From the NCBI GenBank assembly GCA_018434945.1, contig JAHDOI010000044.1, positions 1-64,000 on the forward strand: DNA of 64,000 nt, read 5' to 3'. This document shows, piece by piece, positions 1 to 64,000 of the stretch. Below the pieces are notes generated by a model that worked only from the letters and a program-made list of their open reading frames with translations, was not told where the DNA came from and searched no databases. Source of the DNA: Selenomonadales bacterium. GTDB taxonomy: Bacteria; Bacillota; Negativicutes; Sporomusales; UBA7701. Position 1 is the stretch's first letter, and each line of letters starts with the position of its first letter. A program made the translations under genes and the position numbers.

Positions 1-54
1 GCCGATTGCGGCCAGTTTTTTCTCATACAGGGAACCCAGCATATTTTTCATCAT
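1..54 (-). CDS. N-terminus of a leftward gene that leaves the window
   Basis: Only the first 18 codons are present (MMKNMLGSLYEKKLAAIG). The ATG at 54 is preceded at good distance by a ribosome binding site (GGAGAG, 7 bases upstream), so this is a real start. It is divergent from the LysR-type regulator gene at 220, with a shared AT-rich intergenic region, which is the usual arrangement for a LysR target. The product cannot be recognised from so few residues. Confidence 0.6.
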   Translation of the reverse strand, partial: MMKNMLGSLYEKKLAAIG

Positions 55-143
55 ATCGCTTCTCTCCTATCTATAACGGCCGGGCATCGCCCGACGCCGT
101 ACTTACATTCTAAGTATAGGTTAATTTTTACTATATGTAAAAT

Positions 144-158
144 ATATCATAATGATAT
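144..158. promoter_or_regulatory. Palindromic LysR-type operator candidate
   Basis: ATATCATAATGATAT is a perfect 7-bp inverted repeat around a central A. It contains T-N11-A (T145 to A157), the generic LysR box. It lies between the divergent gene starts at 54 and 220, and a TATAAT-like element for the LysR gene follows at about 181-186. Binding by the neighbouring regulator is inference. Confidence 0.5.
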
Positions 159-219
159 TTATTATACACAAAAACGATAATATAATAGCTATATAAGGAA
201 AAACAAAGGAGCAGCAGTC

Positions 220-1194
220 ATGGAAATAATCCACCTGCAATATTTTCTCGCCGTCGCCCGCCATAAAAGCTTCAGCAAGGCCGCGGCCGCATCCCACGTT
301 TCCCAGTCGGTCGTCAGCAAACTGGTCAAAGACCTCGAACAGCAAATCGGCTTCGTGCTATTCGACCGCAGTTCAAAAAAGGTCGCCCTCACAGACGCCG
401 GCGCACTTTTCCTGGCCGAAGCGGACAAACTTGTCAGCATGTTCAATAACCTGGCGTCCGACCTTGACAGCAAATATAAACAACCCCGGGGGAAAGTGAG
501 CATCGGCCTGCCGCTCATGGCCGACGCCGTCTCCTTCGCCCAGCTCCTCGGCGAATTCCGCCGCCGCTATCCGGAGATCGAAACCGAGCTATGCGAATAC
601 GGCTCCAAAAGGATCGAACTCTCCATACAGGAAGGAGCGCTCGATGTAGGCATCATCTGCCGCCAGCCGGGCAACCCCGATATTTTCGGGGCGTTCACCT
701 TCTCGCACGAACCCCTTCTGGTCGTGGTTCACCCGCGACATCGCTTCGCCGGCCGGAAAACGGTAAAACTCGCCGATCTGGCCCGCGAGCCCTTCATCAT
801 CTCCAGCAGCGACTTCAGCCTCCATGACGATATCGTCAGACACTGCCGCCAGGCCGGTTTCCAGCCGAAGGTCGCCCTGGAAACCTCCCAGCGCGAGCTA
901 ATGGTCCAGACGGTCGCCGTGAACCTCGGCATCGCCCTGATGCCCAGGAACGTGTGCGAATATCTCGACCCCGCCCTCGTGCGCTCCGTCCCCCTCGTCG
1001 GCCCCGAAATCGTCCACAGCATGTCGCTCATCTGGAAGAACGGCCGCCACCTCTCTTACGCCGCGAGGCTCTATCTCGACTTCGCCCGCGAGTACCTGAC
1101 AGACTGGCCCGCCAGACGCGCCCTGTCGATAAACCCGGCCCCTCCGGCCGCCAGCAGCCGAACAGACTCCACAAACGGCGAAAAACCAGCGTAA
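220..1194 (+). CDS. LysR family transcriptional regulator
   Basis: The 324-residue protein has the LysR architecture. An N-terminal winged helix-turn-helix covers about residues 1-60, with the recognition segment around FSKAAAASHVSQSVVSKLV. A periplasmic-binding-protein-like effector domain follows from about residue 90. Length is close to the 300-residue norm, with a Pro/Ala/Ser-rich tail. The ATG has a GGAG ribosome site. It is divergent from the gene that starts at 54 and is therefore likely to control it and itself, through the palindrome at 144-158. The effector cannot be predicted. There is no sign that it belongs to the molybdoenzyme operon that ends nearby on the other strand. Confidence 0.9.
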   Translation: MEIIHLQYFLAVARHKSFSKAAAASHVSQSVVSKLVKDLEQQIGFVLFDRSSKKVALTDAGALFLAEADKLVSMFNNLASDLDSKYKQPRGKVSIGLPLMADAVSFAQLLGEFRRRYPEIETELCEYGSKRIELSIQEGALDVGIICRQPGNPDIFGAFTFSHEPLLVVVHPRHRFAGRKTVKLADLAREPFIISSSDFSLHDDIVRHCRQAGFQPKVALETSQRELMVQTVAVNLGIALMPRNVCEYLDPALVRSVPLVGPEIVHSMSLIWKNGRHLSYAARLYLDFAREYLTDWPARRALSINPAPPAASSRTDSTNGEKPA

Positions 1195-1234
1195 CGGCGG
1201 GTTCTTCTCTTCTCAGGACTCAGTGGGCGGTGTC

Positions 1235-1507
1235 CTATTCGGGGTCTTTCGGCGGCGTATGCCAGATGCAGACCGCCTTTTCGTCCTCGCCTGGGGGTTT
1301 CTTGTGGCGCAGGCACGGGTTGGCACAAAGCTTGCCGATATAAAGACACATCACCGTGGGCGGAGGCTCCCGTTCGGGCAGAACGGCGCCGCACCGCTTG
1401 CAGTTTCTCTCCTCGCCGAAATTGAACGCCTTGCAGCCCGGGCATTTTATCGGCTTCGGCTTCGGCGGCTTACAACCGCCGCAATACGGATTGCATGACC
1501 AGCACAC
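1235..1507 (-). CDS. Cys-rich putative zinc-ribbon protein, 90 residues
   Basis: The protein carries about thirteen cysteines arranged as several CxxC/CxxxC knuckles: CWSCNPYCGGC at the N-terminus, then CPGC, CKRC and later pairs (CLYIGKLCANPC). This resembles tandem zinc ribbons. A longer frame exists, but the start chosen is GTG at 1507 because a strong ribosome site (GGAGGG) sits six bases before it. It follows the 48-residue gene in the same direction, but a hairpin with a T-run lies between them, so it may be transcribed partly by read-through or from its own promoter. Function is unknown. Structural metal binding or a chaperone role for the neighbouring molybdoenzyme is speculation. Confidence 0.6.
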   Translation of the reverse strand: MCWSCNPYCGGCKPPKPKPIKCPGCKAFNFGEERNCKRCGAVLPEREPPPTVMCLYIGKLCANPCLRHKKPPGEDEKAVCIWHTPPKDPE

Positions 1508-1561
1508 GGTTATCCCTCCAAGCTTCCCTGCCGTCGCACCCATCTCTGGCCGCAACGGAGA

Positions 1562-1596
1562 AAACAGCCTGCCGTCGATGACGACAGGCTGTTTCT
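1562..1596 (-). terminator. Rho-independent terminator of molybdoenzyme operon B
   Basis: AAACAGCCTG...CAGGCTGTTT forms a stem of about 13 bp with one mismatch and a short GATG-type loop. It lies just downstream of the 48-residue gene on the minus strand and is followed by T residues on that strand. Confidence 0.65.
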
Positions 1597-1630
1597 TATC
1601 ACGCGGTCCCCTTCCAAGGACAGATGTCGA

Positions 1631-1777
1631 TTACTTCTTCTCCAGAATATCTTTGTAGGGCTTTTCCGGAGCAAAATCGACCTTACCATACATCTGACCC
1701 GGTTTTGCAGCCAGCGGGTTGAGGGGCTTCTGGATCTTGCGCGGCCCCGGGGCCACAGGCTTTTTCTCTTCCGCCAT
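1631..1777 (-). CDS. Small Lys/Pro-rich protein of 48 residues in molybdoenzyme operon B
   Basis: The peptide begins MAEEKKPVAPGPRKIQKPLN and ends KDILEKK. It has no cysteine and no membrane segment, and it is rich in Lys and Pro. A strong ribosome site (GGAGGG, 7 bases upstream) fixes the ATG at 1777, whereas the frame itself extends further upstream. It lies after the short ferredoxin gene, separated by a strong intercistronic hairpin at 1818-1849, and directly before the terminator. It therefore looks like the last gene of operon B. No family is recognised. A small accessory or assembly factor for the molybdoenzyme is possible but only inferred from position. Confidence 0.65.
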   Translation of the reverse strand: MAEEKKPVAPGPRKIQKPLNPLAAKPGQMYGKVDFAPEKPYKDILEKK

Positions 1778-1817
1778 TTGTGTCCCTCCTTTCCCTTGTG
1801 CTAAAATACGCATACTG

Positions 1818-1849
1818 CCGCGAGCCCCTCTCACAGAGGGGACTCGCGG
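1818..1849 (-). other. Strong intercistronic hairpin
   Basis: CCGCGAGCCCCTCT pairs with AGAGGGGACTCGCGG (one bulged base) around a CAC loop. It sits between the ferredoxin gene and the 48-residue gene. There is no long T-run after it on the minus strand, so it is more likely an mRNA-stability or partial-attenuation element than a full terminator. Confidence 0.6.
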
Positions 1850-1900
1850 ACAATACGCCTGTCTTCCAGCAGTCGGAACAGGTTGTCGTTATTTCGTCGC

Positions 1901-2236
1901 TCAGGGAGCGAACAGCACTACCTTCTTGCCTTTACCGGTCATTTTCTTGGCAAGCTCTTCAACCGGGCCGTACTCCATGCACTGGCCGAGGCAGTGATGG
2001 ACGCAGGTCGGCTTTTCGCCATTCTTGACCCGGTCTTCGCACAGATCGCACAGCGAGGTGGGCACGGGAACGTAGTTCCACTCCCACTTATCGCCCTCGA
2101 TCTGATAGGGGCCTACTTCGGTAAGCTTGATGCCCCACTTGCCACGGGGGATTTTGTGTTCGTTCTTGCAGGCCACTTCGCAGCTATGGCAGCCTGTGCA
2201 GTATTGGTAGTCGATCAACAAGCCGTTACGTGACAT
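1901..2236 (-). CDS. Short DmsB/CooF-like 4Fe-4S ferredoxin subunit
   Basis: The 111-residue protein keeps one complete cluster motif near the N-terminus (CTGCHSCEVAC, CX2CX2CX3C). A second Cys group follows at about residues 73-96 (CDLCEDR...CVHHCLGQC), which resembles the outer cluster of DmsB/PsrB. The middle ferredoxin-like domain of the normal 180-200-residue subunits is missing, so probably only two clusters are bound. The start has a GGAGGG ribosome site. It follows the catalytic subunit gene by 73 bases, with a hairpin at 2268-2296 between them, and is the expected electron-transfer partner of that subunit. The protein is soluble. No NrfD-type membrane subunit is encoded in this operon, unlike operon A. 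Confidence 0.85.
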   Translation of the reverse strand: MSRNGLLIDYQYCTGCHSCEVACKNEHKIPRGKWGIKLTEVGPYQIEGDKWEWNYVPVPTSLCDLCEDRVKNGEKPTCVHHCLGQCMEYGPVEELAKKMTGKGKKVVLFAP

Positions 2237-2309
2237 TTGTTCACCCTCCTATCACTATTCTTCGTCGTCCGGCCAATTCCTGCTGAAACGGCCGGAACCA
2301 CGGGTGCGG

Positions 2310-4604
2310 TTAGACTCCCTCTTCGATCCGGTACACCTTGCAGATCATCTGCTTGGCCGGGCAGCCGAAGCCGAGTTTGCCGATGTGCTTGTGCGGAATC
2401 AGGGTGTTGATGTTGGATTCCCATACACCGAACAGGCTGGGCTCTTCGCCCGGCTTCTCGGGGTACCACCAGCCGTGGGTGGAGTGGACGACCTGCGGGT
2501 GGATGATCGGCGTCAGTTTGGCTTTGGCCTTACATTTGCCGAACATGTTCTCCATCATGACCCAGTCGCCGTCGATGATGCCGAGCTTGGCGGCCGCATC
2601 GGGATGGATTTCCATTTCGTTGTACGGATCGATTTCGCGCAGAGTCGAAATCTGCCTGTGCTCGGAATGGAAGGAGGTGAACTTCCGCGCGCCGGTCGTG
2701 AGGACGAACGGATACTCCCTGAAGAGTTCCGGCGTGCTGACCGGGCTGTACGGAGGCTCCTGGAAGTACGGCAGCGGATCCTCGCCCCAGGCCTCGAACA
2801 GCGTGGAGGTCAGCTCGACCATGCCGGTAACGGTGTTGAAGCCGGGCTCGCCGTCGGAGCGCAGTTTGCCGGATTCGAACTTGCGGTATTCGTACTTGGG
2901 CTGATAAATGAACTGTTCGCGAAGATCGTTGAAGTCGATGCCCAGCTCGGGTTTGAGCTGCTTGCTGAAGAAGTCATCAACGCTCTCGAACGGCCACATA
3001 TCCGGGTGGAGCTTCTTGCCGAGCTCGATGCAGACCTCGATGTCGGACTTGGTGTCGCCGACGCGGAGAGCCTGATTTATCGCGCCCAGGAACACGGCGT
3101 TACGGCCGAAGTGGGTTACGACGACGCCGTCGGCTTCAGCGAAGGTCGGCAGCGGCAGGAAGACATCCGCGAACGCCATCGCGGTCGGGGTCATGAACAG
3201 ATCCTGAACAACGTTGAACTCGAGGCTCTTGAGGGCCCGGTACCAGCGATCAGGCTGAGCGGAGCAGGTCGGGGTGATGAAGTTGGAGCTGTTGAACCAG
3301 CCCATGCGCAGCTTGTAAGGTTTGCCGGTCTCGAGGGTATCGAGCGTCTCGTCCGGGTGGGTGGTCGCCATGGCGGTGCTGAGCGCCGGCCATTCTTTCG
3401 CGCCGATACGTTTGTCCCAGAGTTCCGGGGACAGGTTGCGGCGGGTTTCCATACGCCACTTGCCGAGCAGAGCGGCGGGCGGCCCGAGGGTGATGCCGCC
3501 GGGGACGTCGAGGTTCCCGGTGATGGCGCAGAGCGACAGGATAGCGTGGCCGAGCTGGACGCCGTTCGGGTTTTCGTCGACGGCCAGACCCCACTGGATG
3601 GCGCCCGGTTTTTCGGTGGCCATGAAGCGGGCGACTTCGCGGATCTTCTGAGCAGGCACCCAGGTGATGTCGGCGACTTTCTCAGGAGAGTATTCCTGAA
3701 CGCGCTCTTTGAGCTCGTCGAAGCCGTAGCACCAGTTCTCGACGAAGTTCTTGTCGTACAGTTCCTCGTTGATGATGACGTTGATGAACGCCAGGGCAAG
3801 AGCGGTGTCGGTGCCGGGGCGCAGCTGGCAGACGTACTTGGAACGGGTGCCGAGCCAGGTCATCCGCGGGTCGATCTGGATGAGCTCGGTGCCGCGCTTC
3901 AGCAGGTCGATGAGCGAATGGCCGAAGAAGCCGTCCGGGTTGGACATGAGCGGGTTTTTGCCCCACTGCATGATCCACTTGGGAACAACGTAGTTCGGGT
4001 TGTCGTAACGGTCGGGGTAGGTACCGGCGAAGTCGATCTCGGGATAGCCGGCGCCGAGGATGTAGTCGGTGATCGAGCAGCGCGGGCCGTAGCAGGACCA
4101 GCCGCTCCAGGGATAGCAAACGTTCGGGGTGCCGATCGAGGCGAAGCCCAGCGGATAGTAGTACAGGCAAGCCTGACGGCCGGTGCCGCCGAATACAACG
4201 ATCGACTCGGCGCCATATTTCGCCTTATATTCTTTGATCTTGGGAACGATGATGTCCCAGGCTTCTTCCCAGGAAATCTTCTGCCAGATGTCTTTGCCGC
4301 GGTTTTCCGGAGCGCGCTTCATCGGCGTAGTGATACGCTGGGGATGATGCACGTATTCCGGCAGGGTCAGACAGCGGATGCAAAGCCGGCCCTGGGTGAT
4401 GGGATGATCGGCGTCGCCCTCAACTTTAACGAGCTTGCCGCCTTTTACATGCAGCTTCATACCGCATCCTACGGGATGATCACCAGGGGGCGACCAGCCG
4501 CAGGTTCTGACGGTATATGAACCGTCTTCGTTTACGTGCTTCCATTCTTTGGTTATTTTGCTCACGATCTCACCAACCCTTTCTAGAACTTTTTCTTTGA
4601 CCAT
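2310..4604 (-). CDS. Molybdopterin oxidoreductase, catalytic subunit of operon B
   Basis: The protein of 764 residues belongs to the DMSO reductase superfamily and looks closest to the acetylene-hydratase-like branch. After the Fe-S segment come the molybdopterin domains and a C-terminal dinucleotide-binding domain (GWWYPEKPGEEPSLFGVWESN). Cys171 in WSCYGPR is the likely Mo/W ligand. The N-terminal Fe-S site is unusual: C47-X27-C75 is normal, but the preceding CX2C is replaced by His43 (HPVGC) plus an earlier Cys35. No Tat signal is visible, so it should be cytoplasmic. The ATG at 4604 overlaps the stop of a 10-codon leader frame (TGATG). Transcription probably starts from the sigma-54 promoter at 4751-4768. 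The substrate is unknown. Related anaerobe enzymes include hydratases, transhydroxylases and catechol dehydroxylases. Confidence 0.85.
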   Translation of the reverse strand: MVKEKVLERVGEIVSKITKEWKHVNEDGSYTVRTCGWSPPGDHPVGCGMKLHVKGGKLVKVEGDADHPITQGRLCIRCLTLPEYVHHPQRITTPMKRAPENRGKDIWQKISWEEAWDIIVPKIKEYKAKYGAESIVVFGGTGRQACLYYYPLGFASIGTPNVCYPWSGWSCYGPRCSITDYILGAGYPEIDFAGTYPDRYDNPNYVVPKWIMQWGKNPLMSNPDGFFGHSLIDLLKRGTELIQIDPRMTWLGTRSKYVCQLRPGTDTALALAFINVIINEELYDKNFVENWCYGFDELKERVQEYSPEKVADITWVPAQKIREVARFMATEKPGAIQWGLAVDENPNGVQLGHAILSLCAITGNLDVPGGITLGPPAALLGKWRMETRRNLSPELWDKRIGAKEWPALSTAMATTHPDETLDTLETGKPYKLRMGWFNSSNFITPTCSAQPDRWYRALKSLEFNVVQDLFMTPTAMAFADVFLPLPTFAEADGVVVTHFGRNAVFLGAINQALRVGDTKSDIEVCIELGKKLHPDMWPFESVDDFFSKQLKPELGIDFNDLREQFIYQPKYEYRKFESGKLRSDGEPGFNTVTGMVELTSTLFEAWGEDPLPYFQEPPYSPVSTPELFREYPFVLTTGARKFTSFHSEHRQISTLREIDPYNEMEIHPDAAAKLGIIDGDWVMMENMFGKCKAKAKLTPIIHPQVVHSTHGWWYPEKPGEEPSLFGVWESNINTLIPHKHIGKLGFGCPAKQMICKVYRIEEGV

Positions 4605-4636
4605 CAAAGAACTGACCTGTTTACTCTCTTACCCAT
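4604..4636 (-). CDS. Ten-codon leader ORF coupled to the molybdoenzyme start
   Basis: ATG at 4636 follows an excellent ribosome site (GGAGGAGGTGC). It opens MGKRVNRSVL and stops with a TGA whose A is the first base of the ATG of the catalytic subunit at 4604. The main gene has only a weak ribosome site of its own (AGGTCAG). Translational coupling is therefore likely. The alternative is that the short frame is fortuitous. Confidence 0.45.
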   Translation of the reverse strand: MGKRVNRSVL

Positions 4637-4750
4637 GCACCTCCTCCGGGCGATTGCCGTACCCTCACCTGGCATAAAACCGGGGGTGTGTATCTCACGA
4701 GGCATAGCACTGCCCAGATATAACATCACTGTTGCCTCATTGGTATTTAC

Positions 4751-4768
4751 ATGCAATATGCGTGCCAG
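4751..4768 (-). promoter_or_regulatory. Sigma-54 promoter of operon B
   Basis: Read on the minus strand, the sequence is CTGGCACGCATATTGCAT: TGGCAC, five bases, TTGCA. The -24 GG and -12 GC have the obligatory spacing and match the RpoN consensus almost perfectly. It lies about 115 bases upstream of the leader ORF start and 147 upstream of the catalytic subunit gene. The candidate activator site is at 4919-4948. Confidence 0.85.
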
Positions 4769-4918
4769 CTTGGCTAAATCGCGAAAAACGGCTTGGATCA
4801 GGGCTTCGCGGCCTGTCCCAAAGCGGCGCCGTTATGCGCCCCATCTCTTTTTGGGATGGCCAAACGCCTGTCGAGGCGCGCACCGGCACGCATTCCCACC
4901 GGGCAAACCACCAATCCG

Positions 4919-4948
4919 TTTTTGCGATAACAGTGTCATTTTGGAACT
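4919..4948 (-). promoter_or_regulatory. Upstream activator site U1 for the sigma-54 promoter
   Basis: On the minus strand this contains AAAATGACACTG followed by ATCGCAAAAA two bases later. About 26 of 30 positions match a segment at 12506-12535, and the 11-bp core AAAATGACACT recurs at 15234. Its centre is about 183 bp from the -12 element, a normal enhancer distance. It overlaps the end of the operon A gene that stops at 4947. Confidence 0.6.
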
Positions 4949-7130
4949 ACTCCGCCCTCGTCACGCGGCAGGGCAGACCGTTATATGTCGCGGTTCCGAT
5001 CAATGGATCGGAAGTTTCGTAATCGGCATTAGTCAGAATATTGGCATTCGCTCTCCACAGGCCGCTCAGGCCCGGCTCGGCCGCAGCCTCCTCCGGGTAC
5101 CACCACCCGTACTCCACGCTCACGACATCGTCGCCCATCACGGCGACCTTGAGCGTGAAGAGCGCCCGTCCGCGTTCCGTCTCCACCCATACCCGGCAGC
5201 CCTCTTCGAGGCCCAGCCTGCGTGCCGTAGCGGCACTGACCTCGGCCCAAGGCTCGGGGTGAGCGGAACGCAACGCGTCGAACTGGCGGAAACTCGAGGC
5301 AAAATAAGGCTGAAACCGCGCCCCGGTGATCAGCGACAACGGAAAGTCCGCGCTCGTCTCCGGCTGCGGCTTGGGCACCGGCAGCGGATCGCCGCCGATT
5401 TCCGCGATCAGCTCGCAATAAAGCTCCACCTTGCCGCTGGCTGTCGCGAAACCTGCCGGCTTACCTGTCCCGGGATCGGGCTGTTCATGTTTGCGGTACT
5501 CGGGCGGCAGGGAATACAGGCCAGCGGAGCAAAAATCCTCCCACGTCCAGCCGGTAGGCTCCATGGTGGCGGCCAGCGCCGCCTCGAAACTCTGCCAGGG
5601 CCAGTTGTTCTCCTGCCCCAGCCTCAGGCCGAGCCCCCGCCAGAAATCATAATCAGGACGCCTCTCATAGTAAGGCTCCACCGCCTTCGCGCCCCCGTAC
5701 GCCAAGTTGGCCGTACCGGCTTTTGTCTCGTGCAGCGGCCTCTCAAGAGCTCCGGCGCTCGGCAGCACATAATCGGCCAACATGGCTGTCGGTGTCGGGA
5801 ACAACTCCAGCACCACCAGCAGGTCGAGACTCTTCAGCGCCTCGTACACCAAGCGGGAATCCGCCTGAGTCAAGAGCGGATTCGTCGCCATAACGATCAG
5901 CGAACGGACCGGATAAGGCTCGCCGGTCAGCATCGCCCGCCAAACGAGATTAGGCTGGGCGGAAGTCAGGTAACGCATCGGCAGTCGTCGCCCGTGCCGC
6001 ATCGTCAGTCGGCGGACGCGCTCGTAGCCTGGATACGACTGCAGCGCCAGATCGCCTAACCGTCGTCTGCGCGCCTCAACCGGAAAATACTCGCTCAACT
6101 CCAGATCAATCTCTGGCACAAAATCGGGCATCTCCGTGATATGCGAAGCCCCGGGTGTATCCAGATTGCCGGTAATCGCCCGCAGAATCGCCAGCCCCCT
6201 CTGGGTCTGGAAGCTGTTGGCGCCGATCTGGTCGATGCCCCGTCCCGAAAACAGCGTCGCCGGCGCGTTCCGTGCGTACAGGCGGGCGGCCTCCACGACC
6301 GTTTCCGCCCTTATCCCGGTAACGCCCTCAACATACGCAGGCGTAAAGCGGGCCACATGTTTGGCAAGCTGAGCGAACCCATTGCACCAGCTTTCCACAA
6401 ACGCCCCGTCATACAGCTTCTCGTCCACAATCACGTGGATAAGGCCCAGAGCCAGCACGGCATCAGTGCCGGGACGCACCGGCAGCCACAGCGTCGCCAG
6501 CTCCGCCGTCCGTGTCCGCCGCGGATCGACGACAATCAGCGGCTTGCCTGTTTTTGCGTAACTTAGCAGCGTGCGCCACAGCAGGGAATTATCCGACTCA
6601 CCCGGATTAGTCCCCCAGAACATCGCGCACTCCGTCTGCTCAGGGTCGAGTTCGTTATCGATCGTCCAGCCGTACGTCAGCGCGTTGACCCACGTGGCCG
6701 GGTTCCAGCATATCTGTCCGATCCCCACATTATTGGGGCTGCCGAAAAGGCTTAAAAAGCGGTGGAGCGGCCAGAACACCGCGTGCGGGCCGCCGATACA
6801 GGTAGCCAGCATCTCCGGGCCGTAGCGCTCCTTGAGGTTCGCCAGCCTGGCCGCAATATCGTCCAGCGCCTCCTCCCAGGTTACGCGCTGCCACTGCCCG
6901 CTGCCGCGTTCGCCCACCCGCTTGAGCGGATAATTGACCCGCTGGGGGTGATCGAGAAACTCCGGTGCCACCCGCCACCGCCGGCAGCCGCGTTGGATGC
7001 TCGCGTCACCGGGATACTGTGTCGGGTCCGGCTCGACCGCTTTCACCCGCCCATCGGCCACCGTCGCCGTCAGGCCGCACTGATAGCCGCAGAAGCGGCA
7101 GTTTGTCTTGACAAGCTTTTCCTGCGTCAT
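4947..7130 (-). CDS. Molybdopterin oxidoreductase, second catalytic subunit of operon A
   Basis: The 727-residue member of the DMSO reductase superfamily has a canonical N-terminal 4Fe-4S motif (C11-X2-C14-X3-C18, C49). Cys141 in QICWNPATW is the probable Mo/W ligand, matching the ligand position in acetylene hydratase. The C-terminal cofactor-binding domain is present (GWWYPEEAAAEPGLSGLWRAN). The ATG at 7130 overlaps the stop of the upstream radical SAM gene (ATGA), which indicates translational coupling. A GTG nine bases upstream is a weaker alternative. No Tat signal is seen. It is the last gene of operon A and probably uses the ferredoxin and NrfD subunits encoded there, or a common pool. 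The substrate is unknown. Confidence 0.85.
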   Translation of the reverse strand: MTQEKLVKTNCRFCGYQCGLTATVADGRVKAVEPDPTQYPGDASIQRGCRRWRVAPEFLDHPQRVNYPLKRVGERGSGQWQRVTWEEALDDIAARLANLKERYGPEMLATCIGGPHAVFWPLHRFLSLFGSPNNVGIGQICWNPATWVNALTYGWTIDNELDPEQTECAMFWGTNPGESDNSLLWRTLLSYAKTGKPLIVVDPRRTRTAELATLWLPVRPGTDAVLALGLIHVIVDEKLYDGAFVESWCNGFAQLAKHVARFTPAYVEGVTGIRAETVVEAARLYARNAPATLFSGRGIDQIGANSFQTQRGLAILRAITGNLDTPGASHITEMPDFVPEIDLELSEYFPVEARRRRLGDLALQSYPGYERVRRLTMRHGRRLPMRYLTSAQPNLVWRAMLTGEPYPVRSLIVMATNPLLTQADSRLVYEALKSLDLLVVLELFPTPTAMLADYVLPSAGALERPLHETKAGTANLAYGGAKAVEPYYERRPDYDFWRGLGLRLGQENNWPWQSFEAALAATMEPTGWTWEDFCSAGLYSLPPEYRKHEQPDPGTGKPAGFATASGKVELYCELIAEIGGDPLPVPKPQPETSADFPLSLITGARFQPYFASSFRQFDALRSAHPEPWAEVSAATARRLGLEEGCRVWVETERGRALFTLKVAVMGDDVVSVEYGWWYPEEAAAEPGLSGLWRANANILTNADYETSDPLIGTATYNGLPCRVTRAE

Positions 7131-8443
7131 GCCTTGCACCCTTGCGTGACAATCTTATTACCGGCCATGTCGGTAAGCTGGTAGGCGCAAAATGGGATCA
7201 GCCGCCCCTCAGGCCCGGCTACCAGCATGCTGCACTCCCGCAGGCGCCGGAGGTCCATGCTCCTGGCATCCATATACCCCATCACGACGACCGACAGGCC
7301 GGAATCGAGCTCCGGAAAACGGCTCGCCGCGATATCGGGGAATATCGAACCTTGGGGACTCACAGGATCGTAAAGCTCCATATACTCCGCGGAAGTTATC
7401 CGGCGGGTCAGCGGACTGAATACACCGCGCTCCTCGACGATATATGTCGCGCTCGAGCAAAGCGGGTGCGAACACGCCAGCGGCCACAGATCGTAAGGCT
7501 CAAGCAGGCCCTCGCTCTGCGCCGCCAGCATAAACGCCACGTCGCCCATCGTCAGCCGGCGCTCGGGTGCCACCTCGAAGCGTCCCGAACCGAAAGCGGG
7601 CTGATAGGCTATCCCTGCGACAACATCGCGATTCTCGAGGGCAAACCGCAACACAGCGCCCATCTGATCCTCGTTGATGCCGCCGATGACCGTCATCGCC
7701 AGCACGACCTGAACGCCGGCCGCCCGGCAATTTTCGATCGCCCGCCGTTTCACGGCCAGCAAATCCTCGCCGCGGACCTTCTCATAAACATCAGGACTTA
7801 GCCCGTCAAACTGCAGATAAATACCGCTTATGCCAGCTTCGGCCAGCCGCGCGGCGTAGCCGGGGTCCTTGGCGACCACAACGCCGTTGGTGTTGACCTC
7901 GATGAAGTTGAAACCGATCTTGCGGCCCAGCCTGACGATATCCGTCAGGTCGTCGCGCACCGTCGGCTCGCCGCCGGTGAGCTGGATGCTCGTCTGCGGC
8001 CCGGTCTTAGCCATCGCGGCCCGGAACAACCCCTCGATAGCCTTCATGTCAGGCTCGGGCGGCGCCGCCTTCTGCGCCGACCCGGCCGCCATAAAGCAGA
8101 CCGGGCAGCGCAGATTGCAGCGGTGCGTAAGCTCCAATTCCACCAGTGTCGCCTGACGGAGATGGCCCGTACAAGGCCCGCAATCGCGCGGGCAGCCCTG
8201 CTCGGCAGGCAGCGGCTTCTTCGGCCGCACCCCGGGAAACTGGAACGACTCCATCCATCGGTAGTGGTCGACATCCGGCCACAAATAAGTCTTAAACGCC
8301 CCGTGCTCCGGACACGTCTTTTCCATATAAACAACCCGGCCCTCGGTAACGATCTGCGCGCCCACCACCCTCAGACAAACGGGGCAGACGCTCTCCGTGC
8401 GATTCAAAACAGTGTCGGTTGCGGTGATTTCAGCCGGTTGCAT
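7127..8443 (-). CDS. Radical SAM protein, Tes/MJ0619-like, inside the molybdoenzyme operon
   Basis: The 438-residue protein has the radical SAM cluster motif C109-X3-C113-X2-C116 (CNLRCPVC) followed by a GGEPT motif. Upstream lie extra Cys groups: CPVC at 20-23, a CPEHG segment near 44, and CPRDCGPC at 84-91. These zinc/Fe-S-like N-terminal motifs together with a long C-terminal extension are typical of the family that includes archaeal tetraether synthase and the MJ0619 methyltransferase. The ATG has an AGGAG site. It sits between NrfD and the second catalytic subunit, overlapping the latter by 4 bases. A role in modifying a cofactor, peptide or substrate of the molybdoenzyme is inferred only from position. 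It is not MoaA, which is encoded at 23647. Confidence 0.8.
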   Translation of the reverse strand: MQPAEITATDTVLNRTESVCPVCLRVVGAQIVTEGRVVYMEKTCPEHGAFKTYLWPDVDHYRWMESFQFPGVRPKKPLPAEQGCPRDCGPCTGHLRQATLVELELTHRCNLRCPVCFMAAGSAQKAAPPEPDMKAIEGLFRAAMAKTGPQTSIQLTGGEPTVRDDLTDIVRLGRKIGFNFIEVNTNGVVVAKDPGYAARLAEAGISGIYLQFDGLSPDVYEKVRGEDLLAVKRRAIENCRAAGVQVVLAMTVIGGINEDQMGAVLRFALENRDVVAGIAYQPAFGSGRFEVAPERRLTMGDVAFMLAAQSEGLLEPYDLWPLACSHPLCSSATYIVEERGVFSPLTRRITSAEYMELYDPVSPQGSIFPDIAASRFPELDSGLSVVVMGYMDARSMDLRRLRECSMLVAGPEGRLIPFCAYQLTDMAGNKIVTQGCKA

Positions 8444-8482
8444 AGCCAGTCTCCTGCCCTTAACTTATTTGCCCACCTGGGA

Positions 8483-9412
8483 CTACTTGCTGTTCCAGGC
8501 CTTCATAAAGGCCTCGTCGCCATGCGGGAGACGCGAACGGTACTTTGGCTCTCCCGGCAGCCAGGTACGGTCGGCGCCGCCGGCGTAAATAACCAGCATC
8601 CGCAGAATGAACCCGCCTACCAGCACCAGAACCGCGCCAAGCGCCTGATAAAGCGGTGAAGACACCAGCACCAGCACAAGCGGCAGCACCGTCCCCACCA
8701 GCATCAGACCGTACTTGAAAGACGCGGCATACTCGCCGCAGAGCAACCTGCGGGCGGCGACAGCCTCGGCCTCGGTAGCGCCGCTGATCTTCACCCACAT
8801 ATAACTGACCCACAGCAGCAGCTGCACGGCCAGCAGCACCGCGGTTATCGCCGGGAACCTGCCCAGCACGTCGCCGATCGTGGCCGGAGCCACGATCATG
8901 CCGCTCAGGATATGCGCCGCGAAGGCGGTCACCAGCGACGAAGTCAGAAAAAGACTCGTCATCCCCGGGCCGACCCACAGCGGGCGGCCTTTAAGCCTGC
9001 CAAGCAGAACGCCGGGATAAGTAGCCACGATCAGGCCGGTTACGACCATGAAGATGGCGATCAGCTTGCGGACGATCAGCCAGTCGCTCCAGGGGAATAT
9101 GGCGAACGAAAACGTCGTGTAAACCAGGCCGGCGCAGATCGCCAGCGACATAACCCAGGCACCGACCGTCAGGATGGCCTTGGGATTCATAAACACGCGC
9201 CACGACTGGAAGGGGCGGCCGAGCTCGAAGATCAGCAGTCCCGACCCCATGGCCATGAAAGCAGCCCCGAGGAAACTCGCGAGCCACGAGGTACGCCCTT
9301 CGCCTACGAACAGATCGGCGATCCCGGCGATCACCAGCATAGCGCCGCCCATGCCGGCGAAGAAGAAATCCACGGCCAGCATCCAGCCCCAGCCCTCATG
9401 CTTTTGACTCAT
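8483..9412 (-). CDS. NrfD/PsrC-type membrane subunit
   Basis: The 309-residue hydrophobic protein has about eight transmembrane segments and the NrfD/PsrC fold pattern (polysulfide or DMSO-type reductase membrane anchor). Such subunits exchange electrons with menaquinone and contact the ferredoxin subunit. The first segment (FFFAGMGGAMLVIAGIADLF) begins after a short cytoplasmic start. The ATG at 9412 has a GGAGGCGGAGC ribosome site. It follows the four-cluster ferredoxin gene by 12 bases, giving a complete catalytic, ferredoxin and membrane set for operon A. Because the catalytic subunits lack Tat signals, the hydrophilic part may face the cytoplasm; that orientation is inference. Confidence 0.9.
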   Translation of the reverse strand: MSQKHEGWGWMLAVDFFFAGMGGAMLVIAGIADLFVGEGRTSWLASFLGAAFMAMGSGLLIFELGRPFQSWRVFMNPKAILTVGAWVMSLAICAGLVYTTFSFAIFPWSDWLIVRKLIAIFMVVTGLIVATYPGVLLGRLKGRPLWVGPGMTSLFLTSSLVTAFAAHILSGMIVAPATIGDVLGRFPAITAVLLAVQLLLWVSYMWVKISGATEAEAVAARRLLCGEYAASFKYGLMLVGTVLPLVLVLVSSPLYQALGAVLVLVGGFILRMLVIYAGGADRTWLPGEPKYRSRLPHGDEAFMKAWNSK

Positions 9413-9424
9413 CAGCTCCGCCTC

Positions 9425-9970
9425 CTATCCGTAAATGTAAAAGGCATAGGGTTCGGTGCCCAGCTCTGCGAGCAGACGCACCGTACGCTCACCGTTTACA
9501 AGTTTATAAACTTCGCTCGTCTCGTCGTCGAGATCGCCGAAAACACGCGCCTTCTGGTGGCAGGTCAGCACGCAGAACGGCAGCAGCCCCTCATCCACCC
9601 TGTCCTTGCAGAAGTCGCACTTCTGCACGGCGCCCGACTCATGGTTCTTAACGCGGGCCCCGTAGGGGCAGGCCATCACGCACGCCAGACAGCCGACACA
9701 CTTCTTGTCTTCCACGAACACGATCCCGTCGTCCCGCCGCTGCGAGGCGCAGGTCGGGCAAGCGTCGACACACGGCGGATTGTCGCAGTGCATACAGATC
9801 AGCGGCATATGCACCATGCTCAGCTTGGGATACACGCCGGTCGGACCCACTGTGGTGACCGGGTTGTAAATCATATCTATCGGCAACTCATTCTTTGTCC
9901 GGCAGGCTACCGTGCACGAGTGGCAGCCGATGCAACGCCGGGTATCGAAAACCATTGCATAGCGTGCCAT
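9425..9970 (-). CDS. Four-cluster ferredoxin subunit (DmsB/PsrB/NrfC family)
   Basis: The 181-residue protein has four Cys groups: CIGCHSCTVAC (residues 13-23), CMHCDNPPCVDAC, CVGCLACVMAC and CDFCKDR...CVLTC. This is the full complement for four 4Fe-4S clusters. It links the molybdenum subunit to the NrfD quinone-binding subunit. The start at 9970 lies one base after the stop of the catalytic subunit and has a GGAGGG ribosome site, so the two are co-translated. Length is normal for the family. No signal peptide is present. Confidence 0.92.
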   Translation of the reverse strand: MARYAMVFDTRRCIGCHSCTVACRTKNELPIDMIYNPVTTVGPTGVYPKLSMVHMPLICMHCDNPPCVDACPTCASQRRDDGIVFVEDKKCVGCLACVMACPYGARVKNHESGAVQKCDFCKDRVDEGLLPFCVLTCHQKARVFGDLDDETSEVYKLVNGERTVRLLAELGTEPYAFYIYG

Positions 9971-9971
9971 C

Positions 9972-12212
9972 TTATTTACCCTCCTTCGCGTCCGCGCCGT
10001 TCACTTTGTAAACCTTGCACAGCAGACCCCGGTTGGCCCAAGTGCCGCTCATCGGGTCGCAATGCTCGTCGGCGACGCTTGTAAGCACATTGGTATTCGA
10101 CTCCAGACAGCCGCCCAGCTCCGGCTCGTTCATGCTCCGCTCCGGGAACCACCAGCCGCGCTCGGTTACGATAACGCGGGGAGCAACGCCGTGCGTCAGC
10201 GACGCCTTCTGCTTGATCCGGCCGCGACGGGTCTCGATCCACACCCAGTCGTCCTCCGCGATGCCCAGTTCGGCCGCCGTCGCCGGATTGATCTCCACCC
10301 GGGGCTCGTGGCGCAGGAACCGCAGCTCCTTGATCTGGAAATGCTCTGAATGGTGGAAAGGCATAAACCCGTTGCCGGTTGTCAGCACCAGCGGATACTC
10401 CTTCGCCAATTCCGGGTCGTCCAGCTCGTTCTCGGCCGGGCCGACATACTCAGGCAGCGGCGGATAACCGAGTTCCTTCAGGGTCGAAGAATAAAGCTCG
10501 ACCTTACCCGACGGGGTGCCGAAACCGATCCGCTTATACTTATAGAACTCCCGCTCCGGGAAGTGGAAACGGTACAGATCGACGAACTCATCGTAGCTCT
10601 CGACGCCGTAACCGAGCGGCTCGATGCGGTAGTGATAAGCATCCTCCACCGTCTCCCACGGCCACATCTCCTCCTGGCCCATACGCATACCCAGATCGCG
10701 CCAGAAGTTGTAATCGTTGCGCCGCTCATACATCGGCTTGATGGCCCGCTGCGAACACAGCAGGAAATCCGCGCAACCGTAAGAGTTCGTGATCGTAGGC
10801 CGCTCGAGCGCGCCGGCGATCGGCAGCACGTAATCCGACAGCGCCGCCGTCGGCGTCATCCAGTACTCGCATGTCACCATGAAATCGACCTTCCGCAGCG
10901 CCTCCAGCGTCATCTTGCTCTGGCCGTAAGAGTTCACCGGATTGGTGGCGGATACCAGCAAAGCCTTGACAGGATAGGGTTCGCCCGTCAGGATGGCGTT
11001 GAATACAGACGGCGGATGGGCCTCGCACATCCACTCGGCGGTCGGTGCCTTGCCCCAGTGTTTCTTGGCCAGCTCGGCGATCTTGCTGTAGCCCGGCCAC
11101 GTCACCAACTTGAAGCGGTCGGCGCCGATCTGCTTCGCCTTCTGCTCCTCCGGCAGCGTGTCGTTGGCTTCCATCTCCTCGTCGGTGATCGAATCCTGGC
11201 TGGGGCCGGTCAGAAGATCGGAACCCGGGCAATCGAGATTGCCTGTCAGCGCCCGGAGAAGCGCCCGGGCGTGCATCGCCGCGCCGGCGGACTTGCCGAG
11301 CTGGTCGATCGCCACACCCCACTGGATGTTGCCAGGCTTACTCGTCGCGTACATATAAGCGCTCTCGCGGATCTGCTCAGGCGTCAGCCAGGTCAGCGGC
11401 GCAGCCCATTCGGGCGTGAACTGCTCGACATGGTCGGCCAGCTCGCCGAAACCTTCGCAGTATTCGGTCACGAACTCCATGTCGTACAGACCCTCGTGGA
11501 TTATGACATTCACCCACGCCAGCGCCAGCGCCAAGTCGGAACCGGGCCTGAGCGGCAGCCACAAATCGGCCTTCGCGGCCGTCTCCGTGAAGCGCGGGTC
11601 GATAACGATCACCTTCAGGCCCTTCTCCTGCAGCCCGCTGATGTGGTGCATCTCCGGCATGCTGGACGCGCCGGGGTTCTGCCCCCACAGCACCAGGCAG
11701 CGGCTCGATCCCATATCGAGATCGAACGGGCACCAGCCGTAGATAGCTGTCTCTACCATAAAAGTCGGAATCCAGCACAGATGGGAATTATGGAAACAGT
11801 TCGGGCTGCCGAACAAATTCATAAACCGCCGGCGGGCCCAGTCATCGGTTCGCGAGGTCCCTCCAGCCGTAGCCACAGCCTCCGCGCCGAACTCGTCGCG
11901 TATAGCGGCCAGCTTGGCGGCGATCTCGTCCAGCGCCTGATCCCAGGGAATCTGCTCCCATTTGCCCTCGCCGCGTTTACCCACCCGTTTGAGCGGGTAA
12001 TTGACGCGCGCGGGATGATCGAGATGCTTCAAAGCGATATTGCCCCGGCAGCACAGTCCACCCTCATTGGTAGGAAAGCTGGGGTCGCCCTCGATGGCCA
12101 GCACCCTGTCGTCTTTCACATAGGCCAGCACACCGCAGTTCTGGTGGCAGAAGTAACAGCATGATTTCTTTACTTCGATGCCCTCTTGACTCAAATCTAC
12201 ACTCTTGCTCAT
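9972..12212 (-). CDS. Molybdopterin oxidoreductase, first catalytic subunit of operon A
   Basis: The 746-residue member of the DMSO reductase superfamily is the first gene of operon A. Its 4Fe-4S motif is canonical (C19-X2-C22-X3-C26-X27-C54). Cys146 in SHLCWIPTF is the likely Mo/W ligand, in the position used by acetylene hydratase. The segment QWGVAIDQLGKS and the C-terminal GWWFPERSMNEPELGG motif are shared with the two other paralogues in this window. There is no Tat signal. The ATG at 12212 has a GGGAGG ribosome site. A leader of about 130 bases connects it to the sigma-54 promoter at 12353-12370. With the ferredoxin and NrfD genes it should form a membrane-linked oxidoreductase. The substrate is unknown. 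Confidence 0.88.
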   Translation of the reverse strand: MSKSVDLSQEGIEVKKSCCYFCHQNCGVLAYVKDDRVLAIEGDPSFPTNEGGLCCRGNIALKHLDHPARVNYPLKRVGKRGEGKWEQIPWDQALDEIAAKLAAIRDEFGAEAVATAGGTSRTDDWARRRFMNLFGSPNCFHNSHLCWIPTFMVETAIYGWCPFDLDMGSSRCLVLWGQNPGASSMPEMHHISGLQEKGLKVIVIDPRFTETAAKADLWLPLRPGSDLALALAWVNVIIHEGLYDMEFVTEYCEGFGELADHVEQFTPEWAAPLTWLTPEQIRESAYMYATSKPGNIQWGVAIDQLGKSAGAAMHARALLRALTGNLDCPGSDLLTGPSQDSITDEEMEANDTLPEEQKAKQIGADRFKLVTWPGYSKIAELAKKHWGKAPTAEWMCEAHPPSVFNAILTGEPYPVKALLVSATNPVNSYGQSKMTLEALRKVDFMVTCEYWMTPTAALSDYVLPIAGALERPTITNSYGCADFLLCSQRAIKPMYERRNDYNFWRDLGMRMGQEEMWPWETVEDAYHYRIEPLGYGVESYDEFVDLYRFHFPEREFYKYKRIGFGTPSGKVELYSSTLKELGYPPLPEYVGPAENELDDPELAKEYPLVLTTGNGFMPFHHSEHFQIKELRFLRHEPRVEINPATAAELGIAEDDWVWIETRRGRIKQKASLTHGVAPRVIVTERGWWFPERSMNEPELGGCLESNTNVLTSVADEHCDPMSGTWANRGLLCKVYKVNGADAKEGK

Positions 12213-12345
12213 ATTGCCTCCCTTCTGATGTTGACCGGGCCGCCACCCTGCCCGTTACGCGTCTTGCCGCCCTTCGGCGGCTTACCGCAAAGAAGCATTG
12301 CTTTTACCCGGATATTGTTTCGGTTTGCGCAAAGCGCCCCTTATG
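12213..12345 (-). other. Structured 5' leader of operon A
   Basis: The transcript predicted from the sigma-54 promoter has an untranslated leader of about 130 bases. It contains a stable GCCGCC-tetraloop-GGCGGC hairpin (12266-12281) and several G/C-rich segments before the ribosome site. A cofactor-sensing RNA is possible because this is a molybdoenzyme operon, but I could not match it confidently to the Moco or c-di-GMP motifs. Confidence 0.3.
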
Positions 12346-12352
12346 TGGAATA

Positions 12353-12370
12353 TTGCAATAAACGTGCCAG
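12353..12370 (-). promoter_or_regulatory. Sigma-54 promoter of operon A
   Basis: Minus strand CTGGCACGTTTATTGCAA: TGGCAC, five bases, TTGCA, with correct -24/-12 spacing. It lies about 140 bases upstream of the first catalytic subunit and about 170 bases downstream of activator site U2. The sigma-54 regulator gene begins about 600 bases further, in the divergent direction. Confidence 0.87.
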
Positions 12371-12505
12371 CTTTCCAAAATCCGCCCCAATCTGGCCGTG
12401 GAGCGTTTTGACCCCAGCAAAATCAAGACCTGCATCTACCCTGTATCCTCCCGCCACCGCGGCGGCAAAGCCGGCCGCCACTCCGCCGCGACGGCGTGAA
12501 ATCCC

Positions 12506-12535
12506 TTTTTGCGATTGCAGTGTCATTTTAAAACA
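12506..12535 (-). promoter_or_regulatory. Upstream activator site U2
   Basis: The minus strand contains AAAATGACACTG followed by ATCGCAAAAA two bases later, nearly identical over 30 bp to site U1. The centre is about 168 bp upstream of the -12 element of the operon A promoter. Function as the binding site of the regulator encoded at 12960 is inferred from conservation and spacing. Confidence 0.6.
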
Positions 12536-12959
12536 TCCCGGCAAAAGCCCGTCGCAAATCGCGCCTGAACAAGCTGAATAAAAAAAATAGTCAAAAATGA
12601 AAAAGATAAAAGCCCGCAAAAGCTAATACCAAGCCTGTGCGGGCCTCTCGAAAAAAAAGAATATTAAGAATCATTAATTATTGTAAAGAATTATCCAGAG
12701 GTTTCCTTGTATTAATGGCGCTATAACTATATAATATATCTTAGGTGAGTGCATTTTTTAACATAATTCTACTTTTCGACATATATGCCGCGCTCTTTTT
12801 CCCATACATGGTGTTGACCAGCTAGTCCAGCGTTATATAAAAAGACCCTCTGAATATAATATCCATATAATATTAATATAATATCCATATAATTATGATA
12901 CAAAGCCCCCCACACCCCCCCGGACAACCTAAGACGCGAATAAGAAGGAGGAAGCGCAG
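12536..12959. other. AT-rich intergenic region upstream of the sigma-54 regulator
   Basis: No gene is seen in these 424 bases. The region is markedly AT-rich compared with its surroundings. It has several TATAAT-like stretches (for example near 12730-12740) and the tandem repeats described separately. A C-rich run (about 12906-12922) and a GGAGG ribosome site lead into the regulator gene. Confidence 0.6.
12853..12893. repeat. Two tandem 19-bp repeats before the regulator gene
   Basis: AATATAATATCCATATAAT occurs at 12853-12871 and again, identically, at 12875-12893. The period is 22 bp, about two helical turns. Each copy contains TATAAT-like elements. It may be an operator or a doubled promoter for the sigma-54 regulator. 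Confidence 0.65.
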
Positions 12960-15134
12960 GTGGGCACGATGAGCCGCATTCAGAAGATCGGGAACGCACA
13001 AACAGAATATTCTCGCGAAAATGAAACATTTTCGGACCATGAATTGATATCCTATGAACGGTGGCAAGCGTTATTGCAATACAAGCAAGCCTTCCTGCAA
13101 AATGAAGGAGAAGACCCGCGCAGATACCCGTTTATGAACCAGGAAGTCGCCGCTTCCTGGATCAGGTCGCGCAATCTCGGGGTCAACCCTTACTCTGTCG
13201 TAACCAGCCCCAACGTTAACCCCGATCAACTCTCGAAACTCCTTGACCAGCACCGGCTTCTCATCGACATAACCAATTCGCTGGCCAGCTCTTTCAAAAA
13301 CCTCCTGTTCTCCTGCGGCTACCTCCTGTACCTGTTCGACAAGACCGGCGTCGTACTGCTCAACGAGGGCGACTGGAGCAAATTTCCTCCCCTGTTCGCC
13401 GACCAGAACTCCCGGCGGGGCATTGTCGCCGCCGAGCAGACCGAAGGCACCACAGCCCACGAACTTTGCATCAGGCTGAAGCGGCCCGTACAACTTCTCG
13501 GCCCCGAGCACTACTGCGTGGCGTTCCAGAACAGCATCGCCTCCGCCGCGCCGATATCGGACGAAACAGGCACCGTACAGGCAGCCATTGTGTTGCTTAG
13601 CCAGCCCCTGCAAAACCCGCCCGGCGAGGAAACCCTTAAAAACCTCTGCATGCACAGCTTCGCCCTGACAACCTCAATGGCTGTCGCCATCGAAACAGGG
13701 CTCAAACTTACCAAAACGGTAGACGAACTCTGCAGCACCAAGGAAAAAGTAAACGCACTCGACAACCACCTCAAAGCGACCACCGACAAACTGATCGCCG
13801 TCCACCATACCCTTAACGCCACAATGGCGTTCGTCGAAGAAGGGATAGTCGCGATCGACCGGACCGGCACAATAATCTTCACCAACCGGGACGGCATGAG
13901 AATCCTCAAACTCCGCCACGAAGACTTCGGCAAACGCAACATAAAAGAATTCCTAACCCGGGACTCCTCGCTCCTCTCGCTGGCGAAAAAAGGGGAAATT
14001 ATCAGAGTCGAAGAGAATATCTGCGTGAGCAACGACAGGCAACTGCCCTTCCAGGTAGTAATAAGACCGATCCTCAACCAGCAGACCGACGAACTGAACG
14101 TCGCCGTCCTCAAACTCATCTCCGCGGAAAAAGTCGCCGCCCAGGCCACCGGCAAAGCGAACGGCATGGCTGTTCACAACTTTGCCGATATAATCACCGC
14201 CAACCCCGATTTCCAAAAAACCCTCGCCCTCGCCGAACGCTTCGCCGCCTCGTCGGAAAACATCATGCTTACCGGCGAAAGCGGCACCGGCAAAGAACTC
14301 TTCGCCCAGTCCATACATAACGTTCACCGCCCCCAGGGCCCATTCATGGCGGTCAACTGCGCGGCCATGCCCCGCGAACTGATCGGCAGCGAACTTTTCG
14401 GCTATGAAGGCGGCAGCTTTACCGGCGCGGAACGTAGCGGCAGAGCCGGAAAAATCGAACTCGCCCATGGCGGGACGCTCTTCCTCGACGAAATCGGCGA
14501 CATGCCGCTCGACCTACAGGCCGTGCTGCTTAGAACCCTCGAGGACAAACAAGTCATGCGGGTCGGCGGCAGCCGGTACAAAAAAGTCGACTTCAGAATC
14601 ATCGTCGCCACCAATAAAGACCTCGCCAAAATGGTCAAAGAAAATCAGTTCCGCGAAGACCTGTACTTCCGTCTTTCCGTCCTGACGATCAACATCCCGC
14701 CCCTGCGCGAAAGGACCGGCGACACCGAACTGCTCACAAACCATTTCATCGAGAAATACTGCCTCCGCCACGGCTGGAGCAAGCCGAAAATCAGCCCGGC
14801 GGCTCAGAAAAAAATCAACGAATACCAATGGCCCGGAAACGTCCGTCAGCTGCAAAACGCCATAATCCACGCCGTCAACACCGCTCAGGGAGACATCATC
14901 AAACCCGAAAACCTGCCCAACTATATCCTTATGGACGCCTGCCCCGTAAAAATCAGCGAAAGCGACACCACCAAAAAGATCGGCGAAATCCTCTGCCTGG
15001 AAAAACTCGAAAAAGCCGCCATCGAAGCCGCGCTAGTCCACGCAAACAACTGCCCGCGCACGGCGGCGGAAGTTCTCGGCATAAGCCGCTCGACGCTATA
15101 CAGAAAGCTGAAAGACTTCAAGATAGCCTATTAG
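12960..15134 (+). CDS. Sigma-54-dependent enhancer-binding regulator
   Basis: The 724-residue protein has a GAF-like N-terminal sensory region with an AcoR-like segment (AASWIRSRNLGVNPY), a PAS domain at about 285-400, an AAA+ sigma-54 interaction domain at about 410-640 and a C-terminal Fis-type helix-turn-helix (ISRSTLYRKLKDF). Walker A is GESGTGKE near residue 438. The sigma-54 contact loop reads GSFTGA instead of the usual GAFTGA near 484. No receiver domain is present, so it probably senses a small molecule directly. It starts at GTG 12960 or ATG 12969 after a GGAGG site. It lies between the sigma-54 promoters at 12353 and 15407 and is the obvious candidate activator for both, and for those at 4751 and 32173. 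Confidence 0.92.
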   Translation: MGTMSRIQKIGNAQTEYSRENETFSDHELISYERWQALLQYKQAFLQNEGEDPRRYPFMNQEVAASWIRSRNLGVNPYSVVTSPNVNPDQLSKLLDQHRLLIDITNSLASSFKNLLFSCGYLLYLFDKTGVVLLNEGDWSKFPPLFADQNSRRGIVAAEQTEGTTAHELCIRLKRPVQLLGPEHYCVAFQNSIASAAPISDETGTVQAAIVLLSQPLQNPPGEETLKNLCMHSFALTTSMAVAIETGLKLTKTVDELCSTKEKVNALDNHLKATTDKLIAVHHTLNATMAFVEEGIVAIDRTGTIIFTNRDGMRILKLRHEDFGKRNIKEFLTRDSSLLSLAKKGEIIRVEENICVSNDRQLPFQVVIRPILNQQTDELNVAVLKLISAEKVAAQATGKANGMAVHNFADIITANPDFQKTLALAERFAASSENIMLTGESGTGKELFAQSIHNVHRPQGPFMAVNCAAMPRELIGSELFGYEGGSFTGAERSGRAGKIELAHGGTLFLDEIGDMPLDLQAVLLRTLEDKQVMRVGGSRYKKVDFRIIVATNKDLAKMVKENQFREDLYFRLSVLTINIPPLRERTGDTELLTNHFIEKYCLRHGWSKPKISPAAQKKINEYQWPGNVRQLQNAIIHAVNTAQGDIIKPENLPNYILMDACPVKISESDTTKKIGEILCLEKLEKAAIEAALVHANNCPRTAAEVLGISRSTLYRKLKDFKIAY

Positions 15135-15158
15135 GACACCAACTGCAACACCACCAAA

Positions 15159-15186
15159 AAGCCCCGCGCTGCGGGGCTTTTTTTTT
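15159..15186 (+). terminator. Terminator of the sigma-54 regulator gene
   Basis: AGCCCCGC-GCT-GCGGGGCT followed by a run of nine T residues, 24 bases after the stop codon. Confidence 0.92.
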
Positions 15187-15233
15187 GCGCCGCTTGTCCC
15201 GTCACCCGGCAAACAAGCCCATATAAATATCCT

Positions 15234-15244
15234 AAAATGACACT
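15234..15244 (+). promoter_or_regulatory. Upstream activator site U3
   Basis: AAAATGACACT on the plus strand, the same 11 bases and same orientation relative to the promoter as in U1 and U2. The centre is about 182 bp upstream of the -12 element of the promoter at 15407-15424. Confidence 0.55.
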
Positions 15245-15406
15245 ATATTCTTAAAACAGGATTGTCGAAATACGCCGTAAAACGCCTGCCGGGGGAATGA
15301 TTTGACAAAACTGCCGCCAGGCCAAAAAGAGCGAACCCGCGATAATCAAATGGTTCGCAAAGCCTGCAAATCCATACCCGCCGACAATGCAGCCGCCAAA
15401 AAAAAT

Positions 15407-15424
15407 CTGGCATGCTTATTGCAT
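15407..15424 (+). promoter_or_regulatory. Sigma-54 promoter before the zinc-ribbon gene and OFA carrier
   Basis: CTGGCATGCTTATTGCAT on the plus strand: TGGCA, six bases, TTGCA, with correct GG-to-GC spacing. It points towards the 48-residue zinc-ribbon gene (15725) and the OFA carrier (16109). The 300-base leader that follows holds no convincing gene, although a ribosome-site-like GGAGG occurs at about 15496. Confidence 0.8.
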
Positions 15425-15724
15425 ATTATTTCTGTGTATGTCTTAATAACTACTTCTTATCCGGGCTAAAAGACAGAGCAGAATTAGCCATAAAGGAGGT
15501 GGTCGGAAAAAGAGCGCATATCGCATCCCCCGGGCATTCCACGGAATCCCATTACCCCAAGCGGCTCTGCGTGAAAAGCAGCAACAGAAGCCGCACAGGC
15601 GAGGCAACAGGCGATAAAGCGCTCCATGCCCCCGAGAGGCAAAGGCCCCGCCCAAATATTGCAACATAACCATCTGGGGGAGCACCACACCCCCCGCAAC
15701 AAAATTTACAGGAGGTAATCTGAC
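15425..15724. other. Leader region without a recognisable gene
   Basis: These 300 bases lie between the sigma-54 promoter and the zinc-ribbon gene. A strong ribosome-site-like AAAGGAGGTGG is present near 15491-15501, but no ATG follows at usable distance, and the frames that open there have no coding character. It may be an untranslated leader or the remains of a gene. Confidence 0.4.
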
Positions 15725-15871
15725 ATGTGTTTTCGTCCTGGTGGAGCAGCTAAACCTGTAGAATGCCCCAACTGCAAAAAGAAGCTTGCTGCTATAGGAG
15801 GGGTTCGGCAAAAAATCTGCCCCTTCTGCAAAACCGAACTGCCTGCCGAAGAAAAAGCCGAACAAAAGTAA
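15725..15871 (+). CDS. 48-residue zinc-ribbon protein
   Basis: The peptide begins MCFRPGGAAKPVECPNCKKK and contains two CxxC knuckles, CPNC (14-17) and CPFC (32-35), about 14 residues apart: a one-domain zinc ribbon with an acidic/Lys tail. The ATG follows AGGAGG at ideal distance. It lies downstream of the sigma-54 promoter at 15407 and is followed by a hairpin at 15918-15939, then the OFA carrier. It is too short to be found by ordinary length cut-offs. No function can be assigned. It joins the 48-residue and Cys-rich genes as a third small protein in this regulon. Confidence 0.7.
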   Translation: MCFRPGGAAKPVECPNCKKKLAAIGGVRQKICPFCKTELPAEEKAEQK

Positions 15872-15917
15872 GCCAGGCCGTCTCATTGCAGCGATAGCAG
15901 AACCGAATAGGCAAACA

Positions 15918-15939
15918 AAAGGGGAACTCACATTCCCCT
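15918..15939 (+). terminator. Weak terminator-like hairpin after the zinc-ribbon gene
   Basis: AAGGGGAA-CTCACA-TTCCCCTT, an 8-bp stem followed by CCCTTAATTTA rather than a pure T-run. It could allow partial read-through into the OFA gene. Confidence 0.45.
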
Positions 15940-16008
15940 TCCCTTAATTTATCGAATTTTCGTTTTTCTATCGGAGAATACGAAACACGAGCTATCCTAC
16001 GATCGACT

Positions 16009-16017
16009 CTGCTATAA
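16009..16017 (+). promoter_or_regulatory. Extended -10 element before the OFA carrier
   Basis: TGCTATAAT is a perfect extended -10 motif, 92 bases upstream of the carrier start. No good -35 is seen. It suggests a housekeeping promoter in addition to read-through from the sigma-54 promoter. Confidence 0.45.
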
Positions 16018-16108
16018 TGCAATGAGACAACCCTTCGCAACAGGGCTGTCACCTTGTCCGCAACACGAAAATTACGTCCCAAAAAAATTATAAGAAAGAG
16101 GTCGGAGA

Positions 16109-17362
16109 ATGGCCGAACAACAATACAACCGCTGGTTAATCCTCATCGCCGCGATAGTTACTAACCTCTGTATAGGTACCCTATACGCATGGAGTGTCTT
16201 CGCTCTGCCGCTGGGGAAACTGTTTGGCTGGTCTGCGGCCGCAATCGGACTGGCATTCACCATCAATCACGGTCTCAGCCCTGTCGCCATGATCGGTGGC
16301 GGCGCAATTCAGGACCGCCTCGGCGCCCGGGGCAACATCCTCGTCGGCGGTCTCATGTTCACTATCGGTTTCTTCCTTACCGGCTTTGTCGACAAAGTCG
16401 GCATGCTCTACATCACCTACAGCACCCTCGCCGGCATCGGCGGCGGCGTTGTCTACGCCGGCACGCTCGGCAACACCGTCAAGTTCTTCCCCGATAAAAG
16501 AGGCCTGGCTGCCGGCCTTGTCGCCGCCGGCTACGGCTGCGGCGCCATGCTGTTCGCCCCCATCGCCAGCGCCCTCATCATCAAATACGGCGTAATGGCC
16601 ACCTTCAAGATCCTCGGCGCCAGCTTCTTCGTCGTCCTCCTCATCACCATCAACATCATCAAAAAAGCCCCCGCTGGCTACAAGCCGGCAGGCTGGGAGC
16701 CGAAACCCGAACTCGACGCTCCCAAGCTCAACATCCCCGACGTCATGTGGTACAAGATGCTCCAGGACAAGACCTGGTGGGTCATCCTCGTCATGCTGCT
16801 CTGCGGTGCCCTGTCGGGCCTTATGATCACCGCCTTCGCGTCGCCGATCGGCCAGCTGATGTTCAAGCTCTCCCCCATGGATGCAGCCTTCTTCGTCAGC
16901 CTGGTAGCGATCTCCAACGCCCTCGGCCGCGTAGGCTTCGGCGCCCTGTCCGACAAGATCGGCCGCTCGAACACAATCATGATCATGTACGTAGTATCCG
17001 CGCTTTCCATGTTCAACCTCAGCGTTACGACCTCGGTCGCCGGCTTCGCCGTTTCCGGCATCGGTATCGGCGCCGTCTTCGGCGGCTTTATGGGCTGCAT
17101 GCCGCCGATCATCAGCGAGCGCTACGGTCTCAAGAACTTTGGCGTCAACTACGGCATAACCTTCATCGGCTTCAGCCTCGCGGCCATCTTCGGCCCGATG
17201 ACGGCCGCCAACGTTAGAATGGCCACCGGCAGCTACGAGAAAGCCTTCTACATCGCTCTGGTCATTAACGTCATCGGTCTGATCTGCGCCTTCATCTTCA
17301 GAGCCCTTGACAAGAGCGAAAAAGCCAAAAAGGCACAGGCGCAAGCAGGTCTGACCCAGTAA
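16109..17362 (+). CDS. OFA-family MFS carboxylate transporter
   Basis: The 417-residue protein has twelve predicted transmembrane segments and the features of the oxalate/formate antiporter family of the major facilitator superfamily. These include GTLYAWSVFALPL in helix 1, the loop motif GGGAIQDRLGARG and a GFGALSDKIGRSN repeat in the second half. It should carry small carboxylates or related anions across the cytoplasmic membrane. It follows the zinc-ribbon gene downstream of the sigma-54 promoter, so it may import the substrate, or export the product, of the molybdoenzymes. The substrate cannot be told from sequence. A paralogue is at 43775. Confidence 0.9.
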   Translation: MAEQQYNRWLILIAAIVTNLCIGTLYAWSVFALPLGKLFGWSAAAIGLAFTINHGLSPVAMIGGGAIQDRLGARGNILVGGLMFTIGFFLTGFVDKVGMLYITYSTLAGIGGGVVYAGTLGNTVKFFPDKRGLAAGLVAAGYGCGAMLFAPIASALIIKYGVMATFKILGASFFVVLLITINIIKKAPAGYKPAGWEPKPELDAPKLNIPDVMWYKMLQDKTWWVILVMLLCGALSGLMITAFASPIGQLMFKLSPMDAAFFVSLVAISNALGRVGFGALSDKIGRSNTIMIMYVVSALSMFNLSVTTSVAGFAVSGIGIGAVFGGFMGCMPPIISERYGLKNFGVNYGITFIGFSLAAIFGPMTAANVRMATGSYEKAFYIALVINVIGLICAFIFRALDKSEKAKKAQAQAGLTQ

Positions 17363-17391
17363 CAACCGACTAGAAAAAAGAGGCCATAATG

Positions 17392-17464
17392 CCGCCATAA
17401 TATTCTGGGGGAGTGGCTACATCTACACGATTTTGCAATAACACTCCCCCCGATATTATGCGGT
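17392..17464. promoter_or_regulatory. Long imperfect inverted repeat between OFA and TetR genes
   Basis: CCGCCATAATATTCTGGGGG (then AGTGG) is mirrored by ACACTCCCCCCGATATTATG (then CGGT). Arms of about 24 bp carry two small bulges and enclose a loop of about 24 bases. It may act as the OFA terminator or, more interestingly, as the operator of the TetR regulator 40 bases downstream. There is no T-run. Confidence 0.55.
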
Positions 17465-17504
17465 ACTCGCGAAACCATTCCCGTACCAGGAGGAAGCTTG
17501 AACC

Positions 17505-18137
17505 ATGCGGGAGAGGATCTTAGCTACCGCCCTGCAGCAGATGAACGAACACGGCATCAGATTCACCACAGCCGACCTTGCCCGCGAGCTGGGCGTAAGC
17601 AAACGTGCGGTATACGAACATTTCCCGTCAAAGGAAGCCCTACTGACGCAGATCTTCGACAACATCCGCAAAGACTTCCGCCAGCAAATCTCCACGATCC
17701 TCCAGGGCGACGACCTGGACATCACCGAAAAACTCAAAAACCTGATGGTATTCTCGCCCAAAGCACTAGGTCCGATCAACGACAAAATAATCAAAGACAT
17801 CAAACGGTTCATGCCCAAAGAATGGGCCAAATTCGAAGACTTCTTTCAAGAACGCTGGGAAATGATCGAACAGGTCATCAACCAGGGAATTACTCAGGGG
17901 GTACTGGCGCCGGTCGATCTGCCCGTCCTCCACAAAATGTACCTTGGCACCATCGACAAGCTCCTCGACTTCCATTTCCTCACGGAAAACGACACCACCT
18001 TTAGGAAAGCGATGACAGCAGCCGCCGAAATAATGATTCGGGGGCTGACAGCGCCCGGATGTTCAGATAGAACTGCCGCCGGCGCGGCAAGTGCCTCGCA
18101 ACCGTCCCCAAAAAACCCTTGCCGCACCAGGAACTGA
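17505..18137 (+). CDS. TetR family transcriptional regulator
   Basis: The 210-residue protein has an N-terminal TetR helix-turn-helix (residues about 5-50; TADLARELGVSKRAVYEHFP) and an all-helical ligand domain of the kind found with C-terminal TetR_C subfamilies. The tail after about residue 185 is Ala/Ser/Pro-rich and probably disordered. ATG has an AGGAGG site. It sits between two transporter genes in the same direction and may repress either or both in response to the transported compound. The inverted repeat at 17392-17464 is a candidate operator. Confidence 0.88.
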   Translation: MRERILATALQQMNEHGIRFTTADLARELGVSKRAVYEHFPSKEALLTQIFDNIRKDFRQQISTILQGDDLDITEKLKNLMVFSPKALGPINDKIIKDIKRFMPKEWAKFEDFFQERWEMIEQVINQGITQGVLAPVDLPVLHKMYLGTIDKLLDFHFLTENDTTFRKAMTAAAEIMIRGLTAPGCSDRTAAGAASASQPSPKNPCRTRN

Positions 18138-18237
18138 AACGCTGGCGCTGAGGTGCACGTCAATACTGCACCACTTCCAAGCACCTACGCGAAACTTGCT
18201 TGAACGCAAGCTGGTTATCGGAAGGAGAATGAGAAAA

Positions 18238-19602
18238 GTGAAAAATTTCACCATTTCTGAAGTTATTGATTCATTAGGAGTAAACAAGTTCACCTGGAGA
18301 ATCTTTTTCTTCCTCGGATTTGCGATGGTCTTCGACGGCTACGACTACATGGTCGTATCCTATACCATGCCGCAGATCGCCGCCGAATGGCATCTGGACA
18401 AAGTCGCCATGGGCAGCCTCTCGTCGTGGAGCCTCTTCGGCCTGATCATCGGCGGTGCGATCGCCGGCATAATCTCCGACAAAGTCGGCCGCAGAAATAC
18501 CCTCGTATACTCCATCGCCGTATATTCCCTCCTGACCATCCCCATTTACTTCGTCACCAGCTTCGAACAGTTCGCGTTCTTCCGCGTCCTCGCCGGCGTC
18601 GGTCTGGGCGCCTGTATCCCCGTCGTCACCACCATCTTCAGCGAATCCACGCCTACGCCGCGCCGTGCCCTCTTCATCACCTTCGGCATGGCCTGGATGA
18701 TCGTCGGCTGGGTTCTGGGCGGCCTCATCCCCACCCTGCTCGTCCCGCATTTCGGCTGGCGGATCTGCTACCTCATCGGCGGCGCGCCGTTCCTCTATGC
18801 CGTCTTCCTTTACTTCCAGATGCACGAATCGTCCTACTGGCTGGCCGGTAAAGGCCGCAAAGCCGAAGCGAACGAAATCCTCAACTACATCGAAAACCTC
18901 GCCACCGGCAAAGTCACGCCGCGCGACCCCGAGGCGCTCGTCGTCCCGCCGAAGCCTAAAATCGCCGGCCCCGCGGCTCTCTTCTCCAAGGATTACTGGA
19001 TGATCACCGCCGGCGTTTGGATCACCTACTTCTGCGGCTGTTTCACCGTATACGGGCTCAACGCCTGGCTGCCCTCCCTCATGCTTGAGAAAGGCTTCAA
19101 ACTCACCTCGGCGTACGCCCTGGCGATCGCCAACAACGCTGCCGCCATCATCGCCAACTGCTCCACCGGCTTCGTCGCCGAAATCATCGGCCGCCGGCCC
19201 AATCTCATCTTTGCCTACCTGCTCGGCGGCGTATCCATCGTCATCATGGCCTTCGTCAGCGGTGGTTTCGGCACCATCCTGGCGGCCAACATCTTCATGG
19301 GCTTCGCCATCAACTACGCCATCACCGCTGTACAGCCCCTCATGGCCGAAGGCTACCCGACCGAATTCCGCAACACCGGCGTTGCCTGGTGTCAGGCTTT
19401 CGGCCGTCTCGGCGGCGCCCTCGCCCCGATCGTCGCCGGCGCCATCATGAGCATGAAACTCGGCCCGCAGATGTCCTTCCTCTTCTACGTCATCCCCGCG
19501 ATCATCGGCGCCCTGGCCGCCATTCTGTTCGTCAAGAAGGAAACAAAGGGCAAATCCCTCGACCAGCTTGCCCATGAACAAAGCACCACAGTCGGCCACT
19601 AG
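18238..19602 (+). CDS. AAHS-family MFS transporter (aromatic acid type)
   Basis: The protein of about 454 residues has twelve membrane segments and resembles the aromatic acid:H+ symporters (PcaK/BenK type). Features are the FDGYDYMVVSYTMPQI motif in helix 1 (the DGxD signature), GxxSDKVGRR loops and ESxYWLAGKGR after helix 6. The start chosen is GTG 18238 with GGAG ten bases upstream; ATG 18229 is possible but lies too close to that site. It probably imports an aromatic or other organic acid. Together with the TetR gene it may form a ligand-responsive pair. If aromatic, its substrate might be metabolised by the molybdoenzymes to the left, but that is inference. Confidence 0.88.
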   Translation: MKNFTISEVIDSLGVNKFTWRIFFFLGFAMVFDGYDYMVVSYTMPQIAAEWHLDKVAMGSLSSWSLFGLIIGGAIAGIISDKVGRRNTLVYSIAVYSLLTIPIYFVTSFEQFAFFRVLAGVGLGACIPVVTTIFSESTPTPRRALFITFGMAWMIVGWVLGGLIPTLLVPHFGWRICYLIGGAPFLYAVFLYFQMHESSYWLAGKGRKAEANEILNYIENLATGKVTPRDPEALVVPPKPKIAGPAALFSKDYWMITAGVWITYFCGCFTVYGLNAWLPSLMLEKGFKLTSAYALAIANNAAAIIANCSTGFVAEIIGRRPNLIFAYLLGGVSIVIMAFVSGGFGTILAANIFMGFAINYAITAVQPLMAEGYPTEFRNTGVAWCQAFGRLGGALAPIVAGAIMSMKLGPQMSFLFYVIPAIIGALAAILFVKKETKGKSLDQLAHEQSTTVGH

Positions 19603-19651
19603 ACCGTTAGCTCACGCCGCAGACTAATCACCCCTGGGGGAGGTCACAACA

Positions 19652-20722
19652 ATGGAATCGCAAGTATACCTGGCTAAACTGCCGGACGGTGCCACCGCCG
19701 CCGAACAAGCAGCAGCGATCGGCAAACTTTACGACACAGCCGGTGCATCGGCCGTTGCCGCCAAAGACTTTGTCGCCATCAAATTTCACGTCGGCGAAGG
19801 CACAAACATCACCCGGATCAAGCCGGAACTCATCCGGGAACTAGTGACCAAGGTAAAGAACCAGGACGGCCTCCCGTTCCTCACCGAAACCTCCACCCTC
19901 TACAAAGGAGAGCGGCACAACGCCGTCAGTCATCTAATGCAGGCCCACCGCCAGGGCTTCGGCGTCGACGCCGTCGGCGCGCCCTTCATCATGGCTGACG
20001 GGCTGGCTGGCAACACCGAATATGAAGTTGCCATACCGGGCGAAATCAGTAAAACAGTCAAAGTCGCCCGGGAGATTATCAGCGCCGACGCGATGCTGGT
20101 AGTATCCCACGCCACCGGCTGCATCACCACCGGCCTGGCCGCCTGCATCAAAAACCTCGGCATGGGTCTCGCCAGCCGCATGGGGAAAATGCGGCAACAC
20201 TCGGCCATACTGCCGCAGGTCGACAGCGAAAAATGCACCAACTGCCACAAATGCATGAAATGGTGCCCGGAAGACGCCATCAGCGAGCAGAACGGCAAAG
20301 CCTTCATCGCCGCCGATAAATGCGTCGGCTGCGGCGAATGCCTCGCCGTCTGCCGCTTCGACGCCGTCAAATACGACTTCGGCGCCGACAAAGGCTTCCT
20401 CCAGAAAGCCATGGCCGAATACGCCTACGGGGCGGTAATCGGCAAACCCGGCAAATGCTTCTACTTCAACGTCCTTACCAACATGACCAAAGACTGCGAC
20501 TGCCTCGTAAAAAGCCCGACAACCAAAATGGTCGCCGACATCGGCATCCTGGCATCCAGCGATCCCGTGGCGATCGATCAGGCGACCCAGGATCTCACCG
20601 CCGCTGCGTACGGGCATCCGCTGGGCCACCTCGCCTTCCCGGAGCGGGACAGCACCATCCAGATCGAACATGCCGCCAAAATCGGCATGGGGTCGACGCG
20701 CTACAAACTCATCGAGCTGTAA
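19652..20722 (+). CDS. DUF362 protein with two 4Fe-4S clusters
   Basis: The 356-residue protein has an N-terminal DUF362 domain (to about residue 185) and a two-cluster ferredoxin domain (CTNCHKCMKWC and CVGCGECLAVC, about residues 193-235). A return to DUF362-like sequence follows at the C-terminus (SDPVAIDQATQDL). Family members are common in anaerobes, often beside redox operons, and have no established reaction. The ATG follows GGGGGAGG. It comes 50 bases after the aromatic-acid-type carrier and is probably co-transcribed with it. Cytoplasmic. Confidence 0.88.
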   Translation: MESQVYLAKLPDGATAAEQAAAIGKLYDTAGASAVAAKDFVAIKFHVGEGTNITRIKPELIRELVTKVKNQDGLPFLTETSTLYKGERHNAVSHLMQAHRQGFGVDAVGAPFIMADGLAGNTEYEVAIPGEISKTVKVAREIISADAMLVVSHATGCITTGLAACIKNLGMGLASRMGKMRQHSAILPQVDSEKCTNCHKCMKWCPEDAISEQNGKAFIAADKCVGCGECLAVCRFDAVKYDFGADKGFLQKAMAEYAYGAVIGKPGKCFYFNVLTNMTKDCDCLVKSPTTKMVADIGILASSDPVAIDQATQDLTAAAYGHPLGHLAFPERDSTIQIEHAAKIGMGSTRYKLIEL

Positions 20723-20851
20723 ACGTCAATACATCGCCCTGCCGTTTAACAACGGCAGGGCGGTGCCCTTGCTGCGAAAATTCGACATATATGTGCCTGC
20801 ATGATAAAATTTTCCTGTGACCTATAGTTATTATCGCTATATGAGGAGGTT

Positions 20852-21670
20852 ATGATGACAAAACTTGAAGCGGCCATCCAAACAGCTGAAATGTTCCGCG
20901 ATCTCAACGCCTTCGACTGCTCCGCTATGGTTACCGACGCCCAGGGCATAATCCTCTTCCACACCCAGGCGAAAACCTTTAAGGAAAACGTCCCCATCGG
21001 CCAGCCCGCCCCCGGAGGCGCCGCCAAAAAAGTTATCGAAACCCGCCAGCCTGTCAGGATCGATATCCCCGAATCGGCCTACGGGATCAAACTCAGAGCG
21101 ATAATGCGCCCGATATTCGAAGACGACGGCACCTTCTCCGGCATTATCGGCAACGCCATCAACATGCAGACCGTTTCAACCCTGCACGAAGCGGCCCAGA
21201 ACATCGCCTCCATCTCTGAGGAAATGACGGCAACCTCCCAGGAACTTGCCGTCACGGCCACACAACTGGCGGAGAATCTCGTCAGCGTCAAAACCGTCAG
21301 TGAAAGTGTCCTCGAAGAAATCGAAAAGACCGGCAGCATCCTCCAATTCGTCAATGACGTCGCCCAGAACTCCAATCTGCTCGGCCTTAACGCCGCCATC
21401 GAGGCTGCCAGGGCGGGAGAACTGGGACGGGGCTTCGCGGTCGTCGCCGACGAAATGCGTAAGATGGCCAGCAACAGCGGCGAATCGGTCAGGAACATCA
21501 AAACGATCCTCGACAGCATCCAGCGGCAAACCGAAACCGTTGTGACAAACATCTCCGACGCCGCGCAGCTAGGCGAACGCCAGGCAGCGGCCACCGAAGA
21601 AATCTCCGCCACCATGGAGCAACTATCCTCGACAGCCTCTGAAGTGGAACGCTTCGCGGCCTCCATCTAA
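20852..21670 (+). CDS. Soluble methyl-accepting chemotaxis protein
   Basis: The 272-residue protein lacks transmembrane segments and a HAMP domain. An N-terminal sensor region (about 1-110, with a PAS/Cache-like pattern) precedes a short coiled coil and the conserved signalling hairpin ([17 protein letters not shown], about 190-207). Size and layout resemble Bacillus YfmS-type cytoplasmic receptors. GAGGAGG precedes the ATG. It probably reports an internal metabolic or redox signal to CheA. It stands alone between the DUF362 gene and a convergent operon, ending before the terminator at 21706-21741. Confidence 0.88.
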
Positions 21671-21705
21671 GCCCGGTCACCGGGCCGGCACACAACGCGT
21701 AAATC

Positions 21706-21741
21706 AAAAAAGGCCCGAATCCCTCCCGGGATTCGGGCCTT
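21706..21741 (-). terminator. Terminator between convergent genes
   Basis: AAGGCCCGAATCCC...GGGATTCGGGCCTT forms a stem of about 13 bp. The T-run (TTTTTT) is on the minus strand, so it mainly ends the leftward operon that finishes at 21759, but it can serve both sides. Confidence 0.85.
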
Positions 21742-21758
21742 CCGCATTCTGCCGTCTC

Positions 21759-22574
21759 TTATGAACAGCACACCTCGCTCTGCGCTTCCAGCCGCTCGAG
21801 CTCACACCGCAGCCAGGCCATCCGCTCCTTGACGGTCTTCGACTGGTCGACCAGCGCGTAGACACTCGGCATACAGCCTTTTTTGGCCGGCGACACCGTC
21901 CGGATAGACGGACGGAACTGGCAGACCCGGCTTATCCGGTCTTTCAGATATTGCTGCGCTTCGCTCTCCGAAGCAAACAACGGCATGATCAGATCGCCGC
22001 TCGCCCAGGCCGTCCAGCGCCCCCGTTTGTACTTGGCCACGAAAAATTCCCGGTCAGCGTCGTCGGCATAAGCGTCCAGCTCGTATACATTGCGGTCGTC
22101 CCAGTACCCGAGAAACTGCATCATATCACTATAACTCACCTTGGGACGTTTGGAAGTCATAAACGCGTGATAATCGGCCAAAGCCCTCTGCGCGCGCGAG
22201 GCGTACATAAACAGCGGCATATCCTCCGCCGCCTCGTTCAGCAGCTCCACCACCATATTAACCAGGCTGCCCGCATCAGGCTTGTGCTGGAAAGTGAACG
22301 CCCACTGCTTCGACCGCTTAGTCTCAGCCTCGTCCTTCACAAACCCCTTCTTGCTCAGAATCGCATCAATGGTTTCAACTCTGTTATACACATCGCAATC
22401 GATCATGATCATATTACCGAGGCTGCCGCCGCTTTTCTCGACACGCAGCGAAACGGTGTCAGGCCTGTGCAGGCGCCCCTGATCGACAAAATTGCCGCGG
22501 GAGAAATATACACTCTCAATCGAGAGCATATCCACCATGGCCGTAGTAGTATAGTGGCGGTAGTTAATAAGCAT
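21759..22574 (-). CDS. Hypothetical protein, 271 residues
   Basis: No family is recognised. The protein is soluble, of mixed alpha/beta character, without a signal peptide or clear metal motif except a terminal Cys pair (EVCCS). The ATG at 22574 follows GGGGAGGAATAGGA, so the gene is real. It is the last gene of the leftward MOSC/MoaC/MoaA group, 93 bases after the MOSC gene, and ends at a strong terminator. A link to cofactor biology is suggested only by position. Confidence 0.75.
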   Translation of the reverse strand: MLINYRHYTTTAMVDMLSIESVYFSRGNFVDQGRLHRPDTVSLRVEKSGGSLGNMIMIDCDVYNRVETIDAILSKKGFVKDEAETKRSKQWAFTFQHKPDAGSLVNMVVELLNEAAEDMPLFMYASRAQRALADYHAFMTSKRPKVSYSDMMQFLGYWDDRNVYELDAYADDADREFFVAKYKRGRWTAWASGDLIMPLFASESEAQQYLKDRISRVCQFRPSIRTVSPAKKGCMPSVYALVDQSKTVKERMAWLRCELERLEAQSEVCCS

Positions 22575-22667
22575 TCCTATTCCTCCCCTATGTCAGTCAG
22601 CCCCGCCTCCGGAGCATTTGCCTGTCCCGTTCCCTGCCGGCCACGCGGTTGGCCGTCCCAGCCGGAA

Positions 22668-23102
22668 TTAATTCAAAACCTCGATCGCGTCGCCTACATT
22701 CACCATATCTCCGGACACCACCGTTGCGAAAATACCCTCCTTGGGCATCACGCAGTCGCCGGCCTGATAATAAATCGCGCAGCGCTGATGGCATTCCTTG
22801 CCTATCTGGCTCACCTCAAGGATGGAGCCGCCGATTTTCAGGCGCGTACCCACCGGCAGCTGCGGCAACTGCAGCCCTTCTGTAGTGAGATTCTCGGCAA
22901 AATCCCCCGGATTGACATCCAGTCCCGCCTGCCGCATTTTCTCGATACTTTCCAGCGCCAGCAAACTGACCTGGCGATGGGCAAAGCCTGCATGGGCGTC
23001 CCCTTCGAGTCCCAGATCAGGCAGCAGGCGGGCGCTGCCGACGTTTCTCTTCCGCATCCCCTTATTGGGGCTGGTGCATACCGCGATAATCTTTCCCTTC
23101 AT
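22668..23102 (-). CDS. MOSC-domain protein
   Basis: The 144-residue single-domain MOSC protein has GLEGDAHAG, VSLLALESIEKM and a conserved Cys near residue 102 (KECHQRC). Stand-alone MOSC proteins are thought to bind or sulfurate the molybdenum cofactor. In Firmicutes they often sit beside moaC/moaA, as here (24 bases after moaC). Cytoplasmic, of normal length. Confidence 0.9.
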   Translation of the reverse strand: MKGKIIAVCTSPNKGMRKRNVGSARLLPDLGLEGDAHAGFAHRQVSLLALESIEKMRQAGLDVNPGDFAENLTTEGLQLPQLPVGTRLKIGGSILEVSQIGKECHQRCAIYYQAGDCVMPKEGIFATVVSGDMVNVGDAIEVLN

Positions 23103-23126
23103 CTTGCCTGTCTCCTTTTGCTGCTC

Positions 23127-23606
23127 TTAGTCAGACTTCCGGCGGTACGTACCGCTCTTGCCGCCGGATTTGGCGGTCAGCCGCACATACTCGATAACCA
23201 TACCTTTATCGACAGCCTTGCACATGTCGTAAATCGTCAGCGCCGCCACGCTGACAGCCGTCAGCGCCTCCATCTCCACGCCCGTCTTGCCGGTCGTCCT
23301 GACGGTAGCGGCGATTCCGACCGAACTGTCAGCCTCATCCACGCTAAACTCGATATCTATTCCTGTCAGCAGCAGCGGGTGGCACATCGGGATCAGCTGC
23401 CAGGTCGCCTTGGCGCCCATAATACCCGCTACCTGAGCCACGCCGAGGACATCACCCTTGCTCAGCAGACCCTGCCTAACCAACTGCAGCGTAGCGGGCA
23501 GCATCCTGATCCTGCCCTCCGCGACCGCCTCGCGCGCACTGTCGTCCTTGCCCGAGACGTCCACCATCCGGGCCAGACCAGCATCATTGAAATGAGTCAA
23601 CCCCAC
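23127..23606 (-). CDS. moaC: Cyclic pyranopterin monophosphate synthase MoaC
   Basis: The protein of 159 residues converts the MoaA product to cyclic pyranopterin monophosphate, the first stable cofactor intermediate. MoaC motifs include [17 protein letters not shown] near the start, the active-site region [15 protein letters not shown] and [20 protein letters not shown]. The frame is open further upstream, but GTG at 23606 gives the usual N-terminus and length with an AAAGGTGG ribosome site. It lies 40 bases after moaA and 24 before the MOSC gene. Confidence 0.95.
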
Positions 23607-23646
23607 GACACGACCACCTTTGAATACAGATTTGCGCCTTGGATAC

Positions 23647-24627
23647 TCAGCCGCCGATCTGCGACATCGTCCGCCCGAAAGCCGGGAAGCCGCTTGTCCG
23701 GCAGAGCGAATGCCCCTGCGGCTTCGCCGCCACGGCGACATGGAAGAGCTCCGCGAGGTCGCGGTCGCTCGCCCCGTTCCTCAGCGGTGTCTTTAAATCG
23801 ATCTCATCGTTCGACAGCAGGCACGGGCGAAGCTTGCCGTCGGCCGTCAGCCGCAGGCGATTGCAAGCGCTGCAGAAATGGTCGGAAATCGGCGTGATGA
23901 AGCCGAATGCGCCCTGAGCTTTGGGAAACTGGTAATACTTGGCCGGTCCGTTGCCCCGGACCGTACCGGTGGGCTTAAGAAGCGCCCTCCCGGCATCGCT
24001 CAGCATCTTCTTCACCGCCGCGATATCCGGTCCCCCCTTGCCTCCAGCGCCCCCGATCGGCATATACTCGATAAACCGTACAGCGATCGGGTGATTATAC
24101 ACAAGCTCGACAAAATAGGCCAGATCCTTCTCGTTCAAAGCCTCGGTCAGGACGACGTTAAGCTTGACAGGCGACAGACCCGCCGCCATCGCGCTCTCGA
24201 TACCCTTCATCGTATCCTCCAGGCGTCCGCAGGTTGTCAACCTGGCGAAGTTCGCCGGATTAATCGTATCGAGGCTGATATTCACCCTGTTCAGGCCGGC
24301 TGCTTTCAGGTCTTTTGCCAGCGGCGGCAGCAGGCTGCCGTTTGTTGTCATCGATATATCCTTAATCCGCCCCAAAGCCGTGATCGCGGCGACAAACTCC
24401 ACGATCCCCTTTCTGACCAGCGGCTCTCCGCCGGTCAGGCGGATCTTATTCACGCCTTCCTGGTTGAACACCCTGATCAGCCGGAGCAGTTCCTCATAAG
24501 TGAGGATATCCTCATGGTCGAGCCACTTCTTCCCCTGGGGCGGCATACAATAAACACAACGGAAGTTGCAGCGGTCAGTCACCGATATCCGCAGATAATT
24601 GATGTTGCGCTCATACCCGTCCAGCAT
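23647..24627 (-). CDS. moaA: GTP 3',8-cyclase MoaA
   Basis: The 326-residue radical SAM enzyme catalyses the first step of molybdopterin synthesis. The N-terminal cluster motif is C20-X3-C24-X2-C27 (CNFRCVYC), with [11 protein letters not shown] after it. The C-terminal second cluster is in [20 protein letters not shown]. The usual C-terminal GG, needed for activity in known MoaA proteins, is present (SQIGG). ATG 24627 was chosen over a longer open frame because it gives the family N-terminus. It lies between the metallo-hydrolase gene and moaC. Confidence 0.95.
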
Positions 24628-24685
24628 GTCAAAGCCCCCATCGCCCGGCTCCCCGGGCCGTATTTCCCCTGCACGGCACTGCCGG

Positions 24686-25474
24686 CTAAAACTCGATTTC
24701 CATGCCGTCGTAAGCCACCGACACACCCTCGTGCAAGGCCGCGGCCGCCTCCAGCTCAGCACTTGTGACCGGCTTGCTGTAATGGACGGACAGATGGGTA
24801 AGCACCGTTTGCCTGGCCTTCACCTTCCGGCCGAGGTCGATCGCCTCCTCCACCGACATGTGGGTGTCAGGGTACCAGTTCTCCCCGTAGAAAGTCGCGT
24901 CGCAGACCAGCCAGTGCACGCCTTCCACCACCGTTGTCGTAACCTTCGGCAGGCCGGCCGTGTCCGGGAAATAAGCCACGCTTGTCTTCGGCGACTTCAC
25001 GAAAAACCCGGCGGTCTCCACCCCATGGTTGGCGGGCAGCGGCGTGATGGCCAAATCTCCGAAGCGGTACTCCATCATGAAAGCCCACGGCATAACCCGG
25101 AAAACCTCCCGCAGATTCGGGAACGCGGCGTCGAACTGCGCCTTGGCGCTGGGCGGCAGAAACAGCGGTATCGGTTCCTTGCGGACCAATTTCACATAAT
25201 ACTCCAGTTCACCCAGACCGCCAAAGTGATCGTAATGCCAATGGGTGAGCAATACATTATCAATCTTTTCCACCCGTTCCCTCACGAGCTGGGTCCTGAG
25301 GTCGGGAGGAGCGTCGATCAGCATATTACCCAGTTTCGTAGTTATCAGCGCCCCGCTGCGCGTTCTCGCCCGCGCCGGATTCTCCCTTGCCTCCCGGCAC
25401 CCCGGGCAATCACAGAAAAACGACGGCGCCCCCGTTCCGGCTCCACTACCCAGTATCTTAAAAGATGACTTCAT
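24686..25474 (-). CDS. Metallo-beta-lactamase-fold hydrolase, PhnP/PqqB-like
   Basis: The 262-residue protein has the metal-binding motif HWHYDHFGG (about residue 75-83), an N-terminal CDCPGC Cys motif as in PhnP structural zinc sites, and later His residues (PANHG, VLTHLSVHY). Known relatives are phosphodiesterases or PQQ-related hydrolases. ATG 25474 follows GGAGG at 8 bases. Its presence in the moaA-moaC group suggests a step in cofactor or cyclic nucleotide metabolism, but no substrate can be named. Confidence 0.85.
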   Translation of the reverse strand: MKSSFKILGSGAGTGAPSFFCDCPGCREARENPARARTRSGALITTKLGNMLIDAPPDLRTQLVRERVEKIDNVLLTHWHYDHFGGLGELEYYVKLVRKEPIPLFLPPSAKAQFDAAFPNLREVFRVMPWAFMMEYRFGDLAITPLPANHGVETAGFFVKSPKTSVAYFPDTAGLPKVTTTVVEGVHWLVCDATFYGENWYPDTHMSVEEAIDLGRKVKARQTVLTHLSVHYSKPVTSAELEAAAALHEGVSVAYDGMEIEF

Positions 25475-25488
25475 CAGTATCTGCCTCC

Positions 25489-25974
25489 TTATTTGCTGCA
25501 ATTAAGGCGCTTGCCCGTAAAAACCATCGCCACCGGGCCGCACGCCTCGCGGTCGGGGCAATCCTCGCACTGCCGGTCGAAAGGCGGTGGCAACTCCGAA
25601 GCCTCGCACACCTGGTAATCGCACCGTTTATAAAAGTCTGCGGCGTCCCCTTTGGCCACCGTAGTGACCCGGTACGACCCTCCCGCGGGCTCCGCCGCGT
25701 CGCGGCAATACTCCCACGGACGCAGGCACAGTTCCCGCAGCAGCTTCCGGCCCGTTCCCCGGCCGCGTTCCTTCTCCGCCACCGCGAACACCAGCAGATG
25801 AAACAAATCCTCGTCAGCCTGATAAAGCCGGCCGCCCGCCAGGATATCGGCGCCTTCCCTGAGCACCACGTGTTCTTCGATCTCACCGGCGAGCTCCATG
25901 TCGGTCGCTATCATAATGCTCCGCAGCATATCCTCGTCGTCAGGCCCGGCGAAAGAAATCGTTCTATCCAGCAT
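25489..25974 (-). CDS. GNAT acetyltransferase with Cys-rich C-terminus
   Basis: The protein of 161 residues has the GNAT acetyl-CoA loop (EKERGRGTGRKLL, about residue 66-78) and a C-terminal segment with five cysteines (CEDCPDREACG...LNC) that could bind a metal. The ATG at 25974 follows GAGGAGGTGCC. It is the first gene of the group GNAT, metallo-hydrolase, moaA, moaC, MOSC, hypothetical. A TATAAT promoter lies about 30 bases upstream. The acceptor substrate is unknown. Confidence 0.8.
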   Translation of the reverse strand: MLDRTISFAGPDDEDMLRSIMIATDMELAGEIEEHVVLREGADILAGGRLYQADEDLFHLLVFAVAEKERGRGTGRKLLRELCLRPWEYCRDAAEPAGGSYRVTTVAKGDAADFYKRCDYQVCEASELPPPFDRQCEDCPDREACGPVAMVFTGKRLNCSK

Positions 25975-26002
25975 CGGCACCTCCTCGCCGGCGTTTTCAC
26001 GT

Positions 26003-26032
26003 ATTATATATCGATAGCAAGATTCATACCAA
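26003..26032 (-). promoter_or_regulatory. Sigma-70-type promoter for the moaA-moaC group
   Basis: Minus strand TTGGTA, 18 bases, TATAAT (26008-26003), located 29 bases upstream of the GNAT start in a 195-base gap that otherwise holds no gene. Confidence 0.5.
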
Positions 26033-26169
26033 CCGGCGGATAAAACCCAACAGCCCGCCAATCCGCCATACAGGCGCATCCGCGAGCGCGTTGCCCGCTT
26101 CCGCCCGTTAAAAACCACCGTTATTTTTCTCAAGATGGTTCACTTTTTTCATTTTGCGTCCGCGCGTCA

Positions 26170-27126
26170 TTACCGTCCGGCCGGCCTCAGTTGGATGGCC
26201 TGCTGCGGACACTGCCCGACGCAGGTATAACAGGCGCAGCACTTCTCCCCGGCGATCACCCGGGCCTTTTCACCGTCGCCCGTCTTTTCCAGCGCCAGCA
26301 CCGTCTCCGGGCAGAACGCCTCGCATATCCCGCAGCCGTTGCAACGGTCCGCGTCGATGACCACCTCGACCCGCTGCACAGCCTCCCGGTCCGTATGGCT
26401 CACACTGTCGATCACCGGCGGCATATAAAGGCGCCGCCGCGCTTCGGGTATGCTCTTGGCCGCCAGCTTCTCCAGCGACGCGACAATCGTGGGCAGCTGC
26501 CCGTAAGGGATCGAAAGATAAACCTCGAAATCCTCGACATCGGAAGAAGCCCTCGCCCCGTAGCAGCCGAAAGAAATATTCATCTGCTGGCTCTTCATCA
26601 CCTGAACGGTAAGATCGGCGCATGTCGAATTGTAGCCGGAAGTGTGGAACACCTGCCGCTCGCCGCTGCCGTAGGTGGACGAGCAGCACAGCCACATCGC
26701 CTGCTCCGGCCACAGGGTCAAGATCACCACATCAGGCTCGAACGTCGCCTTCTCCAGCGGCGCGACCACCGTCGCCGTATAGCTTCCCGGCTCGAACTCC
26801 GGCCGCCCGGCGATCATCTTGCGGGCGCACTCGATCGTCGGCAGCTTCTTGAACAACAGGTACAAATCGCCTGACCGCAGCTTGGGCGACATCGTGGTAA
26901 GCCCCATGATGCCGGACCCGTCGGGGCAGGCATGCTTCCGGGGCGGGAGATACAGACAATTCCCCCGCCGGGCGGCGGTTATCGACTGGCAATGCCTGAT
27001 CCTCTCAGCCGGTTCGGCTACCCCCGCGGGGATCTCCTCGCCAGGCCGCATCAGCCTGACTGCCACTGGGGACCATCTAAGGGTGAGCGCCTTGCGCATA
27101 GCATCGGCAAGCATCTTATTCTGCAC
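26170..27126 (-). CDS. DUF169 protein fused to a two-cluster ferredoxin domain
   Basis: The 318-residue protein consists of a DUF169 domain (about 1-235) and a C-terminal ferredoxin with CNGCGICEAFC and CCACYTCVGQC clusters. DUF169 proteins occur mostly in anaerobes and methanogens and have no proven function. The start is GTG 27126 behind AGGAG. It is the last gene of the sigma-54-driven operon that starts with the MoeA-like gene, 21 bases after the CCG-domain Fe-S gene. An electron-carrier or metal-handling role together with that neighbour is plausible. Confidence 0.85.
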   Translation of the reverse strand: MQNKMLADAMRKALTLRWSPVAVRLMRPGEEIPAGVAEPAERIRHCQSITAARRGNCLYLPPRKHACPDGSGIMGLTTMSPKLRSGDLYLLFKKLPTIECARKMIAGRPEFEPGSYTATVVAPLEKATFEPDVVILTLWPEQAMWLCCSSTYGSGERQVFHTSGYNSTCADLTVQVMKSQQMNISFGCYGARASSDVEDFEVYLSIPYGQLPTIVASLEKLAAKSIPEARRRLYMPPVIDSVSHTDREAVQRVEVVIDADRCNGCGICEAFCPETVLALEKTGDGEKARVIAGEKCCACYTCVGQCPQQAIQLRPAGR

Positions 27127-27147
27127 TGATTAATACTCCTCTCGAGG

Positions 27148-28245
27148 TCAATTCGCCATGATTCTCGCCCAAAGCTCGGCCCCTCGGGGGCCCTCCAGCA
27201 TCGCCGCCATCCGTTTCTTGGCGGCCGTGAAATCGTCGCGCCGCCCGAGCAGCAGGCTCAGCGCATGATCCGCGCGCAGACCTTCGACGGCGGCGAACTT
27301 CGCCGTGCAACTTGCACAATAACTGACAAGAATATCGGCTCCGCTTGCCCGCACCTCGGACAGGCGCCGTTTAATCAACTCATCCGTGTAATCGGGACGG
27401 AAATTCGAAATCATGCCCCCGCTGCCGCAGCAGATGGTACTTTCCCTGCCATGAGCCATCTCCACGGTCGGAAAGCCGCTTTTCGCCAGCAGCTCCCGCA
27501 CCTGGCGGCCAAAGATGCCCTCGAACCTGTCAGGGCACGAATCGTGGACGGTGCAAATCTTGCCGGCCTCCGCGGCCGGCGTCGGCAGGTCGAGCACCTC
27601 GTACGCCGTCCGTAGGACAATCCCCGTTCCCGCTATCAAAGGCCTAAGCGCGTAATAACAGCCCGAGCAGGCGACGATCAGCTCCCGCACCTTATGCTCC
27701 CTGAACTTCGCCACCAGCTTGCCGGCAGCGTCGTCAGCCCTTTGCGTCATACCCAGATCAGCCAGCGGCCTGCCGCAGCAGTCGGTGAACATCCCGCCGC
27801 AGCCGCAGCCGTCCTTCAGCCGGGAGAACACCTCCCTCGTAAGCTCGGGAGCGTAGGTCATCAGCGTGCATCCCGGGAAGAAACAACGCTCAGCCTCACC
27901 CTTCACCGCAATAGCGTCGTAGTCGACGCCGGCGAACTCGCGGTACACGTTCATGAGGTTGTCCTTGCGGTCAGGGAAAAGATAGCGGTACTCGTCCACC
28001 GCGAACTCGCCCGTCGTCACCGCCGAGCGCCGGCCCGCGGCGAACATCTCCTTGGGGCTGAGCCCCACCGGGCAGACAGCCTCACAGCAGCCGCACAGCG
28101 CGCAGCTGAAAGCCTCGTGCGCCGTCGCCCCCCGCGCGGCCGCCTTCCCCGGCGACTCCGCCATCTCGGTGAGCAGCGGGCAGCACCCTCTGCACATGCC
28201 GCACTCGATGCACTTATCAGCCAACTCCTTGACCCTGTCCACCAT
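27148..28245 (-). CDS. CCG-domain Fe-S protein (HdrD/GlpC-like)
   Basis: The 365-residue protein starts with two 4Fe-4S motifs (CIECGMCRGCC and CALCGCCEAVC). It continues with two Cys-rich CCG domains (CFFPGC...DCCGRP; HDSCPD...CCGSGG), as in heterodisulfide reductase subunit D and GlpC. These domains bind non-cubane or cubane clusters and pass electrons to disulfides or quinones. No membrane segment is seen. It lies in the middle of the sigma-54-driven cofactor operon, so it may supply or drain electrons for a molybdenum cofactor step or for the molybdoenzymes. Its partner is probably the DUF169-ferredoxin protein. Confidence 0.87.
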   Translation of the reverse strand: MVDRVKELADKCIECGMCRGCCPLLTEMAESPGKAAARGATAHEAFSCALCGCCEAVCPVGLSPKEMFAAGRRSAVTTGEFAVDEYRYLFPDRKDNLMNVYREFAGVDYDAIAVKGEAERCFFPGCTLMTYAPELTREVFSRLKDGCGCGGMFTDCCGRPLADLGMTQRADDAAGKLVAKFREHKVRELIVACSGCYYALRPLIAGTGIVLRTAYEVLDLPTPAAEAGKICTVHDSCPDRFEGIFGRQVRELLAKSGFPTVEMAHGRESTICCGSGGMISNFRPDYTDELIKRRLSEVRASGADILVSYCASCTAKFAAVEGLRADHALSLLLGRRDDFTAAKKRMAAMLEGPRGAELWARIMAN

Positions 28246-28289
28246 ATCCTGCGCGCCTCTTCCGGCCGCCGAACGGCCCTTCTTATTTA

Positions 28290-29114
28290 TCAGTGCTGGG
28301 GCGACGGCGGCGACGTTGCCTCAAGGCCGATCTCATCAAGCACCTTGATCGTGTTCACCGGCAGCATGATCGTGTCATCGTAGCGGGCCGCCAACTGGAT
28401 GCCCCGCACCACCGGGATCATGCCCGCCAGGTCGACCGGGATATCGACATCAGGCACCATCTCCACATAGCCGAACGGGATGCCCCGGTCGCGCGCCTTG
28501 CCGAGCGCCACATCCAGCGCCGTTATCCCGTCCAGGTTGTAAAACACCTTATCGAACTCGAACGGGGTATTATAGGTATAACCGATGATCGAAAAACCGC
28601 CTTCTTGGCAAGCGCCCTCGACAAGCGAAGCGCCAAGCGGCTCGTCCTTGAACCTGGCTGCCGCCTTCCCGGCCTCGCTCAGCGCCAGCCGCGTCATCTT
28701 CGCCACCGCATCGCGCACGATGACAGGCTGCAGGGTCGGGAGATCGCCGCCGATGATCACCATGCCGTCGGCCAGCCGCTCCTTGTTGCCGTTCTTCAGC
28801 ACATAATCGGCAGCATACTGCATGCACTCGTCGAAAGAGCCGCCTTTGTCGCTGAACACTTCCTTGATCTTCGTCCGGTCGGAAACGCGGGTCAGGAAAC
28901 TCTCCAGATACTCCCGGTCGCCGCCCTGGTTGTAACAAATCCGCACATCGCCGCAGTCCGCGGCGATACAGGCGTTGATAGCGTCAAGCACACAGCCCTC
29001 ATACAGGGCTTTCGCCTCCTCGGGAGTCAGAATCCCTCCCCGGTCGGTCGTGAGGCGCGTTTTGGTCACGCCTGCCTTCGGTACCTTTGTAAAAAGAATT
29101 ATCGTGTTTCTCAT
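28290..29114 (-). CDS. DUF2064 / GT-A nucleotidyltransferase-like protein
   Basis: The 274-residue protein belongs to the family often annotated as DUF2064 glycosyltransferase, with a GT-A nucleotide-binding fold. It has TKVPKAGVTKTRL at the N-terminus and VIIGGDLPTL as the metal/nucleotide motif. The fold is related to MobA and CofC. The start has AGGAGGTAACAGCA before the ATG. It lies 21 bases after mobA, so it could be a second cofactor nucleotidyl- or glycosyl-transferring enzyme. The reaction is unknown. Confidence 0.8.
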   Translation of the reverse strand: MRNTIILFTKVPKAGVTKTRLTTDRGGILTPEEAKALYEGCVLDAINACIAADCGDVRICYNQGGDREYLESFLTRVSDRTKIKEVFSDKGGSFDECMQYAADYVLKNGNKERLADGMVIIGGDLPTLQPVIVRDAVAKMTRLALSEAGKAAARFKDEPLGASLVEGACQEGGFSIIGYTYNTPFEFDKVFYNLDGITALDVALGKARDRGIPFGYVEMVPDVDIPVDLAGMIPVVRGIQLAARYDDTIMLPVNTIKVLDEIGLEATSPPSPQH

Positions 29115-29135
29115 TGCTGTTACCTCCTGGTCAAA

Positions 29136-29771
29136 TTAAATCTGCGACACCTGCGCAGACGCCCCGGATACTTCCGGGCCGTCACCCGAAGCTTTCTTCC
29201 GCCGCAGCAGGTCGAGATCCTGCGGGGCGTTGAGATTGAAAAACATATTGGCCGGCAATCCGGCGGCGCCAAGCTCCTCCCCGGTCACCGCGAGCACCTT
29301 CACCTCGGGATAAAAGCGGTACACCTTCCTTATCCCGGCCAGCAGACACCGCTCGATCGGCCCGACGCAGGCCCGGGAATACACCGCGCACAGCGGTTCC
29401 CAATCCTCCCCCGTCCTAGGCACCACCGCGTCGTGCCCGCCCTTGCGGCCCAGCAGATAAGTGGCCAGCCTTGCCGAGAAATACGGCATATCGGCGGCAA
29501 CCGCGAACACGTCGTCGTACCTGGCCGCCAGCAGCCCGGCATACAGTCCGCCGAGCGGACCCATTTCCGGGAAAATATCGGGCACCTCCCGGACGCCGGG
29601 CAAGCCATACTTATCAGTAGCGTTACTGGCGATGATAATATCGTCAGTCACCTCGCGGAGCTCTTTCACCGTCCGCTCGATAAGCGTCTCATTCTCGACC
29701 ATCAGCAGCGTCTTATCGCGGCCCATCCGCGAACTTCGCCCGCCGGCGAGGATTATGCCGCTAAACGCCAT
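29136..29771 (-). CDS. mobA: Molybdenum cofactor guanylyltransferase MobA
   Basis: The 211-residue protein has the signature GIILAGGRSSRMGRDK at residues 5-20 and the metal site AVAADMPY. It joins GMP to molybdopterin, producing the dinucleotide form used by DMSO-reductase-family enzymes such as the three in this window. ATG 29771 was chosen because GGAGG lies eight bases before it. It is the third gene of the sigma-54-driven cofactor operon. Confidence 0.92.
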   Translation of the reverse strand: MAFSGIILAGGRSSRMGRDKTLLMVENETLIERTVKELREVTDDIIIASNATDKYGLPGVREVPDIFPEMGPLGGLYAGLLAARYDDVFAVAADMPYFSARLATYLLGRKGGHDAVVPRTGEDWEPLCAVYSRACVGPIERCLLAGIRKVYRFYPEVKVLAVTGEELGAAGLPANMFFNLNAPQDLDLLRRKKASGDGPEVSGASAQVSQI

Positions 29772-29795
29772 CAAAATCACCTCCCCAGCCGGTGT

Positions 29796-31028
29796 CTATT
29801 GCCCAAACACATCGCCGACGATCAGCACCGACACATCCTGCCCGGCATGCATCCGGCCGCTGCCGGCCGGCACATCGATATACGCGTTGCAGTTGACCAG
29901 CGACTTCAGTACGCCGTTGGACTGCTCACCGGTCAGCGCCACACAATTCGTCCCCTCCGTCACGTGGAAGCGGCCGCGCAAAAATCGCCTCTGAGGGCTC
30001 GGCTTGGCGAAATCCCCGTCCAGCACCGCCTCGAGCCTGGCGGGCAGATAACTGGTAAGTCCCATCTTCTTCTTTATCAGCGGCACCGCGATCAGCTCGA
30101 ACGTTATCAGCGCCGCGGCCGGGTTGCCCGACAGGCAGATGATGAACTTATTGTTGTACTCCGCCGCTACTACCGGCGAACCGGGCTTCATATCCACGCC
30201 CCGGTAAATCACGTTCACCCCGAGCCGGGCGAGCGCGTCGGGCACAACATCGTAGTCCCCTACCGAAACCCCGCCGGTCGTCAGAACGATATCGGCATCC
30301 GCCAGCCCCAGGGAAATGATATCCGCGATCGAATCCAGCTCGTCAGGCACGTTGCCGAGGGCGGTTATCTGCGCCCCCAGCTTCGTGCAGGCCGCCACCA
30401 GGCTGGGCAGGTTGCTGTTGTAAATCTTCCCCGGCCGCAGCGGCTGCGAAGAATCCACCAACTCGTCGCCCGTGCTGATGACCGCGACCTTGACCTTGTT
30501 ATAAACCGTCACCTCGGCGAATCCCAGGGCGGCGATCAAGCCCACCAGGGCCGGCGAAACCTGTGTGCCGCGGGTCGCGACCACCTCGCCCGCCTTGACG
30601 TCCTCTCCGGCCCGCACGATATTGCCGCCTGACTTGAGCGGGTAGAAAATCTTGCAGATATTCGCAGCCCGCGTCACATCCTCATATTTTATCACCGCGT
30701 CGGCGCCCGCCGGGATCGGCGTCCCGGTCATCACCTTGATGGCCGTTTTCGTCGTCACCTTCCTGCGGGCCGTGTGGCCGGCAGCCACCTCCTCGATTAC
30801 CTCGAGGACGACCGGCTCGGCCTCCGAAGCCTTCGCGGTATCCTGCGCCCTCACCGCGTAACCGTCGAGCGGCGACCTGTCGAACGGCGGTAAATTGATC
30901 GGCGCCTTGATCTCCTGGCTCAAAACCCGGCCCACGGCATCGAACAACGGGATATTGCTCTCCTTGACCGGACAAGCCATCGTCAGCACCATATTCTGAG
31001 CATCTTCCAGTGCCACGTTCCTTTTCAT
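29796..31028 (-). CDS. moeA: Molybdopterin molybdenumtransferase MoeA
   Basis: The 410-residue protein has the full MoeA layout. It begins with FDRSPLDGYAVRA, followed by PIPAGADAVIKYED, and the molybdopterin-binding domain carries STGDELVDS, TTGGVSVGDYD and SGNPAAALITFE. It inserts molybdate (or tungstate) into adenylated molybdopterin. It lies 16 bases after the MoeA-like gene and 24 before mobA. Normal length. Confidence 0.95.
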   Translation of the reverse strand: MKRNVALEDAQNMVLTMACPVKESNIPLFDAVGRVLSQEIKAPINLPPFDRSPLDGYAVRAQDTAKASEAEPVVLEVIEEVAAGHTARRKVTTKTAIKVMTGTPIPAGADAVIKYEDVTRAANICKIFYPLKSGGNIVRAGEDVKAGEVVATRGTQVSPALVGLIAALGFAEVTVYNKVKVAVISTGDELVDSSQPLRPGKIYNSNLPSLVAACTKLGAQITALGNVPDELDSIADIISLGLADADIVLTTGGVSVGDYDVVPDALARLGVNVIYRGVDMKPGSPVVAAEYNNKFIICLSGNPAAALITFELIAVPLIKKKMGLTSYLPARLEAVLDGDFAKPSPQRRFLRGRFHVTEGTNCVALTGEQSNGVLKSLVNCNAYIDVPAGSGRMHAGQDVSVLIVGDVFGQ

Positions 31029-31044
31029 CTTATCTACGTCCCCT

Positions 31045-32067
31045 CTATGCGCCTGTGCCGAACGGACAATGCGGGTAGCGGCAGACCTCGCACTCCAGGC
31101 ACAAACCGCCCATCCCCAGCTTGGCGATCATCGCCCGGGTAACCGGCTGGCCGGTCAGAACCTGCGTCAGCACTAGGTCGAAAACCGTCGTCTTGTGATA
31201 CATCACGCAACCGGGCAGGCCCAAAATCGGCACCTTGCCCATATAAGCCACCATCAGCATCGCCCCCGGCAACACGGGAGCCCCGTATGTAACGATATTC
31301 GCGCCCGCCGCCCTGATAGCGGTCGGCGTCATATCGTCGGGATCGACCGACATGCCTCCGGTCGTCAGGATCATCTCGGCGCCGTCCTCGATCAGCTTCT
31401 TGATCGCCGCGGAAATCCGCGCCACATCGTCAGGCACGATGATATGCTCGATCACCTGGCAGCCGAACGCCTCGACCTTCTCCCGTACCACCGGCCCGAA
31501 CTTATCCTCGATCCGCCCGTGGTAAACCTCGCTGCCGGTGGTGACAACCCCCACCTTATAAGCGTGGAACGGCCTTATCTCGATGACGCCGCCGGTCGGC
31601 GCAATCGCCTCCGCCCGCGCCAGCTTCTGCTCCTCGATCACCAGCGGGATAACCCTCACCCCCGCCACGGTCATGCCCTTCTTCACCGGCCTGGCGTTGC
31701 TGATCGTCGCCGCCGCGATCTCCTCCAGCATATTGATCTGCAGCAGGCGCTCCTCGTCGATAACACACAGCCCGTCCGTTTCGGCGACAAGCTTCACCTT
31801 GCCCTCGCTGGGTTCGGTCAGGGAAAGCCCCGGTCCCTGCAGCGTCCGGGCTATCCTCAGTCCGGCGTCGTTCTCGTGTACGAATCCTTTCCTGAGTTCC
31901 CAGACATACAAGTGCTCCTTACCAAGCTTCAGCAGCTCGGGGATATCCTGCTCAGAGACGATATGGCCTTTTTTGAACGCCGGCCCCTTAGCCTGGCCGG
32001 GCACTATCCTGGTTATATCGTGACAAAGAACACTACCCACCGCATCTTCTACTCTGATCATCTGCAT
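31045..32067 (-). CDS. MoeA-related molybdopterin-binding protein with Cys-rich tail
   Basis: The 340-residue protein contains a MoaB/MoeA-type molybdopterin-binding domain (TTGSEVYHGRI, LTTGGMSVDPDDMTP, LPGCVMYHKTTVFD). Its N-terminal half differs from MoeA. It ends in a distinctive Cys cluster, CLECEVCRYPHCPFG, which could bind a metal or Fe-S cluster. ATG 32067 has GAGGAG nine bases upstream; earlier in-frame starts overlap that site. It is the first gene behind the sigma-54 promoter at 32173-32190. Such proteins are found in anaerobes rich in molybdo- or tungsto-enzymes. They may select the metal or insert the cofactor, but this is not established. Confidence 0.85.
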   Translation of the reverse strand: MQMIRVEDAVGSVLCHDITRIVPGQAKGPAFKKGHIVSEQDIPELLKLGKEHLYVWELRKGFVHENDAGLRIARTLQGPGLSLTEPSEGKVKLVAETDGLCVIDEERLLQINMLEEIAAATISNARPVKKGMTVAGVRVIPLVIEEQKLARAEAIAPTGGVIEIRPFHAYKVGVVTTGSEVYHGRIEDKFGPVVREKVEAFGCQVIEHIIVPDDVARISAAIKKLIEDGAEMILTTGGMSVDPDDMTPTAIRAAGANIVTYGAPVLPGAMLMVAYMGKVPILGLPGCVMYHKTTVFDLVLTQVLTGQPVTRAMIAKLGMGGLCLECEVCRYPHCPFGTGA

Positions 32068-32172
32068 TTGCACCATCTCCTCCAAGGCTCGTTGTCATGC
32101 GGTTTATTGCCGGTTGCCGGGCGGTGGCGAAGGAACCGCGCTCAGCCATCCGGGTTATACATCTATAAGCAC

Positions 32173-32190
32173 TTGCAATAACCGTGCCAT
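32173..32190 (-). promoter_or_regulatory. Sigma-54 promoter of the molybdenum cofactor operon
   Basis: Minus strand ATGGCACGGTTATTGCAA: TGGCAC, five bases, TTGCA, in exact -24/-12 spacing. It lies about 105 bases upstream of the MoeA-like gene. It ties cofactor synthesis to the same sigma factor as the molybdoenzyme operons. Confidence 0.85.
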
Positions 32191-32261
32191 CGCATTCAAC
32201 CCCGTCGAAGGTGCGTCGCCCCAATAGCGTCCGCTCCAAAAAAACGGCGAAGCCCGCGTGT

Positions 32262-32280
32262 TTTTTCATTTTGACACACG
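32262..32280 (-). promoter_or_regulatory. Possible diverged activator site U4
   Basis: The minus strand reads CGTGTGTCAAAATGAAAAA. It shares AAAATGA with U1-U3 but not the following CACT, and instead carries TGTGTCA on the other side. It is only about 95 bp from the -12 element, so assignment is tentative. Confidence 0.25.
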
Positions 32281-32383
32281 TTTTCCCAAAAAAGAACTCG
32301 ACACAGTTCCCGCCAACAGCCGCTGCGCTGATGGCAGCAAAAGAGGCCGTCCCGATAAACGGCCCAGCCCCGGTAACCTGCTC

Positions 32384-32962
32384 CTATTTCTTTGGGGCAA
32401 AACCGCGTCCCAGAGAGTACGTCCCTCCCAGCAGGCTGCCGACGGCGTAATAATTCCTGTCAGCCGGGCTGCACGCCAGCGGTTTTACCTTCGCCATATC
32501 CGGCAGGCCGTTTTCACCCAATACCGCCTCATCGGCCTTCGCATCCGCTACCCTGCCGACAAACAACGTATGGCTGCCCAGATCGACAGCCTGCGCCACC
32601 ACGCACTCCAGCGCCAGGGGAAAATCCTCCACATAAGGAGCGTCCACAAACTCGCCGGCGACCGCCGTCAGGCCCGCCGCCGCGAACTTATCCGCGTCCC
32701 GTCCGGAAACGAGACCGCAGTAATCCGCCTCCGCCGCGTAACGCTCCGACGGGATATTGACCGTGAAACACCCGCGCACGGCGATATTGGCGTGCGTCAG
32801 CCGCGACTTGCGCACCGCCACCGCCACACAGGGCGGCTCCGAGCAGCACACCCCGCACCAGGCGACGGTCATCAGACAGGGCGAACCGTCCTCGCCATAA
32901 CTGCCGATCACCCACACCGGCAGCGGCATCGCCGGCGTCAGCGCCCCAAGTGACCTCTTCAT
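32384..32962 (-). CDS. Flavin reductase / flavoredoxin-like protein
   Basis: The 192-residue protein belongs to the flavin reductase-like domain family (FMN-binding split barrel). It has PLPVWVIGSYGEDGSPCLMTVAW at the start, FTVNIPS in the core and LFVGRVADAKADE near the C-terminus. The Cys pair in GVCCSEPPC and the size are typical of flavoredoxins of anaerobes. It is the last gene of the apparent operon that starts at 38885, 18 bases after the GNAT gene. It ends just upstream of the sigma-54 promoter region. A role in supplying reduced flavin to an operon enzyme is possible. Confidence 0.82.
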   Translation of the reverse strand: MKRSLGALTPAMPLPVWVIGSYGEDGSPCLMTVAWCGVCCSEPPCVAVAVRKSRLTHANIAVRGCFTVNIPSERYAAEADYCGLVSGRDADKFAAAGLTAVAGEFVDAPYVEDFPLALECVVAQAVDLGSHTLFVGRVADAKADEAVLGENGLPDMAKVKPLACSPADRNYYAVGSLLGGTYSLGRGFAPKK

Positions 32963-32980
32963 CGCTTCACCGCCTTCCCG

Positions 32981-33469
32981 TCAGCCCAGCCACTGATACA
33001 TCACATAAGCGTCCACGAGTCCCCTCTCTTTGTGCGCAAAAGCCTTGGGCAGCCTGCCGGCGACCGTGAAACCGCATTTTTGCCACAACGCCACCGCCAC
33101 CGTGTTTGTGGCCACGACGAAATTGAACTGCAGCGCTTTGAACCCCAACGCCCGCGCTTCCTCGAGCGAGTGCATGCACATCGCTTTGCCGATCCCCCGG
33201 CCGCGAAACGCCGACCCTACGGCATAGCCCGCGTTGCCGACATGGGCGCCGAGCCCGGGTTGGTTGGGCTTCAAAAAATACGTTCCCGCGACCCGCCCGT
33301 CCGCCACCGCGACATAAGTGGCGAGCGGCAGCTCCATCCAGATGCGGAAGCCCTCCTCTTCCGAGGTATCGGGCGAAAAAGAATACGTATCCCCCCGGGC
33401 AAAAACCTCCTTGAGAATCGGCCAGATTTCGCCGAAATCGGCAGCATCGGCCCGTCTTATCGCAACCAT
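32981..33469 (-). CDS. GNAT N-acetyltransferase
   Basis: The 162-residue protein has the acetyl-CoA-binding motif AFRGRGIGKAMCMH (about 93-106) and the C-terminal pattern ALWQKCGFTVAGRLPKAF. This is the L-amino-acid/phosphinothricin acetyltransferase-like subgroup. The ATG follows GGGAGGG. It lies between the ABC ATPase gene and the flavin reductase gene in the eight-gene operon. The acceptor is unknown. Confidence 0.85.
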   Translation of the reverse strand: MVAIRRADAADFGEIWPILKEVFARGDTYSFSPDTSEEEGFRIWMELPLATYVAVADGRVAGTYFLKPNQPGLGAHVGNAGYAVGSAFRGRGIGKAMCMHSLEEARALGFKALQFNFVVATNTVAVALWQKCGFTVAGRLPKAFAHKERGLVDAYVMYQWLG

Positions 33470-33495
33470 GACATCTTACCCTCCCGTGTGCCCGT

Positions 33496-34272
33496 CTACC
33501 CCAGATCGGCGTGAAACTCCCGGCCGATCGCCTGCCTGAGCCGCTGGAAAGCCGCGTCGGAGCGGTTACGCGGCCGCGGCAGGTCGACGGCGAACTCCTG
33601 CTTCACCGTCCCCGGCCTCTCCGACATCACCACCACCCGGTCGCCGAGGTACACGGCCTCCTCGATATCGTGGGTCACCATGATCATCGTCGTCCTGTCG
33701 TCGCGCCAGATATCGAGCAGCTCGTGCTGCATCCTCAGGCGCGTCAGCGCATCCAGCGCGCCGAACGGCTCGTCGAGCAGCAGGATTTCCGGCCGGTTGA
33801 CAAGCGCCCGGGCGATCGCCACCCGCTGCGCCATCCCGCCCGACAGCTCGCCGGGATAAGCCTGCGCGAACCCGGCCAACCCCACCTTCTCCAGGTGGGC
33901 GGCGACGACCCTCGCCTTCTCTTCCCGGCCGCCCTTCTGCAGCGCGAACGCCACATTATCCGCCACCGTCAGCCACGGCAGCAGCCGCGGTTCCTGGAAC
34001 ACGATCCCCCTGTCCAGGCCGGCGCCGGCGACCCGCCGCCCGCGCACCGTGACCGTGCCCCGGTAATCGCCGTCGAGCCCGGCGATTATCCGCAGCAGCG
34101 TGCTCTTCCCGCAGCCGCTCGCGCCGACGATGCTGACGAATTCGTGACCGCCCACCCTGAGGTCGATGCCCTCAAGCGCGGCCACATCGCCGCCGCGTCC
34201 CTTATATGTCTTCCCCAGGCCGGCGACGACCAGCAGATCGTCGTCTATTCCCCGGTAAAGGAGGTTCTCCAT
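33496..34272 (-). CDS. ABC transporter ATPase, sulfonate/nitrate/taurine type
   Basis: The 258-residue protein has Walker A GASGCGKST, Q-loop FQEPRLLPW, signature LSGGMAQR, Walker B ILLLDEP and the switch His in VTHDIEEA. The FQEPRLLPWL segment is typical of SsuB/TauB/NrtD. It overlaps the permease gene by 28 bases and should energise the import system with the permease and binding protein encoded just upstream. Confidence 0.92.
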   Translation of the reverse strand: MENLLYRGIDDDLLVVAGLGKTYKGRGGDVAALEGIDLRVGGHEFVSIVGASGCGKSTLLRIIAGLDGDYRGTVTVRGRRVAGAGLDRGIVFQEPRLLPWLTVADNVAFALQKGGREEKARVVAAHLEKVGLAGFAQAYPGELSGGMAQRVAIARALVNRPEILLLDEPFGALDALTRLRMQHELLDIWRDDRTTMIMVTHDIEEAVYLGDRVVVMSERPGTVKQEFAVDLPRPRNRSDAAFQRLRQAIGREFHADLG

Positions 34273-35054
34273 CTTATAACCCTCTCCTCCAGCGCGCGCA
34301 GCACGGCGTCCATCGCCTTACCCACCACGCCGATCGCCAGCATCCCCACAAGCACCCGGTCGGTCTGCGCCAGCGCCCGCGCGTCGGTGAGCATATAACC
34401 CACACCCGTCATCCCCGCCGACAGCTCCGCGGCCACCACGCACATCCAGGCGTAGCCCAGCCCGACGCGCAGACCGGAGGCGATAAACGGCAGCGCCCCC
34501 GGGATGACGACCTTGGCGATAAACTTGCCCTTCGGCACCTCTAAAGCCTTGGCCAGCTCCAACAACTTGTGATCGGTCTGGCGGACGCCGTCGAGCACAT
34601 TGACGAAAATCGGGAAAAAAGCGCCCAGCGTAATGATAAAAACCTTCGACCCTTCCTCGATGCCGAACCAGAGGATGGCCAGCGGCAGCCAGGCTATCGG
34701 CGGGATGGGCCGGATAAGCTGAATGACGCCGTCGGCGAGCGTGAACAGCAGCGGAAAAATCCCCAGCGCCAGGCCCAGCCCCACCCCCAGCACGGCGGCC
34801 AGCGCGAAGCCCTCCAGCACCCGCACGATGCTCGCTCCCAGGTGGACGGCCAGCTCGCCGCTGCCGGCCATCGCCAGCAAAGCGTCCAGCACCTGCCGCG
34901 GCGGCGGCAGCAGGATCGGCTTCACCAGCCCGGCGGCGGTGACTCCCTGCCACAGCGCCAGCAGCGCCGCCGGCGCCAGCAGTTTTTTCCAGCTGCCCAG
35001 GCCGGCGGCCAGGTTGGCCCTGTATGTTGCCGCGATCTTGAGCGCAATCTCCAT
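34245..35054 (-). CDS. ABC transporter permease, SsuC/TauC type
   Basis: The 269-residue protein has about six membrane segments and the conserved cytoplasmic loop with EALKxPxx-like character (KALEVPKGKFIAKVVIPGALP). It is the membrane partner of the ATPase at 33496 and the lipoprotein at 35073. It starts 18 bases after the binding-protein gene. Family substrates are sulfonates, nitrate or thiamine-precursor-like compounds; the actual one cannot be read from sequence. Confidence 0.92.
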   Translation of the reverse strand: MEIALKIAATYRANLAAGLGSWKKLLAPAALLALWQGVTAAGLVKPILLPPPRQVLDALLAMAGSGELAVHLGASIVRVLEGFALAAVLGVGLGLALGIFPLLFTLADGVIQLIRPIPPIAWLPLAILWFGIEEGSKVFIITLGAFFPIFVNVLDGVRQTDHKLLELAKALEVPKGKFIAKVVIPGALPFIASGLRVGLGYAWMCVVAAELSAGMTGVGYMLTDARALAQTDRVLVGMLAIGVVGKAMDAVLRALEERVIRWRTSFTGE

Positions 35055-35072
35055 CGTCTTATCTCTCCCGCA

Positions 35073-36041
35073 TCACTTCCGGCGGACGAAAGCCTCGACA
35101 TCCACCGGGTTTTTCAGCAGACCGTTCTTGCGCATGAATCCCTCGGTATCCTTCATATCGGCCACGAACCGGTCGGTTATCTTATCGTCGTAATTGAACT
35201 TGCCGACAACCTTCGTCAGCAGCGTCGCCGGCATCCGTATATCCTCGAGCAGCAGCTTCTTGCACTCCTCGGGGTGCTGCCCCAGGTACTCGCTGCCCCG
35301 CCGGAACGCCTTCAGCACCGCGTCGACGGCCGCCGGGTGCTTATCGGCCATCTCCCCGCTCGCCATCAGCACAGCGTAAGCCTCGTAGATTCCCGTCCCG
35401 TCGGCGATAATCCTGATTTCGCCGGCCTCCTCCATGCGGGTCAGCAGCGGGTCCCACATCACGCCGGCGTCCACGTCGCCGCGCACAAGCGCGGTCGCCA
35501 GATCGTCCATCGACATATGGATGAACTGGATATCGCTCACCGTCATGCCGTTCTTTTCCAGCAGCAGCTGCAGCAGTTTCTGCCCGTACGCCGCCTTGGT
35601 CGTCGCCACCTTTTTGCCCCTCAGGTCGGTCACGCCGGCTACCGGCGAATCCTTTTTCACCACCATCGCCAGCGTCTTGGGCCCCGACGAGGCCACCGCC
35701 GCGATCCGGTAATCGGTGCCCGCGGCCCGGCCGATGAAGGCCGGGAAATCGCCCATGACCCCGAAATCCAGGTGACCTGCCGCGAACGCCTCGCTCACCA
35801 TCGGCCCCAGGGCGAACGGCTGCCACTTCAGCTTATAGCCCGCCTTACTCAGCTCCTCGTCGAGAAAGCCCTTCTTCTTCGCCACCCACATATGGGCGTA
35901 ATGCGGCAAAGGCACCATACCGATGCGGATCTCCTTGCCGGCCGGCGCCGCTCCCTGCGGCCCGGTCGCGTCCTTGCCCCCGCAGCCCCCCATCGCCAGC
36001 GCGGCCAGCAACAGGACGACAATCGCCGACCTCATCCGCAT
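35073..36041 (-). CDS. ABC substrate-binding lipoprotein, NMT1/SsuA-like
   Basis: The 322-residue protein has a lipoprotein signal peptide (about 1-20, hydrophobic IVVLLLAALAMGGC with the lipidated Cys). An NMT1/THI5-SsuA-type binding domain follows, with GMVPLPHYAHMWVAKKKGFL at the start of the domain. ATG 36041 was chosen over a longer frame because of GGAG nine bases upstream and the signal peptide. It overlaps the end of the ArsS-like gene by 10 bases, so import and radical SAM chemistry are tightly coupled at the genetic level. Confidence 0.9.
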   Translation of the reverse strand: MRMRSAIVVLLLAALAMGGCGGKDATGPQGAAPAGKEIRIGMVPLPHYAHMWVAKKKGFLDEELSKAGYKLKWQPFALGPMVSEAFAAGHLDFGVMGDFPAFIGRAAGTDYRIAAVASSGPKTLAMVVKKDSPVAGVTDLRGKKVATTKAAYGQKLLQLLLEKNGMTVSDIQFIHMSMDDLATALVRGDVDAGVMWDPLLTRMEEAGEIRIIADGTGIYEAYAVLMASGEMADKHPAAVDAVLKAFRRGSEYLGQHPEECKKLLLEDIRMPATLLTKVVGKFNYDDKITDRFVADMKDTEGFMRKNGLLKNPVDVEAFVRRK

Positions 36042-36985
36042 TTGTCCAGGCTCCCCTGACAGCTGCTGCCGCTTCCGGCCGTGCAAGCGAAGCAGTGATC
36101 GCCCGTCCGGATGGGCAGCCCCATCAGTTCCTTGGCGGAAACGCTGCCGATCGTCCTCTCCGTCGCCGGCAGGCCTAGCGCCTGGTTGAAATCGCAGTCG
36201 AACAGCCTGCCCTGCCAGTCCACGCTTATCTGGCTGCGGCACATCACCTGCGCCAGATTGCGCGCGTTCGAGCTGGCGGCAAGCAGCTCCAGATAGCCCG
36301 CCAGCTGCCCCTGACCCTCCAGATCGGCGCGGAAGCGGCCGATCGGCATATTCGCGATCGTGAACAGACTGTCGAACTTAATCCCGAAATTCTTGCCGAG
36401 ATTCTCCTTATAATCGGCCTCCAGCCCGGCCTGCGGTCCCGGCAGATAGGCGCCGCCGGGGTTGTACACCAGATGCAGCTTCAGCGGTCCCGTGCCGTAG
36501 CCGAGCGCGTTGAGGCGCTTGAGGACCCTGATGTTCTTCCCGTATATGCCTTCGCCCCGCTGGGCGGCCACGTTGTCTTCCAGATAACAGGGCATCGACG
36601 AAACGATCTCCACCCCGTGGCTGGCTAAAAACTCCGGCAGGTGCGTCTTGCCCGGCTCCTCCAAAATCGCCAGATTCGAGCGCACGATGATGCGCTTCAC
36701 ATTCTCCAGGCGGCGCAGCCCGCCGATGAAATACTCCAGATTATCGTTCGCCTCCGGCGCCCCGCCGGTGATATCCACATCAATCGCTCCGGCGCCGGCC
36801 GCGAACCGCAGACAATCGTCCACCACCTCACGGCTCATAGCCTCCCGCCGGTCCGGCCCCGCCTCCAGGTGGCAATGGCGACACCGCAGATTGCACACAT
36901 ACCCCATATTGACCTGCAGGATATCGAAACGGTCCCTCACCAGCGGCTGCCCCGCCTTAGCGACAAAATCCTCAAAACTGCTCAT
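36032..36985 (-). CDS. ArsS-like radical SAM protein with DUF3641-type C-terminus
   Basis: The 317-residue protein has the radical SAM motif CNLRCRHCH (about 31-39), TGGAPEAN as the GGE-like motif, and C-terminal Cys residues (LFDCDFNQ; CFACTAGSGSSC). It has the layout of ArsS, which attaches 5'-deoxyadenosine to dimethylarsenite in arsenosugar synthesis, and of ArsS-like proteins of unknown role. No arsenic gene is adjacent; the ArsM-like gene is 25 kb away. Here it sits between a BioB-like radical SAM gene and the ABC importer, so a different substrate is quite possible. The start has AGGAG. Confidence 0.82.
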   Translation of the reverse strand: MSSFEDFVAKAGQPLVRDRFDILQVNMGYVCNLRCRHCHLEAGPDRREAMSREVVDDCLRFAAGAGAIDVDITGGAPEANDNLEYFIGGLRRLENVKRIIVRSNLAILEEPGKTHLPEFLASHGVEIVSSMPCYLEDNVAAQRGEGIYGKNIRVLKRLNALGYGTGPLKLHLVYNPGGAYLPGPQAGLEADYKENLGKNFGIKFDSLFTIANMPIGRFRADLEGQGQLAGYLELLAASSNARNLAQVMCRSQISVDWQGRLFDCDFNQALGLPATERTIGSVSAKELMGLPIRTGDHCFACTAGSGSSCQGSLDKCG

Positions 36986-37033
36986 CCTCGCTCCACTCCT
37001 TCAGCATCTTTATCCGCACCGGCCGCATGGCCG

Positions 37034-38032
37034 CTAATTCCCTCCGAACATCACCGACGGCCCCTGCAGCGTCTCCCAGCCGGCTTCCTTCTGCAGCGTC
37101 CGCGCCTGTTCCACCGACCAGCCCCTCACCGTCGCCTCACTGGTATCGCGCGGGTTTGCCCCCCGCTCGGCCCAAAACAGGTTGGCTCCGGCCATAGCTC
37201 CCATGCCGTTCGGTTCGTGGGTGCCGAACCCGATTGTGCCATAGCCGCTCGCCAGCCTGACGGCCGCCAGGATATGCGCCATCCGGCCGTAACTCACCGA
37301 CCCGTGGACGGAGAGCGGCAGGCCGGGGATGTTGATCCGCCTGCAGGCCGCGCTGTTGACCGGTTTCAGCTTCCTGGTCGTCACCGTCGTCGCCACCAGC
37401 TCGTCGATCGTGTGCTCCGGCCCCACCGGCCCCACGCTAGTGCCCAACAGCAGCCCCGCCTTCCTGGCGGCCTCGATCGTGCGGACCCTCACCTGTGGCT
37501 TGATCTCCGTGACCTTGCCCTCGCCTAGGCGCACACAGTGATAGATGCCGGCGAATCCCGCCTTCTTCAGCGCCCTGGCCCCCTCCTCGTCGAAATCGTC
37601 CACATTGGCGATCAGCGGCGTCTCGGGCTTGAGAGCGGCGCGCACCTCTCCGGCGATCTTTATGTAATCCGGAAGAGCGACGGCGGCGGTCGCCATCAGG
37701 TAAACCGCGTTGGCTCCGGCCGCCTCCAGCCCCAGGCAGGTCTCGACGATCTCCGCCACCGGGTGGACCTTGGGAGCCGGGAAAACACTATGCTTCGCGG
37801 CAAACGAGCAATACTCGCAGTTCTTCGGGCACGGACCTATGTCGATGCCGACCTGGCCGTGCACCTCCGCCTTGCCCTTGGCCGACGCTTCGCTCATCTT
37901 CCGCGAAGCATACTGCATCAGAAAAGCCTCTTCCGACAGCCAGTCGACACTCAGCAGCCTCTTGATCTCAGCCGGCGTGATCTCGCCGCCGTCCAGTGCT
38001 TTGTAAACTATCCCCGTCACAGCCTTATCCAT
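37034..38032 (-). CDS. BioB-like radical SAM protein
   Basis: The 332-residue protein has C68-X3-C72-X2-C75 (CPKNCEYC), a C-terminal region like the BATS domain of BioB/HydE/ThiH, and a conserved stretch ending GTHEPNGMGAMAGAN. It is not ordinary biotin synthase: the usual CxxxCxxC context and the [2Fe-2S] cysteines of BioB are not all recognisable, and no other biotin genes are near. ATG 38032 has a GGAGATGAGGC site. It is the second gene of the operon led by the Rep-like protein. It probably acts with the ArsS-like enzyme on an imported or exported metabolite. Confidence 0.8.
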   Translation of the reverse strand: MDKAVTGIVYKALDGGEITPAEIKRLLSVDWLSEEAFLMQYASRKMSEASAKGKAEVHGQVGIDIGPCPKNCEYCSFAAKHSVFPAPKVHPVAEIVETCLGLEAAGANAVYLMATAAVALPDYIKIAGEVRAALKPETPLIANVDDFDEEGARALKKAGFAGIYHCVRLGEGKVTEIKPQVRVRTIEAARKAGLLLGTSVGPVGPEHTIDELVATTVTTRKLKPVNSAACRRINIPGLPLSVHGSVSYGRMAHILAAVRLASGYGTIGFGTHEPNGMGAMAGANLFWAERGANPRDTSEATVRGWSVEQARTLQKEAGWETLQGPSVMFGGN

Positions 38033-38051
38033 TGCCTCATCTCCTGTCTTG

Positions 38052-38885
38052 TCAGCCGCCCTGCACCGGCCGCTCCTCCGGCGGCGCGAACCTGAACTGG
38101 GGCTCCTTCTTCCGCAGCTCGCGGGCCTCGTGCCCGGTCAGCACTTCGAACCACACCCCTTCCACCCTGCGGCCGGAAAACGTCGGCCCGAAGCGGACGG
38201 CCATCGCCTCGTCCCAGTCGTATATCTCCTGCAGCGACGGCTCGAGAACGCGGAGCCGCAGCTGACCGTATGAATAGCGGGTGTGTTCCAGAGCCAGCAG
38301 CTTCATCAGCTCGGGGAGGCTGTACTCCACCACCCCGGCCGCCCTCCCGGCCCAGATGATCTCGAAAACCGCCCTGGTATGTTTGCCCTTGTACTGGATA
38401 CCCTTCACCAGCTGGAATTCCGTATCGCCGGGCGCGGTCGCCGCGATCAGCGCCAGCACCGGCGCGGCAAACTGAAAAACGATCTCCCCGCCGGTGAAAC
38501 TGATCGCCTGGAACCATTGGGTCCTTGTCAGCGCCTGCGTCTGTTCGTCGTACAGCCACACGCCCTTCTTCATGAGCTTGTCCGTCTCGCCGGTCACGAA
38601 GGCGTACGGATCGTCGCTCCCCATCCCGCACAGCGTCAAAAAATCGCCTGTCTTCATCGCATAGGCCGTCCGCGTCGCGTCAGGCCGGTCGCTTCCGTGG
38701 ATAAGCGCGATCGCCGCGGTCACTATCTTCTGCTGCAGCTCGGTAAGAGGATCGCGGCGCCCGGTGAAGCCCGCCGCCCTGAGCAGCTGGTTGGGTCTCG
38801 CCTCCTGCCCGCCGGGGCGGAGAGCGGCGGTGGCGAGCTTTTCGGCCGCCAGTTCCGCCGGCTGCCGTCTGAGACTTATCTCCAT
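38052..38885 (-). CDS. Replication-initiator-like protein (Rep_3/RepB superfamily)
   Basis: The 277-residue protein shows the two winged-helix pattern of plasmid Rep_3 initiators. It has LTELQQKIVTAAIALIHG, a middle segment with QAISFTGGEIVFQF and FQLVKGIQYKGKHTRAVFEI, and the second domain with YSLPELMKLLALEHTRYSYG. The C-terminal REPQF-like tail is Pro/Glu-rich. It is the first gene of a metabolic operon rather than of a replicon, 19 bases before the BioB-like gene. A perfect 14-bp inverted repeat overlaps its promoter. It could be a captured plasmid initiator acting as an autoregulator. Recognition is by pattern, not by alignment. Confidence 0.6.
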   Translation of the reverse strand: MEISLRRQPAELAAEKLATAALRPGGQEARPNQLLRAAGFTGRRDPLTELQQKIVTAAIALIHGSDRPDATRTAYAMKTGDFLTLCGMGSDDPYAFVTGETDKLMKKGVWLYDEQTQALTRTQWFQAISFTGGEIVFQFAAPVLALIAATAPGDTEFQLVKGIQYKGKHTRAVFEIIWAGRAAGVVEYSLPELMKLLALEHTRYSYGQLRLRVLEPSLQEIYDWDEAMAVRFGPTFSGRRVEGVWFEVLTGHEARELRKKEPQFRFAPPEERPVQGG

Positions 38886-38907
38886 CTTCCAACTTCACCT
38901 CAAACCC

Positions 38908-38937
38908 ATTATATAGCAGCAAAGCCGACGATTGCAA
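38908..38937 (-). promoter_or_regulatory. Promoter of the Rep-led operon
   Basis: Minus strand TTGCAA (38937-38932), 18 bases, TATAAT (38913-38908), 23 bases upstream of the ATG. The -35 hexamer lies inside the left arm of the inverted repeat at 38924-38963, so binding there would block transcription. Confidence 0.55.
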
Positions 38938-38963
38938 CTCAAAATTGATTTGCAATCGTCGGC
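38924..38963. repeat. Perfect 14-bp inverted repeat at the Rep promoter
   Basis: GCCGACGATTGCAA at 38924-38937 is mirrored exactly by TTGCAATCGTCGGC at 38950-38963, with a 12-base spacer. It could fold as a hairpin (terminator for the DUF1847 gene, but with a poor T-run) or serve as an operator. The position over the -35 element favours an operator. Confidence 0.75.
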
Positions 38964-39009
38964 CCGATTATCCGGGTCGCTATTTTACCGCCGCTTTGCG
39001 GTTTTTCCG

Positions 39010-39717
39010 CTACTCCTTCTTCCCGTCAGCGATTGTCAGCTTCTTCAGCCGGTAAGCCTTAAACCGCTGATAATAGGAATCGTGCGTATAGATAGCCGCC
39101 AGCGGGTTATGTCCCAGCACCCGGTCCTTCACCGCCAGCACGCTCACCATCGCCTTCGAATACTTGATGAACAGCGAATCGTGTCCCACGCACAGCCCCA
39201 GCAGGATGTTGAAATCGGTGCCGGCCGCGTTGAGCACCTCCGCCTGGGCGATCGGGTTGCACATCGTCTCGTACTCGCCGATCATCACCTGCTCCGACGG
39301 CTTGATGTCGATCTTCTCCTTATTCACGCCGCCGACCTTGCAGATCACCGACACGACCTCCAGGCCGTGGGTCTCGAATATCTTGCTGACGACCGCCGCT
39401 TCCTGCTGCAGCCCGGCGCAGAACGCCAGCCCCAGACGCTTGTAGCCCATCTTGTGGGAAAACTCGATTAGCTCCTGGATCCTCGGCTTCACCGGATAGA
39501 GATACGGGGGATTGGCATCCCTGTCGATATAACACTCCGCTTCCTGCACACTCGCCTGGCGGGCAAACTCGCGGATATCGGGCTTATCGTACTCCGCCGC
39601 CGCCTTGGCGATCGCCTCCCCGTACAAAACGGTGGAACAAAACACAGGGCTGTGACCGCCGATTTTACGGCACACCTTGTTCGGCACCTTGCAGGCCGCA
39701 CACTTTCCTTTACTCAA
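39010..39717 (-). CDS. DUF1847 Cys-rich metal-binding protein
   Basis: The 235-residue protein has the N-terminal CAACKVPNKVC motif and conserved Cys/His positions further on (LAFCAGLQ, MCNPIAQAEVLN, GLCVGHDSLF) that define DUF1847. These proteins are predicted metal-binding and are frequent in anaerobes; no reaction is known. The start is TTG 39717 behind GAGGAGG. It is a single gene, between the Rep-led operon and the divergent menA-like gene. Confidence 0.88.
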   Translation of the reverse strand: MSKGKCAACKVPNKVCRKIGGHSPVFCSTVLYGEAIAKAAAEYDKPDIREFARQASVQEAECYIDRDANPPYLYPVKPRIQELIEFSHKMGYKRLGLAFCAGLQQEAAVVSKIFETHGLEVVSVICKVGGVNKEKIDIKPSEQVMIGEYETMCNPIAQAEVLNAAGTDFNILLGLCVGHDSLFIKYSKAMVSVLAVKDRVLGHNPLAAIYTHDSYYQRFKAYRLKKLTIADGKKE

Positions 39718-39906
39718 ATCGCTACCTCCTCACGGAATTTCCGCTTTATTATTACACGTATAATAATTTCCCCGGCGCCGCGCATAATCCTCCATTCCCT
39801 GTCGGAATTGTCTACACGGCCCTTTGCAGGCAGCGCCTTTCCCTGTATAATAATAGCGAAAACCGCGGCGCCGGCCGCCGTTAGAAACCACAGGAGGTAT
39901 GCGGCG

Positions 39907-40860
39907 ATGGAACTGAAAACGGCAACAAGCCGGGGCGCGGCAAGCGCGCCGCCAAATACCGGCGGCCGCTGGGGCATCTGGCTCAGGCTCACCCGCCCCC
40001 ACACCCTCACCGCGTCCTTCGTCCCCGTGGCGATCGGCAGCGCCTTCGCGCTCCCCCACGGACAGCTCAGGGTTTCCCTGTTCCTCGCCATGCTGGCCGC
40101 CAGCATGCTCCTCCAGGCCGCCACCAACATGTACAACGAATACTACGACTTCCGGCGCGGCCTGGATAACGCCGGCTCGGTCGGCATCAGCGGCACGCTC
40201 GTCCGCGAAGGCGTCACGCCGGAAACCGTCCTCGCGCTGGCCCGGCTGACGGTCGCGGCCGCCTTCCTCCTCGGCCTGTATCTCTGCCAGCAGACAAGCT
40301 GGTGGCTCCTGCCGGTCGGCCTCGCCGGCGCGGCGGTGGGCTACTTCTACTCCGGCGGACCTTACCCGCTGTCCGCCACCCCTTTCGGCGAAATCTTCTC
40401 CGGCGGCACCATGGGGATCATCATCATCGCCGTCGCCTTCTTCATCCAGACAGGCTTCATCTCCGCCGCCGCCGTCCTCGTGTCCGTCCCCTCGGCGATC
40501 TTGATCGGCGCCATCCTGCTGTCCAACAACATCCGCGACCTCGACGGCGACAAACTCCACGGCCGGCGGACGCTCGCCATCCTCATCGGTCGCGGCCCCG
40601 CCACCGCCCTGCTGGCAGCCATGTTCGCCCTCGCCGACCTCTGGGTCGTCGCCCTCTGGCTCGCCGGCATCGTCGGTCCCTGGGCCCTGCTTGCCCTCGC
40701 CAGCCTCCCGAAACAGCTCCAGGCCGTCAGAGGCTTCCGCGGCGGCGGCTCCGCCCCGGCGGAACTCATGCCGGCAATGGTCGCCACCGCCCAGACCAAC
40801 ACCCTGTTCGGCCTCCTGTTCGCCGCCGGGCTACTCGTCCAGCACCTGTTCGCCCGGTAA
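39907..40860 (+). CDS. menA: 1,4-dihydroxy-2-naphthoate prenyltransferase MenA (UbiA family)
   Basis: The 317-residue membrane protein has about nine transmembrane segments and the two Asp-rich prenyl-diphosphate motifs: NMYNEYYDFRRGLD (about residue 75-88) and NNIRDLDGDKLHGRRT (about 205-220). It attaches the isoprenoid tail in menaquinone synthesis, in line with the menaquinone-dependent NrfD and NrfH proteins encoded here. ATG 39907 follows AGGAGG. Its 3' end overlaps the convergent permease gene by 30 bases. No other men gene is present, so UbiA-family assignment is firmer than the exact substrate. Confidence 0.85.
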   Translation: MELKTATSRGAASAPPNTGGRWGIWLRLTRPHTLTASFVPVAIGSAFALPHGQLRVSLFLAMLAASMLLQAATNMYNEYYDFRRGLDNAGSVGISGTLVREGVTPETVLALARLTVAAAFLLGLYLCQQTSWWLLPVGLAGAAVGYFYSGGPYPLSATPFGEIFSGGTMGIIIIAVAFFIQTGFISAAAVLVSVPSAILIGAILLSNNIRDLDGDKLHGRRTLAILIGRGPATALLAAMFALADLWVVALWLAGIVGPWALLALASLPKQLQAVRGFRGGGSAPAELMPAMVATAQTNTLFGLLFAAGLLVQHLFAR

Positions 40861-42261
40861 CGCCGCGCCCTTCCGGCCGCGGGCGGCGAAATAATACATT
40901 ATCCCCGTCAGCGCCATCGCCGGGTAGGTCGCGCCGACCGTCGCCGCGCACAGCGGCACCTCCCTCAGCAGCAGGAAAGCCGCCACCCCCGCAGCCCACA
41001 CCGCGGCCGCCCTCGTGTTGACGCCGCCGGAAAACCAGTACCGCCCGTCCCGGCGGTCGATGGCCGCGACATCGTACCGACCGCGGTTCACCAGGTAATA
41101 ATCCGCGATCACGATCGCGAACACCGGCCCGAACACCATGCCGATATACTCGAGGAACAGGATGAACGCGTGCAGGAACCCGCCCGTGTAAAGCGGCACG
41201 GCGGTCACGGCTGCCGCGGCCAGCGTCACCGCCCACAGCGCCGGGATGGCCTTCACCCTCGCCGTCATATTCGTCAGGGAGATCCCGGCCGCCATCAGAT
41301 TGATGGCGTTGGCCGTCGTACTTGTGATGATGATCACCAAAAACGCCACCAGCCCAAGCCCCAGCTTGCTCACCACCGTGCTGGGGTCGGCGTTTTCCGG
41401 GTCGTAGCTCCCCGTCGCGACCGCCGCCCCGATGGTGACGACAGTGCCGGTCAGCGCGAACCAGAACAGCCCGATATTCGCTCCCAGCATCGGCACCAAC
41501 GTCGCCGATGTTTTTGTTTTGCAGTAGCGGGTAAACTCGGCGATCGCCGGCACCCAGCCCAGGCTGAACGCCGCCATGATGTCCACGGCCGCCCCGAAAG
41601 GCAGCTCCTTGCCGGCCGGCGGCCGCCAGGCGGCGATCTGGCTGAGCGACACCTGCTGGAAAACCACGACCGTCTCCCACGCCGCCAGCACGGCCACCAG
41701 CGCCACGCCGACCCGTTCCACGATCTTCACCGAATTGTGGCCGGCGGCGATCGAAACGAGGTGCAGCGCGCTCATGAGCGCGATCCCCGCCAGCATCGTC
41801 GTTTCGCCCCCCGGCTCGCCGAGCGCCGGCCAGCCCCACAGCTCCTTCAGCACAAAACTCACCGAAACCGCCGCGATATACGTGTTGACCGCCGTCCAGC
41901 CGATGAACTGCGTCGTATTGAGCAGCGACGGCAGCATACTGCCCCTGATGCCGAACGCGAACCGCGTGATCGCCATCGTCGACACCCCGGCCCGGAAACC
42001 GATCAGCCCCACCAGCGCCATCACGGCATAAGCGACGGGATTCGCCAGCGCCGTCACATACAGGGACGGCACAAAACACGCGGCCGCGACCACCCCGCCC
42101 ACATACCACGTCCCGTTGTTCGCGTTCGCCCCGACCCAGGTGGCCAGCATATCCCCCGCGCCGATATTGCGGTCCGCCGCCGGCACAGGCTCGATCGCGG
42201 CGTACTCCCTCGCGGACGCGTCGCCCGGCAGATTGCCCGCCCCGCCTTCGCGGCCGGTCAT
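40831..42261 (-). CDS. codB: NCS1 cytosine/purine permease
   Basis: The 476-residue protein has about twelve membrane segments and NCS1 features: [15 protein letters not shown] in the first helix, [16 protein letters not shown] and [18 protein letters not shown]. It should import cytosine or a related nucleobase for the deaminase encoded next to it. The ATG overlaps the stop of the deaminase gene (ATGA). The tail overlaps menA on the opposite strand. Confidence 0.85.
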
Positions 42262-43496
42262 CCGATTATCTCCATCTCCGTCTCGGCCGGCCGCCGTTTC
42301 ACGATAACCCGGCCGCCGCGGATGGAATACAACACGCCCGCCAGGTTGCGGATCGCCGCGAACTCGTCCTCGGCGTCGAGGATAAGCAGATTCGCCGGCT
42401 TGCCTGGCGCGATGCCGTAGGCGCCGTCCACGCCGAGCACCCGCGCGCCGTTATCTGTCACAAGATCGAGCGAGCGGACGATCTCCCCATACCCCATCAT
42501 CTGACAGACATGCAGGCACATATCCAGCTCCCGCAGCGGGTTGCCGGTCCCCAGTGGATACCACGGGTCCATGATCGAATCCTGGGCGACAGCCACATTG
42601 ATGCCGCTCGCCGCCAGCTCCCTGACCCTCGTTATGCCGCGGCGCTTCGGGAAAGTGTCGAACCGTCCCTGCAGATGGATATTCTCCGTCGGGCAGGCGA
42701 CAATACTGACGCCGGCAAGCTTGAGCAGCCGGAACAGCTTGTGCGCGTAAGCGTTGTCGTAAGAATGCATCGCCGTCGTGTGGCTGGCCGTCACCCGCGC
42801 CCCCATGCCCAGGCGGTGAGCCTCCGCCGCCACCGTCTCCAGAAAGCGCGAGGCGGGGTCGTCCGTCTCGTCGCAATGGATATCGACCAGCCGGCCGTGC
42901 TCGGCCGCGAGGGCCAGCGCGAACCTCACCGACTCCACCCCGTATTCGCGGGTAAACTCATAGTGGGGGATGGCGCCGACGGCGTCCGCCCCCAGCCGCA
43001 CCGCCTCGGCCAGCAGCTCGCGCCCCTGCGGGAATGACAGTATCCCCTCCTGGGGAAAGGCGACCAACTGCAGCTCGACAAGCCCCCTGACCTCCTCCTT
43101 CACCTCCAGCAGGGCCCGGAGCGCCGTCAGCGCAGGGTCGGTCGTATCAACATGGCTGCGGACGAACTGCACCCCCTGGGAGACCTGCAGCCGGATAGCC
43201 TTCTTCGCCCTCGCCTTCACATCCTCGGCCGTCACCGACTTCTTGTGCTCCGCCCACAGCTCGATCCCCTCGAACAGCGTGCCGCTCTCGTTCCAGCGCG
43301 GCTCGCCGGCGGTGAACACGCAATCGAGGTGGATATGAGGCTCCACATACGGCGGGATTACCAGCCTGCCGGCGGCGTCGATCACCTCTTCCCCCCCGCC
43401 GTCCACCTGCGGCGCCACCGCCGCGAACAGCCCGTCGCGGATGAGGAGCTGCCACAATCCCTCTTTACCCCTGAGTCTGGCATTCTTTACAAGCAT
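42258..43496 (-). CDS. codA: Cytosine deaminase-like amidohydrolase
   Basis: The 412-residue protein has the amidohydrolase metal motifs PHIHLD (about 53-58), HCDETD and SHTTAMH, and the CodA-specific segment [10 protein letters not shown]. It deaminates cytosine to uracil or a close analogue. Compared with E. coli CodA as I recall it, the first Asp of the metal/catalytic pair is kept but the second (D314) reads Ser here ([11 protein letters not shown]), which may change substrate choice. It forms a two-gene operon with the NCS1 permease; GGGAGGG precedes the ATG. Confidence 0.87.
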
Positions 43497-43774
43497 AATA
43501 CCCTCCCGGACACAATTCTGCCTGCCGCCTATGCCGCAGCTTCAGCCTGATAGTGACTAATTACGACATACCGGAAATCATCTCCTCCCCGCCGTCCGCG
43601 CCCTTCCATCCATGCCGCCCACCCTGACCGGGCACCCATAATCCGGCAAAAAAATCTTGACGCGACCGCCGGAACGATAAATAATAAGGTCGAACTGACC
43701 CAAACATTCGGCAAGCGCTCCCAATCGCCGGCACGCCGGCGAAAGAGCGGCGGCAGCCGGAAAGCAGGACACCC
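43497..43774. other. Intergenic region between codA and the second OFA gene
   Basis: No gene is supported in these 278 bases. A sigma-70 type promoter at 43657-43685 points right, towards the OFA gene. The leftward codA start is served by an unidentified promoter in the left half. Confidence 0.5.
43657..43685 (+). promoter_or_regulatory. Sigma-70 promoter of the second OFA carrier
   Basis: TTGACG, 17 bases, AATAAT: a near-consensus -35/-10 pair 90 bases upstream of the carrier start. Unlike the first OFA gene, no sigma-54 element is seen. Confidence 0.65.
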
Positions 43775-45019
43775 ATGCCGCAGAAAACTGACAACTTCCG
43801 GCCATGGCTGGTACTCGCGGCAGCCACCGGGATCAACCTCATGCTGGGGATCCAGTATTCCTGGAGCGTCATAAAAAAGGCGCTTGTCACCGACTGGCAC
43901 TGGACACACGTCGAGGCCTCCCTGCCGTACACCTTCTACACGGCGATGTTCGCCCTCTCCTCCGTAGCCGGCGGCAACCTGCAGGATAAATACGGTCCGC
44001 GCCTCGTGGCCTCCGTCGCCGGCCTGCTGCTCGGCGGCGGCCTCATGGCCTGCAGCCTCTTTACCGACCCGCTGGCTGTCATGATATCCTACGGCGCGGC
44101 CGGTGCCGGCTCGGGGCTGTCGCTGGCGACAACCGTGCCGACCTGTATGAAATGCTGCCCCCCCGGCAAACGCGGGCTAATCACCGGCATCGTCATGGGC
44201 GGCGCCGGCATCGCTCCCGCCTACTTCTCGCCGCTGGCCACCTGGCTGCTCGGCCGCTGCGGCATCTCCACCACCTTCTTCCTCCTCGGCGCCGGCATCT
44301 TCACCGTCATCATAATCATGGCCCAGTTCCTCAATATCCCCGCCGCCGGCTACAGGACCGCCGGGGCGCCGGCGGCTTCCGGCGATGCGGCGTCGACCGG
44401 ACGGCCGGACATCTGCTGGCGGGAAATGCTGAAACTCCCGGTATTCTATAAACTGTGGCTCGCCTACTTCTTCATGAGTTCCGGGGGCCTGATGATCATC
44501 GGCCACATCGCCACCATCGCCACCGCCCAGGCCAACTGGGAAAACGGTTTCTACCTCGTCATGCTGCTGGCGGTCTTCAACACCGGCGGCCGGATTACGG
44601 GCGGGCACCTGTCCGACAAGTTCGGCCGGCTGCCGACCCTGCGGGCGGTATTCCTGGTCGTCGCCGCCAACCTGCTGCTGTTCGCGACCTACACCACCCC
44701 GCTGCTGCTGTCCGCAGGCGCCGCGCTCACAGGACTATGCTACGGCGCCGGCGCCTCCCTCATTGCGCTCATCACCGCCGAATACTTCGGACTGAAGCAC
44801 CTCGGCGCCAACTACGGCATAATCCTCACCTCCTGGGGAGCCGCCGGGGTGCTGGGCCCCATCCTGGGCGGCCGGGCCGCCGATCTGACAGGCCAGTACG
44901 TCGCCGCCTACCTCGTCTCGGCGGCGCTGCTCTTCCTCGCCTTTCTGCTCGCTTTCACCATCAAACCGCCGGCAGTCAAAACGAAGGCCCCGTTAAAAGC
45001 CGAACATAAATCCATCTAA
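43775..45019 (+). CDS. OFA-family MFS carboxylate transporter, second copy
   Basis: The 414-residue paralogue of the carrier at 16109 has twelve membrane segments and the same family marks: MLGIQYSWSVIKKAL in helix 1, GGNLQDKYGPR loop, GHLSDKFGRLP in the second half. It probably exchanges small carboxylates. It is followed by a PAS/GGDEF-like gene, which may be co-transcribed and sense the same metabolic state. Confidence 0.88.
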   Translation: MPQKTDNFRPWLVLAAATGINLMLGIQYSWSVIKKALVTDWHWTHVEASLPYTFYTAMFALSSVAGGNLQDKYGPRLVASVAGLLLGGGLMACSLFTDPLAVMISYGAAGAGSGLSLATTVPTCMKCCPPGKRGLITGIVMGGAGIAPAYFSPLATWLLGRCGISTTFFLLGAGIFTVIIIMAQFLNIPAAGYRTAGAPAASGDAASTGRPDICWREMLKLPVFYKLWLAYFFMSSGGLMIIGHIATIATAQANWENGFYLVMLLAVFNTGGRITGGHLSDKFGRLPTLRAVFLVVAANLLLFATYTTPLLLSAGAALTGLCYGAGASLIALITAEYFGLKHLGANYGIILTSWGAAGVLGPILGGRAADLTGQYVAAYLVSAALLFLAFLLAFTIKPPAVKTKAPLKAEHKSI

Positions 45020-45119
45020 GTGCAGAGGAAAAAACTGCCGTCCGTGAAGTATAATCAAAAAGACCGCTTTTCCTTACCCGCTATAACCGGACAAGCATAC
45101 CGAAAAGGATGGGTACGCC

Positions 45120-46022
45120 TTGGACCTGAATAAAAACAAAGAAATACTCGATCAGATGTTCGAAGGAGCCTACATCGTCGACAAAGACAGGACCATCCTC
45201 TACTGGAACCCTGCGGCCGAAAAGCTTACAGGCTACCGCGCCGCCCAGGTAATCGGCAGGCGGTGCAACGACGATCTTCTTATCCACGTCGACGAAAAAG
45301 GCAATATTCTCTGCAACAACAGCTGTCCTTTGACCTTCGCGCTGCAGGAAGGCAAGGTGAAAGAAGCGGCCGTCTTCCTGCGCCACGCCCAGGGTCACCG
45401 CGTGCCTGTCACCGTCCGCGCCATTCCTCTTCGCGACGACACCGGCGTCATCCATTCCAGCCTGGAAGTGTTCACCCGCACCGGCAGCGTCACCAGCACC
45501 GAACAGCTCAAAGATCTGGCCCAGAAAGCCTTCGTCGACGCCTTAACCGGCCTCCCCAACAAGCAGTACATCGAAAGCAAACTGGAAAACCTGCTCTCCG
45601 GCCAAGTTGCCGGCGAAAGCCCTGCCCTCGGCATCATGTTTCTGGAGCTTGCCAACCTCCGCGAAATTAACGACGATTTCGGCCTGATAATCGCCAACAA
45701 CGCCATCAAAGTAACCGCCCGGACGATCGCCGAGAACCTCCCGCCGGGGGATTTCGCGGCCCGCTGGTACGGCGGCCGCTTCCTCATCGTCTCCACCATG
45801 AACACCAAAGCAGTACTGCTGAACTGGGCCAACAAAATCAAGGCCCTCATCCAGCAGTCGGTCATCGAAACCAGCGAAGACGTCCCTCTCAAGGTGTGCG
45901 TCGGCGGCCTGTTCGTCAAAAACGGCGACAACCTCAACCTTGTCTACCAGGCCCTGGAGAACGCCCTGAAAACCAGCTGCACGGGCACCGCCAATATCAA
46001 CATAAAAGCCGAAGCCTTCTGA
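45120..46022 (+). CDS. PAS domain protein with degenerate GGDEF domain
   Basis: The 300-residue protein has an N-terminal PAS domain (about 1-120) with the Cys motif HVDEKGNILCNNSCPL, seen in PAS domains of anaerobes. A GGDEF-type domain follows (DALTGLPNKQYIE onward). The active-site motif reads YGGRF instead of GGDEF/GGEEF, so diguanylate cyclase activity is probably lost. The start is TTG 45120 behind AAGGATGGG. It may sense a ligand or redox state and act by protein contact. It ends at a bidirectional terminator shared with the convergent histidine kinase. Confidence 0.85.
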   Translation: MDLNKNKEILDQMFEGAYIVDKDRTILYWNPAAEKLTGYRAAQVIGRRCNDDLLIHVDEKGNILCNNSCPLTFALQEGKVKEAAVFLRHAQGHRVPVTVRAIPLRDDTGVIHSSLEVFTRTGSVTSTEQLKDLAQKAFVDALTGLPNKQYIESKLENLLSGQVAGESPALGIMFLELANLREINDDFGLIIANNAIKVTARTIAENLPPGDFAARWYGGRFLIVSTMNTKAVLLNWANKIKALIQQSVIETSEDVPLKVCVGGLFVKNGDNLNLVYQALENALKTSCTGTANINIKAEAF

Positions 46023-46041
46023 AACCGCCGTAACAAACGGC

Positions 46042-46071
46042 AAAAACCCGCGCTTACTGCGCGGGTTTTAT
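46042..46071. terminator. Bidirectional terminator
   Basis: AAAACCCGCGC-TTACT-GCGCGGGTTTTATT: an 11-bp stem with T-rich ends on both strands, between convergent genes ending at 46022 and 46085. Confidence 0.9.
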
Positions 46072-46084
46072 TCTTACAACCCTT

Positions 46085-48640
46085 TCATCCTGGGCTTTTG
46101 CCGCCCGGCGGCTGTTTGATAGGCAGCTTAATCGTAAAAGTCGCCCCCGAGCTGCCGTCGCTTGCGACCGAAATCTGGCCGTGATGCTTGTTCACGACGA
46201 TATCGTAGGAAATGCTCAGCCCGAGGCCGGTGCCCTGGCCGACCGGCTTGGTCGTGAAGAACGGGTTGAAAATAACCGAACCGATCTCCGCCGGGATGCC
46301 CGGCCCGTTGTCCTCGATATCGCAGCATATATACCTGTCGTCGCGGTAACTGCGGATCTTTATCAGGCCGGTCGCGCCCGGATGTTTGCTTTTCACAGCC
46401 TGGGCGGCATTGAGGATGATGTTGAGCAGCACCTGGTTCACCCGGCCTCCCACCGCCTCGACCGCCGGAATATCGCCGTAAACCGCCTCCACATTCGCCA
46501 CGTATTTTATCTCGTTGCGGGCCACGATCAGCGTATTTTTTATTCCCGCATTCAGATCGTACTCCTCGAAAACCTCCTGGTGGTCGACGCGGGAAAACAG
46601 CAGCAGCGCCTTGACGATGTTCGCCACGCGGCCGATCCCGTCGCCCGTCTCGGCGAACAGCGGCGTCAGATCCTGAAGGATATAGTCGAGCCTTGCCCTC
46701 TTCTCCAGCGCCGCGATTTCGTCCGCCAGACCCCGCACACGCTCGGTGTCCCCGGCCAGCGCGCTCCGGCCGAGTTTCCGGTAAGCGTCGATAACCCCGG
46801 CAATCCGTCCGAGATATTGCTGCAGCGTATCGAAATTGCTCACAACGAAGCTGAGCGGATTGTTGATCTCATGGGCCACGCCGGCGGCCAGCTGCCCGAT
46901 ACCGGCCATCTTTTCCTGCTGTACGAGGTGGGCCTGCGTCTGCTGCAGCTTCTCCAGCGCCTCCCGCAGCTCGGCGTTTCTGTCCTCGAGCGCCCGTTCC
47001 GTTTCCTTCTGCTCGGTGATGTCCTGGTTGGCCCCGTACCACATAACAGGCCTGCCGTCGGCGTCCTTGACGATATTCACCCTCACGACGATCGTCCGCA
47101 CCGCGCCGTCGCGGCGGATGATGCGGTGTTCCACCTGGGTGGAATAACACCCGGGGCTCGCCAGGGCTCTTTGCACTTCATTTTCCACCACCCAGGCGTC
47201 CTCCGGGTGGACGAACTCCCTGGCGTAAGCCTCCGGGGTCATGAACCGGCCTTCCCGGGCCGTATCCGTGCCGTAAATGGCATAAAACTCGTCGTTGAAC
47301 TCGAAACTCTGCTTATCGGTGCGGAAACGCCACGGACCGAGGTGGGCCAGTTCGGCCGCCAGCGATAGAGACTCCCTGCTCACGCGGAGAGCTTCTTCCA
47401 TCGCCTTCAGCTCGGTAATGTCCTGCTGGATGCACAGATAATAGGCGACCTTGCCCTCGGCGTTCAGCACCGCCGATATCGACGCCAGCACCCAGAAAAG
47501 CTCGCCGTTCTTTTTCCTGTTGCAGAATTCCCCCCGCCACTCCCGCCCCGCCTCGACGGTCGCCCAAACCTCGCTATAGTAGTCGTCGGGGTGGACGCCC
47601 GATTTAAGGCAGTCGCGCGGTGACATGCCGAACACTTCCTCGGCGGCATAGCCCGTCACCTGAGTGAACTTGGCGTTTACGTAGGTAATCCTCCCGTCCG
47701 TATCGGCGATCAGCACGATGCCGGGACTTTGATCGACCGCCAGGGAAAGCTTGCGGATCTTCTCCTCCGTCTGCACCCGCCCGGAAATATCCTCCGAAAC
47801 CTCCACAACCGCCACGACGGTCCCGTCATCGTCCTTGACGGGTGATGCCACCAGCCTGATATACTTCTCGCCTTGTTCCAGCGAAAGCTTCAAGACGACC
47901 TCGTGAACCCTGCCGTCGAGAAAAGCCTCCTTCACCGGGCAGTCCGGGCAGATGCTCGTCTTAGCTTGGTTGAATGGCACGTAACAATACGGGTTCTGAG
48001 AAAAATCGACATCAGGGAACAGCTGCTGAAGATACTTGTTCGCCGCCAGAACCCGCATCGCGGGATCAATGACGGTCATGCCGAAATGCGCGCTGTCCAT
48101 GAGGCTCCTCGCCACAGCCTCCGACTTCTTCAAAGCCTCTTCGGCCCGCACGCGCTCGGCGATCTCCTGCTGGGCAGCCGCGTACAGACGGGCGTTCTCT
48201 AACGCCAGCGACGCCAGGTCGGCGAAACTGGCCAGCAGCTCCGGGCCGTAATTGCTAAACGCCGCCGTTTTGTCCGCGGCAAGGAAACTTATGACACCGA
48301 CCGTCTTCCCCGCGTACTTGAGCGGCAGCCCCATGATCGACCCGATCCAGTCGAAGCGGGGGTCGTCGCTGCGCAGCGGCCACCGGCGGTAATCGTTCAC
48401 CACCACCGGCCTGCCTGTCGCCAAAATCTCGGCGTTCATACCGACATCCGCCGGGAACGTCTGGCCGACATATCCCGCGCACGCACCGGTTCCGGCCCTC
48501 ACCGCAAGCTCCCGGCCGTTGTCGCTCAGCAGCAAAACAAACGCATTCTCCGTGCCCGCAAGCGCCGCCGCCCTGTTGGCAATCTGCTCCAATACTTCGT
48601 CGATATCCCGCTGTGGAGCGACCGTCTCTCGTCCCGACAT
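46085..48640 (-). CDS. Multi-PAS sensor histidine kinase with GAF domain
   Basis: The 851-residue protein consists of a GAF domain (about 1-155), a PAS with Cys-rich loop ([11 protein letters not shown], about 235), two more PAS domains with PAC segments, a coiled linker, HisKA with the phospho-acceptor in [11 protein letters not shown] and a HATPase domain ([29 protein letters not shown]). No membrane segments are present, so it senses a cytoplasmic signal. No response regulator gene is adjacent. The third PAS domain closely resembles those of the kinase at 58592 ([11 protein letters not shown]...EGRFM). Confidence 0.92.
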
Positions 48641-48817
48641 AGCGCCTCCCGTTTCTCCGCTGCCTCCAAGCCGCCGGGCCCGGGTGAGCCGACGCGGAAA
48701 CTGGCCTTTGCGTGATTATTTCTCCCTCCTTATCGCCGCTTCCTCTTTCCCGGCGGCTAATATACGGGCCGTGTCGCCCCGGCCGGGCGTACCGGCGACC
48801 CTGCGGCGCAGCCGCAA

Positions 48818-48850
48818 ACAAAAAACCGCCATAGTAATCCTATGGCGGTC
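48818..48850 (-). terminator. Terminator of the APC permease gene
   Basis: Minus strand GACCGCCATAG-GATTA-CTATGGCGGTTTTTTG, 14 bases after the permease stop codon. Confidence 0.9.
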
Positions 48851-48863
48851 CCGTACTTTCTCT

Positions 48864-50234
48864 CTAAGGCTCGGTGGCCATCCGGCGCCGCATGGCCCGG
48901 AGCCGGTAAACAACGATGGGGATTATCAGCATCGGCACACCCAGGTAAAGCGAAGTTCTCAGATCCTCGGTGAAGGCCACGAAAATAAGACACGCCACCT
49001 GCGCCCAGATACCGAAATAAGTCACATACGGGAAGAACGGCGTTCTGTACCTGAGCGCCTGTACCTCCTCCGGGCTCAGCCGCCGCCGGAAGTTAAGCTG
49101 GCTCCAGCAGATCGATATCCAGGCGATCGCGCCCGTGAAGCCGGACAGCGCCAGCAAGTACGTGTAAATGCCCTGATCCTGGTCGAACGTATACAATACA
49201 ACTCCCAGCCAGCACACCACGATCGACAGCACCGTGGCGTTATGCGGCACGCCATGCCTGTTCAGGCGCCCCAGCCAAGCGGGAGCCATCCCCTCACGCG
49301 CCAGCGAGTACATCGCCCGCGTGCAGCCGTACAGGCCGGAGTTCGAGCACGATATCGCCGCCGTCAGCACGACGAAAGAAAACACCGCCCCCGCCCATTC
49401 CAGCCCGTAGGCCCCGAGAGCGGCCGCGAACACGCTCTCCTCGAGGCTGGCCTTGTCCCACGGATAAATAGTCACCAACAGCAGCATCGGGATAATGTAA
49501 AGCGCGATGATGCGGACCGTCACCTGCATGACGGTCTTCGGGATTGTCTTCGCCGGCTCCTCGCTTTCCCCCGCCGCCAGGCCGATGATCTCCGACCCCT
49601 GGAAGTTCACCAGGATGATGACCATCGTCAGCAGCACCGCCCAGTAGCCGTCGGGGGCGAACCCGCCGCTCGACAGCAGGACGCTCGTGCCGAGGAAATC
49701 GCCGCCGCCGACGGCGCCGAAAAAGATCAATACCGCCAGGACGCTGAACATCACCAGCGCGACGATCTTGAACAGCGCCAGCCAAAACTCCGTTTCGCCG
49801 AAGAGGTGGACGTGGAACAGGTTGATCGTCGTGATCGCCAGGCCGAAAAGCACCGCCCACCACATCGAGCTCACCGCCGGGAAAAATTCGTTCATGATGA
49901 TCCCGGCCGCGATCATCTCCGAAGGCACATAGGCCACCCACGACGTCCAGTAGCTCCAGCCCACGCCGCACGCCCACGCCGGTGAAATCATATCCCGGCT
50001 GTAACTGATGAACGACCCGGTGACCGGCCGGGCTACAGCCAGCTCGCCCAGACACACCATCACGGCGAACACGATCAGGCCGCCCAGCAGGTACGCCAGT
50101 ACCGACGCCGGGCCGGCCTTGCCGATGATATAGCCGCTCCCCAGAAAATAGCCGCTGCCGATAATCCCCCCCAGCGCGATCATCTGCAGATGGCGGCTCT
50201 TGAGCCCGCGGTTCAGCCCGTTCCTCTCTTCCAA
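48864..50234 (-). CDS. APC-family amino acid permease
   Basis: The 456-residue protein has twelve membrane segments and the amino-acid permease signature near the N-terminus (MIALGGIIGSGYFLGSGYII). It also has GESEEPAKTIPK after helix 6. The start is TTG 50234 with GGGGGAACGGG upstream; the longer open frame would begin inside the preceding terminator. It follows the PLP enzyme gene in the same direction, separated by a terminator, and likely brings in the amino acid used by that enzyme and by the M20 hydrolase. Weak T/TTG initiation may keep levels low. Confidence 0.88.
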   Translation of the reverse strand: MEERNGLNRGLKSRHLQMIALGGIIGSGYFLGSGYIIGKAGPASVLAYLLGGLIVFAVMVCLGELAVARPVTGSFISYSRDMISPAWACGVGWSYWTSWVAYVPSEMIAAGIIMNEFFPAVSSMWWAVLFGLAITTINLFHVHLFGETEFWLALFKIVALVMFSVLAVLIFFGAVGGGDFLGTSVLLSSGGFAPDGYWAVLLTMVIILVNFQGSEIIGLAAGESEEPAKTIPKTVMQVTVRIIALYIIPMLLLVTIYPWDKASLEESVFAAALGAYGLEWAGAVFSFVVLTAAISCSNSGLYGCTRAMYSLAREGMAPAWLGRLNRHGVPHNATVLSIVVCWLGVVLYTFDQDQGIYTYLLALSGFTGAIAWISICWSQLNFRRRLSPEEVQALRYRTPFFPYVTYFGIWAQVACLIFVAFTEDLRTSLYLGVPMLIIPIVVYRLRAMRRRMATEP

Positions 50235-50295
50235 GCCCGTTCCCCCATTACCGTTTAAAATCCTACGTAAATGATTATAAGGCACGCCCAAACAA

Positions 50296-50325
50296 AAAGC
50301 CACCATATATGTAATATGGTGGCAC
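50296..50325 (-). terminator. Terminator after the PLP enzyme gene
   Basis: Minus strand GCCACCATAT-TACAT-ATATGGTGGC followed by TTTTTG. It separates the PLP enzyme from the permease gene. Confidence 0.88.
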
Positions 50326-50376
50326 TGAATTGCGGCGGCATCCGGGAAAATAACAGCAGTCGCCCACGGCGGCCGC

Positions 50377-51735
50377 CTACCCCCGCGTTTCGCGGATCTT
50401 CCTATCGTAGTGGCCGACCTTCCCGTACTGCTCGTCCCAGAACGCCTGGTCGCGCATCCCGTCCAGGAAAGCCTTGCTGTAGCCGAACCTCAGCCAGTCG
50501 TTCTCCTTCTGGGCGAAAAGCCGTTCCTTCGCGCCACCCTTGCGGAAGTCGAACACCTGCCCGTCCGACGTCCCCAGGAAGATATCGGCCGCCCAGCGGT
50601 CGAGAACGAACGGCGCGGTCTCCAGATAGCGGCCGTCCAGTTCGTCCAGCACCGACCGGTAGCGGTCGAACCCGTCGGTCGCCACCGTCACCACATTATC
50701 CCCCGGGCCGAGGCGCAAAAACTTCGCCAGCTTGATTGCCCCCAGCACGTTGCAGATCCCCGAAGGCCCGAAGCAATCCCTCAGCCCCAGCGCGAACTCC
50801 CGGTCAACGCCCAGCTTCACCAGCGTCTCGGTGCCGTCGCGGAAAATCTTCAGCCCCTGCACCGTCTCCTCGTCTTTTATCAGGATGACGAAATCGGTTG
50901 TCAGCACATTATGGATCAGCGTGCACATCTTGTCGCCGATGCCCTCGATACGGTGCTGCCCGCGGCCGCCGTCGGCCAGCGTCGAGCATTCGTACGGCTC
51001 AAGGGCGGCGACCTTCGCCTCCGGAAAAACGGCCTTGATCTGATCCCCGGCGGCGATCGTCCCGGCCGACCCCGGGGCGGAGGTAAAGCCGGCGATCCGC
51101 CCGTTGCCGATCCCCCGCACCGCCTCCACGGCGCTGTTGCCTGTGACGTGGCGGTGGAAACGGTAGTTGGGGAACAGCTCGAACTGGGCCAACGCCTTGT
51201 ATCTGGGATTCTTCATCAGCTCGTGGGTCCTCTCCAGCGTCAGGATGACATCCGATTCCGACCCTGGCGTAAGGTCCAGCTCCCCGCCGTACTTTTCGAT
51301 GCGCTCGTACCGCTCCCTGCTCATGTTGTCCGGCATGATGACGATCGCGCGGAACCCGAGCAGTTTGGCGATATACGCCGTGCCGATGCCGAAATTGCCG
51401 GTCGATGGTCCGAGGATGGTATGCTCCCCGGGGATTATCTCCCCGTCCACCAGCCCCTCCATCAGCGTGCTGTAGGCGGGCCCGACCTTGTGGGAGCCTG
51501 AGGGGAAGCCGCAGCCCAGCAGCACGACGATATTGGCGTCCACGCCCGTCAGCTCAGGCGGCAGAACCAGCCTGCGCACACCGTTCGCCGCATCCTTCCA
51601 GGTGATATTGAAAAGATTGACCGGGTCGAGCTCGTCCGCCTTCGCCGCGGCGAGCGCCTTGGCCCGCAGGGCGCCGTCCAGCATACCGGGGTCGAGCATC
51701 TCTTCGTATGTCGGCCCGTAAGGAATTTTGCCCAT
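50377..51735 (-). CDS. Fold-type II PLP enzyme, cysteine synthase/threonine dehydratase-like
   Basis: The 452-residue protein has the PLP Lys in SGSHKVGPAY, the phosphate-binding loop near GSAGTIAAGDQ and the nucleotide-like substrate loop GPSTGNFGIG. It resembles a subgroup of PLP-dependent lyases longer than CysK (about 310 residues) and distinct from YgeX. ATG 51735 was chosen because GGGAGG lies seven bases before it; the ATG two codons earlier is too close. It follows the M20 hydrolase gene by 42 bases. Together they look like a two-step breakdown: hydrolysis of an N-acyl or peptide-like compound and elimination from the amino acid. Confidence 0.82.
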   Translation of the reverse strand: MGKIPYGPTYEEMLDPGMLDGALRAKALAAAKADELDPVNLFNITWKDAANGVRRLVLPPELTGVDANIVVLLGCGFPSGSHKVGPAYSTLMEGLVDGEIIPGEHTILGPSTGNFGIGTAYIAKLLGFRAIVIMPDNMSRERYERIEKYGGELDLTPGSESDVILTLERTHELMKNPRYKALAQFELFPNYRFHRHVTGNSAVEAVRGIGNGRIAGFTSAPGSAGTIAAGDQIKAVFPEAKVAALEPYECSTLADGGRGQHRIEGIGDKMCTLIHNVLTTDFVILIKDEETVQGLKIFRDGTETLVKLGVDREFALGLRDCFGPSGICNVLGAIKLAKFLRLGPGDNVVTVATDGFDRYRSVLDELDGRYLETAPFVLDRWAADIFLGTSDGQVFDFRKGGAKERLFAQKENDWLRFGYSKAFLDGMRDQAFWDEQYGKVGHYDRKIRETRG

Positions 51736-51777
51736 ATTCATACCTCCCGTCGATTCTTCCGCAGGCGCAAAGCCGTC

Positions 51778-52950
51778 CTACAATTTCAGCGGCAGCAGGG
51801 AAAAGAACCGGCACGCCATGATTATATCCTCGAGGGGACAATATTCGTTGGCCATATGCGCCGTCTTCTCGACCCCGGCGCCGAACCCGATCGTCGGGAT
51901 CCCCAGCTTGGCGGACGCGACCCCGTTTGTCGAGAAATCCCACTTATAAGGCTGCGGCTCCGCACCGAACACTTCCCGATACGCCGCGAAGCAGCCCTGC
52001 GCCAGGGGATGCTCCGCTCCGAGCTCCCAGTCCGGCAGATAAGAGTGCAGCACGATCTCCTCCCCGGTGTAGCTCTGGCCGACCGCGTCATAGATCTCCC
52101 AGTCGGCGTCGGCATCGCCGATCAGCCCGGTCATCTCCGCCCCGACCGCCTCCTCGGTCTCGTGCGGGCAGATGCGGCGGTCGACATACAGCGTGCAGCT
52201 CCCCGGCACGGCGTTAAGCGAGGCGGACACGCTTTCGATCCTCGTCAGAGCGATCGAAGGACGCTCCGGCGGCATGGCCATGTACTTCTTGCCCAGCTCC
52301 TCGATGCGCCGGATGATCGGGGCCGCCTTATAGACCGCGTTGTCGCCCTTTTCCGGGGCCGCCCCGTGAGCGGAAACGCCTCTCACATTGATCTTATAAA
52401 TCGCCCGTCCCAGATGCCCCATGGCGATATTCAGATGGCTCGGCTCGCAGATAACCACATAATCGGGCTTCAGCCCGTTGTCCACGATCGCGCGCTCAAG
52501 GCCCGCGCCGTCGAAATCCTCCTCCATGACCGAGCAGCAGATATAGATCGTCTTGCCCGCCGCCAGGCCGAGCTTCTTCATGATATGGCCGGCGTAAACG
52601 GTGGCCGCGAGCGACCCTTTCATGTCCGACGAGCCCCGGCCGTACAGTCTGCCGTCCTCGATGACGCCGCTGTACGGCCCATGCACCCACTCGCCGGCGT
52701 CGTTGACCGCCACATGATCCATATGGGAATCGTACAGCAGCTTCACCGGCCCGTTGCCGATAACACCGACGATATTGCCGACCTTATCGACGATAATATC
52801 GTCATAATCCAGCTTCGTCATCTCCTGTTTTATCCGTTCGACGAGCTCGGCCTCCCGCCCTGTCCTGCTCTTGATGCGGACAAGCTCGCTCGCGAACGAA
52901 ATCAGCTCGCCCTCCAAAGCGCTCACGGTTTCCTGCACCTGCCGGTTCAC
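51778..52950 (-). CDS. M20-family metallo-hydrolase (YgeY/ArgE/DapE type)
   Basis: The protein of about 390 residues has the metal motifs of M20 peptidases: SHMDHVAV, GRGSSDMKGSLAA, VMEEDFDGAG with the catalytic Glu pair, ICEPSHLNIAMGHLGRA, and a final His in EKTAHMANEYCPL. GTG 52950 gives the best ribosome-site spacing (AAAGGG, nine bases); ATG 52959 is possible. It is the first gene of a leftward operon divergent from the AraC regulator at 53116. The regulator palindrome at 53067-53097 lies between them. Confidence 0.85.
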   Translation of the reverse strand: MNRQVQETVSALEGELISFASELVRIKSRTGREAELVERIKQEMTKLDYDDIIVDKVGNIVGVIGNGPVKLLYDSHMDHVAVNDAGEWVHGPYSGVIEDGRLYGRGSSDMKGSLAATVYAGHIMKKLGLAAGKTIYICCSVMEEDFDGAGLERAIVDNGLKPDYVVICEPSHLNIAMGHLGRAIYKINVRGVSAHGAAPEKGDNAVYKAAPIIRRIEELGKKYMAMPPERPSIALTRIESVSASLNAVPGSCTLYVDRRICPHETEEAVGAEMTGLIGDADADWEIYDAVGQSYTGEEIVLHSYLPDWELGAEHPLAQGCFAAYREVFGAEPQPYKWDFSTNGVASAKLGIPTIGFGAGVEKTAHMANEYCPLEDIIMACRFFSLLPLKL

Positions 52951-53066
52951 GCACACCATCCCTTTCTTCCCGTTATCTCCCGTCCTCGCTGCCGGACGGG
53001 CATAGCTTGCGGCATTGAATATATCCCTGTTTAATATATAATTATATTGATATTTATTTATAATTC

Positions 53067-53097
53067 TATAACGATATTGACCGATAATATCGTTATA
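53067..53097. promoter_or_regulatory. Perfect 12-bp inverted repeat, AraC operator candidate
   Basis: TATAACGATATT (53067-53078) is mirrored exactly by AATATCGTTATA (53086-53097), with a 7-base spacer. It lies 19 bases before the AraC gene and 117 bases before the divergent M20 gene, in an AT-rich region. A role in controlling both is inferred. Confidence 0.7.
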
Positions 53098-53115
53098 TTG
53101 CTCGGGGAGGAGAAA

Positions 53116-54036
53116 ATGCAGATAACCGACATCCGCATCGACAAGAACAACCGCGAGACGACCCTGCACGGCAGCTACGCCTTCCCGGTGGCCGTGTACC
53201 TGGACCAGCTCGACAAAAACGTCCTCGGGTTCGTCAACTGGCACTGGCACGACGAAATCCAGCTCTCGCTCGTCACAAAAGGACAGGTCGAATTCCTCGT
53301 CAACCAGAATTCACACCTTCTTAAAGCAGGCCAGGGCATCTTCATCAACAGCGGCTGCCTGCACATGGCGCGCGCGGCTGCCGAGCCTGACAGCACCTAC
53401 ATCTGCATCAACGCCGACCCCAGACTGCTGTCCTTCTTCCCGGGCAGCGCCATCGAGCAGAAGTACATCAAGCCCTTTCTGAAGCTCCCCGGGTTCTCGT
53501 CCGCGGTTCTCGACCCGGGGACAGACTGGCAGCGGCTCATCCTGGCGAAGATCGGGGAAATACACGACCTCCATACCGGCAGGGCTTTCGGCTACGAACT
53601 CGACGCCGCCCTGGCGCTGGCTACCGTCTGGCGACAGCTGATCGCCCGGCAGGACGCAACGGTGCCGGCGGACGGGGCGGGCGAATACGCCGACCAGCAG
53701 CGGATAAAAGCGATAATCGCCTACATCAACGAACATTACATGGACAAACTCACCCTCGGGGAAATCGCATCCGCCGTCAATATCAGCAAAGGCGAGTGCT
53801 GCCGTTTCTTCCGGCGGGCCGTCAAATGCACCGTCTTCGAATATGTCATCAACTACCGCATCAACAGAAGCATCGCGCTGCTCAGGGAAACCGACCTCAC
53901 CGTGAGCCAGGTAGCCGACGCCACGGGCTTCGGCAGCGCGAGCTACTATATCGAATGCTTTAAAAAACAGGTCTCCTGCACCCCCAGGGAATACCGCAGC
54001 ACCCTCGCCGCCAGCCGGCGGGGCGCCGGCAAATAA
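53116..54036 (+). CDS. AraC family transcriptional regulator
   Basis: The 306-residue protein has an N-terminal cupin sensor (WHWHDEIQLSLVTKGQVEF, about residues 37-55) and a C-terminal AraC DNA-binding domain with two helix-turn-helices (LGEIASAVNISKGECCRFF and VSQVADATGFGSASYYIECF). ATG 53116 has GGGGAGG; an earlier frame start has no site and would include the operator. Divergent from the M20/PLP enzyme operon, which it probably activates in response to the substrate. Confidence 0.92.
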   Translation: MQITDIRIDKNNRETTLHGSYAFPVAVYLDQLDKNVLGFVNWHWHDEIQLSLVTKGQVEFLVNQNSHLLKAGQGIFINSGCLHMARAAAEPDSTYICINADPRLLSFFPGSAIEQKYIKPFLKLPGFSSAVLDPGTDWQRLILAKIGEIHDLHTGRAFGYELDAALALATVWRQLIARQDATVPADGAGEYADQQRIKAIIAYINEHYMDKLTLGEIASAVNISKGECCRFFRRAVKCTVFEYVINYRINRSIALLRETDLTVSQVADATGFGSASYYIECFKKQVSCTPREYRSTLAASRRGAGK

Positions 54037-54076
54037 AAGAGTAGCCGGACTAACGTAGTCCGGCTACTCTTTTTTC
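54037..54076 (+). terminator. Terminator of the AraC gene
   Basis: GAGTAGCCGGACT-AACGT-AGTCCGGCTACTC followed by TTTTTTC directly after the stop codon. Confidence 0.93.
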
Positions 54077-54094
54077 TTGTCCGTCAGGCCGGGG

Positions 54095-54310
54095 TCAGGT
54101 CCTCGCCGCGCGCCGTTTTCCGCCGCCGTTTCCCGGCGCCGCTAAACCCTCCGCGCCCGGCGGGAGCGGGTGATAGGACCATAAACAATAGCGTCCTTTC
54201 AGGTTGCCGCCGCAGCGGCACAGACTATCGCCCGCCAGGCGCGAGCAGTACCCGGCCAAACCCGCCGGCTCCCGCTTTCCCGCGCCGCACGTTTTCCCAT
54301 CCTCGCCCAT
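54095..54310 (-). CDS. Small Cys-rich protein, 71 residues
   Basis: The ATG at 54310 is preceded by GGGGGAGG at good spacing. The peptide has five cysteines, with CRCGG at its centre (YCSRLAGDSLCRCGG...YCLWSY), like a small metal-binding knuckle. The C-terminus is Gly/Arg-rich. It lies alone on the minus strand between the AraC terminator and the resB operon. It could be a small redox or metal protein. The compositional evidence is modest, and a fortuitous frame cannot be excluded. Confidence 0.45.
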   Translation of the reverse strand: MGEDGKTCGAGKREPAGLAGYCSRLAGDSLCRCGGNLKGRYCLWSYHPLPPGAEGLAAPGNGGGKRRAART

Positions 54311-54536
54311 GTCGCCATCCTCCCCCGCTATACGGCGGCTCCGCCGCCGCCCGCAGCGATGTTGCTGATTTCATTCTACAGCACCCGCCGCGAACGCGCA
54401 GTGACGCGAATCACAGCCGGACCGCCGCCGCCGCCCGCGGGAATCCAGGCGCGGCGGCCGGGAGGGATAATCTTCCGGACGTCGAAGCAGTTAATTATTA
54501 TAATATCCGCCGCAATACCGCATTAGGAGACCCCGC
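54311..54536. other. Promoter region of the cytochrome c operon
   Basis: No gene is seen. A TATAAT -10 element at 54499-54504 lies 33 bases before resB, preceded by an AT-rich stretch. No good -35 hexamer is visible, which would fit activator-dependent control, for example by an anaerobic regulator. Confidence 0.45.
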
Positions 54537-55868
54537 ATGAGGAACTTCCCCTTGAGCCGCGCCGTCAAAGCCTTCGCCACCATGAAAACGGGCCTTGCCC
54601 TGCTGGCGGTCATCATCGTCCTCGCCGTCGCCGGCACCCTCATCCCCCAGGAGCGCGACATCCACGCCGCCGGTCCCGTCCTCAGCTTCCTCTACCACAC
54701 CGTCGGGCTCGGCGACCTATATCACAGCTGGTGGTTCAGCTCGCTGCTGCTGCTGCTCTGCCTCAATGTCGCCGTCTGTTCGGCCGTCCGCCTGCCTGCC
54801 CTGTGGCGCGATACCTTCGCCCCTCCGGTCTGGCCGGACGCCATCGCCTGGCAGCGCGAATGCCCGCTCGCCGCTCCGCCCGCCGAAGCCGCCGCGCTAC
54901 TGAAAAAAAGCCTCTCCCAGGGAGGGTTCCGGGTTTGGGACATGGGCCAGGGCCGCATATACGCCCGCAAAGGCCGGGCGGCCCCCTGGGGAACCTTTCT
55001 CGTCCACGCCTCGATACTGCTCATCGCCCTCGGCGGTCTCTACGGCAGCCTGGCAGGCTTCCGGTACGCCGTCACCCTCGCGCCCGGCGAAACGGTCGCC
55101 ATCGGCACCGGCAGCCATCCCGGCGTAGGCCGGCCCTTCGAAATACGGCTGCGCGGCTTCACCACCGAACTCTACCCCGACGGGCGGGTATCGGACTGGA
55201 TAAGCAGCCTGTCGGTCGTCAGGGACGGGGCCGAGCTCGCCAGTCAGGACATAAAAGTCAACCACCCGCTGTCCTTCCAGGGCATCTCCTTCTACCAGGC
55301 CTCCTACACCACCCTTTACGATGCGGAGCGACGCAGGGAAGGGAAGCCGCAGGGGACCGTCCGTGCCGGCGAAAAACAGCCGATCATCCTCGACGAACAT
55401 CAGGGCATCGCCGTCATCCCGCTCAAATACCTGCCCGACTTCGACCCCCGGCAGCCGCACGTCAGCCGGTCGGCCGAACCGCTCAACCCTCACGTCATAT
55501 GCGCCCTCTACAGCGACGGCCGCCCTCTGGGCATGAACGCCTTCCCGCTCGGCAAACCGATCACCTTCCCCGGCTATGATACCGAGCTCATCTTCCGCGC
55601 CGTCATCCAGGCCTCGGGGCTGGACGTGAAATACGACCCCGGCCTGCCGCTCGTGTTCGCCGGCTTCGCCGTCATGAGCGCGGCCTTCTTCCTCAGCCTC
55701 TACCCGCGCCGCCGCGTAGTGTTTGCCGTAATAACCCCCGCCGGCGCTCAGTCGGCCGTCGCCATAGCCATCTTCGGAAAATCGCCGCTTTTGGCCGAAG
55801 AACTGGCGCGGCTGTGCGCAGCCCTCACATCCGCCGAAGATAAACAAACCCCCGAGGAGGCCAGGTAG
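54537..55868 (+). CDS. resB: Cytochrome c biogenesis protein ResB (Ccs1)
   Basis: The 443-residue membrane protein has a ResB N-terminal segment (two membrane helices, then WWFSSLLLLLCLNVAVC), a large extracytoplasmic domain (about 160-370) and a last membrane helix near 380-400. With CcsA it delivers haem to apocytochromes in system II. The next gene overlaps its stop by one base. Its cargo is obviously the multihaem NrfH and NrfA encoded just downstream. Confidence 0.93.
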   Translation: MRNFPLSRAVKAFATMKTGLALLAVIIVLAVAGTLIPQERDIHAAGPVLSFLYHTVGLGDLYHSWWFSSLLLLLCLNVAVCSAVRLPALWRDTFAPPVWPDAIAWQRECPLAAPPAEAAALLKKSLSQGGFRVWDMGQGRIYARKGRAAPWGTFLVHASILLIALGGLYGSLAGFRYAVTLAPGETVAIGTGSHPGVGRPFEIRLRGFTTELYPDGRVSDWISSLSVVRDGAELASQDIKVNHPLSFQGISFYQASYTTLYDAERRREGKPQGTVRAGEKQPIILDEHQGIAVIPLKYLPDFDPRQPHVSRSAEPLNPHVICALYSDGRPLGMNAFPLGKPITFPGYDTELIFRAVIQASGLDVKYDPGLPLVFAGFAVMSAAFFLSLYPRRRVVFAVITPAGAQSAVAIAIFGKSPLLAEELARLCAALTSAEDKQTPEEAR

Positions 55869-56695
55869 TGCCCAACTACGAAATACCGGTCATCGTCACG
55901 GCATTTTTCCTCTATTTTCTCGCCGCCATCTGTTACATCAGCCACCTCGTATACCTACGCCCGGTCCTGGCGCGCCTCGGCCGTCTGGCCGCGGCCGCCG
56001 GCCTCGCCGCCAACATAGCCGCGGCGGTGCTCAGAACACTCGCCTCCGGCCAGGCCCCCTTCGCCAATATGTACGAATTCGGCATCGTCATGGTGGCCGT
56101 CACCGTCGGCGCCTACCTATGGGTCGACCTTAAGCTCGGCCAGGCGGCCCTGGGCGCCTTTGCCCTTCCCGTGGCCTTCCTGTTCACCGGCGTGTTCGTC
56201 CTCTTCTACCAGGACGCCAAGCCGCTCATGCCAGCCCTCAAGAGCAACTGGCTGCTCGCCCATGTCGCCACGGCCGTCATTGCCTACGGGGCGCTGACCT
56301 TCTCCTTCGCGGTCGCCCTCCTCTACCGCTGGCGGTCCCGCCTCGGAGCCGGCGGCGGCGATCCCGCCCTCCTCGCCCTTCTTCCCGGACTCCCCGTCCT
56401 CGAAGAAATGCTTACCCGGGCAATCCTCCTGGCCATGCCCTTCCTCACCCTGCTCATCATCACCGGCGCGGTGTGGGCCGAGTACGCCTGGGGCTCCTAC
56501 TGGCGGTGGGACCCGAAAGAAACCTGGTCGCTCATCACCTGGCTCGTCTACGCCGTCTACCTCCATGGCCGCGCCGTCTACGCCTGGCAGGGCAAAACCG
56601 CGGCCAACTGGGCCATCGCCGGCTTCCTCGTCGTGGTCTTCACCTTCATCGGCGTAAACATACTGTTACCGGGACTGCACAGCTACGCTCTATAA
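55868..56695 (+). CDS. ccsA: Cytochrome c biogenesis protein CcsA (ResC)
   Basis: The 275-residue membrane protein has about eight helices and the haem-handling WWD-like motif in WAEYAWGSYWRWDPKETWSL (about 203-222), with conserved His residues in flanking loops (SHLVYLRPV near 27, LAHVATAVIAYG near 135). It starts at GTG 55868, overlapping the ResB stop. It is partner of ResB and the second gene of the four-gene cytochrome operon. Confidence 0.95.
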   Translation: MPNYEIPVIVTAFFLYFLAAICYISHLVYLRPVLARLGRLAAAAGLAANIAAAVLRTLASGQAPFANMYEFGIVMVAVTVGAYLWVDLKLGQAALGAFALPVAFLFTGVFVLFYQDAKPLMPALKSNWLLAHVATAVIAYGALTFSFAVALLYRWRSRLGAGGGDPALLALLPGLPVLEEMLTRAILLAMPFLTLLIITGAVWAEYAWGSYWRWDPKETWSLITWLVYAVYLHGRAVYAWQGKTAANWAIAGFLVVVFTFIGVNILLPGLHSYAL

Positions 56696-56736
56696 ATCAC
56701 GATCGCACTATTCTTAACGAGAGGGGGAAGGAAGTT

Positions 56737-57225
56737 TTGCAGCCTTCACCGGCGCCGGACAGGAAAGCGCTCAAGTACGGCATCGCAGGCGCCGTGGCCA
56801 TGCTGGCCGTAGCCCTGATGATGAGCGCCAGCCTCGCTTACGTCGACCAACCCCAATTCTGCGGCAGCTGCCACTCCATGCGCGAGGTATACGGCACATT
56901 CGCCGCGTCCACCCACAAGCAATTCGTCTGCGGCGACTGTCACCTGCCCCAGCAGAATTTCGCCGTCAAACTGTCGGCCAAAACCAGGAGCGGCATCAGC
57001 CATGTCTACCACGAAACCCTCCAGGATTATCCCCAGCCGCTGACCGTCTCCGCGGAGGGCAAGACCATCCTCGCCGACAACTGCCGCCGTTGCCACGCCA
57101 GCACGATCGAGAACACCCCCATGGCCGCGGCCGGCACAAGCTGCACAGCCTGCCACCGCGCCCTCGTGCACGACGAACTCAACCTCGGCAAGAAACTAGG
57201 GAAGGGGGGTCTCGTTCTTGAATAA
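56737..57225 (+). CDS. nrfH: Cytochrome c nitrite reductase small subunit NrfH
   Basis: The 162-residue protein has an N-terminal membrane anchor (residues about 12-35) and four haem c motifs: CGSCH, CGDCH, CRRCH and CTACH. It belongs to the NapC/NirT/NrfH family and takes electrons from menaquinol to NrfA. The start is TTG 56737 behind GGGGGAAGG. It lies 41 bases after ccsA and overlaps nrfA by 8 bases. Confidence 0.95.
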   Translation: MQPSPAPDRKALKYGIAGAVAMLAVALMMSASLAYVDQPQFCGSCHSMREVYGTFAASTHKQFVCGDCHLPQQNFAVKLSAKTRSGISHVYHETLQDYPQPLTVSAEGKTILADNCRRCHASTIENTPMAAAGTSCTACHRALVHDELNLGKKLGKGGLVLE

Positions 57226-58504
57226 CAGCCAAAAAATCCTCGCGGCGACAGCCATCCTGCTGCTATGCTTCTTCGGCGTCGTCATCTTCCGCGTCTGGGG
57301 CGTCCAGCCGGTGGCCGCCATAAAAACCGTAGCTGTCGCCAAAGGGGAATACGACCCGGCCGTCTGGGGAAAATCCTACCCGCTGGAATACGCCAGCTTC
57401 CAGAAGAACAAGGAAATGAAGCCGTCCCCCACCGGCTACGGCGGCAGCGTCCTCGTCCAGAAATGGGATATGCAGCCTGAGCTCAAGACCAACTTCGCCG
57501 GCTACGGCTTCAGCCTTGACTACAAGGAAGACCGGGGCCACGTATACGCCCTCATCGACCAGCTCGAATCCAAACGGGTCAACGCCCAGACTGTGGGCAC
57601 CTGCATAACCTGCAAGACCCCCTACATCGAGAAACTGTTCGCCGAACAGGGCTGGAACTATACCCGCACGCCCCTGCTGCCCATCATCGAACAGGCCAAG
57701 CACCCGGTCAGCTGCGCCAGCTGCCACGACCCGGCGACCATGAACCTCAGGGTCGTCAACCCCGCCTTCAAAGAAGCCATGGCCCGCCTGGGCACAGACC
57801 TCACGAAAGCCACGCGCGAGGAAATGCGTTCCTACGTCTGCGGCCAGTGCCATGCCGAATACTACTTCGAGCCCGGCACCAACCGCCTCGTCTTCCCGTG
57901 GGACAAAGGCTTCACCCCGCAGGCCATGTACGAATACTACGCCACCAAACCCAACGGGTTCGAGAAAGACTGGGTCCACGCCGTCTCCGGCGCCCCCATC
58001 CTCAAAGGCCAGCATCCCGACTTCGAAGAATGGAAAAACGGCACCCATGGCAAATCCGGCGTCTCCTGCGCCGACTGCCACATGCCGTACGTCCTCCAGG
58101 GGGGCCAGAAATACACCTCCCACCACATGACCAGCCCGCTGCACAATATCAAAGAATCCTGCCTCACCTGCCACCGCGGCCAGAACGAAGCCTGGGCGCT
58201 CGACCAGGTAAGGACGAAACAGGACGCCGTCTTCCAGATGCAGCACGCCGCCGGGCAGAAAATCGCTCAGGCCCATGAAATCATCAGGAAAGCCGCCGAC
58301 GCACCGGGAGCCGACCCCGCCATGCTCGCCCAGGCCCGCGAACACGTGCGCAAAGCCCAGTGGTACTGGGACTACGTGGCTGCCGCCAACTCCATGGGCT
58401 TCCACAACTCCGTCCAGGAGCTCCAGACCCTCGGCCAGGCCTCAGACCTGGCCTGGCAGGCCATCCAGGCCGCCAACCAAGCCGCGGGCCGCAACCTGCT
58501 TTAG
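57218..58504 (+). CDS. nrfA: Pentahaem cytochrome c nitrite reductase NrfA
   Basis: The 428-residue exported protein has a signal/anchor sequence (about 5-25) and five haem motifs. The first is CITCK, the special CxxCK site of the catalytic haem; the others are CASCH, CGQCH, CADCH and CLTCH. It reduces nitrite to ammonium at the outer face of the membrane with six electrons from NrfH. The start is TTG 57218 inside the end of nrfH, with GGGGGG upstream. Terminator at 58527. Confidence 0.96.
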   Translation: MNNSQKILAATAILLLCFFGVVIFRVWGVQPVAAIKTVAVAKGEYDPAVWGKSYPLEYASFQKNKEMKPSPTGYGGSVLVQKWDMQPELKTNFAGYGFSLDYKEDRGHVYALIDQLESKRVNAQTVGTCITCKTPYIEKLFAEQGWNYTRTPLLPIIEQAKHPVSCASCHDPATMNLRVVNPAFKEAMARLGTDLTKATREEMRSYVCGQCHAEYYFEPGTNRLVFPWDKGFTPQAMYEYYATKPNGFEKDWVHAVSGAPILKGQHPDFEEWKNGTHGKSGVSCADCHMPYVLQGGQKYTSHHMTSPLHNIKESCLTCHRGQNEAWALDQVRTKQDAVFQMQHAAGQKIAQAHEIIRKAADAPGADPAMLAQAREHVRKAQWYWDYVAAANSMGFHNSVQELQTLGQASDLAWQAIQAANQAAGRNLL

Positions 58505-58526
58505 TTGCGGAAAATAACCACAGACA

Positions 58527-58563
58527 AAAGGCTGGCCTTCACAACGACGGCCAGCCTTTTATT
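58527..58563 (+). terminator. Terminator of the resB-ccsA-nrfHA operon
   Basis: AAAGGCTGGCC and GGCCAGCCTTT pair around an 11-base loop, followed by TATTG; 22 bases after nrfA. Confidence 0.88.
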
Positions 58564-58591
58564 GCCCTCACCGCTGATTAAGCGCCCCGCA

Positions 58592-60370
58592 TCAGTCGCC
58601 CTTAAACCTGACCACGAACTCCGTACCGTCCGCGCCTGTCGAAAAATCGATGATCGCGCCGTGCCGGGCGGCGATACTGTAGCAGACCGACAAACCCAGC
58701 CCGGTGCCTTTTTCTTTCGTGGTCATAAACGGAGTGCCGATCTTCGCGATCAAATTTTCGGGGATCCCCTCGCCCTCGTCGCGGACTGACAAAACGACGT
58801 CGTTGCCGTCCCTTGCCGTCGCGATCGTAAGGCACCCCTTCCCGGTCATAGCCTCCAGTCCGTTGCGCACCAGATTAATGAGCAGCTGCCTGAACTCGCT
58901 TTCGTCCAGGCGGCTGTCCGGCAGACCGGGCGCCAGATCGAGAACAATCGTCTTCTCCCCCGCCGCCGCGTCCACCTCGAGCAGCGGATAAATAGCGGCT
59001 ATTATCGTATTTATATTCTTCCGTTCCATCTTGACGGCTTTATTCTTCGCGAGGGAAAGAAATCCGGAGATGATTTCGTTTGTCCTGTCAAGCTCGGCGA
59101 TCAGCACCTGAAACATCCCGCACTGGCTCTTGAACTGCTCCTTGCCGGAGAGGAACTGCAGATAGCCGCGGACAGTCGTCAGCGGATTTCTCACCTCATG
59201 GCCGATACTCGCCGCCATCTCGCCGATCAGGTTCAGGCTGTCCAGGCGCTGAACCTCCCGCTGCGCCCGGTAAAGTTCGGTCTGATCGCGGATAATTACC
59301 AGGGCCTGGTCCTTGTTGATCGTCGCCGTACGGATCTCCAGCGAACATACCGAATCGTCGGTCTGGCCGGCATAATTCGCCATCTTGGTCTTCCCCAGCA
59401 GCAGCGACGAAAGGACCAGCTCCCTGACCAGCTCCGCCAGTGGGGCAGGCAGCATATCGCCGACCGTTTCATAGGCCCCCGCCGTCGACAGGTACCCGGC
59501 GAAGTGCTCGGGGACCCGGTAATCGAACAATCTCCCCGCCGCGTCCACCCGCAGCAGCATATCCGGCAGGGCGTTCAGCGTCGCCTTCTGGCGCTCCTCG
59601 CTTTCCCGCAGGGCATTTTCCGCCACAACCCGTTCGGTGATATCCTGATTGCCCCCGAAAATCTTCTCCATGTTGCCGTCGGCACCACGGTTCATCGCTC
59701 CCCGCCACACCCTTATCGTACGGACCGCACCGTCCCGGCGGACGATGCGGTGCTCGAAGATGCTGGGGCCCTGGCTGGCCGAGTCCGCTATCACTTCCCG
59801 CACCATCGGCATATCCGCCGGATGGACAAACTCCCTGACATAGGTTTCCGGGCTCATAAAGCGGCCTTCCCTGGCCACCGTCGTCCCGTAGACGGCGTAA
59901 AACTCGTCGCTGAACTGAAAAAGCCCTCTTTGATAATCGTATTCCCACGGCCCCAGCTGGGCCAGCTGCGCAGCCACCGAGAGCTGCTCGCGGCTGGAGC
60001 GGAGTTCCTCCTCCATCAGCTTGTACCCGGTAATATCCTGGTTGACCCCGAAGGTCCTCTCGATAGCGTTGACGCGGTCCAGGTTCACGATCGCCCATAC
60101 CCTTACGGTGCGCACCGCCCCGTCCCGGCGGACGATGCGGTGCTCGCAGACATTAGGCCGCTGACCTCTGCTCGCCATAGCGAATATTTCCCGTACCAGC
60201 GGCACATCATCAGGGTAGACGAATTCCCTGATATAGGCCTCCGGTTTCATGAAGCGCCCCTCCTGCGCCACGGACGTGCCGTAGATGGCGTAAAAATCGT
60301 CGTTGAACTCGAAAAGATCGACGTCGGTCCGGTACTCCCACGGCCCGAGCTGGGTCCTTTCCGGTACCAT
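58592..60370 (-). CDS. PAS sensor histidine kinase, KinE-like, probably N-terminally shortened
   Basis: The 592-residue frame from ATG 60370 holds two very similar PAS domains (each with the GPWEY...EGRFM...REFV pattern), a third PAS region, HisKA (MAASIGHEVRNPLTTVRGYLQ) and HATPase (LLINLVRNGLEAM, DEGEGIP, GTGLGLS). No membrane segments. It resembles the sporulation and phosphorelay kinases of Firmicutes. The ATG has no clear ribosome site and starts abruptly at a PAS domain. The same frame continues upstream as coding-like sequence to an in-frame TGA at 60488, and beyond that to a strong ribosome site. The intact ancestor was therefore probably longer. Confidence 0.85.
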   Translation of the reverse strand: MVPERTQLGPWEYRTDVDLFEFNDDFYAIYGTSVAQEGRFMKPEAYIREFVYPDDVPLVREIFAMASRGQRPNVCEHRIVRRDGAVRTVRVWAIVNLDRVNAIERTFGVNQDITGYKLMEEELRSSREQLSVAAQLAQLGPWEYDYQRGLFQFSDEFYAVYGTTVAREGRFMSPETYVREFVHPADMPMVREVIADSASQGPSIFEHRIVRRDGAVRTIRVWRGAMNRGADGNMEKIFGGNQDITERVVAENALRESEERQKATLNALPDMLLRVDAAGRLFDYRVPEHFAGYLSTAGAYETVGDMLPAPLAELVRELVLSSLLLGKTKMANYAGQTDDSVCSLEIRTATINKDQALVIIRDQTELYRAQREVQRLDSLNLIGEMAASIGHEVRNPLTTVRGYLQFLSGKEQFKSQCGMFQVLIAELDRTNEIISGFLSLAKNKAVKMERKNINTIIAAIYPLLEVDAAAGEKTIVLDLAPGLPDSRLDESEFRQLLINLVRNGLEAMTGKGCLTIATARDGNDVVLSVRDEGEGIPENLIAKIGTPFMTTKEKGTGLGLSVCYSIAARHGAIIDFSTGADGTEFVVRFKGD

Positions 60371-60487
60371 ATGGGCGACGCCCCGCTCACCGGGAGCGGC
60401 GGGCGTCCCGCCGCGATCAGTCCCGCCAGGGCCTTCCCCCGCCAGCGTCAGCAGCAGTCCCTTATAACAGCGCAGCGCCTCGTCGGC

Positions 60488-60580
60488 TCATATCGCCCTT
60501 ATCTCCTCGTCATTCATCCCGGCGGCGATATCGCGAAGCTTGCCGATGGTTTCCCGCAGGGCCTTAAGCCTGAGATGCAA
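60488..60580 (-). pseudogene. Spo0E-like N-terminal segment cut by in-frame TGA
   Basis: TTG 60580 follows GGAGGAGGG at ideal spacing and opens a 30-residue peptide (LRLKALRETIGKLRDIAAGM, then NDEEIRAI). It ends in a TGA that is in frame with the histidine kinase. After the stop the frame continues ADEALRCYKGLLLTLAGEG. Read through, the segment matches the Spo0E-type pattern (LR..I..L...., then L/I S..ELD....Y). A single TCA-to-TGA change could explain the stop. It may be a broken kinase N-terminus or a short separate gene. Confidence 0.4.
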
Positions 60581-60779
60581 AGCGGCTTCCCTCCTCCAGA
60601 ACAGCTAACCGGTAGTATTTGTTCTAATTCGCGCAATCCCCCGGATGACCTTCCATATTTTTCAAAATCTTTCACGATACGGGTCAATCCTGCCTACTTT
60701 TGTCTTTTCAAGCAGGAAAACAGCCCGAATTGCAGAATATGGTGATGAACATCGGAAATACTTCAGTGGACGGTGGAAA

Positions 60780-61136
60780 ATGGACATCAAAGACAGCGGC
60801 AACAGAACAAAGTTCGACACCGGGGCTGTTAGGGATTACCACGAAGGGAAAGGGCGATACGACTTGATTCCCTGGGATGCCATCCACGAACTGGCGATTC
60901 ACTGCGAGCAAGGCGCAAAAAAATACGGCGAACGGAACTGCGAAAAAGGCATTCCCATGCACTCTCTGATCGACAGCGCCATCAGGCACCTGTCCTGCTA
61001 CATGCGGGGCATGAAAGACGAGCCCCATCTGAGAGCGGCGCTCTGGAACGTCGCCTTCGCCATCTGGATGGAGAAAAACCGGCCCGATATGCAGGACATC
61101 CCTGTCCGCATGTCGCCGCCCGACAACGACGCCTGA
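60780..61136 (+). CDS. DUF5664 protein (dATP/dGTP diphosphohydrolase N-terminal domain type), phage-like
   Basis: The protein of 118 residues has the DUF5664 pattern: GKGRYDLIPWDAIHELA, GAKKYGERNCEKG, SAIRHLSCYMRG and ALWNVAFAIW. The family is mostly found in phages and is linked to nucleotide pools. The start is ATG 60780; the ribosome site (GGTGG) is weak and close, and the frame is open further upstream. It is a single gene with its own terminator, facing the PAS kinase divergently, and may be a phage remnant. Confidence 0.75.
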   Translation: MDIKDSGNRTKFDTGAVRDYHEGKGRYDLIPWDAIHELAIHCEQGAKKYGERNCEKGIPMHSLIDSAIRHLSCYMRGMKDEPHLRAALWNVAFAIWMEKNRPDMQDIPVRMSPPDNDA

Positions 61137-61178
61137 TCCGGCCTCCCCACTCCGCCGATTGCCCCGAAACAAAAAGCA

Positions 61179-61208
61179 AAACCCGCGTAAATATTACGCG
61201 GGTTTTTT
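61179..61208 (+). terminator. Terminator of the DUF5664 gene
   Basis: AAACCCGCGT-AAATATT-ACGCGGGTTTTTTC, 43 bases after the stop. Confidence 0.92.
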
Positions 61209-61287
61209 CATCTGCCCGATTCGGTGCCTGCCGGCTCCTGCGGAACCGCCTTCACTCAAAGCGTCCCGTCGAGCCCACCGCTCGCCG

Positions 61288-62253
61288 CTACCTTTCCTCG
61301 AAAGGATAAATAACCTTCCAATCCCCCTTCATATCGACGACAGTCCACCCGTTCGCCTGCGCCGCGTCGAGCGCTTTGTCCAGCCTGCCGACCGTCGACT
61401 TGCGGTCATAGGCCCACTCGCGCCAGGCGTCGGTATGGTGGACCAGGAGCGCAAACCTTAGACCGCTGCCCGCAGTCGCCCACTCAAGCATCTCCAGATC
61501 GCCGTCGGAGTTGCCGAACGCCGCGATTGGCCGGCGCCCGATATATTTACCGATGGCGACCGCCTTGCCGGGGCCCTCGGCGATAAGGTCGACCTCCGGC
61601 AGATACGTGATGACGGGTTTACCGTCACGCAGCGCGAACTTCGTTTTCAAGCTGCTGCCATAGACCTGCTCGGGAGGAATCCCGTAAACCTTTTCCGTCC
61701 AGGGCCGCATAATATCCGTCCAGCTGCCGGACACGATATAAACCTTGAACCCGTTATGCCGCAAATAGCCTATCAACTCGAGCATGGGCTGGTAGACCAT
61801 CTCCGTGTAGAGCCGCCCTGTCTCCGGGTGCCGGGCGGTCGCCGCCCAATCCCTGACGCTTTGCGCGAACTCCTCCGTGGTGCTGCCGGCGTGGACGAGG
61901 ATGTTCACCACCGGGGGAAAGGTCGCGAAGTCTCCTTCAAAAGCGGCCTCCAGTCCGGGTATCGCCTTCCACTGCGGACGCTGCGGCGCGAGCGCCTTAA
62001 AGCGGTCGATCATGAAAACCTCGGGAAAGTACCGCGGCTGCTCCGACCACAGCGTGCCATCGTTGTCGAACACCGCGATCCGCTCGGCCACAGGCACGAA
62101 ATCCGGCGACCCCTCCCTGGTAACAGCCTCGACAAACGCGATAATCGCCCGCTTCGCCGGGGTATCATTCCACGACGGCAGCGGCTCGGCCGCGAAGGCC
62201 GTACTGACAGACAGCAGGAAAACCAGCAAAATCGCCGCAAAAAACTTTTTCAA
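61288..62253 (-). CDS. Secreted HAD-superfamily phosphatase
   Basis: The 321-residue protein has a Sec signal peptide (residues 1-21, ending TAFAA). HAD motifs are IAVFDNDGTLW (motif I with the nucleophile Asp), IVSGS (motif II) and FGNSDGDLEML (motif IV). It is a haloacid-dehalogenase-type phosphohydrolase acting outside the membrane, similar to class C acid phosphatase-like proteins. The start is TTG 62253 with GGGGGGAAGAGG. Single gene; the substrate is unknown. Confidence 0.85.
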   Translation of the reverse strand: MKKFFAAILLVFLLSVSTAFAAEPLPSWNDTPAKRAIIAFVEAVTREGSPDFVPVAERIAVFDNDGTLWSEQPRYFPEVFMIDRFKALAPQRPQWKAIPGLEAAFEGDFATFPPVVNILVHAGSTTEEFAQSVRDWAATARHPETGRLYTEMVYQPMLELIGYLRHNGFKVYIVSGSWTDIMRPWTEKVYGIPPEQVYGSSLKTKFALRDGKPVITYLPEVDLIAEGPGKAVAIGKYIGRRPIAAFGNSDGDLEMLEWATAGSGLRFALLVHHTDAWREWAYDRKSTVGRLDKALDAAQANGWTVVDMKGDWKVIYPFEER

Positions 62254-62403
62254 CCTCTTCCCCCCTCTAATCCGTATTTTCTCGCGGGCCGGCCACGCTG
62301 CCGCGGGTTCTTCCCGGTTGATTAGCTAATCTTTCTATTTCGGCAAAATCTGTCAAATCCCTTGCCTTGCCTGCCATTTTGCCTCTAAGCCCTTACTCCC
62401 GCC

Positions 62404-63657
62404 CTATAACATCCGCTTCATGGCGGCACACGCCGAACAGCATGTGCTGACGGCGGGATTGTCGAGGAACGCCTGCGGGACATCCCCCCGCCCGACGGGC
62501 TCGAAACCGCGCCGCGCGAAATAACCGGCCGCCGTGTTCGTGAACAGGTAGGCCGCCGCGCTGCCGGCCGCCTCCGCCCGCGCGAGGGCCGCGTCCACCA
62601 GCGCCCCGGCTATGCCCGCCTTGCGCGCAGCGGGCGCGACCGCCAACGACCGGAGCAGGGCAGCGCCGGGCGCGTATTCGCAGCCGACCACGCCCGCGAC
62701 CCCGCCCCGGTCGGCTACCAGGAACCGCTCCCGCCCGGCGGCGATCGCCACCGCCGTCAGCCCGGAAGCCACCAGCAATTCCTCGATAGCCGGCACATCC
62801 TCAGGCCGCGCGGGACGGATCGTGTAATCCTCGCCTGCCGCGAGGAGGCTGGCCGGCTTCTTCGCCCGGATAAAAGCGCTGACGATACTGCCGTTATATT
62901 CCGCCAGCTCCCCGGGCGACGCCCCGGGCACGAGCTTGCCGGCCGCCGGGCTCGTCAGGTCGTAGACCCTGGTAACAACCACCTCGACATCGCCGAAGCC
63001 CGCCTTTTTCAGCTTGTCGGCATACTCGTCATCGGTCAGCGCCCCGGCGATGCAGCCCGACCAGGCCAGCAGATTTTTGCGGACCCCCTCCGGCAGCGGC
63101 CTTGTCGTGACGATATCGGAGACGGCTACCCGGCCGCCCGGCCGCAGAACGCGGAAGATCTCGCGGAAAACCCTGTCCTTGTCGGCCGACAGATTAATGA
63201 CGCAGTTGGAAATGACCACATCGACCGCGTCCGCCGGCAGAGGGATATCCTCGATATGCCCCTTCAGAAACTCGGCGTTGGTCAGTCCCGCCTTGGCCTT
63301 GTTGGCGTTGGCCTCCGCCAGCATCTCGTCCGTCATATCCAGTCCGTACGCCTTGCCGGCCGGCCCCACCCGCCTGGCGGACAACAGCACGTCAAGCCCG
63401 GCGCCGCTGCCGAGGTCCAGGACGGTCTCGCCGGCGTAAAGGCTCCCCAGCGCCGTGGGATTGCCGCAGCCCAGGGACGTCGCGAGCAGGTCGGTCGGCA
63501 ACCCCTCGACCTCGGCGGCCTGATAAAGGTTGCCGGTTATCACCTGCGTTGCGTCCCGGCCGTCGCCGCAGCAGCCCGAAGAGCCGCAGCACCCGGATTT
63601 TGAAGTAATAGCCGCCGCGTACTTCCTGCGGACCTGTTCACGGATATCCTCGCTCAT
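62404..63657 (-). CDS. arsM: Arsenite methyltransferase ArsM fused to an ArsN2-like GNAT domain
   Basis: The 417-residue fusion has an N-terminal Cys patch ([10 protein letters not shown], about 22-31). An ArsM-type SAM methyltransferase follows ([13 protein letters not shown]) with the three catalytic Cys contexts of bacterial ArsM: LGCGNP, SNCVINL and SGCIAG. From about residue 275 it continues as a GNAT acetyltransferase ([15 protein letters not shown]) with a CCSAC motif near the C-terminus. ArsM methylates As(III); the ArsN2 family accompanies arsenic operons. GGAGGTAAATC precedes the ATG. It follows a DUF318/ArsP-type permease gene by 51 bases, supporting arsenic resistance. Confidence 0.88.
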
Positions 63658-63708
63658 GATTTACCTCCCGACAGCCAGCCTGCGATCTTCATACTTCCTT
63701 CCTCCCTA

Positions 63709-64000
63709 TCATACGATCATATTGAAAAGGTACCCGGTGAAAATGACGGCGACGGCGATAATACCGGCAAAGACGCCGATAAGCTTCGGCTTCAGCACCC
63801 GGCGGAGAATTATCATCTCCGGGAAGCTTATCGCGCTGACCGCCATCATGAAAGCCAGCGACGTGCCCAGCGGCAGCCCCTTCCCGATCAGCGCGTAGAC
63901 GATCGGCACCATACCCGAGGCGCTGTTATAGAGCGGCACGCCCAGCAGCACGACGAGCGGCACCGCCAGCGGATTATCGCGGCCGGCGTATTCGACCAGG
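63709..64000 (-). CDS. C-terminal part of DUF318/ArsP-type permease
   Basis: The last 97 residues of a membrane protein lie inside the window. At least two membrane segments are present, with the family motif PLYNSASGMVPIVYALIGKG and then AVSAISFPEMIILRRVL. This matches the YraQ/ArsP permease family (DUF318). ArsP exports methylated trivalent arsenicals, which are made by ArsM encoded immediately downstream. The 5' end is outside the window. Confidence 0.8.
   Translation of the reverse strand, partial: LVEYAGRDNPLAVPLVVLLGVPLYNSASGMVPIVYALIGKGLPLGTSLAFMMAVSAISFPEMIILRRVLKPKLIGVFAGIIAVAVIFTGYLFNMIV

Follow-up and report, generated by a model that had tools for sequence, protein, structure and literature searches.

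Does a kinase frame broken by a single stop codon record a fusion between two sporulation activities, or is it a once-ordinary gene in which a stop codon has appeared? The locus lies in a 64,000-nucleotide stretch of a Selenomonadales genome (contig JAHDOI010000044.1, positions 1 to 64,000), which we call the window. An earlier note, made from the letters alone, had described a histidine kinase frame interrupted by TGA within an N-terminus resembling the Spo0E aspartyl-phosphatase motif, and had placed the stop at the conserved Ser of that motif. Our analysis favours, with a probability of about 0.83, a PAS-sensor kinase gene that originally began at TTG 60580 and whose N-terminal module was hit by a nonsense codon, through mutation or, less likely, through a sequence error.

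The kinase frame runs on the minus strand and extends above ATG 60370 to the TGA at 60490-60488, the only stop within it, and then through 30 open codons to TTG 60580 (Table 1). Ahead of this TTG is a near-perfect Shine-Dalgarno sequence, ucuGGAGGAGGgaagcc, whose predicted pairing with the anti-Shine-Dalgarno was -12.6 kcal/mol, compared with -8.6 kcal/mol at the 1st percentile of random window positions. The frame and the strong ribosome site are thus both as the earlier note had traced them. Two starts below the stop had weaker duplexes: ATG 60370 (-7.5), which opens the longest kinase obtainable after the TGA with a standard start codon, and ATG 60250 (-10.8), which falls inside the first PAS domain (PAS1).

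Table 1. Features of the interrupted kinase locus and its divergent neighbour, in window coordinates.
Feature	Position	Strand	Remarks
PAS-PAS-(PAS-like)-HisKA-HATPase sensor histidine kinase, full frame, probably the original one	58592..60580	-	one TGA; intact orthologue in G001
In-frame TGA	60488..60490	-	opposite GAG or a one-codon gap in the intact orthologue
Shine-Dalgarno sequence GGAGGAGG	60590..60597	-	upstream of TTG 60580; duplex -12.6 kcal/mol
Kinase ORF, 592 aa	58592..60370	-	from ATG 60370; two PAS_3, PAS-like region, HisKA, HATPase_c
N-terminal module, lineage-specific, with the stop inside	60437..60580	-	about 48 codons; not Spo0E
Linker from module to PAS1, poorly conserved	60371..60436	-	pN/pS 0.93, codons 49-74
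Divergent neighbour, dATP/dGTP diphosphohydrolase N-terminal domain family	60645..61136	+	PF18909, 4.3e-23

That the joined frame from TTG 60580 to 58592 was a real gene follows from an uninterrupted orthologue, such as the earlier note had proposed to look for, in G001, a genome of the same genus. At G001:C1:184622-186586, a 678-codon frame without any stop was 76% identical to the window protein across query residues 5-661 (E=0). The gene is also syntenic, as the divergent neighbour in the window has a counterpart at the same place in G001, with 91% identity across 123 residues. One search covered 40 relatives and found matches in two same-genus genomes, G001 and G003, the copy in G003 being partial and beginning at a contig edge. 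No further orthologue was recovered among 28 genomes of the order or in a 398-genome phylum sample in which few candidates were scored per genome, so that G001 held the only full-length orthologue in the searched set.

The window gene and its G001 orthologue have in common their domain order, a TTG start with a Shine-Dalgarno sequence and the divergent neighbour; they differ in that the G001 gene is without an internal stop and is one codon shorter near the stop position. The G001 TTG stands at the aligned position, and the leading segment that follows it is in the same frame as the rest of the kinase. The codon facing the window TGA is GAG or, depending on the placement of the additional window codon, a gap; this part of the alignment consists of two sequences, which leaves the direction of change unfixed. 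ATG 60370 is not kept in G001, where CAA occupies its place, and is unlikely to have been the original start. The sequence upstream of this ATG had been called coding-like, a description that the comparison supports: the first 70 residues of the window protein, with X at the stop, scored 95 against the G001 orthologue, while the best of 5000 shuffles reached 60. Taken separately, the segments on either side of the TGA also exceeded all 5000 of 5000 shuffles, and the remaining five frames of the stretch scored only 18-24.

Constraint along the gene was uneven. Between the window and G001, pN/pS was 0.13 for HisKA and HATPase together and 0.56 for the N-terminal module, in which amino acid identity was about 45% over 47 aligned codons; constraint is lowest in the module and in the linker behind it (0.93). 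The stop therefore lies in the fastest-evolving part, where such a change is most easily tolerated. Pairwise pN/pS mostly reflects history before the stop arose and is thus no proof that the gene works today. As a counterpoint to the nonsense reading, the well-conserved core would equally fit a working gene with a downstream start.

The module is best read, on its sequence, as a fast-evolving, genus-restricted segment of about 45 residues, which is probably helical; a structure model of the G001 protein built from two sequences gave pLDDT values of about 33-42 across it, too low to read a fold such as the two-helix hairpin of Spo0E. No Pfam family of any kind matched it at E<=10. When 200 genomes of the class were searched, the module was confined to this kinase in G000 and G001. 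Other matches in the class (E 0.009-0.05) were unrelated stretches within larger proteins, and a match at G001:C1:3537065 (E 0.004) fell in a region that contains no such kinase. In a single genome of the 200 (G086, locus L089), the end of a 926-aa frame has a tail, DELEEAVGAIREMAASFDEESIRFVFEELKEY, that is weakly module-like (E 0.028), a likeness probably due to chance.

Downstream of the stop, the domains are intact. Pfam recognized PAS_3 in two stretches (1.9e-14), HisKA (9.4e-12) and HATPase_c (9.1e-21), and only its position leads us to regard the region between PAS2 and HisKA as a third PAS-like one, Pfam being silent there in the window protein. The protein is a sensor histidine kinase, with a phospho-acceptor His in HisKA, a HATPase_c domain and the motifs GHEVRNPL and NLVRNGLEA. 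The catalytic half was closest to the AtoS and KinD models and far under the cut-off of both; with KinD (NCBIfam NF053867), the HisKA and HATPase_c half gave 1.1e-46 and 159 bits against a cut-off of 775. The proposal of a sporulation-type kinase core holds in this sense, the catalytic half being KinD-like and below the family cut-off. Like KinD-like sporulation kinases with PAS_3, the window gene combines this catalytic half with PAS sensors in a genome that has Spo0A; unlike them, it has a different N-terminal sensor part and an interrupted, genus-restricted leading module. Spo0A was present in 11 of the 11 genomes searched (five of the genus and six others of the order), and LpxC and Spo0A are both encoded in the genome of the window, a combination suggestive of a diderm, spore-forming lineage such as the Negativicutes. 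The kinase may feed Spo0A. A scan of the genome's contigs found only a distant kinase.

Several other genes in the window were recorded alongside. A second large PAS/sensor kinase (46097-48169, minus strand) is intact in a frame of 876 aa; its alignment with a G001 gene, which lies about 4 kb downstream of the kinase orthologue described above, spans 691 residues. A cytochrome c552 nitrite reductase gene of the NrfA type (PF02335) occupies 55868-58504 on the plus strand, and the frames ahead of it resemble a small multihaem cytochrome and a cytochrome-biogenesis protein. At 62404-63657 on the minus strand, a methyltransferase, which we take from its sequence to be arsenite-methyltransferase-like, is fused in one frame with a GNAT acetyltransferase domain.

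If the favoured reading is correct, TTG 60580 would be the native start, and the protein would have opened with the short, probably helical, genus-restricted module. The nonsense codon would stem from a point mutation or a small insertion, a sequence error being the less likely source. Initiation at TTG 60580 would now yield a 30-residue peptide and then stop, and any kinase would have to come from the weaker restarts downstream, either ATG 60370, which leaves both PAS domains whole, or ATG 60250, which lies in PAS1. The likely outcome would be a kinase made in smaller amounts, with its sensor and core otherwise intact, or else early gene loss.

A second account, which is unlikely but keeps more weight than the others and overlaps the minor branch of the favoured reading, is that the TGA is absent from the organism and was introduced by sequencing or assembly. 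The assembly is a draft of 100 contigs, an intact orthologue is known and the one-codon length difference falls right at the stop. Against this, an in-frame difference of three bases is untypical of errors, and the other real orthologues aligned in the common neighbourhood have no internal stop, giving no sign of generally poor sequence; the stops that were counted in the neighbourhood lie, by our reading, in shadow frames overlapping real genes. With real orthologues nearby free of stops, the interruption is a single-gene event, in keeping with the favoured reading. The species is represented by one assembly only, and mutation and sequence error, as well as the age of the stop, are therefore not separable.

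The 30-codon ORF might instead be a leader peptide with a regulatory role, acting on the kinase through reinitiation at ATG 60370 or through coupling there. The strong Shine-Dalgarno sequence of the short ORF and the modest one at ATG 60370 would suit such an arrangement, but stop and ATG lie about 115 nt apart, a long distance for coupling, the G001 orthologue is one continuous frame from which the stop is absent, and similarity to G001 runs on beyond the stop in the same frame. We consider a leader peptide very improbable.

Equally improbable is that the TGA is decoded as selenocysteine, or otherwise recoded, to give a full-length kinase. Selenocysteine is very probably used by this organism, since SelB is present in the genome and formate dehydrogenase genes carry an in-frame TGA; a bulged hairpin with G at the loop start can also be drawn 3' of the kinase TGA. 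RNA folding at this TGA was nevertheless no better than that of shuffles (z 1.25, -0.36 and 0.83), Rfam gave no match there, and loose hairpin criteria were satisfied after 59% of sampled window TGAs, with an equally long stem in 16%. The doubt expressed earlier about a SECIS element after the TGA was thus justified, as the hairpin is at background level, in a test that is weak: the single formate dehydrogenase control site also fell within background. The stronger argument against recoding comes from the orthologue, the sole full-length homologue, which has Glu or a gap and not Cys at the TGA position, in a stretch that is poorly conserved and non-catalytic. Mutation, sequencing error and recoding had all been offered as sources of the stop; of these, mutation or error is likeliest, and recoding is unlikely on both orthologue and fold. 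A TGA that is genuine and fixed in this species, with read-through or restart yielding one kinase form that has the N-terminal module and another that lacks it, the pair serving as a regulatory switch, seems to us slightly less probable still.

The weakest account is the one that drew attention to the locus, a fusion of the kinase to a Spo0E aspartyl-phosphatase module whose conserved Ser has become a stop, and we regard it as close to untenable. The likeness is superficial and lies in a comparable short length and an LR..I..LR pattern in the window segment, together with a weak, low-confidence prediction of helix for the segment. PF09388 did not match at E<=10 the window segment, whether with X or with Ser at the stop, or the G001 segment. 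We built a local Spo0E model from 17 Spo0E domains of related genomes, with two of its own members as controls; these real members scored 78-86 bits, whereas the G001 segment scored -1.4 and the window segment 3.6 with X. Typing in Ser raised the latter to 7.7, above all 1000 shuffles (maximum 6.5), but this score presupposes the very residue at issue and falls far short of the real members. The signature motif of Spo0E is SxxxD (PMC11115286). Reading the stop as Ser gives S-A-D-E-A instead, and S with D at +4 is absent throughout the G001 module. Spo0E was found above the Pfam cut-off in none of the five genus genomes (G000-G004), while each of the six other genomes of the order had one or more. 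Titles and abstracts of the literature on Spo0E in Negativicutes held nothing specific to this kinase. The Spo0E-like N-terminus is therefore rejected by the profile search; the position of the stop is not that of a conserved Ser, as Glu or a gap occupies it in the orthologue; and the joining of opposed kinase and Spo0E activities fails with them, as the segment is not Spo0E.

The comparison settles that this locus is not a kinase-Spo0E fusion, and it supplies a probable original start and a domain layout for the gene family. The nonsense codon in the N-terminal module is most likely an ordinary local mutation or a sequence error, of little consequence beyond annotation; if the stop is real, it would be a modest example of the loss, in one species, of the front portion of a sporulation-type sensor kinase.
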